A stretch of 50,137 nucleotides of DNA, taken from NCBI GenBank assembly GCA_027028245.1, contig JALVJO010000021.1, positions 71,639 through 121,775 on the forward strand. Direction: 5' to 3'. This document shows positions 1 to 50,137 of this stretch, piece after piece. The translations under genes and the position numbers were made by a program. The notes beneath the pieces are model-generated. The model ran no database searches, was not told the DNA's origin, and was given only the letters and a program-made list of their open reading frames with translations. This stretch comes from Deltaproteobacteria bacterium. GTDB lineage: Bacteria; Desulfobacterota; Dissulfuribacteria; Dissulfuribacterales; QOAL01. The number at the start of each line of letters is the position of its first letter. The first letter of the stretch is position 1.

Positions 1-1
1 C

Positions 2-412
2 TTAAAGGGAGTTGCTGCAAACCTTTCGGCCAAGTCTTTGAGGAAAGGCTGTGTCGCCCTGGAAAAGACGCTTAAGGCAGAAAACCTGTCAGGGGCCGAG
101 GAATTGCTCAAGGATGTCCAGTACCATATAGAGGTCATATCCCGATCTGTGAAGGGCCCTGGTACCGAACAGGGGAAGGGTTCCAGCCGGGATAACAGTG
201 AGCAGATTGAACTCTTGGAGCGTCTTGACGAACTTCTTTCATTGAACGATATTGATGCGGAAAGTACGTGGCAGCGCCTGAAACAAGGCTTTCTTGCAAC
301 CCTTCCTGAAGAAATTGTTATTCATATGGAATCCTGCCTGAATAATCTGGATTTTGAAGGGGCAAAAGAACAGCTTTATAAGATAAAAAGACTTCTTCAG
401 AAACAGGCATGA
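2..412 (+). CDS. C-terminal part of an Hpt-domain phosphorelay protein (cut by window start)
   Basis: The frame is open from base 2, so the gene begins outside the window; an internal TTG at 38 is not a believable start. The first residues, LKGVAANLSAKSL, match the segment just after the phospho-accepting His of histidine phosphotransfer (Hpt) domains (H-x-L-K-G). The His itself should therefore lie only a few bases before base 1. About 35 more residues complete an Hpt four-helix bundle. After a Gly/Ser-rich linker comes a second helical stretch ending in YKIKRLLQKQA, a tail often seen after Hpt domains of large hybrid kinases. The stop overlaps the start of the next gene as ATGA, so the two are translationally coupled and probably act in one phosphorelay. 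The missing part may be a full hybrid sensor kinase. Confidence 0.75.
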   Translation, partial: LKGVAANLSAKSLRKGCVALEKTLKAENLSGAEELLKDVQYHIEVISRSVKGPGTEQGKGSSRDNSEQIELLERLDELLSLNDIDAESTWQRLKQGFLATLPEEIVIHMESCLNNLDFEGAKEQLYKIKRLLQKQA

Positions 413-1944
413 AAACCCGCTCCATGAACAAGGACATACCTGAAAGACAAAGAAAAATCCTGGATTGTCTTCCTGCAGAATGGACACACCAGGTGCGCTC
501 GCCCCTGAATACCATCATAAGCCTGTCAGAGCTTGCCATGCGGCAAGATCCGCAAAGCCCCCTCAGGGAATATATTGCAGCCATAAGGAAATCTGCAGGT
601 GAACTGCTGGCCGTTTTTGATGACATGGCCGGGCTTGTTGACACAGAAATACCTGGAAGAGAGGATGAGCAGAAAGGCTCTTTCTGTATCACAACCTTGA
701 TGGAAGATGTGCGGGAGGCGCTTATCTTCCTGCATCCAGATAAGTGCAGAGTTTCTCTTGAAATAGATGATATGCCCGAATGTTATCAGGGAAAAGGAGG
801 CATTATCAAGCGGGTTTTAGTGAGGCTTCTTGATTTTGCCTGCAGGAGTCAAGGGGCATGCACAATAGATTTGAATATAAAGCACGTGCAGGAGCATGGT
901 CTCTGTGTCAGCCTGGGAATAGATGCCGGAGATGCATTGGCCGCAACGCCGATGAACATTAAGGAAGACTCCCGGCTTTCAGTGTGCAGAAGTCTTGTGG
1001 AAGCCATGTCGGGCAGCCTGGAAATGGCTGAGTCTGGAAATAGTTTGCTCATCACTCTGACTATTCCGGCACAGCCGCGTTTATTTCATAACAAGAAGGT
1101 CTTGAAGGCTGGATTCAAAGACAAATACCCCACTTTCCTCATGATCAATAGTGACAGCTTTTCTTCAGGCCTGCTGAACAGGGGATTCTCTCTGGAAGAT
1201 ATCCAGATAAAAAACATGGCTTCCCTTGAAGAGGCTGCCCGGTGGCTGGATAAAAGAGATTTAAAAGGGCACAGATTTGTATGTCTTGTAAATTGGAAAG
1301 ACATAAATGATCTGGAAGATATCAGCTCAAAATCCCTTGGTTTACGATGCGACCAGGCAGAAGCAGCTTTCATTGTAATAGAGATCCCCGCACTTGAAAT
1401 GATGGGCATTTCATCCTATGCGGACGGCCGTGGCGTAAACAGTCCCATCGGCTTTGTGATGAAGCCATCTGCAATGAAAGGAGTGCTTTCAGAACTTCCA
1501 AGGGCTACCGGACGAAGTGCAGGTGAAATCTTCGAGAACGATTTTTTCGGACGTGAAAACCAAGCAGATGGTACCGAGCTTCTTAAGGGGACGAGGGTGC
1601 TGGTAGTAGAAGATGAAAGGATAAATCAGCAGATCCTGCTGGATATCTTTAGAAAAAACGGCATTCGAGCTGTAGTTGCTTCGAATGGAAAGGCAGCTGA
1701 AAAGGCAATTGAAAAAATAGGATTTGATGCCATTTTCATGGATATCAAGCTTCCAGATTGCAGCGGCTACGAACTTACCTCGAGGATAAGGGACAGCAGG
1801 CTTAATTCCAATACTCCAGTTGTGGCACTGACCGCCAGTACGACCAATCGTCGACGCTGTCTTGATGCAGGCATGAATGATTTTCTTACAAAGCCCTATT
1901 CAGAAGACATGCTTATGAAAACCCTTCTCAGGTTTGTGCGTTGA
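409..1944 (+). CDS. Hybrid histidine-kinase-like protein with C-terminal receiver and degenerate ATPase domain
   Basis: The protein has 511 residues with no signal peptide or membrane helix, so it should be cytoplasmic. Residues 20-80 form a DHp-like helical hairpin with candidate phospho-His H27 (THQVRSPLNT, against the usual H-E-x-R-x-P-L). Residues 95-221 sit where the ATPase domain should be, but the N box reads RVLVRLLDFACRSQ without its Asn and the G1 Asp-Gly motif is not recognisable. Residues 238-365 look like a decayed receiver domain. Residues 394-511 are an intact receiver: acidic pair E401/D402, phospho-acceptor D445, T475 and K495. It overlaps the upstream Hpt gene by four bases. 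I infer that it receives phosphate from, or passes it to, that Hpt domain. Its own kinase activity is doubtful. Confidence 0.8.
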   Translation: MKTRSMNKDIPERQRKILDCLPAEWTHQVRSPLNTIISLSELAMRQDPQSPLREYIAAIRKSAGELLAVFDDMAGLVDTEIPGREDEQKGSFCITTLMEDVREALIFLHPDKCRVSLEIDDMPECYQGKGGIIKRVLVRLLDFACRSQGACTIDLNIKHVQEHGLCVSLGIDAGDALAATPMNIKEDSRLSVCRSLVEAMSGSLEMAESGNSLLITLTIPAQPRLFHNKKVLKAGFKDKYPTFLMINSDSFSSGLLNRGFSLEDIQIKNMASLEEAARWLDKRDLKGHRFVCLVNWKDINDLEDISSKSLGLRCDQAEAAFIVIEIPALEMMGISSYADGRGVNSPIGFVMKPSAMKGVLSELPRATGRSAGEIFENDFFGRENQADGTELLKGTRVLVVEDERINQQILLDIFRKNGIRAVVASNGKAAEKAIEKIGFDAIFMDIKLPDCSGYELTSRIRDSRLNSNTPVVALTASTTNRRRCLDAGMNDFLTKPYSEDMLMKTLLRFVR

Positions 1945-2026
1945 GACAAAATCAAAAGGATACAGCCTGCTGCCCGGCCTAAAAGTCTTGCTCTAAGCCC
2001 GCCGTGTGAGTGCATTTCAGGGTATC

Positions 2027-2065
2027 TTGACAAGATAAAAACTTTCATCTAAAAATTCTTTAGAT
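2027..2065 (+). promoter_or_regulatory. Candidate promoter with overlapping palindrome upstream of the C25 peptidase gene
   Basis: A perfect TTGACA at 2027-2032 is followed after 17 bases by TAAAAA at 2050-2055, a 4/6 match to the -10 consensus. A 7-bp perfect inverted repeat, ATCTAAA (2047-2053) and TTTAGAT (2059-2065), overlaps the -10 and could be an operator. The peptidase gene starts at 2119 behind the strong ribosome site AAAAGGAGGAAGG. The assignment rests on motif and position only. Confidence 0.4.
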
Positions 2066-2118
2066 ACATATATTCCAAAAGCATTTTTGCTAATAGCAAT
2101 GAAAAGGAGGAAGGTATC

Positions 2119-5091
2119 ATGAAGAATCCTGCTTTTCGTCGGCTTTTTGGAAAAATTTTTACCACGGTTTTTTTGGCAAGCACAGTTTGTTTCATTTTAA
2201 ATATTTGCCCTCCATGCCTGGCCGCTGATTCGTTTTTCTTGGATCCAGACTTATTTCACATAGATCCAAGTGTGCTTTCTGATATGTTTCCGAGTTTTCA
2301 GTATGTTATAGATTTTGAAGATCAGCCTTATGGTGCCGAAGTGTACAATCAGTATTCCGGACAAGGTGTGCTTTTCCCCACCATGCCTTTGGTTTCTTCT
2401 CCCAATGTTCAAACAATTTCCGGTTCCCAGGCTATTACCAATCAACATCCTGGAGAGGAATTTCCTGGTGCCATCATAGTTGAATTCACTGCTGGTCAAT
2501 CAGGAGTGGGTGCCTACATCGGCTCTGATCAAAATACAGCAGGAAATACCCTGTATGTTTACTTGAATGCTTATGACAACAATAATCAAAGGATTCAGTC
2601 AGTTGGCCCAATAGAGATAGGTGCTGGGCCTAGTGATGTCACCCATTTTATTTTTGTTTCTTCAGAATCGGAAAATATCTGGAAGGTCGAATTCAAGGTA
2701 TTTCCAGGTTACGGTTTTTATCTGGATGATTTGGTCTTCACGAATCTGGGCACACAGCCTCAGGCAAGCACAACAGCTCCACAGGTTGAAATTCAAAAAC
2801 CCTCAAATGACCACCACTTCTATTTTGACTCTTTTGAATATCAAGGCGGAACGTGTGGAGAGTTTGGAGGAACGATAGTTTCGGAGAATGCATTAAAAAA
2901 AGTGACCATTGAAGTTACATCTGCTGCAACTCATCAAACAAACTCTTTGAACATAAGCTTTGGAAAGATAGGCGAATCTCGATATTCCTTCGGGGGTTTC
3001 TTAAATATTTGTCAGTTCCTGTTTGAGGGTGAAAATGAAGTAATAGTTCGTGCAGAGGACTGGTCAGGGAGAACGGGTTCTGATGATATAACAATAGAGT
3101 ACTACCCCATAGAGACAAAATCGTCGCTTTTGATAATAACGCCATCAGAATTCAGACCCATTATGGTCCCTCTTGCTGCTCATAAATCCTCTTCCGGCAT
3201 GCCTGCCAATATCATTACAATTGAGGCAATATCCATGGATCCAAGGTTCAGTAATTCCAGAGACTTACCCGAAAAGATCAAAAAGGCCATTGCCTATGCC
3301 AATCAACACTATGACACTGCCTATGTCATGCTTGTTGGAGACAGCGATAAATTTCCAGTACGTTACTGCCGGCACCTACCCAGTGAGCAACACTTTGGAT
3401 TCGGAGAATTCTATTTCCCTGCTGACCTCTATTATGCCGACCTATACAGAGTTCAAAATGGCACGCAGGTCTTTGATGATTGGGATGAAAACGGCAACGG
3501 ATACATTGGCGAGATGTCCAATGATGGAGCCACCTGCGATGAATTCCTGATTGACCAAGTTGATTCACTGCCGGATGTTGCCGTAGGCCGTGTCCCGGTA
3601 TCAAACAGTGAGGAACTCCAAAATTACGTGGAAAAGGTCATAAGATATGAAAACGACTACCATCCTTCATGGTTTTTCAAGACCCTTTTGCTTACTGGAG
3701 ATTATCCTGGAGATGAGAACACAAACGATTGGATAGCTGATAATACCCTTTCAGGTTTTACAAAGACCAAATACTATTTTTCCCAACACCATGATGACCC
3801 AGGGTACATACAGCAAATAACCAATCTGTGGAACAGTGGTTTTGGCTTCGTAAGTTATTTGGGACATGGCGGTCGATGTCAATTAGATTCGTACTACGTA
3901 TGTCGCTATGTTCTGGATCTCACAAACCGAGAGCAGCTTCCCGTTGTTTTTGCTGCAGCTTGTTACACGGCTCAATTTCACACCCTTGAAGGAAAATACC
4001 TGAGTAAAGATGGGCGCGAGCCGCCGGAAAATGGATGGCCCAGTCCTGCACCTGAACCTGCAGCATTGCAGCCGGAGAATTATGATGTCAATTCTTGTGC
4101 AGAGCATTTAACAGTAAGAAGGCCTGTTGGGGCAATAGCCTACATAGGAAGTTACACTGGCAGTCAAGGCTGGGGTCTAGATTTAGCAAAGAACTTCTTT
4201 GAATCCTACGATAACCTGGCATCTTCTTCTGAGCCTGTCATCCTGGGTGATATGTGGAATCAGGCCCTGATTAATTATTATTATGAAAACGTGCTGGATA
4301 TTGCCACTGGAGAATGTCTTACTTCAGGCCATTATTCCGACGATGGCTATTGGATACCTCAAACCATTTATCATCATATGAGAAAATTCATGTTGTTTGG
4401 TGATCCCTCACTGCGTTTGGGTGGAAGTCCAGTGCCCTCCGATATTCCTTTTATCCCTTTTTCTGAAATCCGGCTCCTAACCTGGGACATAGCCCAATAT
4501 GGTCAACAGGGAGACAGGGCAAAACTATCAGGCCAAACCTCTCAACCTGGTACATTGGAGGTATATGAAAATACAAAACAAATTGCAAAATTTAATGTTG
4601 GTAATGAATTCGATGTCACCCTTCCATCAATGACTGAAGGCCTGCATCATCTGAATTTATATCTGCGGAGCCAATCCGGTGAAATTCTGGATAAAAAGTC
4701 AGTGAATGTTTTTATAGATTTAACTCCTCCTGAAATTAAATTAACCAGCTATACTCCTTTTGCGTCTTCTTCTGAGATTTTTATAAGCGGTGAAACTGAA
4801 AATCTTGCAAGGGTAGAACTATATGAGAACAACCAGCTTATTGCATCAACAATTGCAGAACCCCGGTTTGCAAATATTTCAGAAAATCAGCCCTTTACCT
4901 TGCAAATCGATAAGGAACTGGAACCGGGGCTGCACTATTTTACCCTCAAGGCTACAGATTCAAGCGGGAACCAGTCAGTCATGGATGGTCAAATTGTAAT
5001 CCAGGTAATAGGAGATTATTTCTGCCCGGAGATAATCGAATGGGACAGTCTATTTAATAGAGATGTACAGTTGCCATTCGAAAGGGATTGA
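2119..5091 (+). CDS. Secreted gingipain-like C25 family cysteine peptidase with Ig-like domains
   Basis: The 990-residue product has a long Sec-type signal peptide (about 1-36, ending PPCLAA). Residues 60-210 form a beta-rich module of the DFEDQPYG...GVLF kind common in surface proteins, and 220-330 look Ig-like. Residues 335-770 match the caspase-fold peptidase of family C25: LLIITPSEF, YVMLVGDSDKFPVRY, VAVGRVPV, then catalytic His H583 in YLGHGG and catalytic Cys C615 in FAAACYTAQF. Residues 785-980 hold two further Ig-like beta domains (TPPEIKLTSY..., SGNQSV). No type IX CTD, LPXTG or PEP-CTERM-like tail is seen; it ends QLPFERD. The base composition is visibly more AT-rich than its neighbours, which hints at transfer. 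It starts the block of exported proteins. Its substrate is unknown. Confidence 0.85.
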   Translation: MKNPAFRRLFGKIFTTVFLASTVCFILNICPPCLAADSFFLDPDLFHIDPSVLSDMFPSFQYVIDFEDQPYGAEVYNQYSGQGVLFPTMPLVSSPNVQTISGSQAITNQHPGEEFPGAIIVEFTAGQSGVGAYIGSDQNTAGNTLYVYLNAYDNNNQRIQSVGPIEIGAGPSDVTHFIFVSSESENIWKVEFKVFPGYGFYLDDLVFTNLGTQPQASTTAPQVEIQKPSNDHHFYFDSFEYQGGTCGEFGGTIVSENALKKVTIEVTSAATHQTNSLNISFGKIGESRYSFGGFLNICQFLFEGENEVIVRAEDWSGRTGSDDITIEYYPIETKSSLLIITPSEFRPIMVPLAAHKSSSGMPANIITIEAISMDPRFSNSRDLPEKIKKAIAYANQHYDTAYVMLVGDSDKFPVRYCRHLPSEQHFGFGEFYFPADLYYADLYRVQNGTQVFDDWDENGNGYIGEMSNDGATCDEFLIDQVDSLPDVAVGRVPVSNSEELQNYVEKVIRYENDYHPSWFFKTLLLTGDYPGDENTNDWIADNTLSGFTKTKYYFSQHHDDPGYIQQITNLWNSGFGFVSYLGHGGRCQLDSYYVCRYVLDLTNREQLPVVFAAACYTAQFHTLEGKYLSKDGREPPENGWPSPAPEPAALQPENYDVNSCAEHLTVRRPVGAIAYIGSYTGSQGWGLDLAKNFFESYDNLASSSEPVILGDMWNQALINYYYENVLDIATGECLTSGHYSDDGYWIPQTIYHHMRKFMLFGDPSLRLGGSPVPSDIPFIPFSEIRLLTWDIAQYGQQGDRAKLSGQTSQPGTLEVYENTKQIAKFNVGNEFDVTLPSMTEGLHHLNLYLRSQSGEILDKKSVNVFIDLTPPEIKLTSYTPFASSSEIFISGETENLARVELYENNQLIASTIAEPRFANISENQPFTLQIDKELEPGLHYFTLKATDSSGNQSVMDGQIVIQVIGDYFCPEIIEWDSLFNRDVQLPFERD

Positions 5092-5174
5092 TAAAACTCC
5101 AATCCTTATTTTCAGAGAATAAACGAGTTAGCAAATGTTGGGGACTATAAGATAAGATCAAAGGAGGTGATGCC

Positions 5175-5987
5175 ATGAAGAGGATGCAGTTGGTCATTTC
5201 TTTTTTATCGTATCTTTTGCTTGTTCAAACACCTTTGATATTTGCGTCCGATTACACGGGAATGTGGTGGGATCCTTCAAGTGAAGGGACAGGGGTGTTC
5301 ATCGAACATGATGAGACGCAAAATTGTATTTGCGGGGCATGGTACCTTTATGACGAGTCAGGAAGCCCTCTGTGGACCACCTTTTGGGGGACCATTTCCA
5401 ATGGTAAGCTGACCAGCAATCTTTACAGCTTTACAGGCCCCGCCTTTGGAACAAGCTGGGATGTAAGCCAGATCAAGTCGGCTGTTGCCGGAACTGTGAC
5501 TTTTGATTTTTTGTCGGATTCTGCCATAACAATGACTTTTGAGGTTCATGGAGTTTCCGGTCAACTCAATTTGAGTCGATTCTCAATGACTGAATGCCCT
5601 GGCTGGCTTTGGTGGGATCCTGAAAAGCCTGGACAGGGTGTGGTATTATTCCCTCTTGAAGAGACTGGCCAGGAGGCAAAAATTGCATTTGTTTGGTATA
5701 TTTACGATACTTCAGGAAACCCCGTTTGGTACACTGCTCTTGGGCCTGCAACGGAAAAAAATAATCTGCCGGCCTATCTGTTTTCCGGTCCTCCATTGGG
5801 ACAGGCTTGGGACATTTCGCTGGTAAGGAGCCAGACTGCAGGCACAATTAACGTGGAAAACATGCAGCCTGCAGTATTTCAAGATCAACAGCTGATCATG
5901 CCTCATAACTCGTTAACCTACAATATACACGGTATTAGCGGAGAACTGAATTTGGAACCATTTTGGTGTAGCTCACTTTGCAACTAA
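5175..5987 (+). CDS. Secreted protein of two tandem Trp-rich beta repeats
   Basis: The gene lies 83 bases after the peptidase gene on the same strand, behind an almost ideal ribosome site, AAAGGAGGTGA. Of the 270 residues, about 1-25 are a signal peptide (ends LIFAS). The rest is two copies of one domain, at roughly 28-138 and 142-264. Each copy opens with a Trp pair in G-x-WWDP-x-x-x-G-x-G, continues with a strand ending WY-[LI]-YD-x-SG-[SN]-P-[LV]-W, then (F/S)-TGP-x-(F/L)-G-x-(S/A)-WD-[VI]-S, and closes with a HG[VI]SG[QE]LNL strand. The same domain occurs twice at the C-terminus of the protein at 14956-16614. I do not recognise a named family with known function. A carbohydrate-binding or surface-adhesive role is only a guess. 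Confidence 0.8.
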   Translation: MKRMQLVISFLSYLLLVQTPLIFASDYTGMWWDPSSEGTGVFIEHDETQNCICGAWYLYDESGSPLWTTFWGTISNGKLTSNLYSFTGPAFGTSWDVSQIKSAVAGTVTFDFLSDSAITMTFEVHGVSGQLNLSRFSMTECPGWLWWDPEKPGQGVVLFPLEETGQEAKIAFVWYIYDTSGNPVWYTALGPATEKNNLPAYLFSGPPLGQAWDISLVRSQTAGTINVENMQPAVFQDQQLIMPHNSLTYNIHGISGELNLEPFWCSSLCN

Positions 5988-6097
5988 GTCGGGATCCTAT
6001 TCGAGACAGGCACAGATGTACTGTTGCCGAAGATTAAATCAGTGATTAGTTGTTTCATTTTATGCCGTTAATGGTGAGAGAGAAAATATCAATGCCA

Positions 6098-6183
6098 CAG
6101 TTTCCGGACAGTCAGGGTTCCACAGGGGCTGAACCGGAAACTGGAGTGCCTTTGCGATCCTTTAGCTTTTTGGATCGGCGCAA
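6098..6183. terminator. Two inverted repeats between convergent genes (possible bidirectional terminator)
   Basis: The gap 5988-6187 separates the Trp-repeat gene (plus strand) from the DUF11 gene (minus strand). It holds a perfect 10-bp inverted repeat, CAGTTTCCGG at 6098-6107 and CCGGAAACTG at 6134-6143, and next to it a second, interrupted one, TTGCGATCC at 6152-6160 against GGATCGGCGCAA at 6172-6183. Neither has a clear T tract. Termination for the two converging transcripts is the likely role, but factor-independent termination is not proven. Confidence 0.4.
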
Positions 6184-6187
6184 TCAA

Positions 6188-9100
6188 CTACCCTAAAGAT
6201 CTGGTCATCCTTTTTATGCACCCGGCCATACCTATGAGAAGTACCAGAAGAGCGGCACCAGGGCCGCTAAACAGCGGCACGTTTACCGGCATTTGCACAG
6301 AGGCTGCTGATGTTATCGCTATTTGGTTGTTTTCTATATCATCATCAATGAAACCGTCTCCATCCGCATCCCAGTAGCCGCTGGTCAGATTTTCGGCAGA
6401 TCGCACGCCGTTTTCTAATCTTGTCTGAAAGACGATTATCACTTCGTTGGCAGCCTCCTCTTCATCGGCTGCACCCTGGTCCGGGCTGATAGTTCCTTCC
6501 CAGATTATCTCATTGCTAGTGTCGTCATATTGGCACCTTGTTGTGGTGGAAGAACCCATGGGAACACAGGAAAGGGTGCCTGCAATATATGATGTGTTTT
6601 CCGGGATGGGATCAATGACCCTCACCCTGTTGGCCTGGGCGTTGCCGCTATTTATCCAGACCTGACGCCATGTGATAACAGAGTTTCCTTCATATATCCC
6701 GGTCTTTTCAGCAGAAGGCGGATCAAATACCTGGGGTGCCGAGACCATGACATTGGTCGGGTCGTCGTTACCTGTGATGCCATCGCCGCAGTTTTTGGCA
6801 GCAGAAGAGCAGTCAGTGCCGTCATCGGTTCCGGGGTCGTCCGAGACGGTGCTTGTACCACTACTGTCTGTCAAGACCGCCTGATTGGAAATCACAAGAC
6901 CGGCTCCTGCATTTTGGTCAACAATCACGTCAAAGGAAGCAGTTACGGAGTCACCTGCTGGTACCGTACCTATGTTTATTTCAACAGGAGATTCCGATAC
7001 CATTGCTCCCTGGCTGGTATGAATGCTTCCGCTCACCAGGCTCACATGAGCCGGCACAGGATCTGATAGGACTACACCTTCAGCAGCAGCACTGCCCGTG
7101 TTTGAAAGCACCAGGGCATATCTGAAACTTTCACCCGGATTCAAAAGCCCGTCGTTATTGGTATCATCTATAAGCTGGACCTGTTTGGTAATTCCAAGGG
7201 CAGGGCTGCCAGTTGAACCCGAGGGTGCCACTGCAAAGGTAGTCGGCTGTTCGCCGTCTGCCGGGTCTGGATTGCCGTCAGTAAGAACCTCTGGTGTTTC
7301 ATCAGTGGTGACAACTCCCTGGTTGGTCATTGTACCCGGTACCCCTGCAATGGCTGTAATAGTAATGATCCGGGTGCTGCCTGCCGGTATTGAATCAAAG
7401 TGTGAAGTAACATTCTGAGAGGGAGGAGTCCAGTCTCCATTTGTAACACTGGTTATCTCCACTCCTGAGGGTATTTCATCAGAGAAATTCACATTATGCA
7501 ACTCCGAGGAACCGGTGTTCAGCAGACGTATAGTATAGGTTATTTCATCTCCAACATTTATAGTGCCGTCTTGGGGGGCTACGGAATCATTGGTGAGGTT
7601 TACTTCCTTTTCTGCCCTGAGGTTTGAGGTTGCTGTTCCCCCCACCGGTATATCCGTTGGCTGATCTCCATTCTCGTCGACTCCGTCTGCATCGGTTGGC
7701 TCAGGCACTGACTGGTCTGTATCCACAACACCCTGGTTGGAAATTACCACCCCGGCCGGGGTGTAATCATTGATCCTGACTCTGAAGGTAACGGTGACAC
7801 TCTGTCCTGCAGCCATATCCCCTATCCTTACACTCACTCCATCTGGAACATTGTGGCCATAGTCCCCATCGTCCCCGTCTGCGGCGTCGGTCAGGGATGC
7901 AGAGTCAAGGGTCATGCTTCCTGGAACGTAGGTGGTATTTTCCGGGATTACATCAGTGAAGATCGTCCCGGTAACCGGCGAAGAGCCGTTGGTTATGGTT
8001 ATTGTGTACTCCAGGGTGTCACCTGAGGATACATCCCCGCTTGCATCCGCATCATCTGCAATGCTTACGGTCTTTTGTGCATCAACAGCAGCATTTGCTG
8101 TGGGCATGACCGTTGAGGATGCATCATCACAGTAATCGTTCAGGCCAGGTGGGCAGTCATGGCCCGTCCTGCCGCTGTCTGCCGCGCCAGTTGCCCTTGA
8201 GAGGCTCTTCCACGTCAGGTGCATCGAGTTGGTAAGAGGCTGATCCACAGTGGCGTCAAGGTCCACCCTTGCCCTGTAGGTGAAGGAGGTCTGCCCCTGT
8301 GACAAGGTGAGGGAGTGGATGCGAAACTCCACCTGCTGTCCATTCACGGAAACGTCCGATACCGGAAGAGAGGAATCCACAAAACTCATTCCTGCCGGAA
8401 TCTGATCCTGTATCACCACGTCCTGGGCATCAGAGGTGCTTTGACCCGTGTGAGAGACCTGCACTGTAAAGGTCACCATGTCCCCAAGGGACTGGTGGTC
8501 AGGCTGGGCCGTTTTTGTTATTGATAGATCCGGTTCCACTATCTCCACCGGGATTCCCTGGATGCCAGGAGTTGCCGGATCGTGATCGAAATCGACCCTG
8601 GTTGTTCCACCACCCTGGGAGAAGGTAAGGTAAACATTCGAACCTTCGCTTTCCTGGCCGTTTCTCAAGACCGTTCCAGCCTGGTTGGAGGAAATATTCA
8701 TGGCCTTTGCCACTATTTCAACCTCCACGTAATCGTCACCTGTTCTCCCATCTGCGGGGTTGGCGACATCCCCAAGGTCGATCATCACCTCCTGACCAAA
8801 TCCAACGTTCTGGTCATAGTTTGGATTGGAGAAGGTGATGCCGCTGTTCCCTACGAGTACCTGGTGGCTGACATAACCAAAACCCGTGGGCAGCACATCA
8901 TGGATGGTAAGTCCAGGGATTGTTCCCTCCTGGATACTGGCCCTTATGGTGAATGTGACAGTGTCCCCAACGGTCACCTGGTTCTTGTCTACCTGCTTGT
9001 CAATGGCCACGCTTGTGCCCACTGTCAGGGACTGGCCGGCAGACTCCTCATAGTTGTTGAGCTGGGCGTCGTTATCATCATCTACCGTGCCGGGGCCGGA

Positions 9101-12100
9101 GCTGTTGTCCCTTCCGTTGCCGTTTACCAGGCTTGTGTAGGATGCGTTTGTCTGGTTGTCCAGAACCTGGCCCGGGACCACGCTGTCCATGAGCACGCTG
9201 TCAAAGGTCACGGTAATGGAGGCCCCTGGTCCGATCTGGAAAAGCGGCAGGGAAATGGTGTCATTGGTATTCAACGTGGTGGTTATCTGCACGCTGGAAT
9301 CGGAAACCGGAGTAGAGGTTCCATTCAGAAATACCGAGCCAGAAACGGTTACATGGGCGTTTGAGATGTTAAAGAGGCCGTCTGGCAAGGCATCCTGCCA
9401 GTTTACATGATAGGCAGTGGTATGACCTGTATTTTGGATGCTCACCTGCCAGCTCACTGTGTCTCCGGCGTCCACGTCGGTTGCCCCTGATGTTATGACC
9501 TTTGTCATCTCAAGGTTCGGCTCGCCCACGTGTACCTGTTGTTGATTGTCCACTGGCCCCACTGTAAGGCTGTTTCCGGGATTTGACGGATCATCGTAGG
9601 ATAATTCCACTGTATTTAGCAGCTGGGTCCCGTCCTGGTTGGCCATGATGTTACGCACAACCGTCTGGTAGGTGATTGCCACGTTTCCTGCAGTTGGAAC
9701 CGTCACGTTTCCGAAGTCCAGGGTCATTACACCATTTGAGGAATCGTAGCTGAAAAAGGCACTGTTCGACTCATCCAGGGGTGCATTGGTGGAAGATGCA
9801 CCAGAGGGCAGAGACACATTGAGGGAGGCTGACTCCAGCTCGAGTCCCGACGGAATGTGATCAGTAATGACGAAATTCTTTGAGGTGCCTTTTGGGAGAC
9901 CGGCAGTGATCACGAATGTGGCATTATCCCCTATGGCGTACCAGTTCTTATGATTGAGCATATCCTTGGTTAGGGTAGGCTGTTCAATAGTAACGGTTGC
10001 ACTGCTCGAAGCATGAAGGTCGTTGATGCCGCCGCCACCTGTCCTTTCACCGTTTGTATCGCCAGGATTGCCTGGGGTAGCACTTCCAGTGCCGTGGTTG
10101 CCTGGAAGACTTGTGGCATTAACTGAAGCCGTATTTGTTATCTGTTCTGCGTACTGAACAGAATCGATCAGGGTGGCCGTGTAGGTCACGTCCACGCACT
10201 CTCCCGGGTCAAGCCGGTCTATTTTCTCTGAAATGTGCCTTCCCGAGTGGCTGGTTGTCACGGTTGCACCGGTACTTCCTGCATCAACGTGTACAGAGGA
10301 TATGGCTTCGTACCTGTCAGGAAGCGTGTCAGAAAAGGTCCAGTCAAAGCCCGCGGCAGCCGAATCCCCCGAGGCGCTGTTACAGATGTGAAGCGTAAAG
10401 GTTATCTCATCCCCTGCACTCGCCGTGGTTGGAGAGGCAGTCTTTTGGATCTGCGGGACAGGCTCTGTTGCCAGCAGGTCCACGTTATTGGAAACAAGGG
10501 TGTAACTGGTGCCTGAGGCATCCTGATACACCAGTCCTCCCCTGTCTGGCAGGTTTGTCCCACCATTTGTCACGTTGTTGTTGAGGACTACGACCGTGAC
10601 TCTCAGCACATAAGACTCTAGGGCATTGTTGTCGTTGTTTGAATTGGTGACGTTTCCAAGATCCACGGAAATCCGCCTCCCGTTTGCTGTGTCACTTACC
10701 TGCACGTAGCTGTCGGCATTAACCCAGTCATTGGCCGCTGCTCCATTAAGTGAGTCTGTGCAGATACTGCCGATACAGGAAAGAGCAGAAGAGGTCTTCA
10801 TGATCATTGCAGAGCGCTCGACATATTCTCCCCATGGGGTCCCGGAGACGTTTTCCAGAAGGTCAAAGACCGTAACCTCCTTTGTCTCACCCTCTGGTAT
10901 GGTGAAGGTTACGTCAAAGGTGGCGGTCTCCCCTATGGCAACAGGGTTGGCGGAACCGCTTGTTGCAGGCTCACTTGTGGACACCAGGGTCTTCTGCGAG
11001 CTGACCGTTGCTATCTGGATGGTTGCGGTATCGTTTCCACTTTCACCCCTTTCTCCCTCAACATCTCCATCTTCGCTGCTGTAGGTGGCATTTGCCGTGT
11101 TCTCATAGGGCGTGCTCGTCACGATGTCCTGAATGACATACGTGATAAAGGAAAACTGAAGGGGATTGTCTAAGGGATAAAGGGCGAATCCGCTGTCAGA
11201 GCTGTAGGTCACGGTTGGGCTTGAATAGCTGAAGGTAAAGTGGGCAGGTGTTGTGCCTTCACTTACGCTATTTACGTCAAAGACTCTCCCATCCAGAACA
11301 TCCGTTACGGAAATATCAAAGGCAGGAGAGGTCCCGGTGTTATCCACACTAATGCCAATGGTGACTTCATCGCCTGCATCCGCCCTTGACGGAGAAATGG
11401 TCTTTGTGACCTGGAGATAGGGCTCTCCAAGAAAATTACTCGCCATATCCGTAATGCTTTGGCTTAGACCATCATAGGTAAGCGAAACCGTGTTGGGCTT
11501 TTGCTGAAGCTGGGTGGTTGCACTATTTGTCATATCATCCAGGACCCTTGCCTTGAAAGTGATGTTGAAGCTGTTGTTACTTACGTCATTATCTGCATCC
11601 ACGGTGGCATTACCCATGTCAACGGTTACAGTCTGCCCGTTAACGGTGACCGTGGAAGAGGCAAGGCTTCCTCCAAAGCCGGTGGTATTCACAACAAGGG
11701 TATCGCTTATGTATTCAAGGCCGTCAGGTAACGTATCGGCAAGTGTCAGATTGGGTATCTCACCCTCTGGCAGGGTGACATCCACCCTGTAGGTGACATT
11801 GTCACCAATTGTCATGTTCGGGCTTATGGGGCCAGGAACCACTGACGAGATGGACTTATTCATGAAAGGAGGTGCCATGGAGACTGTGGCATTATCACTT
11901 TTTCTGGGGTAAAGGTCTCCGCCATCACCTGCTGCCCATTCAACCTGTGCCTGGCGATCAATCACGTCCGTGGGCCTTGCATCTTCCTTTATTCTGCAGG
12001 TAAAGGTACCTATGGCCGTGCCATTTTGATCAATGGGATCATTAAGTGCAATGCCTCCATTCCAGAGGTTCCCCGAGTAACCAAGATCTGTCCCGCTTCC

Positions 12101-14623
12101 ATCCTGTACGCTTACAAGGCTGCAGTCATCCATATCCTGGTTGGTGTCGTCGTAAATTCCAACATTATAGGCAGGTGCCTGGCCCGTATTTTCGACGGTT
12201 ATCACAAAGGTAACCGTGTCATTTGCATCCGAATTTGTTGCATCGCCATCAACAGGCAGATTTGATGGTGGAGGGCTTATGACTGCGTTGGGATTGTTAC
12301 TTTGGGAGACACCCTTGGTTATCTCAAGCACTGGCTCCCCAAGCTCGATTTGAATGATACCGTCGGAAAAGGACGCACCTGCGTTGGTGGAACCGTCATT
12401 TGCCCTTACCTGGTTCGTCAGATAAAGGCCGTCTGCAAAAGGGTCATCATTGACCGTTACTGTAAACAGAAGGTCTATGGTTCGTTCAGCAGTGTCGTTA
12501 TCATCAAAGTCCCCGTATATGAACCTTATACTGTTTTCAGGTCCGCTCGTAGTGATGGAAGGATAGTCATGACCGCTGCCGTCGTCATATATATTGTGGA
12601 AGGTGTCATCAGGGCCGAACTTGGCATGGCCTGCAACAGGAACTATATCGTTGGATACGTCATCAAAAGTTTGAATCTCTGTTGCATCCAGGACAGGAAG
12701 AGGCAGATAGTCCGTGAACTCAAGGTCTTCCACATCATTTGTGGGCATGGAGTAGCGGATACGGTATGTGACAGTATCCCCGGGCCGCATAATCAATGGG
12801 CTTGGAAGGTCTGTGCTGCCGTTTATTGCGTATATGTTTTTTGATACCTCTCCGTGCAAAATATTAAAGGACACAGCACTGGTGTCTGCCTCTTGCTGGC
12901 CTGTTGGACTGCTGTTATCTGCAACCGAAAGGAGATTTCCAATTATCCTCACGTTGTTGTCAAGGAGGTCCCCCTGGTCCACCGACTCATCCCCTGAAGG
13001 ATAGTTGACATCAAAGTTCTGCTTTACTATGGTCCTGAAAACTATGCGGCCGGTGGTTGGCCCCTGATTATACTGGTCGCAGTCTGGCTGTCCGCCGCCA
13101 GTGCCGGAATCAGGCACACAGCCTCCAGAGAGCTTGTTCGATAAATGAAAGACCAGGGTCTCTGTGCCGTCTGCGTTTGTGTCGTGATCCGGCGTGATTG
13201 TTACGTCACTGGATGTGCCATGAACATTGGTTACAAGATGGGGAGTGAAACTGGTGTCAAAATCCTGGCCGTCAGAAACAATATCCGTGACGTTGACATC
13301 GTCCATGGAGAAATAGTCCGAAACCTGAAAATCAAGGGTATATTCCACCACGTCTCCAGGTGAGTAACCTGAAGCGCCGACATCAACTGCAATGGCCACG
13401 CCCTTTTGTATGGCTATGGACTTATCCGCAAGGATGTGCTCCGGGCCTTGAGCATCTGCAACTGCATTGTCCTGGCCGGAGGGATCCCTGCTATCCAGAG
13501 GGGTCCAGTCCCCAATTGCCTGGGCCTGGTTGGTGGAATTAACGTCGTCACCGCTTTGGGGATCGATCACGTTGTTTGAGTCTGCATCCTGAAGGGGAAT
13601 GAAATACTTAAACACCACGTAGGCGTCAGTGGAATCGGGGTCGCTGTCTGCAGTGACTGAAGAAAATTGAACATCCAAAACGTTATTTGGAGGACTTGCC
13701 GGATTGTTTACCGGGGGAGACGAAATCACCGTGCCGCCCGACGGGGATGTGGCATTTACCTCAAGAAATGTCATGTTATTTGGCAGGTCATCTGTTATGT
13801 CCAGATTCGTGATGGTCTGTCCTGGGGCAAGCTGCACCTCGATGCGGTAGAGCCGTGGGAAATTGGGCCCTGTTGCAGTCTCATCCTCTGGACCAACATA
13901 ATTTTTTTCAAGCCTTATGAGGGTAGGGGTAACTGTGGAAGAACTTGTCCAGCTCGAAGAATCCGTGGCGCTGTCTGAAAGAATGGTGGGATCTGTGGCA
14001 TGATCGTCCACCGGAGTTGCGCCGAATTGAAAACCGGCCCTTGCCTTTATATCCATGCCATGATTGAGATCGGCCTTCTGGCTGATACTGACAGGGAGCT
14101 CTATGGCCGCTGGAGGTTGATCAGGTACGAAGGAGCCAAAGGGAAGCTGGATGGTGACAAGCTTGTCGCCGGCAGTGCCGCAAACCTGTAAAGGATTTCC
14201 AGTCGTGTCCACTGCAAATGGGTGCTGAACGCAGCCGGTTCCTCCGCCATCGTTGGGAAAGGTCTGGGTGACGGTTGTGACAGAGACCCCAAGGTACGTG
14301 GCATCCCCTGTAACGTCGATTCCGTCAGCCTCCTGGGTCCCTGCCGCCCCATCTGCCCCGTTGACCGGAAGCACCACATCTATAAAGGGGCCGTAGCCGG
14401 CATCGCTGGCATCCGTATTGTCAAACATCAATTCAATGCTGAAGTTTTCTCCTATAAACGGGGCATCAGGCACCTGAATTGACACTTGTGGCTCTGGTGC
14501 TGCCATTGCTTTTGAAGGAGCAAAGATAAAGAACAGTAATGGAAGAAACACGGTTAAGACAAAGGGATTGTTCGATCCGGTTTTAACTTTGCAGAATATT
14601 TTACCAGTATTGATCTTTTCCAT
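6188..14623 (-). CDS. Giant DUF11-repeat surface protein (2811 residues)
   Basis: A signal peptide covers about 1-42 (hydrophobic VLTVFLPLLFFIF, then APSKAMA). The body is about 16 copies of the DUF11-type beta domain, each opening with a K after a short strand, then G-D-x-[VI]-x-[YF]-x-[IV], a central N-T-G or P-E-G, and D-x-[LI]-P-x-G. Between about 12340 and 8520 the copies alternate between two kinds. The last 25 residues form a hydrophobic helix (GAALLVLLIGMAGC) after NVPLFSGPG, followed by the basic tail KRMTRS, resembling the three-part C-terminal sorting signals of the IPTL-CTERM or PEP-CTERM sort. DUF11 proteins are usually extended stalks or adhesins. Several D/E-x-N-x-S/T sequons are visible. 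ATG is preceded by GGAGGGGTGGGGG. No Cys-rich, enzymatic or metal motif was recognised. Confidence 0.85.
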   Translation of the reverse strand: MEKINTGKIFCKVKTGSNNPFVLTVFLPLLFFIFAPSKAMAAPEPQVSIQVPDAPFIGENFSIELMFDNTDASDAGYGPFIDVVLPVNGADGAAGTQEADGIDVTGDATYLGVSVTTVTQTFPNDGGGTGCVQHPFAVDTTGNPLQVCGTAGDKLVTIQLPFGSFVPDQPPAAIELPVSISQKADLNHGMDIKARAGFQFGATPVDDHATDPTILSDSATDSSSWTSSSTVTPTLIRLEKNYVGPEDETATGPNFPRLYRIEVQLAPGQTITNLDITDDLPNNMTFLEVNATSPSGGTVISSPPVNNPASPPNNVLDVQFSSVTADSDPDSTDAYVVFKYFIPLQDADSNNVIDPQSGDDVNSTNQAQAIGDWTPLDSRDPSGQDNAVADAQGPEHILADKSIAIQKGVAIAVDVGASGYSPGDVVEYTLDFQVSDYFSMDDVNVTDIVSDGQDFDTSFTPHLVTNVHGTSSDVTITPDHDTNADGTETLVFHLSNKLSGGCVPDSGTGGGQPDCDQYNQGPTTGRIVFRTIVKQNFDVNYPSGDESVDQGDLLDNNVRIIGNLLSVADNSSPTGQQEADTSAVSFNILHGEVSKNIYAINGSTDLPSPLIMRPGDTVTYRIRYSMPTNDVEDLEFTDYLPLPVLDATEIQTFDDVSNDIVPVAGHAKFGPDDTFHNIYDDGSGHDYPSITTSGPENSIRFIYGDFDDNDTAERTIDLLFTVTVNDDPFADGLYLTNQVRANDGSTNAGASFSDGIIQIELGEPVLEITKGVSQSNNPNAVISPPPSNLPVDGDATNSDANDTVTFVITVENTGQAPAYNVGIYDDTNQDMDDCSLVSVQDGSGTDLGYSGNLWNGGIALNDPIDQNGTAIGTFTCRIKEDARPTDVIDRQAQVEWAAGDGGDLYPRKSDNATVSMAPPFMNKSISSVVPGPISPNMTIGDNVTYRVDVTLPEGEIPNLTLADTLPDGLEYISDTLVVNTTGFGGSLASSTVTVNGQTVTVDMGNATVDADNDVSNNSFNITFKARVLDDMTNSATTQLQQKPNTVSLTYDGLSQSITDMASNFLGEPYLQVTKTISPSRADAGDEVTIGISVDNTGTSPAFDISVTDVLDGRVFDVNSVSEGTTPAHFTFSYSSPTVTYSSDSGFALYPLDNPLQFSFITYVIQDIVTSTPYENTANATYSSEDGDVEGERGESGNDTATIQIATVSSQKTLVSTSEPATSGSANPVAIGETATFDVTFTIPEGETKEVTVFDLLENVSGTPWGEYVERSAMIMKTSSALSCIGSICTDSLNGAAANDWVNADSYVQVSDTANGRRISVDLGNVTNSNNDNNALESYVLRVTVVVLNNNVTNGGTNLPDRGGLVYQDASGTSYTLVSNNVDLLATEPVPQIQKTASPTTASAGDEITFTLHICNSASGDSAAAGFDWTFSDTLPDRYEAISSVHVDAGSTGATVTTSHSGRHISEKIDRLDPGECVDVTYTATLIDSVQYAEQITNTASVNATSLPGNHGTGSATPGNPGDTNGERTGGGGINDLHASSSATVTIEQPTLTKDMLNHKNWYAIGDNATFVITAGLPKGTSKNFVITDHIPSGLELESASLNVSLPSGASSTNAPLDESNSAFFSYDSSNGVMTLDFGNVTVPTAGNVAITYQTVVRNIMANQDGTQLLNTVELSYDDPSNPGNSLTVGPVDNQQQVHVGEPNLEMTKVITSGATDVDAGDTVSWQVSIQNTGHTTAYHVNWQDALPDGLFNISNAHVTVSGSVFLNGTSTPVSDSSVQITTTLNTNDTISLPLFQIGPGASITVTFDSVLMDSVVPGQVLDNQTNASYTSLVNGNGRDNSSGPGTVDDDNDAQLNNYEESAGQSLTVGTSVAIDKQVDKNQVTVGDTVTFTIRASIQEGTIPGLTIHDVLPTGFGYVSHQVLVGNSGITFSNPNYDQNVGFGQEVMIDLGDVANPADGRTGDDYVEVEIVAKAMNISSNQAGTVLRNGQESEGSNVYLTFSQGGGTTRVDFDHDPATPGIQGIPVEIVEPDLSITKTAQPDHQSLGDMVTFTVQVSHTGQSTSDAQDVVIQDQIPAGMSFVDSSLPVSDVSVNGQQVEFRIHSLTLSQGQTSFTYRARVDLDATVDQPLTNSMHLTWKSLSRATGAADSGRTGHDCPPGLNDYCDDASSTVMPTANAAVDAQKTVSIADDADASGDVSSGDTLEYTITITNGSSPVTGTIFTDVIPENTTYVPGSMTLDSASLTDAADGDDGDYGHNVPDGVSVRIGDMAAGQSVTVTFRVRINDYTPAGVVISNQGVVDTDQSVPEPTDADGVDENGDQPTDIPVGGTATSNLRAEKEVNLTNDSVAPQDGTINVGDEITYTIRLLNTGSSELHNVNFSDEIPSGVEITSVTNGDWTPPSQNVTSHFDSIPAGSTRIITITAIAGVPGTMTNQGVVTTDETPEVLTDGNPDPADGEQPTTFAVAPSGSTGSPALGITKQVQLIDDTNNDGLLNPGESFRYALVLSNTGSAAAEGVVLSDPVPAHVSLVSGSIHTSQGAMVSESPVEINIGTVPAGDSVTASFDVIVDQNAGAGLVISNQAVLTDSSGTSTVSDDPGTDDGTDCSSAAKNCGDGITGNDDPTNVMVSAPQVFDPPSAEKTGIYEGNSVITWRQVWINSGNAQANRVRVIDPIPENTSYIAGTLSCVPMGSSTTTRCQYDDTSNEIIWEGTISPDQGAADEEEAANEVIIVFQTRLENGVRSAENLTSGYWDADGDGFIDDDIENNQIAITSAASVQMPVNVPLFSGPGAALLVLLIGMAGCIKRMTRSLG
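8512..12341 (-). repeat. Two-domain (A+B) super-repeat inside the DUF11 protein, period about 0.9-1.0 kb
   Basis: Five A-type domains begin with a variant of EP-x-L-x-x-x-K: GEPVLEITK near 12325, GEPYLQVTK near 11417, TEPVPQIQK near 10459, GEPNLEMTK near 9514 and VEPDLSITK near 8527. Each A domain carries an NTG-like centre (ENTGQAPAYNV, DNTGTSPAFDI, QNTGHTTAYHV). Four B-type domains lie between them, with LPEGEIPNLT, IPEGETKEVT, LPKGTSKNFV or IQEGTIPGLT at the same place. The unit is therefore a pair of domains about 300-330 residues long. Confidence 0.7.
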
Positions 14624-14652
14624 GCCCCCACCCCTCCAATTTTTTTAGTCCA

Positions 14653-14681
14653 TTTATATGGATTCTTAAAATAGTGAGCAA
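14653..14681 (-). promoter_or_regulatory. Candidate promoter for the DUF11 gene
   Basis: Read on the minus strand, TTGCTC (14681-14676) is followed after 17 bases by TATAAA (14658-14653), about 30 bases before the ATG at 14623. The -10 lies within the imperfect palindrome CCATATAAATGG. This is a motif match only. Confidence 0.4.
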
Positions 14682-14883
14682 AAAAAGGCAAATTTTTTCA
14701 GCTGGACGGGAGGTCTAAGGTGAACAGGTTTGTAACTGCTGTCTTTATCCTTTATTAATCGATTTTTGGGCCAGACTGAACTGTTTGCAGGTAAATCCTG
14801 GAGGATCAGGCCCCTGCTAACCTTGAGACAGACACATGTTTTGGCAAAATGCAGACCCCTTCCAAGCCACCTGGTTCAGCCCG

Positions 14884-14919
14884 GAAAATAAAAAAGCGCC
14901 TTCTAGCAAGAAGGCGCTT
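14884..14919 (-). terminator. Rho-independent terminator of the propeller gene
   Basis: A perfect 11-bp stem, AAGCGCCTTCT (14894-14904) and AGAAGGCGCTT (14909-14919), closes a four-base loop. On the minus strand the hairpin is followed by a T run (TTTTTTATTTT). It lies 37 bases downstream of the stop at 14956 and should end the long minus-strand series that begins at thrS. Confidence 0.85.
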
Positions 14920-14955
14920 GAAGTCTTTTTGTTTCCTTTTAGTTGATTACATAAA

Positions 14956-16614
14956 TCAAGGCAGCTGGAATCTTTCCAGGTTGATAGTATTGTCGCCAGC
15001 TTGGGCCACAGCGTGTTCTGCATCTGAAAAAGTAATGGTTATGCTGCCGCCTTCGGCCGGGATCATGGAAGGAGGACCATTATATGGGCACGTGGCACAG
15101 GGCCCCCCGGTCCAGCCGTCGAGGTTTCCGATATAGACGGGGGCGCCATCACTGAAAATATTATAGGAAGTCCACCATCTGGCAGAGCGGTCGTCCCTGT
15201 AATTGTACCAGGCCAAGGCCATTTTGCCGCCTCGTGCATCCATGAAAAAACCCATGCCGTCATATGACGGATCGTACCACCATCCAGTGATATTCCTGGA
15301 ATCTTCGGAGCCAGGAGAGAAATCGGCCATAAAGGAGGTAAATGTCTTTGTGACAACGATGTTGTTCATGTTGACGCTGAAGGTAACGGAGCCGGCAGGA
15401 GATCCGGCAAAATTCAATACAATAGTCCCAATGATGTTTGATGTCGGGGGAACATAATTATCTCCCCATGACCATCCTGTCCACGAGTAAAGATTTCCGG
15501 TAAAGCTGTCCTGACTGGTCATTTCACCGCCTGCAGTGTACCAGGTTGTTCTCCCCAATTCGTCAAAAACGAACCATGCAAGAGATATCCTGTTGTTTTT
15601 TACCTCGGTTGCAAGTCCTGTTCCCGGTTCCTGAGGGTTATACCACCATCCGGTCTGTGCCCTGGAAGACGTAGCTGAGAGTACTGCATAGTTTACGTTT
15701 TTTTCCGAATCTTCCTCAGCCGACCATAAGATGGCATTGCCGTTGAAATCAAGAGAGGTAATCTTGTCGTAGCATTCGTTGGTGAGGCGCTCTATCTGGC
15801 TGCCGTTCCAGGAATAGAGATCGTAGCAGCTGCCTGCCTTTTTTATCCAGACGATGCGACCGTCCCTGAGTACCGGGGCCACATCGTAATCGTCGTCATC
15901 GGTGACCTGGATGTTTGCACCGCCTGCCCAGTAAAAAATTTCATAATCATCACCGTCCCATTCGTCCCAGGCAATGGCCCCGTTGTAAAGACTTGGCCTC
16001 CTGTCATCTCCATCCGTATCTGTCAGTTTGTATTCATTCTGGCCGTCCCAGAAAAAAAGGTCGTAATTGTCATCGTGTTCTCCGACCCAGGCGACTTGGT
16101 TGCCGTAAACCGAGGGTTCAATATCGTAATAGTCGTTATCGGATATTTGAGTCTTTTTGCCGGGAGTCCTCAGGAATATTTCCGTATCCTCGTTCCAGAA
16201 ATCCTCGTGGTCTTCTTCCACGAAAGCGAGATTTTCTTCATACAGGGAAATGGTATTTACGACATCGTCTTCCCACTCGCTGGTGGAGACTCCATCCCAA
16301 ACCTGGATATCGTCACTGTCATCAATCCATGCCAGCCTGCTTCCGGAAGCGGAAAGGACAACCACTTCTTCATCATCGGATATCTTAGTGCCGGCATGTA
16401 CCGGGTTTGACGTCTCCCACATATATATTCCCTTGGAATAATGGCTCCAAAAGGCATGGTCGCTGCCAAGGGCCACGGTGAAGAATTCTCCAGGCTCATT
16501 GGTCTGGGCAAGCGTTATGATATCCAGATCAGCCCGGACCTGAGACGCCGGGCAAAGGAATATAGCCAATGATATGATATTTATAAGAAATACAACTGAC
16601 GACATTCGTTTCAT
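14956..16614 (-). CDS. Secreted Asp-rich beta-propeller protein with two C-terminal Trp-rich repeats
   Basis: A signal peptide (about 1-28, ending ASQVRA) precedes residues 30-310, which contain several blade-like repeats of about 40-50 residues, each with W-[DN]-G and L-T-D or V-T-D. Acidic loops stand out (DTDGDD, DDDDYD, EWDGDD), recalling TolB-like propellers and possible Ca2+ sites. Residues 320-430 and 443-552 are two copies of the Trp-rich repeat also found in the protein at 5175-5987: TGWWYNPQEPGTGL and TGWWYDPSYDGMGF. The gene lies 44 bases after pheA, behind GGGAAAGGGG, and may be read through from that operon. A strong terminator follows it. Its function is unknown; surface binding is a reasonable guess. 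Confidence 0.8.
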   Translation of the reverse strand: MKRMSSVVFLINIISLAIFLCPASQVRADLDIITLAQTNEPGEFFTVALGSDHAFWSHYSKGIYMWETSNPVHAGTKISDDEEVVVLSASGSRLAWIDDSDDIQVWDGVSTSEWEDDVVNTISLYEENLAFVEEDHEDFWNEDTEIFLRTPGKKTQISDNDYYDIEPSVYGNQVAWVGEHDDNYDLFFWDGQNEYKLTDTDGDDRRPSLYNGAIAWDEWDGDDYEIFYWAGGANIQVTDDDDYDVAPVLRDGRIVWIKKAGSCYDLYSWNGSQIERLTNECYDKITSLDFNGNAILWSAEEDSEKNVNYAVLSATSSRAQTGWWYNPQEPGTGLATEVKNNRISLAWFVFDELGRTTWYTAGGEMTSQDSFTGNLYSWTGWSWGDNYVPPTSNIIGTIVLNFAGSPAGSVTFSVNMNNIVVTKTFTSFMADFSPGSEDSRNITGWWYDPSYDGMGFFMDARGGKMALAWYNYRDDRSARWWTSYNIFSDGAPVYIGNLDGWTGGPCATCPYNGPPSMIPAEGGSITITFSDAEHAVAQAGDNTINLERFQLP

Positions 16615-16658
16615 AAAACACCCCTTTCCCTTGGAGCCTTATGGGGAAGCCTTGGTTC

Positions 16659-17759
16659 TTAATGTTTCATTTCTCCCATTGGATATGATCCCAGCCATTT
16701 CAGAAAGGTGCAGCCTCCGCGTATGGATTCCACGCCTTCTTTGACATGTTCGTCTTCGATGTGCCCGGCAATGTCCACGTAAAAAAGATATCTCCAGGGC
16801 TCATCCTTGACTGGCCTTGATTGAATCTTTGTCAGATTGATGCCCTTTCCGGCCAGGGGTTCAAGCAGCCTGAACAGGGAGCCGGGCCTGTCTTCAAGGC
16901 TCAGAAGCAGCGAGGTCTTGTCCCTGCCGCTGGGTCTTGGGCATTCGTGGCCCAGTATCAGAAAACGGGTTGTATTGCCGGCAAAATCCTCTATCCTTCT
17001 GGCAACAGTATAAAGTTTATATGTCCTTGCTGCAAGGGGACTTGCTATGGCAGCTACTGATTCGTCCACTGCGGCCCATCTGGCAGCCTGGGCAGTACTG
17101 ACTACTTCTTCCGTGGGTACTGCGGGAAGGTTCCGCTGCAGCCAAAGCCTGCACTGAGCCAGGGCATGGGGATGGGAAAGGATCCGTCTGATCCTGTCAA
17201 GCCTGCCGCTTTTGCTGATCAAATCATGAGATATGGGCATGTACAGTTCGCCGCACACCTTGATCTTGTAATCACAAAGGCCGTCCAGTGTAAGGGCCAC
17301 GGTGCCTTCCACCGAGTTTTCCACAGGCACCACTCCAAAATCTATACGCTTTCTTTCTACTTCCTCGAATACCTCGGTGATGTTGCCCTCGGGTATGAAA
17401 TCAGGGGCATGACCGAAAAATTCTGCAGCAGCCATGTGCGTAAAGGTGGTCTCCGGGCCGAGGTACCCGACCCTTGCAGGTCTCTGGGCATTACGGCATG
17501 CAGATATTATCTCGCTGAATATGACCTGCAGACCCTCTGGAGGGAATATGCCGCGGTTATATTCCAGAATGTGGTCTATTACCTCTTTCTCCCTTACGGT
17601 ATCCAGGGGCTGGGCCAGGGATTTGGCCTTTGTCTTTCCAATTTTTTCTGCAACAGAGAGCCTTTCCTGGAGAAGAGCCACCAGATCCCTGTCGATATGG
17701 TCGATCCTGGAGCGAAGCTCTTTGAGTCGTTCAGCTTGTTTTTCATCAAGTTTTTGCAT
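16659..17759 (-). CDS. pheA: P-protein: chorismate mutase / prephenate dehydratase
   Basis: The bifunctional enzyme of phenylalanine synthesis converts chorismate to prephenate and then to phenylpyruvate. Residues 8-92 are an AroQ-type chorismate mutase (LRSRIDHIDRDLVALLQER). Residues 96-270 are prephenate dehydratase (VGYLGPETTFTHMAA, VPVENSVEGTV, and the catalytic TTR motif in NTTRFLI at 262-268). Residues 282-360 are the ACT regulatory domain. The ACT motif that binds Phe in most family members, ESRP, reads QSRP here (313-316). Length 366 is normal. It follows the merR-like gene by 20 bases at the end of the pheST cluster, so synthesis and charging of phenylalanine are encoded together. 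Confidence 0.95.
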   Translation of the reverse strand: MQKLDEKQAERLKELRSRIDHIDRDLVALLQERLSVAEKIGKTKAKSLAQPLDTVREKEVIDHILEYNRGIFPPEGLQVIFSEIISACRNAQRPARVGYLGPETTFTHMAAAEFFGHAPDFIPEGNITEVFEEVERKRIDFGVVPVENSVEGTVALTLDGLCDYKIKVCGELYMPISHDLISKSGRLDRIRRILSHPHALAQCRLWLQRNLPAVPTEEVVSTAQAARWAAVDESVAAIASPLAARTYKLYTVARRIEDFAGNTTRFLILGHECPRPSGRDKTSLLLSLEDRPGSLFRLLEPLAGKGINLTKIQSRPVKDEPWRYLFYVDIAGHIEDEHVKEGVESIRGGCTFLKWLGSYPMGEMKH

Positions 17760-17779
17760 TAATCAGTACCTGTAGGCGT

Positions 17780-18130
17780 TCATCCGGATAGTATCCGTTT
17801 GATTTCCGTAAGCTCCTTCTTGATTTCTTCGAGGATTTCATGTTGATAAGAGGCGGGCACTACGGCCGGTGCCTGAAGGGCAGAGGTGTCCTTATTTATG
17901 CTCTCCAGCTTTTTTTTTGCCCCTGCAATGGTATAGCCTTCCTTGTAGAGAAGTTTCTTGATGGTCTTCAGGGTGTCCAGGTCCTGTTTTCGGTAGAGGC
18001 GCTGTCTGGACACCCGCCTGGGCTGTATCTGGCGGAACTCCTTTTCCCAGAACCGCAGGACATGGGGTTCAACCCCTACTATCCTGCTGACTTCTCCTAT
18101 CCGGTAATATTTGCGGTCTTTTTTCAGCAT
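17780..18130 (-). CDS. MerR-family transcriptional regulator
   Basis: The 116-residue protein has the MerR winged helix-turn-helix at its N-terminus: YRIGEVSRIVGVEPHVLRFW, then RRVSRQRLYRKQDL and a dimerisation helix to about residue 110. There is no Cys set for metal sensing and no ligand-binding domain. It belongs to the short MerR type commonly placed behind ihfA and pheT in Deltaproteobacteria. Its start lies inside ihfA, with a 62-base overlap in another frame. A later start would remove the recognition helix, so the overlap is probably real. The target is unknown. Confidence 0.85.
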   Translation of the reverse strand: MLKKDRKYYRIGEVSRIVGVEPHVLRFWEKEFRQIQPRRVSRQRLYRKQDLDTLKTIKKLLYKEGYTIAGAKKKLESINKDTSALQAPAVVPASYQHEILEEIKKELTEIKRILSG

Positions 18131-18413
18131 TGACCATCTTTTTTAATAAGGGACTTGGTCTAAATGAAACAGTATTTCTTGCGGGAATAATAATGGGTTC
18201 CCCTGTAGATGGATTTATACCCTTTCTGGCATTTTTGAAAAGGGGGCAGAAGGTTCCAAAGCGAACAATTTTCAGGGTTTCCCCGGAATTCAAGATTTCT
18301 GTCATGTGGGAAAAGACGGCGTCCACGAGTTTCTTGCTGGAACGTACTGAAAAGCCCAGTTCCTCGCTTATTTTCTCTGCAAGCTGAAGCTTGGTAAGAG
18401 AACCTCTGCCCAT
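18069..18413 (-). CDS. ihfA: IHF-alpha / HU family DNA-binding protein
   Basis: A small histone-like protein that bends DNA as a dimer. LTKLQLAEKISEELGFS and the helix KKLVDAVFSHMTEIL form the dimer core, then VRFGTFCPLFKNARKG and the DNA-intercalating arm with NPSTGEPIIIPARNTVSFRP. Position directly after pheT (stop TGA and ATG abut) is the classical place of ihfA. At 114 residues it is somewhat longer than usual, because its tail of about 20 residues runs into the merR gene. HU cannot be fully excluded, but synteny favours the IHF alpha subunit. Confidence 0.88.
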   Translation of the reverse strand: MGRGSLTKLQLAEKISEELGFSVRSSKKLVDAVFSHMTEILNSGETLKIVRFGTFCPLFKNARKGINPSTGEPIIIPARNTVSFRPSPLLKKMVNAEKRPQILPDRRSQQDSRG

Positions 18414-20831
18414 TCAGCTCCTCATTTCAGCGTTGAATTCGCCAAGCAGGGTATTTATCAAGGGTTCGTGAAGTGCAAGGACCTCTGCTTCTGACAGGGT
18501 TCGATCCTCCGACCTGTAAATAAACCTGAAGGCAAGGCTCTTTTTGCCCTTTGGAACGGGTTTACCCCTGTAGACATCGAAAATCGATACGCTTTCCAGG
18601 ATGTCCGGTTTGTTTTGGTGAATGAATGAGAAAATATCCTGAACCCTGACCGAATCATCCACGATTATAGATAGATCCAGGTCAACGGCAGGGTAACGGG
18701 CCAGGGGGCAGAACCTTTTATCCGTAGATGCTGCCTCCATTGCCGCCGGCACTGAAATATCGGAAAGAAAGACCTTGGAAGAAATATCAAAGGCTTTCAG
18801 TACCTGGTCAGCAATCTGGCCGAGGGTGCCGATACGAACGCCCTTGCTGGAGATGATTTCCATGCAGGTGCCCGGAATATAAAAGGGTTCAGGGGCAGTG
18901 GAGACCTGAAAGATGCTTTCTCGGATGCCCGCCTTCTCCAGGAGGTTCTCCACCAGACCCTTGATATCGAAAAAATCTGCATCTTGTTCCGGCCACGCCC
19001 ATACTTGCGGAAATCGTTTGCCTGTTATCGCACAACACAGCCTCTGGTGTTCTTCAGGCAGGACGCCCTGCCCTCTATTGAAGAAAACAGCCCCGGTCTC
19101 AAATAAGGCAAGGTCCATATTCCGTTTTTTCAGATTGCGGGCCATGGTTGACAGCATGGTGCTTATGAGATTTGTCCTCATTACAGACTGGTCTTCAGCC
19201 AGAGGATTTTTGAGCATTACCATCCTGGTTCTCGGGTCATCCTCTGTCAGGCCCAGGGCCTGGATCTCTTCAGGTGAAACAAAACTGTAGGAGACGATTT
19301 CGGAATATCCCTGCCCGGCAAGAAAGATCTTAATCTGGTCCACGAAGGCCTTGTCCGAAACTGCAGGTTCCACAATGAGCTCTCCCACCGGGGATTCGGT
19401 GGGTATAGAAGCAAAACCATGAAGCCTGGCGATCTCTTCCACCAGGTCTATCTCTTCCTTCAGGTCCGGCCTGAAGGAAGGAATGGAACATTCTATTTTG
19501 TTCGGATTGCAGTTTTCTACGCTGATTTCTATAGATTCCAGGATGCCTGACATGTTTTCAGCGTCGAGATCAGTGCCCAGAAGGGTATTGGCCCTGTGGG
19601 GTCGTATGGCGATCTTCTTTCCCTTCCACGGCCGGGGATTTTCGTCTCGAATGCCTTCAAAGGAGCCTTCTGCCAATTCCACCAATAGATCTGTAGCCCG
19701 CAGGGCAGCCGAGAGCTGGCCATCATAATCCACTCCTCTTTCAAACCGAAAGGAAGCCTCGGAAGGAAGCTTCAGAAGCTTGGCAGTCCTCCTGATGCTC
19801 CAAGGCGCAAACCACGCACTTTCAAGGAGTACGGATGTTGTCTTTTCAGTGACCTCTGTATCCAGACCCCCCATGACGCCTGCCACGGCCACCGGCCTCT
19901 CCTTGTCGCATATCAGCAGCACCCCTTCAGGAAGAATGCGTTCCTTCCCGTCCAGGGTCACTATCCTTTCACCTTCTTCAGAAACCCTTACAATAATGGT
20001 TCGTCCTGCAAGGGTGTCCAGGTCAAAGGCATGGAGCGGCTGTCCTCTTTCCATAAGGATATAATTGGTTATGTCCACTATGTTATTTATGGGACGTATG
20101 CCGCTGGCAGCAAGCCTACGGGCCATCCAGCCCGGGGAACTTTTCACCCTGACCCCTGTAATTACAGACCCCACATAACGGCTGCAAAGCAGCGGATCTT
20201 CAATCCCTATTGATACATCGGCCAGATGCTTTTCTTGATAAGTTGAACTTACAGCGGGTATCTTAAGCGGGATACCGTAGAGGGCAGCTACTTCCCGTGC
20301 TACGCCTGCTATGCTGAGACAATCAGGCCTGTTGGGCGTGATGCCGATTTCAAATACCAGATCATCCATGCCTGCCAAAGAAGAAAATTTCTGGCCCACC
20401 CGGGCTGAGGGGAACTCCGCTGATATGTCAAATATTCCGCTTGCATCTCCTTCGAGCATTATTTCCATCTGGGAGCAGAGCATGCCCCTGGAAAGGTGCC
20501 CGTAGATCTGGGTCTCCTTGATTTCTTTTCCATCAGGCATCTCCGTGCCCGGCGGCACGTAGACCGTAAGCATGCCCTCATGGACGTTTGGGGCCCCGCA
20601 GACAACCTGCAGCTCGTCAGTGCCGGTTTCCACGGTGCAAAGCGTCATGCCCTTTTCCTGGCTCAAGGGCTCAACCCTGGATATACGTGCCACCAGGGCC
20701 GCTTCCATCCATGGATATGCAGGTTCAACGGCCTCAACTTCCAGGCCGGCCAGGGTCAGCTTCTCGGCCACCTCCAGGTGGTCTGCTTCGTAGGGTGCAA
20801 TTTCTCTGAGCCAGGATGCCAGTACCAACAT
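18414..20831 (-). CDS. pheT: Phenylalanine-tRNA ligase beta subunit
   Basis: The 805-residue beta chain of the (alpha-beta)2 PheRS has the expected order. An EMAP/tRNA-binding domain lies at about 40-150 and the B3/B4 editing domain at about 210-390 (NNIVDITNYILMERGQPLHA, AVAGVMGG). B5 and the catalytic-like core lie at about 400-690 (DLVEEIARLHGF, MRTNLISTMLSTMARNL), and the C-terminal FDX-ACB anticodon-binding domain is at about 710-805 (DLSIIVDDSVRVQDI). It begins 9 bases after pheS and ends directly against ihfA, so the genes are surely co-transcribed. Confidence 0.97.
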   Translation of the reverse strand: MLVLASWLREIAPYEADHLEVAEKLTLAGLEVEAVEPAYPWMEAALVARISRVEPLSQEKGMTLCTVETGTDELQVVCGAPNVHEGMLTVYVPPGTEMPDGKEIKETQIYGHLSRGMLCSQMEIMLEGDASGIFDISAEFPSARVGQKFSSLAGMDDLVFEIGITPNRPDCLSIAGVAREVAALYGIPLKIPAVSSTYQEKHLADVSIGIEDPLLCSRYVGSVITGVRVKSSPGWMARRLAASGIRPINNIVDITNYILMERGQPLHAFDLDTLAGRTIIVRVSEEGERIVTLDGKERILPEGVLLICDKERPVAVAGVMGGLDTEVTEKTTSVLLESAWFAPWSIRRTAKLLKLPSEASFRFERGVDYDGQLSAALRATDLLVELAEGSFEGIRDENPRPWKGKKIAIRPHRANTLLGTDLDAENMSGILESIEISVENCNPNKIECSIPSFRPDLKEEIDLVEEIARLHGFASIPTESPVGELIVEPAVSDKAFVDQIKIFLAGQGYSEIVSYSFVSPEEIQALGLTEDDPRTRMVMLKNPLAEDQSVMRTNLISTMLSTMARNLKKRNMDLALFETGAVFFNRGQGVLPEEHQRLCCAITGKRFPQVWAWPEQDADFFDIKGLVENLLEKAGIRESIFQVSTAPEPFYIPGTCMEIISSKGVRIGTLGQIADQVLKAFDISSKVFLSDISVPAAMEAASTDKRFCPLARYPAVDLDLSIIVDDSVRVQDIFSFIHQNKPDILESVSIFDVYRGKPVPKGKKSLAFRFIYRSEDRTLSEAEVLALHEPLINTLLGEFNAEMRS

Positions 20832-20840
20832 GATATTATC

Positions 20841-21863
20841 TCAAAACTGGTTCAAGAATCTCAAATCATTATCGTAGAAAAGACGAATGTCATTTATGCC
20901 GTACCGAAGCATTGCAATTCTTTCAATACCCAGGCCGAATGCAAACCCGCTGTATTCTTCCGGGTCTATGTCCACGTGCCTGAACACCGCTGGATGGACC
21001 AGGCCTGCACCCAGTACTTCAAGCCATCCTGTCTGGGAGCATACCCGGCAGCCTTTTCCCCGGCACATGACGCACTGGATGTCAATCTCGGCGCTTGGCT
21101 CGGTAAATGGGAAAAAGCTGGGCCGGAACCTTACCGAGGTATCCTTGTCAAAGACTTCCTGGGCAAAATGGGTGAGTATGCCCTTCAGGTGAGAAAAAGA
21201 AACGTTCCTGTCCACCATCAGCCCTTCTACCTGGTGAAACATGGGAGTGTGGGTTACGTCTGAATCACACCTGTAAACCTTGCCGGGGGCAATGATCCTG
21301 ACCGGCGGAGACATCTTTTCCATGGTGCGGATCTGGATGGGAGATGTGTGGGTCCTGAGCAGAACCTTGTCGTCGATATAAAAGGTATCCTGCATGTCCC
21401 GGGCAGGATGGTCGGGCGGTATATTCAGGGCTTCGAAGTTGTAGAAATCAAGCTCTATTTCAGGGCCCTGGGCCACGGAAAAGCCCATTTTTTCAAAGAC
21501 CAGGCAGACCTCGTTAAGTACCTGGGTAATAGGATGCAGGTGGCCCGGAGGCAGACGTCTGCCCGGGAGGGTGGGATCAAATCCCTTTATCAGCTCAGGT
21601 CCCGGGACCAGGTCTTTCAATGCCTCCAGTCTTTTCTGAATGGCCTTTTCTATCCTGGTCTTGATCTGATTTGACAGCTTTCCTGCCAGGGGACGCTGTT
21701 CCTTGGGAAGGCTGCCGAGGCTTTTAAGGATGGAGGTAAGCCTTCCCTTCCGCCCTAAAAATTTTATCTTCAGCTCTTGGAGGGTCTTGCTGTCCTGTGC
21801 CCTGTCTATGGCCGAGAGGGCGTCCTTTTCAATTTCTCTGAGCTGTTGTTCCATTCTAATCAA
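20841..21863 (-). CDS. pheS: Phenylalanine-tRNA ligase alpha subunit
   Basis: This is the catalytic subunit that activates Phe and attaches it to tRNA-Phe. The N-terminal 90 residues form the coiled-coil tRNA-binding arm. The class II core shows HTSPIQIRTMEK, PGKVYRCDSDVTHTPMFHQV (motif 2), the segment AEIDIQCVMCRGKGC and motif 3 FGLGIERIAMLRYGINDIR. Length 340 is typical. It lies between rplT and pheT with 9-base gaps on both sides. No clear ribosome site precedes the ATG, which suggests coupling to rplT translation. Confidence 0.97.
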   Translation of the reverse strand: MIRMEQQLREIEKDALSAIDRAQDSKTLQELKIKFLGRKGRLTSILKSLGSLPKEQRPLAGKLSNQIKTRIEKAIQKRLEALKDLVPGPELIKGFDPTLPGRRLPPGHLHPITQVLNEVCLVFEKMGFSVAQGPEIELDFYNFEALNIPPDHPARDMQDTFYIDDKVLLRTHTSPIQIRTMEKMSPPVRIIAPGKVYRCDSDVTHTPMFHQVEGLMVDRNVSFSHLKGILTHFAQEVFDKDTSVRFRPSFFPFTEPSAEIDIQCVMCRGKGCRVCSQTGWLEVLGAGLVHPAVFRHVDIDPEEYSGFAFGLGIERIAMLRYGINDIRLFYDNDLRFLNQF

Positions 21864-21872
21864 ATGGCAGCA

Positions 21873-22226
21873 TTAAATTGCAGCTTTAGCCCTTTCAACA
21901 AGTTGTGAAAATGCACGGGGCTCTGTAACGGCAAGATCTGCAAGGATCTTTCTGTCTACTCCAATTTTGGCCTTGGCCAGGCCTCCCATGAATTTGCTGT
22001 ATGAGATGTCATTAAGGCGGCATGCGGCATTGATTCTTGTGATCCAAAGCCGTCTGTAGGAGCGTTTCTTGGCCCGCCTGTCCCTGTATGCATAGCACAA
22101 TGCCTTCTCGACACTATCCTTTGCCTGGCGGTAACAACGGCGCCGTGCCCCCCTGAAACCCTTGGCAAGCTTCAGGAGTTTTTTTCTTCTTCTTCTTGCC
22201 TTGAAACCTCTTTTTACCCTGGGCAT
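21873..22226 (-). CDS. rplT: 50S ribosomal protein L20
   Basis: A 117-residue, very basic protein with the diagnostic L20 pattern: [57 protein letters not shown] and the C-terminal [14 protein letters not shown]. It is needed for early 50S assembly. In other bacteria L20 represses its own infC-rpmI-rplT operon by binding leader mRNA. A strong AAGGAG lies before the ATG, 22 bases after rpmI. Confidence 0.98.
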
Positions 22227-22248
22227 GTCTCTAACTCCTTAAAACAGC

Positions 22249-22446
22249 CTATGCATACGGAAGCATACGCTTTATGTGTGTATTCATGGTTTCTGAAATG
22301 ACCTTGTCCCTCTTCATATTCCTCTTACGTTTCCTGGTTTTCTTGGTGAGGATATGACTGTGACCGGGCTTGTTGAATACAAATTTGCCGCTGCCGGTCT
22401 TTTTGAATCTCTTGGCGGCAGATCTCTTGGTCTTTAACTTTGGCAT
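22249..22446 (-). CDS. rpmI: 50S ribosomal protein L35
   Basis: 65 residues, strongly basic, starting MPKLKTKRSAAKRFKKTGSG and containing the L35 signature SHILTKKTRKRKRNM; it ends IKRMLPYA. Its place between infC and rplT is the universal order. CGGAG precedes the ATG. The 162-base gap to infC may carry a secondary promoter or an L20-responsive leader. Confidence 0.98.
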   Translation of the reverse strand: MPKLKTKRSAAKRFKKTGSGKFVFNKPGHSHILTKKTRKRKRNMKRDKVISETMNTHIKRMLPYA

Positions 22447-22542
22447 GGTACTAAACTCCGCATAAAAGATTTTTGACAGCGCTCAAGACCTGAGAAGGCA
22501 TTAAACCTGTCAACAACAAACCTCGGAAGGCACAAAAGGGAA

Positions 22543-22571
22543 TTTTTAACCTTAAACGCCCCTGAGGTCAA
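22543..22571 (-). promoter_or_regulatory. Candidate internal promoter between infC and rpmI
   Basis: On the minus strand, TTGACC (22571-22566) is followed after 17 bases by TAAAAA (22548-22543), about 95 bases before rpmI. The 162-base gap is unusually long for this tight cluster. I found no convincing terminator or compact L20-binding fold in it by eye. Confidence 0.3.
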
Positions 22572-22608
22572 TCACTGATACAAAGAAAAATCAAGAATTT
22601 TTTGGATC

Positions 22609-23127
22609 TCAGGCCTTTTTGGGAGCAAGTATCATGCTCATGGCCCGTCCTTCCATGTTCGGCATGTGCTCCACAGCAGCTATATCGCCCATTTCGTTTG
22701 CAATCTTCTTGAGCATTTCAAAGCCGATTTCCGGATGGACTATCTCTCTCCCCCTGAAGGTAACAGTAACCTTTACCTTGTTGCCCTGATTCAGGAACTT
22801 GATGATTTTTTTTCTCTTTACGTTCAAGTCGTGAACATCTGTCCTGGGACGCATCTTGATTTCCTTGACCTGGATTACAGTCTGGCGCTTTTTGGCCTCC
22901 TGTGCCTTTTTACTCTGTTCATAACGATATTTTCCGTAATCCATGAGCCGGCACACAGGGGGCTTGGCATTGGCTGCCACTTCCACCAAATCAAGACCTG
23001 TATCCTTGGCTTTTCTCAGCGCTTCATCCCGGGAAAGCACTCCGAGCTGCGAACCGTCTTCTGCGATGAGACGTACCTCGGGCGCCCTTATCCTTTCATT
23101 AACCCTTACTCTCTGCTCTCTGGCGAT
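22609..23127 (-). CDS. infC: Translation initiation factor IF-3 (AUC start codon)
   Basis: IF3 binds the 30S subunit, prevents early joining of the 50S and checks the start codon. The reading frame upstream of an internal GTG (23040) encodes conserved IF3 sequence: VRVNERIRAPEVRLIAEDGS and QLGVLSRDEAL. From the in-frame TGA upstream of 23127 down to that GTG there is no ATG, GTG or TTG. At 23125-23127 lies ATC, six bases after GGGAGG, giving a 172-residue protein of normal length that begins (M)AREQRVRVNERIR. IF3 genes are known to use AUU, AUC or AUA as starts for self-regulation. The start lies within thrS, a 22-base overlap. The C-terminal domain ends SMILAPKKA. Confidence 0.93.
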   Translation of the reverse strand: MAREQRVRVNERIRAPEVRLIAEDGSQLGVLSRDEALRKAKDTGLDLVEVAANAKPPVCRLMDYGKYRYEQSKKAQEAKKRQTVIQVKEIKMRPRTDVHDLNVKRKKIIKFLNQGNKVKVTVTFRGREIVHPEIGFEMLKKIANEMGDIAAVEHMPNMEGRAMSMILAPKKA

Positions 23128-25061
23128 ACTGCACCTCCCGTTTTTCCTCTTTCATTTTCCGCCAGTATCATCTCGACAAAGGATTCAACCGGCATTGCAT
23201 CGAGTTTGTTCCCCTCCCTGGTCCTCGGACTTACTGTTTTGTCAGCAACCTCCTGGTCTCCCAGGACCAGCATGTAGGGTATCTTTTCCATCTGGGCCTC
23301 GCGTACCTTTTTGCCCAGCTTTTCATTCCTGAGATCAATTTCGGCCCGCACCCCGGCAGCCTTCAGGCTTTGCAGTACATCCTTTCCCCACTCGGTCTGG
23401 CGGTCAGTAATGGTCAGAACCCGCACCTGGACAGGTGAGAGCCACAGCGGGAAGGCACCGGCATAATGTTCTATCATAACACCGAAAAAACGTTCAAGAG
23501 AGCCCAGCAGTGCCCGGTGCACCATAATAGGCGCATGGGGCCGGCTGTCCATGCCAGTGTACTGAACATTGAAACGTTCAGGCAGATTGAAATCCACCTG
23601 TATGGTTGAGCACTGCCATGAGCGGTCAAGGCAGTCTTTTATCTTGATGTCGATTTTAGGGCCGTAAAATACCCCCTCTCCTGGATCTATTTCATATTCC
23701 AGACCCTGTTTCTCCAGGGCGTTCCGGAGAGCACTGGTGGAAAGCTCCCAGTGCTCGTCGCTCCCGACGTACTTTTCCGGCCTGGTGGAAAGGTATATGT
23801 CGTAGCGGTCAAAGCCGAAGACCCTGAGCATGTAGAGGGTCATGTCCAGGATGTCTATAATTTCACTATCCAGCTGGTCGGGTCTGCAGAATATGTGGGC
23901 ATCATCCTGAGTAAATCCCCTGACCCTCATGAGGCCGTGAAGCGTGCCGGTCCTTTCATAGCGGTAAACGGTTCCCAGTTCACACCATCTGAGGGGCAGT
24001 TCCCTGTAGCTCCTCTTCCTGGAATTATAGATGGCTATGTGAAAGGGACAGTTCATGGGCTTTATCTGGTAGCTGACATCATCTATCTCCATGGGGGAAT
24101 ACATGTTCTCCGCGTAGAAATCCAGGTGTCCGCTGGTCTTCCACAGGTCTCTCTTGGCAATGTGGGGAGTGAACAGGAGGTCGTAACCCCTTTTGACATG
24201 TTCTTCCCGCCAGAAATCCTCTATGAGCTTTCTGACCATGGCACCCTTGGGATGCCAGAGTATAAGGCCCGGGCCTATCTCTTCCTGGATGGAAAACAGA
24301 TCCAGCTGTCTGCCTATTTTCCTGTGGTCTCTCTTTTTTGCCTCTTCCAGCCTCTGAAGGTGGGCGGCAAGCTCTTTTTTTGTAAAAAACGCGGTACCGT
24401 AGATCCTTTGGAGCATCGGGCGGTTTTCATCTCCCTTCCAGAATGCCCCTGCCACGTTAATGAGCTTGAAGGCAGGTATCTTCCCCGTGTCCGGGACATG
24501 GGGCCCGCGGCACAGGTCCTGGAAACCGTCCTGCTTATAAAGGGAGACGGTTTCTTCGCCCTGGGCCTTTAGGTCATGCAGCAATTCTACCTTGTAGTCT
24601 TCTCCCAGGTCACGAAACAGCTTTTCCGCCTGTTCCAAGGGCATCTCCCGGCGCTCCAGGGGAATGGCCTTCCTGGCAAGTTCCTGCATGCGGGTCTCTA
24701 TCTTTTCCAGGTCTTCAGGGGAAAAGGAGCCGGGGATATCAAAGTCATAATAAAAACCGCTTTCTATGGCCGGTCCGATGGCAAGTTTAGCCTGGGGATA
24801 AAGCTCCTTGACCGCTTGGGCCAGCAAGTGAGATGCTGAATGGCGCAGTATTTCCAGGGCCTCCGGATCGCCGGAAAAAACAGGCTCCAGCTCGCTGTCT
24901 CCGGTCAGGGGAAAGGAAAGGTCCCGGAGTTCTCCGTTGACCCTGGCAAGTAAGAGTTTCTTCCGCTTTTTTTTGCTCAGAACCTGGGCCAGCAGATCTC
25001 CAGCCGTGATTCCCGGCTCTGTTTCCAGCAGGTCTCCGCCTTTTATTTTTATCTTTATCAT
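23106..25061 (-). CDS. thrS: Threonine-tRNA ligase
   Basis: The 651-residue class II synthetase has an N-terminal TGS domain (1-62) and an editing domain with HSASH (H74, H78) and GFYYDFDIP. In the core, MNCPFH carries the zinc Cys, motif 2 is YRYERTGTLHGLMRVRGFTQ and motif 3 is MVHRALLGSLERFFGVMIEH. The C-terminal anticodon-binding domain covers about 545-640. It is the first gene of the long minus-strand cluster and its end overlaps infC. The 158 bases between it and the tRNA gene are AT-rich on the tRNA side. I saw no T-box or thrS operator fold there. Confidence 0.97.
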   Translation of the reverse strand: MIKIKIKGGDLLETEPGITAGDLLAQVLSKKKRKKLLLARVNGELRDLSFPLTGDSELEPVFSGDPEALEILRHSASHLLAQAVKELYPQAKLAIGPAIESGFYYDFDIPGSFSPEDLEKIETRMQELARKAIPLERREMPLEQAEKLFRDLGEDYKVELLHDLKAQGEETVSLYKQDGFQDLCRGPHVPDTGKIPAFKLINVAGAFWKGDENRPMLQRIYGTAFFTKKELAAHLQRLEEAKKRDHRKIGRQLDLFSIQEEIGPGLILWHPKGAMVRKLIEDFWREEHVKRGYDLLFTPHIAKRDLWKTSGHLDFYAENMYSPMEIDDVSYQIKPMNCPFHIAIYNSRKRSYRELPLRWCELGTVYRYERTGTLHGLMRVRGFTQDDAHIFCRPDQLDSEIIDILDMTLYMLRVFGFDRYDIYLSTRPEKYVGSDEHWELSTSALRNALEKQGLEYEIDPGEGVFYGPKIDIKIKDCLDRSWQCSTIQVDFNLPERFNVQYTGMDSRPHAPIMVHRALLGSLERFFGVMIEHYAGAFPLWLSPVQVRVLTITDRQTEWGKDVLQSLKAAGVRAEIDLRNEKLGKKVREAQMEKIPYMLVLGDQEVADKTVSPRTREGNKLDAMPVESFVEMILAENERGKTGGAVSPESRE

Positions 25062-25219
25062 GTGTTTCGAACTTTCCTAAAGTTATGACTATGTCTCTCA
25101 AAGTATTAACGACCGAACAGGCCCTTAAATCAAGAAAGGCACCTGCCGCCGTAATAGGCCTTTCAGATGCCTTCTTTCATACATATAATATTGGACAAAG
25201 TAAATTAAAAAAGCAAAAA

Positions 25220-25294
25220 TGGTAGGCGCGGGCGGGATCGAACCGCCGACTTCTACCGCGTCAAGGTAGCGCTCTCCCCCTGAGCTACGCGCCT
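25220..25294 (-). tRNA. tRNA-Val (anticodon GAC)
   Basis: A complete cloverleaf is read on the minus strand. The 7-bp acceptor stem is perfect (AGGCGCG with CGCGCCT), the D arm is GCTC/GAGC, and the anticodon stem CTACC/GGTAG closes the loop TTGACGC with anticodon GAC at 25262-25260. The T arm is GGCGG TTCGATC CCGCC. The discriminator A and an encoded CCA follow (25223-25220). A T-rich stretch comes straight after the 3' end. It decodes GUC and, by wobble, GUU. Confidence 0.97.
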
Positions 25295-25332
25295 GCACCT
25301 GAACAAATGATTAAGTCAGTGACGGAATTGTT

Positions 25333-25361
25333 CAGATAACAGGAATTGGGTTTTCTGTCAA
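25333..25361 (-). promoter_or_regulatory. Candidate promoter for tRNA-Val
   Basis: Read on the minus strand, a perfect TTGACA (25361-25356) is followed after 17 bases by TATCTG (25338-25333), 39 bases before the mature tRNA 5' end. The plus-strand gene at 25377 begins just outside it, so its promoter must share this 82-base space. Confidence 0.5.
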
Positions 25362-25376
25362 GAAAAGGACCGCGAT

Positions 25377-26582
25377 ATGATTAACGGCAGGTTGATTTCA
25401 AGGGTGTTCGAGGCAGCAAGCATTCAGAGATGGAACGATCATGTAAGGCCGGTGGAGCTGACAGAGCTGGATAAACAGGCCCATAAGATGCTCATAGCCT
25501 ATGTTCTGGGGAGGTTTCAGGAGCAGGTGAGGCCTGTCAACTGGACCAGGCTGATCGAAGGGGGTTTTTTTGAACTCATCCAGAGGATAGTGCTCACTGA
25601 TCTCAAACCGCCGGTATTTCATTATCTTATGAAAAAGGCCGGTCCCAGTCTCAATCGCTATGTGCTTTCCCAGGTGGAAGACGACCTGGGAGATCTCAAG
25701 AGCCTGGAGAGTGGCAGGCCGCTGGTGCAGGAGATGGAAAACTTTCTGGAAGACAAATGGGACGGCAAGGCGGAAAGGCGGATATTAAATGCTGCTCATT
25801 ATCTTGCAACAAAATGGGAGTTTGAGCTTGTTTACCATGCATATCCCAGGATGTACGGTATAGATGAAACCAAAAAGGAAATAGAAGACAAAATAGAAGA
25901 TTATTTTGAACTGGTGGGTGTTCAAAAGATCCTTTTAGGCGGCAAGTCTCACCACTTTATAGACCTGTGCAGCCAGCTGAGGTTTCAAAAACGCTGGTCA
26001 AGAACACCCCGGATTCCGCAGACCAGCGTCCTGGGTCATATGCTGGTGGTATCCGTTCTGGTGTATCTGCTCATGGGAAAACTCATAAAAAGGCCTTGCA
26101 GGCAACGGGTTTACAACAATTTTTTCTCTGCCCTGCTGCACGACCTTCCCGAGGTTTATACCCGGGACATCATCTCGCCCATAAAGAGGCAGGTGCCCGG
26201 CCTTGACGCTGTTATTGAGGAATATGAAAGAAAAAAGATAGAAGAAAAGGTGCTGCCTCTTCTTCCAGAAAGCTGGCACAAGGAATTGACATATTTTCTT
26301 GAAAATCAATTTAAGGACAGGATCATGGAAAATGGTGCGCCAAGGATGGTGGCCGAAATAAAAGAAGGGTTTAACTCAGATAATTTTTCACCCTTGGACG
26401 GCAGCATCGTGAAGATCGCAGACGAGCTGGCTGCATTCTGGGAGGCCGGACTTTCCCTTGCCCATGGAATAAGGTCTCCCAATCTCATGGAGGCTGTCGC
26501 TAACCTTCAGGAAAAATACGGCAAAAATAAAAGGCTGTCCTGCCTGTTTACCCAGAGCTGCTTCCATGAGACAGCCCAGTGA
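25377..26582 (+). CDS. HD-domain (YfbR-like) metal-dependent phosphohydrolase
   Basis: 401 residues, no signal peptide. The N-terminal 200 residues are helical and not recognised. From about 215 the sequence matches HD-type hydrolases close to YfbR/HD_3: H221 in VLGHMLVVS, the HD pair H255-D256 in ALLHDLPEVYTRDI with a following Glu and Asp, and the distal Asp in VKIADELAAFW. These residues would hold the metal used to hydrolyse a nucleotide or phospho-ester; YfbR itself is a 5'-deoxynucleotidase. The start ATG has AAAAGGA eight bases before it. The 3' end overlaps the convergent oligosaccharyltransferase gene by 35 bases. The substrate cannot be told from the sequence. Confidence 0.8.
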   Translation: MINGRLISRVFEAASIQRWNDHVRPVELTELDKQAHKMLIAYVLGRFQEQVRPVNWTRLIEGGFFELIQRIVLTDLKPPVFHYLMKKAGPSLNRYVLSQVEDDLGDLKSLESGRPLVQEMENFLEDKWDGKAERRILNAAHYLATKWEFELVYHAYPRMYGIDETKKEIEDKIEDYFELVGVQKILLGGKSHHFIDLCSQLRFQKRWSRTPRIPQTSVLGHMLVVSVLVYLLMGKLIKRPCRQRVYNNFFSALLHDLPEVYTRDIISPIKRQVPGLDAVIEEYERKKIEEKVLPLLPESWHKELTYFLENQFKDRIMENGAPRMVAEIKEGFNSDNFSPLDGSIVKIADELAAFWEAGLSLAHGIRSPNLMEAVANLQEKYGKNKRLSCLFTQSCFHETAQ

Positions 26583-28692
26583 CTGCGGTGCCAGTGTAAT
26601 GTTCGGCCTTGACCTTCCAAATCTGATATGAAGGTGTGTGCAGTACTACGGGTTCGAAAAACCCCGGGTTGAAGACATGGCGCAGAAAGAGCTTGTTGAA
26701 GACAGACTCGGATATGGGATCATTCATGGCTGCTGCATAGCCCTGGGTGAGCGCTGCCTCGAAATTAAGGCCCTTCTGCCTGTTATAGTTCTTTGTTTCC
26801 ACCCTCTTGGGATATCGTAAAAAGAGTTTTTTGATGGGGGCTTCCTTGCTGCCGAAGCGCAGCATCCCCTTTTCTATATCCACTATCATGGGCTGGCCGC
26901 TGCTGGAAGCCCCGAAGATCTTTCCGTCCTTTATCTTTACTCCATAGAAGGACGCATAGGCAGGGTGTATGCCGTCGTGACTTTCGGGGTCCCATGACCC
27001 AAGCCAGAACCACCAGTAATTGGTGACTGTGAGCCGCCAGTCCAGGAACAGATAGATGGGCCTTGACTGGGCCGGGAAGAAGAACCGGAGCCAGTCCTCT
27101 GTAGTCTTTACAGTGCCCTGCGGCTGAAGCCGGGCACTTTCGATAAGTTCAGAAGCCCTGTCCGGTCCTGCAGCCATGACGGCTTTAATGAGATTGAACC
27201 CTCTGGCAGCATCATCTCCGCATGCCTTATAGACCTTGTGGGTGCCGTTTTTTATTCCCCTTTCCACAAAAAACTGCATCATGTTGGCAGCAAGCCTTTC
27301 ATCCCCTGCCGCCAGGGGCAGACCGTTAAAAACAGATCTTTCCCCGCCGTGCACCTGCCCGTCATTTATGGTGGCCCTTTTTGCCCAGTATATCATCGGA
27401 TAACCATGATCCCACCATGCCCACAAGACGGCATTATCCGGCGTGACACCTCCTGCCTTGGCCATGCCTGCTATTATATGAGGGGGTTCCTTGGGCCAGA
27501 AGGTCTTTGTCATGTCCTTTTGAAAGGAGGGCACCACAAATATCAAGGCTGCAAGGACGGCTGCCGGGGCAGCGACCTTGTAGCGGCCTTTTAAGGCCCA
27601 AATTTCACTGATTATAAAGCCACCGCCCAGGGCCAGGGTCGGGGCCAGGAATATCATGAACCTTTTGGCAAAGAAAAATGAAAGGGCTGCCAGCAGGGCC
27701 GGCACCGCAAGATATATGCCCTTGACCTTATATCTCCAGAACAACAGCCCCAGGCCTATGAGGGAAAGAAAGAAAGTGACGGTATTGTCCGTGGTCTTTG
27801 CCACAATTTCCGGTAGCGTTGGAATGATCTGTTCCGATATGGTAACCCCTATATTGGGAAAATCACCCTGCACCTGCTTGGATATGTATTTGTAGGAGTT
27901 GACAATTCCCTGGACCGTCTTAATGGGAAGATTCATTCCTTTAAGGGCAAGAACTCCCAGGACACCGGCAAGAAGCAGGCCCAGGAATACCATCCCCTCC
28001 CTTTTTGACGGCCTGTAAAAGAAAACCAGGGCAGCCACAAGTGGAAGCAGCGCCACAACAGTAGTGACCTGGGGTGTCTGATCCCACCACCAGAGGAACA
28101 ATATGTAATTGACAATTGCCCCTGCAAACCACAGGTAACGTTTGCTATCCTTTGTTTCACCGAACTTCAGGGCAAAAAATACCGCAGACATGGCAAAGGT
28201 CACATTCATGCAGTCTGTGTCAAACCATCCCAAGCTGCTGCGGTAGACATAATAAAAGGACATTATGCCGAAGAGTCCTGCAGATGCCGCCATGACGCTT
28301 CCGCCGTAGAAGCGGCCTATGCCGTAAATAGGGAAAAATAGCAGGATGCCCAGGACGGCAGGTGTTACTGCTCCAATCCAGTTAAAGGATACCGAAGATA
28401 TTTGGCTTGCAAGGCTTGCTATCTCTGAAAGAAGAGGCGGAGGCTGGGGCCTTGGCGGGCAGTCGGGCACGGCCCTTTTTTCATCCACTGGCCTGTAGGT
28501 GTTTTCTGCCAGGTCCCTTGCAAGTGTCAGATAATAGTAGCCGTCAAAGGTTGTAAGCAGCGGCTCACCCTGGTAGAGGGCCCTTTGGGGCTGGGCTTTC
28601 CAGTCCCTGATGTCTTCGAGACGAACCAGGAGGCCGAGGGCCAGTATTAAGAGAATTAAGCCGCATTCTATCCAGCGCTTGCTGCTGTTCAA
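26548..28692 (-). CDS. STT3/PglB-like oligosaccharyltransferase
   Basis: The 714-residue membrane enzyme has about 12 predicted helices up to residue 395 and a soluble C-terminal domain. Hallmarks of the STT3 family are the first acidic site at D50 (TTFDGYYYL), the DxD-like GWFDTDCMN (D158, D160), a loop Glu (LPEIVAKT), AKRFMIFLAP, and the catalytic-domain signature WWDHG at 426-430, where WWDYG is usual. Such enzymes move a lipid-linked glycan to Asn in N-x-S/T of exported proteins. No other protein-glycosylation (pgl) genes are in the window. Its start overlaps the end of glnE (ATGA). The acceptor proteins may include the surface proteins nearby, which is inference. Confidence 0.87.
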   Translation of the reverse strand: MNSSKRWIECGLILLILALGLLVRLEDIRDWKAQPQRALYQGEPLLTTFDGYYYLTLARDLAENTYRPVDEKRAVPDCPPRPQPPPLLSEIASLASQISSVSFNWIGAVTPAVLGILLFFPIYGIGRFYGGSVMAASAGLFGIMSFYYVYRSSLGWFDTDCMNVTFAMSAVFFALKFGETKDSKRYLWFAGAIVNYILFLWWWDQTPQVTTVVALLPLVAALVFFYRPSKREGMVFLGLLLAGVLGVLALKGMNLPIKTVQGIVNSYKYISKQVQGDFPNIGVTISEQIIPTLPEIVAKTTDNTVTFFLSLIGLGLLFWRYKVKGIYLAVPALLAALSFFFAKRFMIFLAPTLALGGGFIISEIWALKGRYKVAAPAAVLAALIFVVPSFQKDMTKTFWPKEPPHIIAGMAKAGGVTPDNAVLWAWWDHGYPMIYWAKRATINDGQVHGGERSVFNGLPLAAGDERLAANMMQFFVERGIKNGTHKVYKACGDDAARGFNLIKAVMAAGPDRASELIESARLQPQGTVKTTEDWLRFFFPAQSRPIYLFLDWRLTVTNYWWFWLGSWDPESHDGIHPAYASFYGVKIKDGKIFGASSSGQPMIVDIEKGMLRFGSKEAPIKKLFLRYPKRVETKNYNRQKGLNFEAALTQGYAAAMNDPISESVFNKLFLRHVFNPGFFEPVVLHTPSYQIWKVKAEHYTGTAVTGLSHGSSSG

Positions 28693-31652
28693 GGTAATGC
28701 CTCCTTTTTCACGGCGCTGCCCAGGAATTTATTGAAAATCGCACTCACCTGCCTGCGCTCCTTCTTGAAGGAATCCCCGGCAACTCTTGGCTTTTTCATG
28801 TCCAGGGCCATGCGGTTTATGGTCTTCATGTAAAGTCGGAATGATTCTTTCAATATTTCCTTGTCTGTTTCAGAAAGCAGACCCAACCTTCCCAATATTT
28901 CAAGAAGTTCCAGGCAGCCGGTTCTGGTTGTGAGTTCCTCATGTCTGGAAGCATTGAGAAGAACAAGATATTGAACAAGGAATTCTATGTCTATGATGCC
29001 GCCGGAATCCCTTTTGATATCAAAAGAATCTGGTCTGCCCGTCTTTTTTACATTCCTTGCTATACGCTTTCTCATGTCGAGAATCTGGTCTGCAAGGTCT
29101 CCTTCTTCTCTCTTCGTCATAAGTACAGTTTTCCTTATATCTTCAAAGGCATTGCCGGTTTTTTTATCTCCAGCTGCGAAACGCGCCCTTATTATGGCCT
29201 GGTGCTCCCAAAGCCAGGCCTTGTGTTCCTGGTAGTCCTTGAAGCCTTGTATGCTGCTGACAAGAACACCCTGAGAACCGTTGGGCCTAAGGCGTGTGTC
29301 GATCTGGTAAAGCACACCCTGGCTGGTCCTGGTGGTGAGAAGAAATATAAGTCTTTGAACCAGGCGTGAAAAAAAATATGAAGCTCCCCCTATGTCCGGC
29401 CTTTCCAGAAAGCTCATCCCTTCGGCATCATACAGGAATACCAGGTCCAGGTCAGAACCGTAGCCCATTTCTCTGCCGCCCATCTTGCCGTAGCAGATCA
29501 CTGCCATCCCGCAATTATCCGGCGCCATGTCTGAATTTTTGAAGGGGTGCTGCCTTTCCAACATGTATTCCAGTGCATTTTCCAGGCATGTTTCCAATAA
29601 GACCTCGGAAAGGTCTGTAAGCATCCTGCCTGTCTGTTCGATTTCCAGCATTTCGTCCAAGTCACATGCCGCTATCTTGAGCATGGTGCCTTTCTTTATG
29701 CGTCTTAGTTCATCCAGGAACAGCTCCATGTCACTCCGGGGCAGGGATGTGATAACTGCCGAAACCTGGGCCCTGATTTCCTGCCTGGAAAGCGGTCTGA
29801 AGAGATTGGCGGTATCTATCAGCTCATCGAGAAGTATGGGCTGTCTGGAAAGAAGATCTGATACCCATCTGCTCTTGGAACAAAGGGATACGAGATGAAA
29901 AAGGGCCTGGGGATATTCCTTAAGGAGCATGAGATAAATGCTTCGTCTAAGTACTGCCTCTATTATGCGAAGACTTCCTTCCAGGGCCTTGTCCGGATAA
30001 TCTGTCATGGCGCATGCGGCAAGGACCCTGGGCATGAGCTCATCTACTATTTCCTTGGTTCTACCGGGCAAAACCTTGATTTTTGCTGAATTCCTGAAGG
30101 CTGAAAGCAGAGGGAGGGCCTTTTCCATCCCCAGTGAAGACAGGATCTTGGTGCCCGGCTCAGTTTCCAAGGCATTCCAGGCCAGCAGGCATTTTTGCAG
30201 CAGCCTTTTGAACTGCTTCTGGTTTTTGAGCCAAGGCCCTTCGCGTCTTTCCCTGTCATGTTCCGTTACCGGAGTCTCTTTTTGTTCAGAAAAGAGGCCT
30301 GTAAATATGCTGTGCACCTCTTCCATGTGCTGCAGGAGCCTTGAATGAAATTCTTCCCAAGAAGAAAAGCCCGTGGCTGCAGCAAGTTTCATCTGCCGGT
30401 CCGGATCCGGGGGGAGTACATGAACCTGCTGGTCAGCGTACTCCTGGAGCCTGTTTTCAACCACCCTCAAAAATATATATGCAGATGCCAGTTTCCGGCA
30501 CAGGATGCCGTCAAGCAGGGAAAACCTCTTGATATGCTCCAAAGTCCTGAGGAGATATCTCTCCTGGAGCGCAGGTATGCGTCCCCCCTTAAGTAGCTGA
30601 AAGGTCTGAACAATAAATTCTACATCCCTTATGCCTCCTGGGCCGAGCTTGATATCATCCCTTATGCCTTCCCTGTTGTGTTCAGCTATGATCATGGCCT
30701 TCATCTGCCTGAGAGATTCTATGGTGGAATAGTCCAGGTATTTCTTGTAAACAAAGGGCCTGAGGGCCTTGAGAAGACGCTGGCCTGCCTTGATATCTCC
30801 TGCAGCCGCCCTGGCCTTTACCATTGCATAGCGCTCCCACTGCCTTCCGTAATTTTCATAATATTCTTCAAGGGCATCGGCACAGAGTACCAAGGGGCCT
30901 GCATCGCCAAAGGGCCGGAGTCTGGTATCAACCCTGAATACAATGCCTTTTTCCGTGTTTACCGAAAGCGTTCTGATGACCTTCCTGGCAAGAAAGGTGA
31001 AAAATTCTTCATTTGAGATGGATTTTCCAGAGCCGGAAGTGTTTCCAAGCAAGGGGTAGGCAAAGATCAGATCTATATCGGAAGAAAAATTCAGTTCCCC
31101 TGCCCCTAGCTTACCCATGGCAAGCACTATGAGATTCTGGGGCCGTCCGTCAGGATATAGAGGGCTTCCGTATTTTTGAGAAAGCCGCTTGTGATGCCAG
31201 TCAACAGCAAGATTCAGACACGTATCAGCAAGCAGGGTGAGATCTCCAAGTGTTTCTTCAAGCCCGGAAAGACCTGCAATATCCCTCCATGCAATCTTGA
31301 ACATGTATTTGTTCCTGAAGGATCTCATGGAGGCCTGAAGTGTTTCTTCATCTCCGGCATCCTTGACTGCAAGGGCAGCTTGGCCGAAGTTCTTATCCTG
31401 CCGCAGGGAGAGACGGAGCATGCCGGAAACAGCGAGCTCCATTACGGCCTCAGGTTCTTTTCTCATGCATGAAACCAGGAAGTTGCTGAGAGGGAGAATC
31501 TTTTCTGCATCTTCAAGGCGGCAGAGGAGGTCATTTTTCTGTAGTGCGGGATGTTTTTTAAGCTGTTCAAGCAGGGCGTATCCCTCCTGTTTCAAGGCAG
31601 GCGGATAATGCTGAAGGCGCCTGAAGATCAGCTCTGATGAATAGGTATTCAC
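28689..31652 (-). CDS. glnE: Glutamine synthetase adenylyltransferase / adenylyl-removing enzyme
   Basis: The 987-residue protein has the two-headed structure of GlnE. The first nucleotidyltransferase domain carries MGKLGAGELNFSSDIDLIF (about 179-197) and the second YGKMGGREMGYGSDLDLVF in the C-terminal half, each followed by a helical GlnE-specific domain (GPGGIRDVEFIVQ and DSGGIIDIEFLVQ). In this family one half removes and the other adds AMP on glutamine synthetase in response to PII and glutamine. It is divergent from the TonB receptor gene and coupled to the STT3 gene. No glnA or glnB is present in the window. Confidence 0.95.
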   Translation of the reverse strand: MNTYSSELIFRRLQHYPPALKQEGYALLEQLKKHPALQKNDLLCRLEDAEKILPLSNFLVSCMRKEPEAVMELAVSGMLRLSLRQDKNFGQAALAVKDAGDEETLQASMRSFRNKYMFKIAWRDIAGLSGLEETLGDLTLLADTCLNLAVDWHHKRLSQKYGSPLYPDGRPQNLIVLAMGKLGAGELNFSSDIDLIFAYPLLGNTSGSGKSISNEEFFTFLARKVIRTLSVNTEKGIVFRVDTRLRPFGDAGPLVLCADALEEYYENYGRQWERYAMVKARAAAGDIKAGQRLLKALRPFVYKKYLDYSTIESLRQMKAMIIAEHNREGIRDDIKLGPGGIRDVEFIVQTFQLLKGGRIPALQERYLLRTLEHIKRFSLLDGILCRKLASAYIFLRVVENRLQEYADQQVHVLPPDPDRQMKLAAATGFSSWEEFHSRLLQHMEEVHSIFTGLFSEQKETPVTEHDRERREGPWLKNQKQFKRLLQKCLLAWNALETEPGTKILSSLGMEKALPLLSAFRNSAKIKVLPGRTKEIVDELMPRVLAACAMTDYPDKALEGSLRIIEAVLRRSIYLMLLKEYPQALFHLVSLCSKSRWVSDLLSRQPILLDELIDTANLFRPLSRQEIRAQVSAVITSLPRSDMELFLDELRRIKKGTMLKIAACDLDEMLEIEQTGRMLTDLSEVLLETCLENALEYMLERQHPFKNSDMAPDNCGMAVICYGKMGGREMGYGSDLDLVFLYDAEGMSFLERPDIGGASYFFSRLVQRLIFLLTTRTSQGVLYQIDTRLRPNGSQGVLVSSIQGFKDYQEHKAWLWEHQAIIRARFAAGDKKTGNAFEDIRKTVLMTKREEGDLADQILDMRKRIARNVKKTGRPDSFDIKRDSGGIIDIEFLVQYLVLLNASRHEELTTRTGCLELLEILGRLGLLSETDKEILKESFRLYMKTINRMALDMKKPRVAGDSFKKERRQVSAIFNKFLGSAVKKEALP

Positions 31653-31714
31653 TTTTGTCTTTTTAATATCAGTATATTGATTTTCATTGCCCCTGTCATT
31701 CTTATCTTCTATAG

Positions 31715-31742
31715 TTGTGCATTAATATACAATACCTATGAT
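31715..31742 (+). promoter_or_regulatory. Candidate promoter of the receptor/kinase operon
   Basis: TTGTGC (31715-31720), a 16-base spacer, and TATGAT (31737-31742, 5/6 match to the -10 consensus). It lies in the 114-base divergent gap between glnE and the TonB receptor and supports the GTG start at 31767 over an upstream TTG at 31677. The gap is too short for a cobalamin riboswitch. Confidence 0.4.
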
Positions 31743-31766
31743 TTGATCTATCCCGGGAGAGCAAAG

Positions 31767-33689
31767 GTGAACAATAAGTCCCTAATAATTGTCTTTTTCA
31801 TCCTTTTGCTGCCTGCCATGTCTCATGCCGCTGTAAAAGCCAAGGAGGCCCTTCTATTTCAGGATATTCCCAGGGTGAGTACTGCCTCAAGACAGGTCCT
31901 GACAGTACTCGAATCTCCTGCAACGGCCACGATAATTACCAGGGAGGATATTGTCCACAGCGGTTACAACAGCATCAGCCGGCTCCTGAGGTACGTGGCT
32001 GGAATCGATTTTTTTCAGACCAGCGACTCCACTTTCAGCGTGGGCATGAGGGGAGTGAACGGCCTTCATGCCAACAACGTACTGATACTGGTGGATGGAA
32101 GACCCATTTATTCACCTGTAAGAAACACCAATCAATGTGCCCTTATCCCCGAGGTTCCAGACGATATAGAAAGAATAGAGGTGGTCAGGGGACCGGGCTC
32201 TGTCCTATATGGTTCAAACGCCTTTTCCGGGGTGGTGAATATAATCACAAGATCTCCAGAAGCCCTGCCCGGGGTACAGCTCACTGGTTCCGGAGGTACT
32301 TTCAGCGATTATTTATACAGCTTCACCTCGGGCAAGAGGTTCGGCAGCTGGTCGTATAAACTGCTCAGCGCCTGGACCCAGAAGAATTCCACCCAGGAAC
32401 ATGACCGGCAGATAAAGGGGCTCTGGAAAATGTCCGGAGAAATGAACTACGAAAAAAGACCGGGCACCAACTATAATGTATCCTTCGGCTTTTCCAAGGG
32501 TAAGCTCCTGGTGGTTTCATATACTCCTGCGCCCTTTGAACAGGACGGCTTTGACGGTTTCCTGAGGACCAGGTTCAACCGAAACGACTTGAAGCTCGAC
32601 CTTTGGTGGCGCCACTTTGATACCACCGGGGATGTTGCCGGCTCCGGCCATTTGAAGTGGAAGTTTGACCACGTGGACCTGCTCCTTCAGAACAAGTTCG
32701 TATGGGGCAGACATAATCTTATAGGAGGGGCGGAAGGCAGATTTTCCAGCCTTGGCGTCACCACCTACGACGGATGGCATAATCAATTTATAGGAAGCCT
32801 GTTTTGTGAAGATCGCTGGAAACTCAGTTCTTCCATCGATGTTTTTACGGGATTGAGGATCGACTACCAGACCGAGGCCCATGAGGCCTTGTCTCCCAGG
32901 ATAAGCGCAGTATATTCCCTTGATGAGGACCAGTCTATCAGGTTTTCTGCATCCAGGGCCTTTAACTATCCATCCTATCTTCAAAATTATATACACATAG
33001 GCACCTCTCACATGCACCATGAGGGAAACCAGCGTCTCAATCCGGAAAAACTGACAAGTATCGAACTGGCATACCAACGCTTCCGGCCTTCCGGTCTCTC
33101 CTTTTCAGGATCTGTCTTTTATAATTACTACAATGACATTATCGATCTAAAATACAGGAATGAGGATTCAGATCTTTACCTTGTATATGAGAATCTTTAC
33201 GACATTTACCTCTACGGCATGGAACTGTCATTCCAATACAGATTTGCCCTGAATCTCCTGCTCCGCGGTAATTACAGTTATGTCTGGAGACAAAAAAAAT
33301 CGGGCATGATCTTCGGCCCTGTTCCTTCCAACCAGATAAACGGGGAAGTTCGGTATGAATTCCCCAGGGGATTCTGGATAGATATGAGGTTTCATTGGCA
33401 GGATCGTTCGGATTATTCTTCCGGCATAATTCCTGTGGGCTTTCCAGGATCACTGCCAGTGTCTGCTTCCTCCGGGGATTTGTCGGAGCCTCCTTCATGT
33501 TCTGACACTGATTGGCGTGAATTGGAAGGTTTCAGCCTGGCAGATCTGTCAGCCGGTTTCATCTCGCCAGACGGCAGATGGTCTTTTACCACGGCAATCC
33601 ACAACCTGTTTCACAGTACCCACAGGGAAATACCAGGGGGAGCAGAGGCGGATACCACCTTTACAGCCCGGCTTTCGGTTTCTTTTTAG
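31767..33689 (+). CDS. TonB-dependent outer-membrane receptor
   Basis: Starting at GTG 31767 (GGGAGA six bases before), the product has 640 residues with a clear signal peptide (IIVFFILLLPAMSHAA). The frame continues upstream to a TTG at 31677, but that part has no ribosome site. The plug domain follows: SPATATIITREDIVHSGYNS, VGMRGVNGLHANNVLILVDG, IERIEVVRGPGSVLYGSNAF and SGVVNIITR. A 22-strand-type barrel runs to the end, with the final strand TFTARLSVSF carrying a C-terminal Phe. The family imports siderophores, cobalamin, metals or sugars using TonB energy. No exbB, exbD or tonB is nearby. It leads a tight four-gene group with a binding protein and two kinases. Confidence 0.92.
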   Translation: MNNKSLIIVFFILLLPAMSHAAVKAKEALLFQDIPRVSTASRQVLTVLESPATATIITREDIVHSGYNSISRLLRYVAGIDFFQTSDSTFSVGMRGVNGLHANNVLILVDGRPIYSPVRNTNQCALIPEVPDDIERIEVVRGPGSVLYGSNAFSGVVNIITRSPEALPGVQLTGSGGTFSDYLYSFTSGKRFGSWSYKLLSAWTQKNSTQEHDRQIKGLWKMSGEMNYEKRPGTNYNVSFGFSKGKLLVVSYTPAPFEQDGFDGFLRTRFNRNDLKLDLWWRHFDTTGDVAGSGHLKWKFDHVDLLLQNKFVWGRHNLIGGAEGRFSSLGVTTYDGWHNQFIGSLFCEDRWKLSSSIDVFTGLRIDYQTEAHEALSPRISAVYSLDEDQSIRFSASRAFNYPSYLQNYIHIGTSHMHHEGNQRLNPEKLTSIELAYQRFRPSGLSFSGSVFYNYYNDIIDLKYRNEDSDLYLVYENLYDIYLYGMELSFQYRFALNLLLRGNYSYVWRQKKSGMIFGPVPSNQINGEVRYEFPRGFWIDMRFHWQDRSDYSSGIIPVGFPGSLPVSASSGDLSEPPSCSDTDWRELEGFSLADLSAGFISPDGRWSFTTAIHNLFHSTHREIPGGAEADTTFTARLSVSF

Positions 33690-33694
33690 GGGCC

Positions 33695-34630
33695 ATGATG
33701 GAGACCAGGCGTCTTATACTGCTGACTGCCCTGGCGGTCCTTGCCCTGTTTTTCTGTATTTCGTTTGAATCCCTTGCGGCATGTTCCGGGGTGAATGCTG
33801 CAATCGTCGTGTCGGATCATTTTGGTCCCTATATCACTGCGGCAAATGCAATAGAAAAACACCTGGCTGTCAAATGTCCGGATGCATTTGTCAGCAAATT
33901 TTTTCTGGACCAGGGAAGGGATTCAGGGTTCAGGTTGAACACAGGTTCTCCTGACATCATTTTTACCGTGGGAACCAAGGCATCCATGACAGCCCATAAT
34001 ATGTTTCCAGGGATTTTATCAATCTTTTCCATGGTTCTTGATCCGCCGCCGGTCCTTTTGGATAAAAGCAACAGGTACGGTGTTGCACTGGATATCCCCT
34101 GCCGGGAGGTATTGAAATTCCTGCTGATGCTGGTGCCTCAAGTTACACGTATAGGGGTCCTTTATACAGAGGAATCTGAGAACATGCTCGACAGGATGGC
34201 GGGAGAAATAGCGTCTTCCGGCCTCCAGCTTGTACAGATACTGGTGAACTCGCCGGAACATATCCAGGAGAGGCTGGAAGAAGTCTTTCGGTTTTCCGAT
34301 GCGTTGATAGCCGTTCCTGATATGAATATCTATAATAGTATAGTTGCCCCGAGGATTATTTTTGAGGCAATTCGGCAGGGCAAACCCTTTGTCGGGCTTT
34401 CGAAGAATTTTACCTTATCAGGGGCCCTTTTTTCCCTGGACTGTGACTACAACGACATAGGAATTCAGGCTGCAGACCTGGGCCTTGAGATTCTGTCCGG
34501 ACACAAGCCCGTGCAGAAGATCCAATATCCCCGCAAGTTCACTGCCTATCTCAATATTCATACTGCCCGTTTGATCGGCCTCATGCCTGATAAAAAGGTT
34601 CTTGATGCGTTCAAGATTATCGCATATTGA
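33695..34630 (+). CDS. ABC-type substrate-binding lipoprotein (ABC_sub_bind family)
   Basis: I take ATG 33695 as start (AGGGG before it) because it begins an exact lipoprotein signal: METRRLILLTALAV, then lipobox LAAC with the Cys at residue 30. The open frame extends upstream to 33578 inside the receptor gene without a signal sequence. The mature protein of about 280 residues has the two-lobed fold of the ABC_sub_bind family: DIIFTVGTKAS, VPQVTRIGVLYTEES, DALIAVPDMNIYN, ALFSLDCDYNDIGIQAADL. No permease or ATPase gene is present. It is flanked by the receptor (5-base gap) and a sensor kinase (9-base gap), so it may deliver a ligand signal to the kinase. Confidence 0.87.
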   Translation: MMETRRLILLTALAVLALFFCISFESLAACSGVNAAIVVSDHFGPYITAANAIEKHLAVKCPDAFVSKFFLDQGRDSGFRLNTGSPDIIFTVGTKASMTAHNMFPGILSIFSMVLDPPPVLLDKSNRYGVALDIPCREVLKFLLMLVPQVTRIGVLYTEESENMLDRMAGEIASSGLQLVQILVNSPEHIQERLEEVFRFSDALIAVPDMNIYNSIVAPRIIFEAIRQGKPFVGLSKNFTLSGALFSLDCDYNDIGIQAADLGLEILSGHKPVQKIQYPRKFTAYLNIHTARLIGLMPDKKVLDAFKIIAY

Positions 34631-34639
34631 GATCTTGAG

Positions 34640-36340
34640 ATGAAGGCAAAACTCGCCCTGAAATTTGCAGTCTTCACCACAGCCATTTTGGCTGTTAGTT
34701 TTGCCTCTCTTGGAATCTTCTTTGTCCATAAACAGAGAACCGTGGTCTTGCATGACCTGGAACAGTTGTCCACGGCCCTGGCAACAGACCTTGCTGCAAA
34801 TAGTGCCTTTGGGCTTGTTACGCGCAACAGAAATCAACTCAAGGACCTTTTGCGCTCCCTTGCCAATGTAAGGGATATAAAATTTTCCTGGATAGAGGAC
34901 AGATCAGGAGGGCTCCTTGCCTATTTTGGAGAGATTCCATTCGATTTATTCCATGAAATCTGCGTGAAGATTCGAAGGCAGGGGAGACGGGGCGTTAATA
35001 CCGGACGAGGCCGTAATGTTCCCAGCACTGGAGAACGGGCAGTTGTAATGCGTTCAGAAAAATTTCCAGGTCTGCTTGTGGCCAGTGCACCGGTTACAGG
35101 TGCAAGACCTGCCAGTCCTGAGGCACTCATACTGGATCCGGGAGGTAAAAAAGGCCGACAGGTCTATCTGGGAACTGTGGTCGTAGGATTTTCCCTGGAA
35201 AGGGTCGACAGGGACATACTGTCGGCAAAGAAACAATCCCTGGCCATCATTTCTGTAGTGGGGCTGATTTCTCTGTTTCTGACCATTGCTGTTGTACACG
35301 TGATTACAAGGCCCTTGTACCAGTTGAAGACTGCGGCAGAACAAGTGATGGAAGGCAAGACTCCGCCCTTTGTGACAGTGAAATCCCGCGATGAGATCCG
35401 GGATCTCGCTGAGGCTTTCAACCAGATGGTCCGCCAGCTGCTTTCCAACAAGGAGGCCCTGGAAAAGGCGTACAGGGATCTGGAGGCAGTTAATGCAAGT
35501 CTTGAAGAAAAGGTGGCCCAGAGAACAAGGATCCTTCAAAATACCGTGGAAGAACTCAGCGAGGCCAGGGATCAGCTGGAGAACGCCTATAACGAGATGA
35601 AGGCCATGTACCAGGCCAAGGCGGCGTTTCTCCGTACTGCTTCCCACGAGCTTCGTACTCCGCTTACAGCCATAAAGGCCAATATAGATTACATGAGGAC
35701 ATATCTTAATGATGAACTTGGAGAAGAGGCCCTGGATATAGTGGAGGCAGTACATAAGAATGCCAATAACATGAGGGCCGTGGTGGAAAACATGCTCACC
35801 ATGCTGAGGATTGATTCTGAATCCATGCCTCTTAACATCGAATCAGTGAATCTGTATCAGCTGGTTGCAGGGGCAGTTTCAGAACTTAAGGCCCTTCAGG
35901 GGGAGCGCATGATAAATATACGTATTCCCGAAGATCTCAGTATTGAATGTGACAGTGCAAGATTTCACGATTTGTGTTTTAATATCCTGAGCAATGCATA
36001 TAAGTTTACGCCTGAGAATGGGACCGTTAACATTTCTGCCGACCGACAGAGGGATTCCTTGATCATAAGAATTGAGGATGATGGAGAGGGCATCCCTCAA
36101 GAGCATCTTTCCAGTATCTTTGAGCCGTTCTACCAGGTTCATCCAGGACGCGAAGGTTCCGGCCTGGGCCTGGCCATAGTAAAGGCAGTTGTAGAAAAAC
36201 ACGGCGGCAGGATAAGCGCAGCATCAAGCCCTGGTGAGGGCACGGTTTTTACCATAATTATGCCGCAGGTTTCACCAGTAAAAACGGACAGCAGCAGCCG
36301 GCAAAACCATGAGTTCATCAGAGAGCGTAAAGAACAATAA
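34640..36340 (+). CDS. Membrane sensor histidine kinase (CHASE8-like, HAMP)
   Basis: 566 residues. Membrane helix one is at about 8-30, and a periplasmic domain at 31-200 contains LATDLAANSAFGLVTRNRNQ, resembling CHASE8 sensor domains. Helix two is at about 201-222, HAMP at 223-275 and a coiled coil at 275-325. HisKA has H336 in ASHELRTPLTAI. The ATPase domain is complete: N box NILSNAYKFTPENG (N452), G1 EDDGEGIP, F box FEPFYQ, G2 GSGLGLAIVKAVVEKHGG. It overlaps the next gene by 32 bases. I infer that it senses the state of the binding protein or receptor encoded just upstream and phosphorylates the receiver of the next product. Confidence 0.9.
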   Translation: MKAKLALKFAVFTTAILAVSFASLGIFFVHKQRTVVLHDLEQLSTALATDLAANSAFGLVTRNRNQLKDLLRSLANVRDIKFSWIEDRSGGLLAYFGEIPFDLFHEICVKIRRQGRRGVNTGRGRNVPSTGERAVVMRSEKFPGLLVASAPVTGARPASPEALILDPGGKKGRQVYLGTVVVGFSLERVDRDILSAKKQSLAIISVVGLISLFLTIAVVHVITRPLYQLKTAAEQVMEGKTPPFVTVKSRDEIRDLAEAFNQMVRQLLSNKEALEKAYRDLEAVNASLEEKVAQRTRILQNTVEELSEARDQLENAYNEMKAMYQAKAAFLRTASHELRTPLTAIKANIDYMRTYLNDELGEEALDIVEAVHKNANNMRAVVENMLTMLRIDSESMPLNIESVNLYQLVAGAVSELKALQGERMINIRIPEDLSIECDSARFHDLCFNILSNAYKFTPENGTVNISADRQRDSLIIRIEDDGEGIPQEHLSSIFEPFYQVHPGREGSGLGLAIVKAVVEKHGGRISAASSPGEGTVFTIIMPQVSPVKTDSSSRQNHEFIRERKEQ

Positions 36341-37460
36341 GGCAGTGAAAACTTCAGGGCTGTCATCGGGAATCCAGGAGCCCAGGGACAGGATACTCCT
36401 GGTTGAAGATTTTCAGGATACGGTCATCATTATAAAAAGGCTCCTGGAAAGAAACGGTTACCAGGTTGAGGTCGCCCTTACCATTTCAGAAGCCAGGGAA
36501 AAGATGGACGGCATGACCCCCGATGCGGTGATACTTGACATCAACCTTCCAGACGGCAGCGGCCTGGATTTCCTCCAGGACCTGAGAAAGGTTTATCCCG
36601 ATACACCGGTGATAATGCTTACTGCCTACACAGAGCTGGAAAACGCCGTGCGTTCTCTCCAGCAGGGAGTGGATGACTTTATCCCCAAACCCTTTGAGAA
36701 CAGCTATCTCCTCCATTCCATAGCCAGGGCACTGGAAAGGCGCAGGCTCAAGGAGAGACTTCGAAACTCAGAGAAATTCAGGGCCCTGGGCGAGATGGCC
36801 GCAGGGGTTGCCCATGATTTCAACAACCTGTTCCATTCCATGGCTGCTCATCTCTATCTGTTGAAAAAAAGCATAGGGGAGGACAAGAATTCCCTGGAGC
36901 ACATTTCAGCCTTGAAAACGGCAGTGGACGATGCCGCGGAAATAGTCAGGCGTCTTAATTCCATGGGAAAATCCGATGACGCCCATCTCCAGGTTGTCGA
37001 GCTGGCATCCCTGATAAACGACACGTTGATAATGACCAAGCCCAAGTGGTATCACAGACCAAGGCAGAATGGCTACAGTATTGAACTGCAGGCAGCCCTT
37101 GAAAATGACATCTACGTCCGGGTCAATCCCTCGGAAATAAGGGAGGTATTTACGAACCTCATCTACAATGCAGTGGATGCCATGCCCACAGGCGGCATAC
37201 TTGCCATTAAGGCCGAGCGGAAGGAAGACAGGGTCTGCTGTGTATTCAGGGATAGCGGAACAGGCATATCTCCTGATCTGATAAACAGGATATTCGACCC
37301 ATTTTTTACTACCAAGGATAGCGGCTCCGGCCTCGGCCTTTCCATCTCTTATGCCATAATAGAAAAACATCAAGGGGAGATGTCGGTAAGAAGCAAGCCG
37401 GGCGAAGGGACTGCCTTTTACATCAGCCTGCCAATTGATGATCCGGCCAAGGAAGCCTGA
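36309..37460 (+). CDS. Receiver-histidine kinase hybrid (cytoplasmic response-regulator kinase)
   Basis: 383 residues, no membrane helix. The N-terminal receiver (27-140) has D77 in VILDINLPDGSG, T105 and K127. HisKA follows with H169 in GEMAAGVAHDFNNLFHSM, a variant close to the NtrB group, then the ATPase domain with NLIYNAVDAM, DSGTGISPD, FDPFFTTK and GSGLGLSISYAIIEKHQG. All kinase motifs look intact. There is no DNA-binding or output domain, so a further regulator elsewhere must end the relay. It starts within the membrane kinase gene, so the pair is co-translated. Convergent with a small ORF 7 bases beyond its stop. Confidence 0.9.
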   Translation: MSSSESVKNNKAVKTSGLSSGIQEPRDRILLVEDFQDTVIIIKRLLERNGYQVEVALTISEAREKMDGMTPDAVILDINLPDGSGLDFLQDLRKVYPDTPVIMLTAYTELENAVRSLQQGVDDFIPKPFENSYLLHSIARALERRRLKERLRNSEKFRALGEMAAGVAHDFNNLFHSMAAHLYLLKKSIGEDKNSLEHISALKTAVDDAAEIVRRLNSMGKSDDAHLQVVELASLINDTLIMTKPKWYHRPRQNGYSIELQAALENDIYVRVNPSEIREVFTNLIYNAVDAMPTGGILAIKAERKEDRVCCVFRDSGTGISPDLINRIFDPFFTTKDSGSGLGLSISYAIIEKHQGEMSVRSKPGEGTAFYISLPIDDPAKEA

Positions 37461-37467
37461 CCCTTTA

Positions 37468-37680
37468 TCAGCACTCCTTTTTGCGCAGAAGTTCCTCTAT
37501 CATCCTGTTGTGGATATCCACAATGGACATTCCGGTTTCGTGGACAGTCATCCATACGCACCTTTGAAATGCCCTGTACAGGTCAGGCCTGACCTGTATC
37601 TGGAGCACTTCGTATTCATCCTGTCCCTCAGATCCTGCGTTTTTTTCGTCCTTGTAGTCCATTTCAGTTGCGATTCCCAT
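37468..37680 (-). CDS. Small hypothetical protein (70 residues)
   Basis: It fills the gap between the kinase operon and waaF on the opposite strand. It has an acidic N-terminus, then QIQVRPDLYRAFQRCVWMTV and a C-terminal helix ending IEELLRKKEC. The strand followed by two helices recalls ribbon-helix-helix proteins, but I cannot assign it. No good ribosome site precedes ATG 37680; a second ATG at residue 7 is possible. There is no competing ORF of better quality in the gap. Confidence 0.45.
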   Translation of the reverse strand: MGIATEMDYKDEKNAGSEGQDEYEVLQIQVRPDLYRAFQRCVWMTVHETGMSIVDIHNRMIEELLRKKEC

Positions 37681-37783
37681 AGTTTTTGCTTAAAAATGCC
37701 CGTTAGGGGTTAGGTGCAGGCCCAGAATACCAGCAATTCCCATCTCAGGCCACATTCACAAAAAACATATTTGCGGACCATTG

Positions 37784-38863
37784 ATGAAGGAGAAGATACT
37801 CATAAGAGGCACCAACTGGATTGGAGATGCCGTCATGACATTGCCTGCAATCTCTTACCTGAAGCGCGCCAATCCAGGCGCCAGGCTGGATGTCGTAGCA
37901 AGACCATGGGTTTCGCCTGTGTACAGGTGCCATCCTGGCATCAACCAGGTCATTGATTATCCCTGCGGGCCGGGAATCACCCGCCGGATCAGCGGTATGA
38001 TTCAAGCTTCCCTGGTGCTTCGAAGAAGACGCTACGACAGGGGTGTATTGCTGCCCAATTCCTTGGAGTCGGCCCTTCTGTTCCGTCTGGCGGGAATCGG
38101 GCACGTCCTGGGATACAGTACCGATTTCAGATCCATGCTGCTTGAAAGGCCTGTTCCAGTACCATCCGACAAGGAAAAAAGACACCACGTCTTTTACTAC
38201 CTTGACCTGGTAAGATCCCTCCGGCCCAGTAATGTTGAGATGAAAGGGAGTGCTTGCAAAAGGAAACTGGACTTTCACATAACCGAAGATGAAAAGAAAA
38301 GGGCTCGTGCATTTTTGACAGGTATCAGCCAGCAGGAACATCAAAAAGACAGGCTCTTCTTTACAGGGTTCAATCCGGGAGCTGCCTTCGGGCCGGCCAA
38401 ATGCTGGCCGGCCTCCAGGTTCAAAGACCTGGCCGGCCTTCTTCTCCGCGCCTTTCCTGGCATGCATATCCTGGTGTTTGGAACAAAAAAGGAGAAGGAA
38501 ATCGCAGATAAGATAAGAACCGCCGACCCAAAGAGGGTAACCAGTCTGTGCGGGCAGACCTCTCTCATGGAAGCCATGTCGTTGATAAATGAGCTCGACC
38601 TCCTGGTTTCTAATGATTCCGGACTCATGCACGTGGCAGCGGCATGTTCCACCCCTTTGATAGCCCTTTTCGGTTCCACCAATCCGGTGGCCACCGGTCC
38701 GTGGTCAGAGGATGCCAGAATAATCTCCCTGGGTCTTGAATGCGCCCCATGCATGAGCAGAACCTGTCCGAGGGATTTTGAATGCATGCTGGGTATCAGG
38801 GCAGAAGACGTCTTTACTGCTGCCCGGGACATGCTGGAAAATCGTTTGAAGGGTGCAACATGA
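37784..38863 (+). CDS. waaF: Lipopolysaccharide heptosyltransferase II (GT9)
   Basis: A GT9 enzyme that adds the second L-glycero-D-manno-heptose to the LPS inner core, on the inner face of the membrane. The N-terminus ILIRGTNWIGDAVMTLPAIS is the classical start of the family. The C-terminal sugar-nucleotide part shows FNPGAAFGPAKCWP, VSNDSGLMHVAAACSTPLIA and FGSTNPVATGPW. I prefer ATG 37784 to the TTG one codon before. Length 359 is typical. The stop overlaps gmhB (ATGA). It begins the envelope cluster on the plus strand. Confidence 0.94.
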   Translation: MKEKILIRGTNWIGDAVMTLPAISYLKRANPGARLDVVARPWVSPVYRCHPGINQVIDYPCGPGITRRISGMIQASLVLRRRRYDRGVLLPNSLESALLFRLAGIGHVLGYSTDFRSMLLERPVPVPSDKEKRHHVFYYLDLVRSLRPSNVEMKGSACKRKLDFHITEDEKKRARAFLTGISQQEHQKDRLFFTGFNPGAAFGPAKCWPASRFKDLAGLLLRAFPGMHILVFGTKKEKEIADKIRTADPKRVTSLCGQTSLMEAMSLINELDLLVSNDSGLMHVAAACSTPLIALFGSTNPVATGPWSEDARIISLGLECAPCMSRTCPRDFECMLGIRAEDVFTAARDMLENRLKGAT

Positions 38864-39435
38864 GACCGGCAGTATTCCTGGACAGGGACGGAACCATAAA
38901 CCAGGAAGTGGAATACCTGGATAATCTGGGTGATCTCAAGCTGATAAAGGGTTCGGCCCAAGGTATAGGGATGCTGAACAGGGCGGGTTTCCCAGTGATC
39001 GTCATTACCAACCAATCAGGCGTGGCAAGGGGTTTTTTCCCGGAGGAATTCGTGAATCATGTGCATGCCGCTCTTTCCAGGATGCTGAGGCAGGAAGGGG
39101 CCCGGGTGGAAGGCTGGTATTTCTGCCCCCATCATCCCGAGGCGGGCAATCCCCCCTACAGGAGGCTGTGCAGCTGCAGGAAACCCGGCACTGCCATGGT
39201 GAAAAAGGCTGCAGGAGATCTGGACATAGATCTCGGCATGTCCTGGCTGGTAGGAGATTCCTTTTCTGATCTTCAGACTGCCTGGAATGCAGGCATGAAA
39301 AGCATACTTGTCCTGACAGGCCATGGAAGAAGGACCGTGGCCAGCCTGGGGCTCCGGGACAGGGAGCGCATAGAATATGTAGCCCAGGATCTCCTGGATG
39401 CATGCAAATGGATAACAGGAGTTTCAGAGAGATAG
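38860..39435 (+). CDS. gmhB: D,D-heptose 1,7-bisphosphate phosphatase
   Basis: A HAD-family phosphatase that removes the 7-phosphate of heptose bisphosphate in ADP-heptose synthesis. The catalytic motif FLDRDGTIN holds the nucleophile and acid Asp residues, followed by ITNQSGVARG and the zinc-binding cluster CPHHPEAGNP...CSCRKPG, and VGDSFSDLQTAWNAG with the metal Asp. The start is the ATG overlapping the waaF stop (191 residues); longer forms of the frame lie inside waaF. It overlaps the next gene by 34 bases. Confidence 0.94.
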   Translation: MRPAVFLDRDGTINQEVEYLDNLGDLKLIKGSAQGIGMLNRAGFPVIVITNQSGVARGFFPEEFVNHVHAALSRMLRQEGARVEGWYFCPHHPEAGNPPYRRLCSCRKPGTAMVKKAAGDLDIDLGMSWLVGDSFSDLQTAWNAGMKSILVLTGHGRRTVASLGLRDRERIEYVAQDLLDACKWITGVSER

Positions 39436-40487
39436 AAACCGGCCGGATTTTGATTATCAAGCTCAGTGCCCTGGGGGATGTCGTTCAGGCCCTTCCAGTT
39501 TTGTACTGTCTCAGGAAGACGTGGCCTGGGTGTACAGTTGACTGGGTCACAGGTGAAGCGGGCGCAAACCTTCTTGAAGGCCATCCCCTTTTGAACAGGG
39601 TGATAGTATATCCGAGAAACATGCTGGGACACATGGCATCCAATCCTCTCAGGTGGCCCGGGCTTATGGGCGAACTCAGCCGCCTGGGCATGGATCTCAG
39701 GAAAGGATGTTATGACTGCGCACTGGATATCCAGGGGCTTTTCAAGAGCGGTTTGATAACCTTTTTATCAGGCGCCAGGGAAAAGGTGGGATTTTCCGGA
39801 GGAAGAGAGGGCAGCTCATTTTTCCTGAACCGGCGGCTTCCCAAATACGATCCGGATCAGCACGCAGTACTACGGTATCTTAGTGCAGCAGAATATATAG
39901 GTGCAGATACCAGTGAAATACGTTTCCCCCTGGGGCTTAAAGAAGCGGATTTTCAAAGGGCCCTGGAGCTTTTGAAAAGTGTCGGTGTAAGGCCAGGGAG
40001 ATTCGTGCTGTTTATCCCTGGTACTGTCTGGCCTTCGAAGCACTGGACCACAGAAGGGTTCTCCGTGCTTGCAAGAATTGTGGCAGAAAGGCTCGGCCTT
40101 TCATGTGTGGTAGCTGGTGCAGGTTCGGATTCTGCTCTTGGAAAGGCCATTGAGCAGGGCTCCGGAGGAGCTGCCAGGGACATTACAGGAAGGACGAGCC
40201 TTAAGGTGTTTGCAAGCCTTTCCACCATGGCGGCAACTGCAGTTTCAACAGATACAGGGCCCATGCACCTTGCAGCAGCAGCGGGCCTTCGGGTCGTGGC
40301 CCTCTTCGGCCCCACTTCACCGGGCAGGACAGGACCCTTCGGCAAGGGACATGTTGTCCTGAACAAGGAAATGGCATGCAGCCCATGTTTTAAGAGGAAT
40401 TGCAGCAGCAGAAAGTGCATGCTTGCAATCTCTCCAGATGAGGCAGCAGAGGCTGTGGAAAAGATTATCACCAACACCAACAATTAA
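39402..40487 (+). CDS. waaC: Heptosyltransferase I-like glycosyltransferase (GT9)
   Basis: A second GT9 protein, 361 residues: ILIIKLSALGDVVQALPVLY, DCALDIQGLFKSGLI, LFIPGTVWPSKHWTTEGFS, VSTDTGPMHLAAAAGLRVVA and FGPTSPGRTGPF. The LSALGDVVQ and KHWTTEGF motifs fit WaaC-type enzymes that add the first heptose to Kdo. The Cys-rich CSPCFKRNCSSRKCM segment near the end is typical of GT9 proteins. ATG 39408 is an equally possible start. It sits behind gmhB with overlap. The exact step, first or a later heptose, is inferred from context. Confidence 0.85.
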   Translation: MQMDNRSFREIETGRILIIKLSALGDVVQALPVLYCLRKTWPGCTVDWVTGEAGANLLEGHPLLNRVIVYPRNMLGHMASNPLRWPGLMGELSRLGMDLRKGCYDCALDIQGLFKSGLITFLSGAREKVGFSGGREGSSFFLNRRLPKYDPDQHAVLRYLSAAEYIGADTSEIRFPLGLKEADFQRALELLKSVGVRPGRFVLFIPGTVWPSKHWTTEGFSVLARIVAERLGLSCVVAGAGSDSALGKAIEQGSGGAARDITGRTSLKVFASLSTMAATAVSTDTGPMHLAAAAGLRVVALFGPTSPGRTGPFGKGHVVLNKEMACSPCFKRNCSSRKCMLAISPDEAAEAVEKIITNTNN

Positions 40488-40562
40488 AAAGTTGTTTTCC
40501 CCCGGCCCGTTTCACTATATCTTATTCCATTAAATAATGTAGACAGCGAAGAGGAAGGCATC

Positions 40563-40763
40563 ATGGCTGAAATAATAAGCAGGGAGCTCCTGGAAATACT
40601 GGCCTGTCCCAAGTGCAAGGGCGAGGTCCAGCTTGATGAAAAGGCAAAGTGTCTCATATGCCGCAGTTGCAGGCTGGCCTACGAGATCAGAGAGGGAATT
40701 CCAATAATGCTCATCGACGAGGCAAGGCCCCTTGACAACCTGGATGGAGTCCATGCCGGCTGA
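40563..40763 (+). CDS. Trm112-like zinc protein (UPF0434/YcaR family)
   Basis: 66 residues: LLEILACPKCKGEVQL, then CLICRSCRLAYEIREGIPIML, the Trm112/UPF0434 pattern in which four Cys may bind zinc. Good ribosome site GAGGAAGG. Bacterial members often lie among LPS genes (next to lpxK or kdsB). Here it sits between a heptosyltransferase and the heptose kinase, with its end overlapping the latter. Its role is uncertain; in eukaryotes and archaea Trm112 activates methyltransferases. Confidence 0.88.
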   Translation: MAEIISRELLEILACPKCKGEVQLDEKAKCLICRSCRLAYEIREGIPIMLIDEARPLDNLDGVHAG

Positions 40764-41775
40764 TTCAGCACTTAAGGGTCGCCTCAGGGAGGCAGTGCAG
40801 GCCTTTTCTTCCTCCTCGATACTGGTGGTGGGCGATATCATGCTTGACCAGTTTGTCTGGGGGGAGGTGTCGAGGATTTCACCCGAGGCGCCTGTGCCTG
40901 TTGTCAACGTGCAGGATGAAACCTTTCTCCTGGGCGGGGCAGCCAATGTGGCAAACAACCTGAGAAGCCTGGGGGCAGGGGCATTCCTTTCCGGTGTAAT
41001 AGGCCGGGATTCCTTCGGCAGGCTACTAAGGGATCTTGCCGGGCAGAATGGAGTGGATACCGCAGGTCTCGTGGAAGCCAGCCGGCCCACCACCTTGAAA
41101 ACCAGGATATTGGCACGGGGACAGCAGGTAGTCCGGGTAGACCGGGAAGAAAAACAGCCACTTTCTAACTCGGTGGTGGACGCACTGACCTCACAGATGA
41201 AAAACCTGCTGGGACGCTGCTCATGCTTAATCGTATCAGATTACGATAAAGGGGTAGTGTCTTCCCCCCTCATGAAATTCCTGGTCAGGGAAACCGCAGA
41301 CCGGCAGATACATCTCCTCGTTGATCCCAAGCCGGCCAACTATCATCTTTATCAGGGGGCAACACTCATCACTCCCAACCAAAAAGAGGCCATGGCCATG
41401 GCCAGCATGAAGATATCAGGAGAAAATGAACTCGAAAGGGCGGCCATGAAGATTGCAGGAACCCTTGGTGCCCAGGGAGTCCTCATTACCAGAGGGGCCA
41501 GGGGAATGACCCTGTGGCAGGCAGACAAGGGGATCTTCTCTATCCCTACCATGGCCAGGGAGGTTTTCGATGTGACAGGTGCAGGGGATACTGTAATATC
41601 TGTCATTGCCCTTGGGCTGGCGGCAGGGCTCAGGATGTGCGAGGCAGCATATCTTGCAAATATCGCTGCGGGAATAGTTGTAGGCAAGGTGGGTACAGCA
41701 GTGGCAGACCGGAAAGAACTGCTGGACGCCATTGAAAGAGCGCCATGTGCTCGGCTGAATTTATCTGGAAAATGA
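40744..41775 (+). CDS. hldA: D-glycero-beta-D-manno-heptose-7-phosphate kinase
   Basis: A PfkB-type sugar kinase matching the N-terminal half of HldE (RfaE domain 1): ILVVGDIMLDQFVWGEVSRI, SPEAPVPVV, FLLGGAANVANNLRSLGA, VDPKPANYHLYQGATLITPN, and the ATP/anion-hole signature DVTGAGDTVISVIALGLAAG. It makes heptose 1,7-bisphosphate, the substrate of GmhB. It ends at VGTAVADRKEL plus a short tail, so the adenylyltransferase half of HldE is absent and a separate hldC is expected elsewhere. ATG 40744 is taken as start; TTG 40732 and ATG 40753 (GGAG before it) are alternatives. It overlaps the Trm112-like gene. Confidence 0.92.
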   Translation: MESMPADSALKGRLREAVQAFSSSSILVVGDIMLDQFVWGEVSRISPEAPVPVVNVQDETFLLGGAANVANNLRSLGAGAFLSGVIGRDSFGRLLRDLAGQNGVDTAGLVEASRPTTLKTRILARGQQVVRVDREEKQPLSNSVVDALTSQMKNLLGRCSCLIVSDYDKGVVSSPLMKFLVRETADRQIHLLVDPKPANYHLYQGATLITPNQKEAMAMASMKISGENELERAAMKIAGTLGAQGVLITRGARGMTLWQADKGIFSIPTMAREVFDVTGAGDTVISVIALGLAAGLRMCEAAYLANIAAGIVVGKVGTAVADRKELLDAIERAPCARLNLSGK

Positions 41776-41809
41776 CCGTTGAAAGCCGTGCCTTCAAAAT
41801 AATATTCTT

Positions 41810-42385
41810 ATGCCTCGGGGGGTAAAGATAAAGACTGCTGAACCGCTTCCGGGACAGCTGATAGCAGGTCTTATCTATTCTGATCTCATAACCCTTGAAC
41901 AGATCCTCAGGGAACTGGAGACATGTTTCGGCGGGATAGGGCTTGTCAGCGAAAGCAAACCCTTTTCCTGGACTTCTTATTACAAGAAAGAGATGGGTGA
42001 AGGGCTCGTAAGGACATTTCTCAGCTTTGAAGGTCTGGTTTCTCAGGATTTCCTGGTTGAGGCCAAGTACCAGGCCATGGACCTGGAAGAAAAATGGAAA
42101 GAAGGCGGCGGCAGAAGGGTCAATATAGATCCGGGTATTCTTACCGCCGAGAGGCTGGTGCTTGCCACCACCAAGAACTTCACCCACAGGATATATCTAT
42201 CCAGGGGCATATTTGCAGATCTCACTCTTGTTTATGCCAGGGGAGGGTTTTCGCCGCTTTCATGGACTTATCCTGACTACCGGGAGGATTGGTCCCTGGA
42301 ATTCTGGAATAGTGTGAGAAGGATGTACATGGATCTGGTCAGGAAGATGAAAAAAACAGTATCAGGTGGAGGGATGGATGCTTAG
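41810..42385 (+). CDS. DUF4416 family protein
   Basis: 191 residues of the DUF4416 type found mostly in Deltaproteobacteria and other anaerobes: LIAGLIYSDLITLEQI, FSWTSYYKKEMGEGLVRTFL, VNIDPGILTAERLVLATTKN, HRIYLSRGIFADLTLVYARG, and TYPDYREDW. The conserved Tyr, Asp and His residues suggest an enzyme, but the function is unknown. It has no signal or membrane segment. The ribosome site is poor and the 3' end overlaps yicC, fitting a co-transcribed and coupled set. Confidence 0.88.
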   Translation: MPRGVKIKTAEPLPGQLIAGLIYSDLITLEQILRELETCFGGIGLVSESKPFSWTSYYKKEMGEGLVRTFLSFEGLVSQDFLVEAKYQAMDLEEKWKEGGGRRVNIDPGILTAERLVLATTKNFTHRIYLSRGIFADLTLVYARGGFSPLSWTYPDYREDWSLEFWNSVRRMYMDLVRKMKKTVSGGGMDA

Positions 42386-43259
42386 AAGCATGACGGCCTT
42401 TTCACGGAAGACCTTTTCCGGTGACACGTGGTCCACAACCATGGAACTGCGCTCGGTAAATTCCCGCTTCTTTGATTGTCGAGTCCGAATTCCCAGGGAG
42501 CTTGCCGCCCTGGAGGAAAGGGTCAAGAAATTCTTGAAGGAAAAACTTGGGCGGGGCAGGGTGGATTTTGTCCTGTATTACGAATCCCAGGAAGAGGTAC
42601 CAGTGGTCTTTACCCCCAAGGTAGAACTGGCTCGAAACTACCTGGATGCCGTAACAAGTCTTGCCCGTGAAATTGAAAGGCCGCCGGAGCTTGAGGTAAA
42701 GGACCTGCTCTATCTTCTCAAGGACGTAATAGCTGCAAGGGAAGAAGATGTGGACACAACATTGATCTGGGACAGGATCAGGCCGGTGCTTGAAGACCTG
42801 CTTGAATCCGCAGTGGACATGGCAGAAAGAGAGGGCATGGCCACTGAACAGGATATTCGCAGACACCTGTCCAGGATTCAGGAACTTGCTGCAGATATCT
42901 CACTCAGGGCTGGGGAAAATACCAAGAAACAGGTTGAAGCCATGAGGGAGCGGATTGCTGCCCTCCTTCAGGATGTGCCCCTGGATGAAGCCCGCATAGC
43001 CCAGGAGGCCGCTGTACTGGCAGACCGCCTGGATATCAACGAGGAACTGGTCAGGCTGGAAAGCCATATAAGCCAGTTCTACAAATACCTGGAGGCAGGA
43101 GGAGATGTAGGGCGGAAACTGGACTTTCTCGTTCAGGAAATCTTTCGGGAGGCAAACACAATGACCTCAAAGGCAGCGGATACTGCAATTTCCCATCTGG
43201 TGGTAGAGATCAAGGCGGAGCTTGAAAAGATAAGAGAGCAGCTCCAGAATGTTGTATAG
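42378..43259 (+). CDS. yicC: YicC family endoribonuclease-like protein
   Basis: Starts MLRSMTAFSRKTF, the normal YicC start (MIRSMTGF), behind GGAGG; the frame extends to a GTG at 42366 without need. It shows VNSRFFDCRVRIP and, at the C-terminus, DRLDINEELVRLESHISQF, EAGGDVGRKLDFLVQEIFRE and NTMTSKAADTAISHLVVEIK, all diagnostic. E. coli YicC is an endoribonuclease linked to small-RNA decay. YicC upstream of remA and gmk is a widespread order. Confidence 0.94.
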   Translation: MLRSMTAFSRKTFSGDTWSTTMELRSVNSRFFDCRVRIPRELAALEERVKKFLKEKLGRGRVDFVLYYESQEEVPVVFTPKVELARNYLDAVTSLAREIERPPELEVKDLLYLLKDVIAAREEDVDTTLIWDRIRPVLEDLLESAVDMAEREGMATEQDIRRHLSRIQELAADISLRAGENTKKQVEAMRERIAALLQDVPLDEARIAQEAAVLADRLDINEELVRLESHISQFYKYLEAGGDVGRKLDFLVQEIFREANTMTSKAADTAISHLVVEIKAELEKIREQLQNVV

Positions 43260-43479
43260 TTCTGAAAAACGGTTATCATCTCTGGTAACGGCAGGTCATG
43301 GAAGAAAAGCTACTGTTTTTCTGCCTGTCGTCATTTGAGTGGATTATTTGGTTTAAATGTTGAGCAGGTTATGGTGTGCCGTGAAAGGAATGATGCGGCC
43401 GCCTATAAGTCCTTTCCATGCTCATGGCAGTTATGAACAGGCAGTCTTAACTTCACAATTCTTGACGAGGTAAAATAAA
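43260..43479. other. 220-bp intergenic region before remA
   Basis: No ORF. It contains one 7-bp inverted repeat (GAAAGGA and TCCTTTC, around 43384-43416) and an AT-rich patch near 43340-43360. A promoter for remA-gmk is likely here but I cannot fix its boxes. Confidence 0.35.
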
Positions 43480-43761
43480 ATGAGCTGTAGATGCAAGCTG
43501 CTAAATATAGGCTTTGGCAATACCGTTGTGGCTGACAGGGTGGTGGCCATTGTAAATCCATCTTCTGCCCCCATGAAAAGACTCAGGGAGGAGGCAAAGA
43601 ACAATAGTAAACTCATAGATGCAACACAGGGGAGAAGAACTCGATCCATAGTAATTACAGACAGCAACCACGTGATCCTCTCTGCAATTCAGGCCGAGAC
43701 CATATCCCAGCGCCTCAGTGCAGACGTACTCACTAAGATAGAGGAAAAGGACCCAAGATAA
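43480..43761 (+). CDS. remA: RemA-like DUF370 regulatory protein
   Basis: 93 residues with the DUF370/RemA pattern: [68 protein letters not shown]. In Bacillus subtilis RemA is a ring-forming DNA-binding activator of biofilm matrix genes. In Desulfobacterota the family usually sits between yicC and gmk, as here. The Arg residues of GRRTRS are those expected for DNA contact. Whether it controls the surface proteins of this window is unknown. Confidence 0.92.
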
Positions 43762-43770
43762 GGCTGGTTC

Positions 43771-44406
43771 ATGGATCGGGGAGACCTTTTTGTAATCTCG
43801 GCCCCTTCGGGTGCAGGGAAAAGCACGCTCTGCGGTATACTTGTGGACAGGCTTCCAGGCCTTGTCTTTTCTGTATCTCATACCACCCGGCCTCCCAGGA
43901 AGGGAGAAAAACATGGCAGGGACTATTTTTTTGTCTCGGAAGAAGAATTTGAACGTCTTGCAGCAGGCGATGTATTTCTTGAATGGGCCAGGGTCCACGG
44001 ACACTTTTACGGCACTTCCAGAGAACATGTCATGGAACTGCTTTCCAGGGGGACAGACGTCATCCTGGATATAGATGTCCAGGGGGCGGCACAGGTGAGG
44101 GAGAAATTTCCCGGGGCGGTTACCATCTTTGTGCTTCCCCCGTCTTGGAAGGTTCTGGAGGAGAGGCTCATGGCCCGAGGCAGCGAAGACATGGAAACCG
44201 TTAAAACAAGACTGAGAAATGCCCTGAAGGAAATGGAAGAGGTTGCGGCCTATGATTACACAATTGTAAATGACAGGCTCCAGGAAGCAGTCGATGACCT
44301 GATTTCCATTGTATCCTCAACAAGGTGCAGAACCCCCAGAGTCCTTGCCGGCCTATCGGATATGGCGGCCCTGCATCCAAGTCCTGATTCATGGTTTCTT
44401 GTCTGA
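43771..44406 (+). CDS. gmk: Guanylate kinase
   Basis: 211 residues. P-loop SAPSGAGKSTL at the N-terminus, SVSHTTRPPRKGEKHGRDYF (GMP-binding Arg and Tyr), FLEWARVHGHFYGTSREHV, DVILDIDVQGAAQV and the lid-side RLRNALKEMEEVAAYDYTIV. It converts GMP and ATP to GDP and ADP. It lies 9 bases after remA. Confidence 0.97.
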   Translation: MDRGDLFVISAPSGAGKSTLCGILVDRLPGLVFSVSHTTRPPRKGEKHGRDYFFVSEEEFERLAAGDVFLEWARVHGHFYGTSREHVMELLSRGTDVILDIDVQGAAQVREKFPGAVTIFVLPPSWKVLEERLMARGSEDMETVKTRLRNALKEMEEVAAYDYTIVNDRLQEAVDDLISIVSSTRCRTPRVLAGLSDMAALHPSPDSWFLV

Positions 44407-44478
44407 TCCTTGTTCGATCCTGGCGGGGAATTTTTTCGGCCTATGCGGTGGAATTTTTCTGAGGGCGGTCTGTGTTTC

Positions 44479-45258
44479 ATGAAAAAGGGCAGCAGTCATA
44501 TTTCCCGAAGGGTGGCAGTTGATCCTGTTACCATTTGGGGCCTTCATCCAGTAGAAGAATGTTTGAAGGTGTCTGCCTCATCCTGCTTGGAGATACTTTA
44601 TCTTCCGTCCTTCGGAAGGAAAAGGCGGCAGGCTGCCCTGATGAACGTGATGCGGAAATCAGGAGTTCCGGTCCGACAGGCAAGGGATTTCAACGGGCTG
44701 GGTCTGCCTGAAGGCGCGGTTCATCAAGGAGTGGCGGCCAGGGTGAAACCGTTTTGGTATGCTGATGTTGCAGTTTTGATCCGGGCAGCCATGGAAGCCA
44801 GACAGCCCCTGGTGGTATGTGACCAGATTTCTGATCCCAGGAACCTGGGGGCTGTTATCAGGGCATCTGCAGCATTGGGGGCTTCCGGGATCGTGGTTTC
44901 CAATCGTCACGGTGCCGGCATTACCGGAACCGTGATAAAGGCTTCCTCTGGAGCGGTATTTCATCTTCGAACAGCAATGGTTTCCAATATCCTGCAAGGT
45001 TTGAAAATGATGAAGGAAAAGGGGTTCTGGATCTATGGTCTTGATTCCAGGGCTGAAGTTGAAATCTACCGTGCTGATTTGTCATCCGGCCCCTTGGTCT
45101 TGGTGGCTGGTTCAGAGGAAAAAGGACTGAGAAAAAACGTGAGAAATGAACTGGATTTTCAAGTGAAGATTCCCATCAAACATGAAATAGAATCCCTGAA
45201 CGTATCCTGTGCAGTATCAATTGCCTTGTACGAATGGCTGCGGCAGGGGCAGGCCTGA
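44479..45258 (+). CDS. rlmB: TrmH-family 23S rRNA 2'-O-methyltransferase (RlmB-like)
   Basis: A SPOUT methyltransferase with a short N-terminal substrate domain (TIWGLHPVEECLK) and the three TrmH motifs: DPRNLGAVIRASAALGASGI, LVAGSEEKGLRKNV, and IPIKHEIESLNVSCAVSIAL. RlmB methylates G2251 of 23S rRNA. I chose ATG 44479 (259 residues) because family members begin close to the substrate domain; the frame extends to a TTG at 44410. It lies one base upstream of waaA. Confidence 0.88.
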   Translation: MKKGSSHISRRVAVDPVTIWGLHPVEECLKVSASSCLEILYLPSFGRKRRQAALMNVMRKSGVPVRQARDFNGLGLPEGAVHQGVAARVKPFWYADVAVLIRAAMEARQPLVVCDQISDPRNLGAVIRASAALGASGIVVSNRHGAGITGTVIKASSGAVFHLRTAMVSNILQGLKMMKEKGFWIYGLDSRAEVEIYRADLSSGPLVLVAGSEEKGLRKNVRNELDFQVKIPIKHEIESLNVSCAVSIALYEWLRQGQA

Positions 45259-45259
45259 A

Positions 45260-46567
45260 ATGAAGGCCAATCCCCTGTACAGGATGATATCCCGCCTGGG
45301 CGAATTGATAGCCAGGCCGATACTGGAACGTCTGGCCTCAAAGGGCGGAAGAACAAGTGAGATATGGGAACAGCGTCTCGGCCATCTGCCGCCCTGGATA
45401 GTGCGTTCAGCACCCTTTGACCTCTGGATACACGGGGTATCAGTTGGAGAAATCTCCGTGGTGCAGGGCATAGTTGAAAGGGTGCGTGACAAGGCGCCTG
45501 GCACCAGCATACTGGTATCGTCTTTTACGGAGACAGGGATCGCAAGGGCAGAGAAGATTTTCAAGGGTATCTGCAAGGTCATTGCATATCCGCTGGATTT
45601 GCCAGAGGCTGTGCAAAAGACAGTATCCATAGTCAGGCCCAGGGTTTATGCATGCGTGGAGACAGAACTATGGCCCAATCTGTTGTCCTGCGTAAAGGAT
45701 CAGGGGGCGGGCACGCTTCTTCTCAATGCCCGCATATCTCCCAGGTCCTTCAAGGCATACAAGGGAATCAGGGCCCTTATTGCCCCAATCGTAAACCAGT
45801 TTGACGGAATCTGCGCAATATCTCAACTGCATGCCGACAGACTGCGGCAGTTGGGCGCTGACCCCCAAAAGCTCGAGATAACAGGGAATGCAAAGTTTGA
45901 ACTGCTTCTGGAAAGGCCCGATCCGGATAAGGCGGGTACGCTTAGAAGGCGTCTGGGCATTCCAGGGACTATGAAGGTGATAGTCTTCGGAAGCCTCAGG
46001 GGACGGGAGCACCAGATGATAATCCCCCTACTGAAAAAACTTTGCAGGGAAAGGCGGGATGTCTTCTGCATAGTGGCTCCCAGGCACATGGGCAGGGTAG
46101 AAGATGCCGAAAGGGCCCTGGAGACGGCTGAACTGGCCTATAAATCCTTGAGCAGCGTTGTTGAAGAAGGGGAGCGGATCGATCCCTATTCCACGGATGT
46201 CCTCCTGGTTGACAGGATAGGGTTCCTTTTTAATCTTTACGGTCTTTCAACCTGTGCCTTTGTGGGAGGCTCCCTGGTCAGAAAAGGAGGCCAGAATATC
46301 ATGGAACCAGCGTCATGGAAGAAGCCTGTTATCTTCGGCCCTCATACCTATAATTTCGAGGATGCGTCCTCGAGCCTTCTTTCAGATGGCGGCGGTCTGG
46401 AAGTTAAGGATGCGGATCAGCTCCTTTCAGTTATAAGGTCGCTTCTGGATGATGAAATTGAATGTGCCAGGCGGGGCAGGCTTGCCAGGAAGACCCTGGA
46501 AAAACTTGCCGGAAATGCGGCTACCAGGCAGGCAGAGCGGATATTGGAGCTCTTGCAAACAGCGTGA
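45260..46567 (+). CDS. waaA: 3-deoxy-D-manno-octulosonic acid (Kdo) transferase
   Basis: 435 residues from ATG 45260. A GT30 enzyme that attaches Kdo to lipid IVA. An N-terminal anchor-like helix is weak. Motifs: LWIHGVSVGEISVVQGIVER, SSFTETGIARAEKI, VETELWPNLL, LNARISPRSFKAY, ITGNAKFE, VIVFGSLRGRE, and FVGGSLVRKGGQNIMEPASW with the catalytic-site Gly-Gly. It converges with tsaD, with only four bases between the stops. It completes the inner-core LPS set with waaF, waaC-like, gmhB and hldA. Confidence 0.95.
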   Translation: MKANPLYRMISRLGELIARPILERLASKGGRTSEIWEQRLGHLPPWIVRSAPFDLWIHGVSVGEISVVQGIVERVRDKAPGTSILVSSFTETGIARAEKIFKGICKVIAYPLDLPEAVQKTVSIVRPRVYACVETELWPNLLSCVKDQGAGTLLLNARISPRSFKAYKGIRALIAPIVNQFDGICAISQLHADRLRQLGADPQKLEITGNAKFELLLERPDPDKAGTLRRRLGIPGTMKVIVFGSLRGREHQMIIPLLKKLCRERRDVFCIVAPRHMGRVEDAERALETAELAYKSLSSVVEEGERIDPYSTDVLLVDRIGFLFNLYGLSTCAFVGGSLVRKGGQNIMEPASWKKPVIFGPHTYNFEDASSSLLSDGGGLEVKDADQLLSVIRSLLDDEIECARRGRLARKTLEKLAGNAATRQAERILELLQTA

Positions 46568-46571
46568 GGGC

Positions 46572-47600
46572 CTAACGGGGAAGCCTTGAATACACGTCTG
46601 CATCCGGTCCAATCGTGAGACCGGCATTGAGCTGGTGGTATCCGGAAAAGGCCACCATGGCAGCATTGTCTGTACAGAAATTCTTATCCGGAAAGCAGCA
46701 AAGAAGCCCCTCTGCCCCGGCCTGTTCTCTCATCCTCTTTCTGAGACGGATGTTGGATGCCACACCTCCGGCCACGGCTACGGCCTGGACACCCGTTTCC
46801 AGTGCAGCCTTGACTGTCTTTTCCACCAGGACGTCCACCACGGCCTCCTGGAATGAGGCACAAATGTCCGGAACCGGGACCTGCCCGCCGCGCTGCTCCA
46901 TCTTTCTTACCTGCTGCAGCACTGCAGTTTTGAGTCCGCTGAAGCTGAAATCAAAGGGGGTTTCCGGAAGCCTTGCCCGTGGAAAAGAGAACCTGTCCCG
47001 GCGGCCCTTTTCAGCCATCCTGCTCACCACTGGTCCGCCGGGATAGGGCAGCCCCAGGATTTTTGCCACCTTGTCGAAGGCCTCTCCGGCAGCATCATCC
47101 CTGGTCTGTCCCATGAGTTCAGCGTTCAGGAAACCGCGAACATGGTACAGGCTGGTATGGCCTCCCGATACCACCAGCCCTATAAATGGAAAGGGCGGGA
47201 TTGATCTGGCGCCTAAAAATACGGAAAGCAGGTGGGCGTGTATGTGGTTCACCCCCGTGAGCGGCAGATCCATGGAAACGGCTGCTGCCTTGGCAAAGGA
47301 TAGCCCTACCACCAGGGAGCCCACAAGGCCGGGCCCCTGGGTTACTGCTATGCCGGACACCTCCCTCAAGGATATCCCTGCCTGGGAAAGGGCAGAATGT
47401 ACCACCGTATAAATGGCCTCCACATGCTTGCGGCTTGCAATCTCAGGTACTATGCCGCCGTATTCAGCGTGTATATCCACCTGGGAGGCCACCACACTGC
47501 TCAGGATCATGCGGCCTTCTGCAAGCACAGCAGCAGCGGTTTCATCGCATGAGGTCTCGATTCCTAAAATGATCTTTGGCGGTTTTGATCCATGGGTCAT
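46572..47600 (-). CDS. tsaD: tRNA threonylcarbamoyladenosine transferase subunit TsaD
   Basis: 342 residues. ASKHA-fold protein that moves the threonylcarbamoyl group to A37 of ANN-decoding tRNAs with TsaB and TsaE. ILGIETSCDETAAAVL opens the chain. SRKHVEAIY and the metal-binding VNHIHAH (H119 and H123) follow, then VSGGHTSLYHV and VAVAGGVASNIRLRKR. It lies 8 bases after the ABC-F gene and is probably co-transcribed. Confidence 0.96.
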   Translation of the reverse strand: MTHGSKPPKIILGIETSCDETAAAVLAEGRMILSSVVASQVDIHAEYGGIVPEIASRKHVEAIYTVVHSALSQAGISLREVSGIAVTQGPGLVGSLVVGLSFAKAAAVSMDLPLTGVNHIHAHLLSVFLGARSIPPFPFIGLVVSGGHTSLYHVRGFLNAELMGQTRDDAAGEAFDKVAKILGLPYPGGPVVSRMAEKGRRDRFSFPRARLPETPFDFSFSGLKTAVLQQVRKMEQRGGQVPVPDICASFQEAVVDVLVEKTVKAALETGVQAVAVAGGVASNIRLRKRMREQAGAEGLLCCFPDKNFCTDNAAMVAFSGYHQLNAGLTIGPDADVYSRLPR

Positions 47601-47608
47601 GGCGGTTT

Positions 47609-49606
47609 TTATTCAATCTCCATGAGTTTATCGTATTGTGCCGAAATCTTTTCCACCTGCATTCCAATCTCTTCCCAGGCTGGATAAAGTTTTTCCAGGT
47701 CTCGTTTAGTCTTCCTGTAGCTTGATGTTATCTGCTGAATTTCCGTTTTGTTTTGGTAAAGAGAGGGATCTGAAAGCCTTTTTTCATAAAGGGCCTTCTT
47801 TTCTTCAAGGTCATGGATTTTTTCCTCGATACCTTCAAGTTTTGCCCTGAGAGGCCTCAGTTTTTTGCTCTTTTCCTGGCGGATCTGTGAAATATACCTT
47901 CTTTTGTCCCGTTTTTTTCTGCCAGGTCCCATCTTGAAGGCATCACGGGTTTTCGAGGCAGGAGCAGGTTGCCTCTGCTGTTTTGGCTCCAGGCGCTCCT
48001 TCATGGCCAGGTAATCGGAGACGCTTCCAGGATAGAGTACGGCCCTTTTGTCCTTCATTTCCAAAACCGAGTGGGTGAAGGCATCTAGAAAGGCCCTGTC
48101 ATGTGATACCACCAGGGCTGCCCCGTTGTAATGCTTGAGTGCATTTTCAACGGCCTGCCTGGATGCCATGTCCAGGTGATTGGTGGGTTCATCAAGGAGA
48201 AGCAGATTCGCCCGTGAAGCCATTATCCTGGCAAGGGCCAGCCTGCTTTTTTCCCCTCCGGAAAGGGAAGAAACATGTTTTGCCGTGTCATCTTCCCTGA
48301 AAAGAAACGTTCCCAGGATTCTTCTGAGTTCTGTTTCGGAAAGATCCAGGTCAAGATTTTTCATGGTCTGGATTAAGTCCAGGTCTGGATCAAGTTCCAG
48401 GACCTGGTGTTGTCCAAAATAGGCTGGAATTACATTGTGACCGAAAGTTACAGTCCCTTCATCAGGCTGGACAGCACCTGCAATGATCTTGAGAAGAGTG
48501 GATTTGCCTGCACCGTTGGGGCCGACTATGGCTATTTTTTCTCCCCTTCTCAGCATGAAGGATATACTGGAAAAAATCTTTTTGCCGCCATAGGATTTTT
48601 CCAGCCCATCCACATCAAGAACTATCCTGCCGGAAGCAGGTGCTTCGGGCAGACGGAAATCAAGGCCTCTTCTTTCTCCGGTCTCTTCCAGCGTGCAGTT
48701 TAGGCGTTCAAGCTGCTTCAGCTTGCTTTTGGCCTGCCTGGCCTTTGAGGCCTTGGCCCTGAACCTTTCCACAAAGGAACTCAACTGGTTGACTCTCATC
48801 TGCCGATTTTTCCAGGCAGAACGCACCTGCCTTTCCCTCAGCTCCTTCTCCTTCTGGTAGAAGGTATAATTACCCTTGTAAACAGAAAGCCTGCCGTGGT
48901 CTATTTCCCATATGGTATCCACCGTGTTGTCAAGAAATACCCTGTCATGAGAGACGATCACGTATCCCGCCTTGACTGATTTGAGGAATTTTTCCAGCCA
49001 GGCCAGGCTGGGAAGGTCCAGGTGGTTGGTGGGTTCATCCAGGAAGATAAAATCCGGATCCTGAAGGAGTATCTTTGCAAGTTCCAGGCGCATGATCCAG
49101 CCTCCGCTGAATTCTCCTGCATTTCGATCAAGATCCCCAGAGGAAAAACCAAGGCCCACAAGGACCTTTTTTATCCTGGCATCCATCTGGAAGAATTCGG
49201 ACGAATGCAGTTCTTCCTGGAGCCTGTTTTGAGTTTTAAGCAGTCGGTCCAGCTCGTGACTGGCTGGAGGATCTGATTTTGAGGAAATCTTTTCGTTGAC
49301 CTCGTCCAGTCTTGCCTGAAGCTTTTCAAGATGGGAAAAGGCCGATGCAGCCTCCTGGAAGACGGTCTTTCTGGAATCACTGGCGACGATTTCCTGGGGA
49401 AGATATGCCCGTTTCAATCCGCGGGACATCTCAAGTTCTTTGCCGTCCACTTCCATGTGCCCGGAAAGGATACGAAGCAAGGTACTTTTGCCTGCACCAT
49501 TAATCCCGACAAGGCCTATTTTCTGGCCAGGAGCAATGGCGCAGCTTATCCCGTCAAAGAGGAGCCGTTGGCCCAGGGACATTGTGAGATCAGTGAGTTT
49601 CAGCAT
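47609..49606 (-). CDS. ABC-F family ATPase (YheS/Uup-like)
   Basis: 665 residues, two ABC domains and no membrane segments. The first domain has Walker A GINGAGKST (34-42), signature FSGGWIMRLELAK and DEPTNHLDLPS. The interdomain arm has FVERFRAKASKARQAKSKLK, most like YheS. The second domain has GPNGAGKSTLLK, SLSGGEKSRLALAR and LLDEPTNHLDMAS. A charged linker and a coiled coil (about 570-660) close the protein, like the C-terminal domain of Uup. ABC-F proteins act on the ribosome E site to rescue or regulate translation. No resistance context is seen. Confidence 0.93.
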   Translation of the reverse strand: MLKLTDLTMSLGQRLLFDGISCAIAPGQKIGLVGINGAGKSTLLRILSGHMEVDGKELEMSRGLKRAYLPQEIVASDSRKTVFQEAASAFSHLEKLQARLDEVNEKISSKSDPPASHELDRLLKTQNRLQEELHSSEFFQMDARIKKVLVGLGFSSGDLDRNAGEFSGGWIMRLELAKILLQDPDFIFLDEPTNHLDLPSLAWLEKFLKSVKAGYVIVSHDRVFLDNTVDTIWEIDHGRLSVYKGNYTFYQKEKELRERQVRSAWKNRQMRVNQLSSFVERFRAKASKARQAKSKLKQLERLNCTLEETGERRGLDFRLPEAPASGRIVLDVDGLEKSYGGKKIFSSISFMLRRGEKIAIVGPNGAGKSTLLKIIAGAVQPDEGTVTFGHNVIPAYFGQHQVLELDPDLDLIQTMKNLDLDLSETELRRILGTFLFREDDTAKHVSSLSGGEKSRLALARIMASRANLLLLDEPTNHLDMASRQAVENALKHYNGAALVVSHDRAFLDAFTHSVLEMKDKRAVLYPGSVSDYLAMKERLEPKQQRQPAPASKTRDAFKMGPGRKKRDKRRYISQIRQEKSKKLRPLRAKLEGIEEKIHDLEEKKALYEKRLSDPSLYQNKTEIQQITSSYRKTKRDLEKLYPAWEEIGMQVEKISAQYDKLMEIE

Positions 49607-49720
49607 TTTTTGTCAAAAAATGATGTGTCGGCTGGCCCAGGCAGTTGGCAGGATTAATTGCTTCCCGTATTTCCCGGTGGTCAAAAATGCCCTTTATTTT
49701 CGCGTCCAGATACTAAGGGA

Positions 49721-49995
49721 TGTTCAACCCGGATTATGCAGCTCGTAAGTTTGCCGAAGGTGCAAGGCGGAGGGCATGAAGACGTACTATGGTACTTCAA
49801 GTGCCCGATCCCGCGCATCGCGGGACAAATTCGGTGAAATTGCGAGCCCCTTGCGGCTTCAAATGCCTGAGGATTTATCACGGATTGAACTTCACTTTTG
49901 GGTGAAGGCCAGCTGGAACAAATACATGCTAACCATACAATAATTAAATAAAATTATTTTTTTAGGCATTTGAAGTGCATAATCCGGGTTCAACA
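49721..49995. mobile_element. MITE-like element with 20-bp terminal inverted repeats
   Basis: The ends are TGTTCAACCCGGATTATGCA (49721-49740) and, inverted, the same with one mismatch (49976-49995; TGTTG in place of TGTTC). The 275-bp element has no ORF of note. Inside, CTTCAAATGCCT (49857-49868) is repeated inverted at 49964-49975 next to the right end, and a variant, CTTCAAGTGCC, lies near 49798. It also contains hairpins CCCGCG-cat-CGCGGG near 49811 and CTTCAC-ttttg-GGTGAAG near 49890, and an AT-rich core. No target-site duplication is evident. The rest of the gap (49607-49720 and 49996-50137) holds no gene I can support. Confidence 0.55.
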
Positions 49996-50012
49996 ACAGT
50001 CCAATAATATAA

Positions 50013-50047
50013 AAACCACCATCTCTTTTGACAGGAAATAGTGGTTT
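50013..50047. repeat. Short inverted repeat near the window end
   Basis: AAACCAC (50013-50019) and GTGGTTT (50041-50047) with a 21-base loop. It could be a weak hairpin or part of a gene border beyond the window. No T tract follows. Confidence 0.25.
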
Positions 50048-50137
50048 GAACAGCGGTTCCTGAAATTAAATCAGGTCCGGCAATTATCATTGTCAGGCCC
50101 TGGAGCTTGGCGCAGATGATAAAGGTGCGATTCAGCT

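Follow-up and report, generated by a model that had tools for sequence, protein, structure and literature searches.

Four adjoining genes encode a TonB-dependent outer-membrane receptor, a periplasmic binding protein of the PF04392 family, a membrane sensor kinase (kinase 1) and a cytoplasmic receiver-kinase (Table 1). They lie within the window, the whole 50,137-nucleotide stretch of the Deltaproteobacteria bacterium contig JALVJO010000021.1 that was analysed here. According to their open reading frames and start regions, successive genes are spaced by +8, +9 and -32 bases, in line with the spacings of -32 to +9 given in an earlier note, which had been made from the sequence alone. The unit is bounded by a divergent glnE-like gene and, downstream, by a heptosyltransferase-type gene set (names from reading the sequences). 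No permease or ATPase gene adjoins it according to Pfam, as the same note had read for the binding-protein gene. No riboswitch was found in the intergenic region upstream of the receptor gene, and no sigma-54 sites were found ahead of that gene, where matches were no more frequent than chance. Elsewhere in the window, positions 6188-14623 of the reverse strand hold a single open reading frame of 2811 aa.

Table 1 Features of the four-gene unit and its upstream region (positions in the window).
Feature	Position	Strand	Composition or basis
Short intergenic region between receptor gene and divergent glnE-like gene	31653..31766	+	Promoter expected here
TonB-dependent outer-membrane receptor	31767..33689	+	Plug + TonB barrel (Pfam), CirA/BtuB-like plug
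PF04392 periplasmic binding protein, sensor-linked branch	33698..34630	+	ABC_sub_bind (Pfam)
Membrane sensor kinase (kinase 1)	34640..36340	+	TM - periplasmic single Cache - TM - HAMP - coiled coil - HisKA - HATPase
Cytoplasmic receiver-kinase	36309..37460	+	Response_reg-HisKA-HATPase (Pfam)

Products of the four genes

The GTG codon at 31767 was preferred as receptor start over that of the longest open reading frame because a GGGAG-like ribosome site precedes it and the resulting protein begins with a clean signal peptide, MNNKSLIIVFFILLLPAMSHA. The receptor carries the N-terminal motif EALLFQDIPRVSTASR, and an LLF...TAS motif recurs at the N-terminus among the receptors. With both plug and barrel present, the protein belongs to the TonB-dependent receptors; about 40 residues precede the plug, and no match to a FecA-type signalling (STN) domain was found in the receptor. 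Its nearest solved relatives, the colicin I receptor, the enterobactin receptor and BtuB, were matched by the plug only, which does not fix the ligand. ExbD is encoded in the genome of the window, so a TonB receptor can be energised.

The binding protein scored 49.0 bits against ABC_sub_bind (PF04392; cut-off 25.9). Its predicted model (pLDDT 93) shows the complete two-lobed form with the fold of CD0873/TrpX, and it matched the tyrosine/tryptophan-type PF04392 structures CD0873, 3lkv and TrpX-type 3lft with Z-scores of 24.7-28.7. Against the TrpX equivalog NF041285 (NCBIfam) it reached 44.3 bits, far below the cut-off of 390. The earlier note had called this protein a lipoprotein, a reading that was rejected here as unlikely: the cysteine of its LAAC motif (C29) is accompanied by a second cysteine (C60) both here and in relatives L038-L041, L043-L046 and most members have neither, and the family shows no conserved lipobox. 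Because the two residues come and go jointly and no lipobox is conserved, a C29-C60 disulfide is probably likelier than lipidation.

The periplasmic domain of kinase 1 spans approximately residues 30-195 between two transmembrane helices. Its model matched the sensor domains of WalK and CitA with Z-scores of about 12, LuxQ also being close, and by fold it is a single Cache/PDC domain, an assignment that for the window protein relies on the predicted model. The label "CHASE8-like" given earlier was replaced, as no CHASE8 match was obtained for the window kinase at an E-value of 0.1 (Pfam). Among 14 kinase homologues, seven matched sCache_4 and three matched CHASE8 weakly. The Cache domain could itself bind a small molecule. 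The motifs of kinase 1 are intact, including SHELRTP with the catalytic histidine H336 and the N- and G-boxes, as are those of the receiver (VED/VILDI/LTA/PKP) and of the second kinase (HDFNN). Pfam detected no output domain in the receiver-kinase, which confirms its earlier description. The protein is the probable next step of a phosphorelay, and it is an accessory outside the constant core of the unit, retained within the genus and by some relatives and lacking in other members of the family (L043, L044 and L046).

Gene order and outputs across the phylum

The genomes sampled all come from a single phylum. Of 99 genomes searched, 60 contained relatives of the binding protein, and 20 stretches around the best of these relatives were taken for comparison of gene order, the check that the earlier note had proposed. 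The order receptor-binding protein-kinase was found in every genome of the same genus with a complete locus, and it extends across the family, order and phylum. When the search was made from the sensor side, using the first 200 residues of the kinase alone against 60 genomes, 23 loci were recovered. In 21 of these, a binding-protein gene in the same orientation immediately precedes the sensor gene; the remaining two encode chemoreceptors, and one of these belongs to a cluster in which a binding protein is encoded too. A further search, with a profile for the N-terminal portion of the kinase, covered 395 genomes, several of which had not been used in building the profile. This profile includes HAMP, and matches far down the list, which are generic kinases, were left out of the counts. 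Among the best 30 loci, the binding protein lay directly upstream in 29; the thirtieth, L197, is a CheR-CheW-MCP version, and in L112 the same version has a binding-protein gene ~2 kb upstream. A second, distant copy of the unit in the genome of the window (L006) is arranged as binding protein-kinase-NtrC regulator-receptor.

The output following this front end differs between loci. It consists of a HisKA kinase and a receiver-kinase at the window, a kinase with an NtrC-type regulator in L006, L057, L170 and L171, a hybrid kinase in L049, L119 and L120, a HisKA_3 kinase in L121, and CheR-CheW-MCP with the same periplasmic domain in L112 and L115, with a Che cluster in L054; some versions have a single receiver in place of the receiver-kinase. 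Such variation behind an unchanging front end would be expected if the binding protein communicates with the Cache domain. Co-divergence was analysed by mirror-tree on the 19 loci having all parts. Correlations were 0.77 for binding protein and Cache domain, 0.81 for binding protein and receptor and 0.85 for Cache domain and receptor, values that partly reflect shared descent and serve as supporting evidence only. Binding protein and kinase catalytic part correlated at 0.42, the catalytic domain being more conserved, which lowers the correlation.

Chemosensory versions, in which a TonB receptor and a PF04392 protein occur with CheR, CheW, CheA or an MCP, were noted at L112, L115, L054, L125 and L167. 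An MCP with the same periplasmic domain is present in L112, L115, L054 and L167, and in L167 no binding protein was seen in the vicinity.

A cultured bacterium carries the arrangement on a plasmid as well. Plasmid pSD of Geobacter anodireducens (CP014964.1, 5475-10221; L206, 3094-7840) encodes a receptor, a PF04392 protein, a HAMP-HisKA-HATPase kinase and a receiver in the same order, all annotated as hypothetical proteins. This unit differs from that of the window in its fourth gene, a lone receiver without an output domain, and its kinase has a weak CHASE8 match and no match to the window-based sensor profile; as part of a cultured bacterium it offers a practical test case. On a Legionella adelaidensis plasmid, a PF04392 protein adjoins a HAMP kinase that does not match the sensor profile. 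Plasmid searches with the sensor domain gave no useful match.

Importer or sensor

A PF04392 search covered 198 genomes of the phylum. From its hits, 40 were drawn from across the ranking, and their flanks were annotated in six frames. A tree of 88 PF04392 proteins, comprising these 40 and relatives found earlier, separated a sensor-linked branch that holds the window protein (45 rows, SH-aLRT 99) from an importer branch (18 rows, SH-aLRT 99). In the former, 35 rows lie beside a Cache-HAMP sensor, two beside chemoreceptors and none beside a permease, so that the conserved permease linkage elsewhere, which the earlier note had named as a refutation, was not seen; in the latter, 14 lie beside a permease and none beside a sensor (sensor versus permease neighbours in the two branches, Fisher p 6e-10). 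When only the evenly drawn loci are counted, 13 of 40 belong to the sensor-linked branch, again with no permease. High-scoring PF04392 proteins adjoin a permease and an ATPase, and further PF04392 groups pair with hybrid kinases. TonB receptors were found with most of the sensor-linked branch; some copies lacked a receptor gene in the part of the locus that was read.

In the genome of the window (96% complete), PF02653 permeases were found only in a Liv operon, split over two contigs, with its own LivJ-like binding protein, which leaves an importer reading without a partner. For a TrpXYZ-type importer, a PF02653 permease and an ATPase would be expected next to the binding-protein gene, or else an unassigned matching set elsewhere in the genome; neither was found. 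There is good support for the view that the binding protein works for the kinase instead of an ABC importer: the gene order is conserved, the branch has no permease linkage and the genome holds no spare permease.

Other PF04392 arrangements were observed in passing. On the contig of the window, ~38 kb before it (L005 6417-10380, G000:C21), a 359 aa binding protein without a permease directly precedes a membrane hybrid kinase of 959 aa, which matches dCache, and belongs to a second, separate kinase-linked PF04392 branch. On another contig of the genome (G000:C57, ~48.3-50.8 kb; L004 64-2523), an 819 aa protein joins an N-terminal PF04392-type domain to a TolC-like outer-membrane efflux protein, and its gene closely follows that of an RND pump, placing a binding-protein domain on an efflux duct. 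PF04392 proteins that are very long (940-1267 aa) and contain between two and four binding domains each occur in L086, L087, L090, L091, L093, L094 and G223:C17; several also match a permease profile, which suggests that they may be binding domains fused to permeases.

Proposed signal path and related systems

Taken together, the unit is likely to be a transport-coupled sensory module, in which import by the receptor, docking of the binding protein on the Cache domain, a kinase switch and a phosphorelay follow one another. The TonB-driven receptor would bring a scarce ligand across the outer membrane; the dedicated PF04392 protein, a relative of importer binding proteins that has no permease, would capture it in the periplasm and dock on the Cache domain of kinase 1. 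Docking would alter kinase activity via HAMP, either by activation or by YfiR-like inhibition, and phosphate would pass from kinase 1 to the receiver domain of the receiver-kinase and would then reach a regulator encoded elsewhere, with the receptor gene presumably under the control of the pathway. These genes are best explained by a ligand that would enter through the receptor, be captured by the binding protein and be sensed by the kinase. The earlier note had likewise proposed a transport-coupled phosphorelay rather than an ABC importer: its dismissal of an importer is borne out by the conserved order and the lack of permease linkage, whereas we infer the ligand, its binding and the contact with the kinase.

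The main competing explanation holds that the binding protein feeds an inner-membrane importer encoded elsewhere, while the kinase only controls the genes for uptake and detects unbound ligand by itself, as is the case for PfeS. Importers are the classic setting of PF04392 proteins, as most of the importer branch illustrates, uptake is the usual role of TonB receptors, and with PfeS there is already an example of a kinase associated with a receptor of this kind. Nevertheless, this appears unlikely given that the 96% complete genome offers no PF02653 permease beyond a Liv operon already served by its own binding protein, that permease neighbours are lacking throughout the sensor-linked branch, and that the binding protein stays tied to the Cache domain even where the output is a chemoreceptor. 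It is improbable, too, that the binding protein is a ligand-free regulator that holds the kinase off in the manner of YfiR and YfiN until freed by an envelope or redox signal, with the cysteine pair as switch. Although C29 and C60 are kept in the nearest relatives and some relatives match CHASE8, the YfiN-type domain, most members have no such cysteines, the model is a full two-lobed binding protein near Tyr- and Trp-binding structures, and the protein often accompanies a TonB receptor, which suggests that a ligand is imported.

Finally, the genes might merely be neighbours whose inherited linkage has no functional meaning. The genes flanking the units are mostly housekeeping genes; yet they differ between loci while the unit persists, the unit occurs two or three times in one genome at unlinked places, and independent, reciprocal searches recover the same pair, which makes simple neighbourhood highly improbable.

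In YfiBNR, a periplasmic protein acts upon the short sensor domain, anchored in the membrane, of YfiN, which is of the CHASE8 type; the system differs from the window unit in that YfiR is no binding protein and the window kinase has no CHASE8 match. TrpX-type ABC importers share the PF04392 family and fold with the window protein, whereas the unit has neither permease nor ATPase and its binding protein falls in a separate branch of the tree. Binding-protein-dependent sensor kinases are known from LuxP-LuxQ, TorT-TorS and XylFII-LytS (PMC6321045), precedent for the binding protein-kinase half of the relay is also given in PMC9602780, and receptors driven by binding proteins are thought to be widespread, with few known (PMC9602780, PMC6321045). 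As in these systems, a soluble two-lobed periplasmic binding protein is combined with a membrane kinase, and at the window, as in the LuxPQ kind, the binding-protein gene is paired with a membrane kinase having a periplasmic sensor domain. The LuxQ periplasmic domain matched that of kinase 1 with a Z-score of 10.1 (123 residues, 3.0 A), and XylFII matched the binding-protein model with a Z-score of 15.7. The window unit differs from them in its PF04392 protein, its one Cache domain and the TonB receptor within the unit. Import by PfeA/PirA is needed for the kinase PfeS (PMC8001512), and PfeA/PirA with PfeS-PfeR and PirS-PirR resemble the window unit in linking a TonB receptor to a two-component system that answers an imported periplasmic ligand; however, their signal path has no separate binding protein, and PfeR is a transcription factor, whereas the window unit ends in a receiver-kinase. 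In the open-access literature searched, no description of the three-part unit was found, and the combination of a receptor, a kinase and a binding protein apparently out of transport seems to be undescribed there.

Neighbouring genes gave only two leads to the ligand, both from loci with cobalt/nickel transporter or cobamide genes. In L125 (8423-10858), cobamide genes (CobU, CobT-like, CobS-like) lie beside the receptor, and in L172 (2813-6272) a DUF4198-CbiM-CbiQ-CbiO (ABC ATPase) cobalt/nickel transporter set is tail-to-tail with the unit. Since neither locus is closely related to the window unit, cobalt, nickel or a corrinoid as its ligand can be no more than a guess from gene neighbourhood.

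More speculatively, these units may represent a trans-envelope class in which a receptor, a binding protein that has abandoned transport and a Cache sensor form one relay, its outputs freely exchanged among kinase, hybrid kinase and chemotaxis array, and in which receptor traffic itself is read; we regard this as a tentative proposal. Overall, genes that look like those of a nutrient importer probably encode a sensor, the bound molecule most likely being read and not taken up. They belong to a large family recurrent in one phylum, whose binding protein seems to be devoted to sensing and is tied to an outer-membrane receptor. If so, many proteins annotated in these genomes as "ABC transporter substrate-binding protein" would be sensors, and the gene order provides a rule for finding receptor-sensor pairs and, via them, their ligands.
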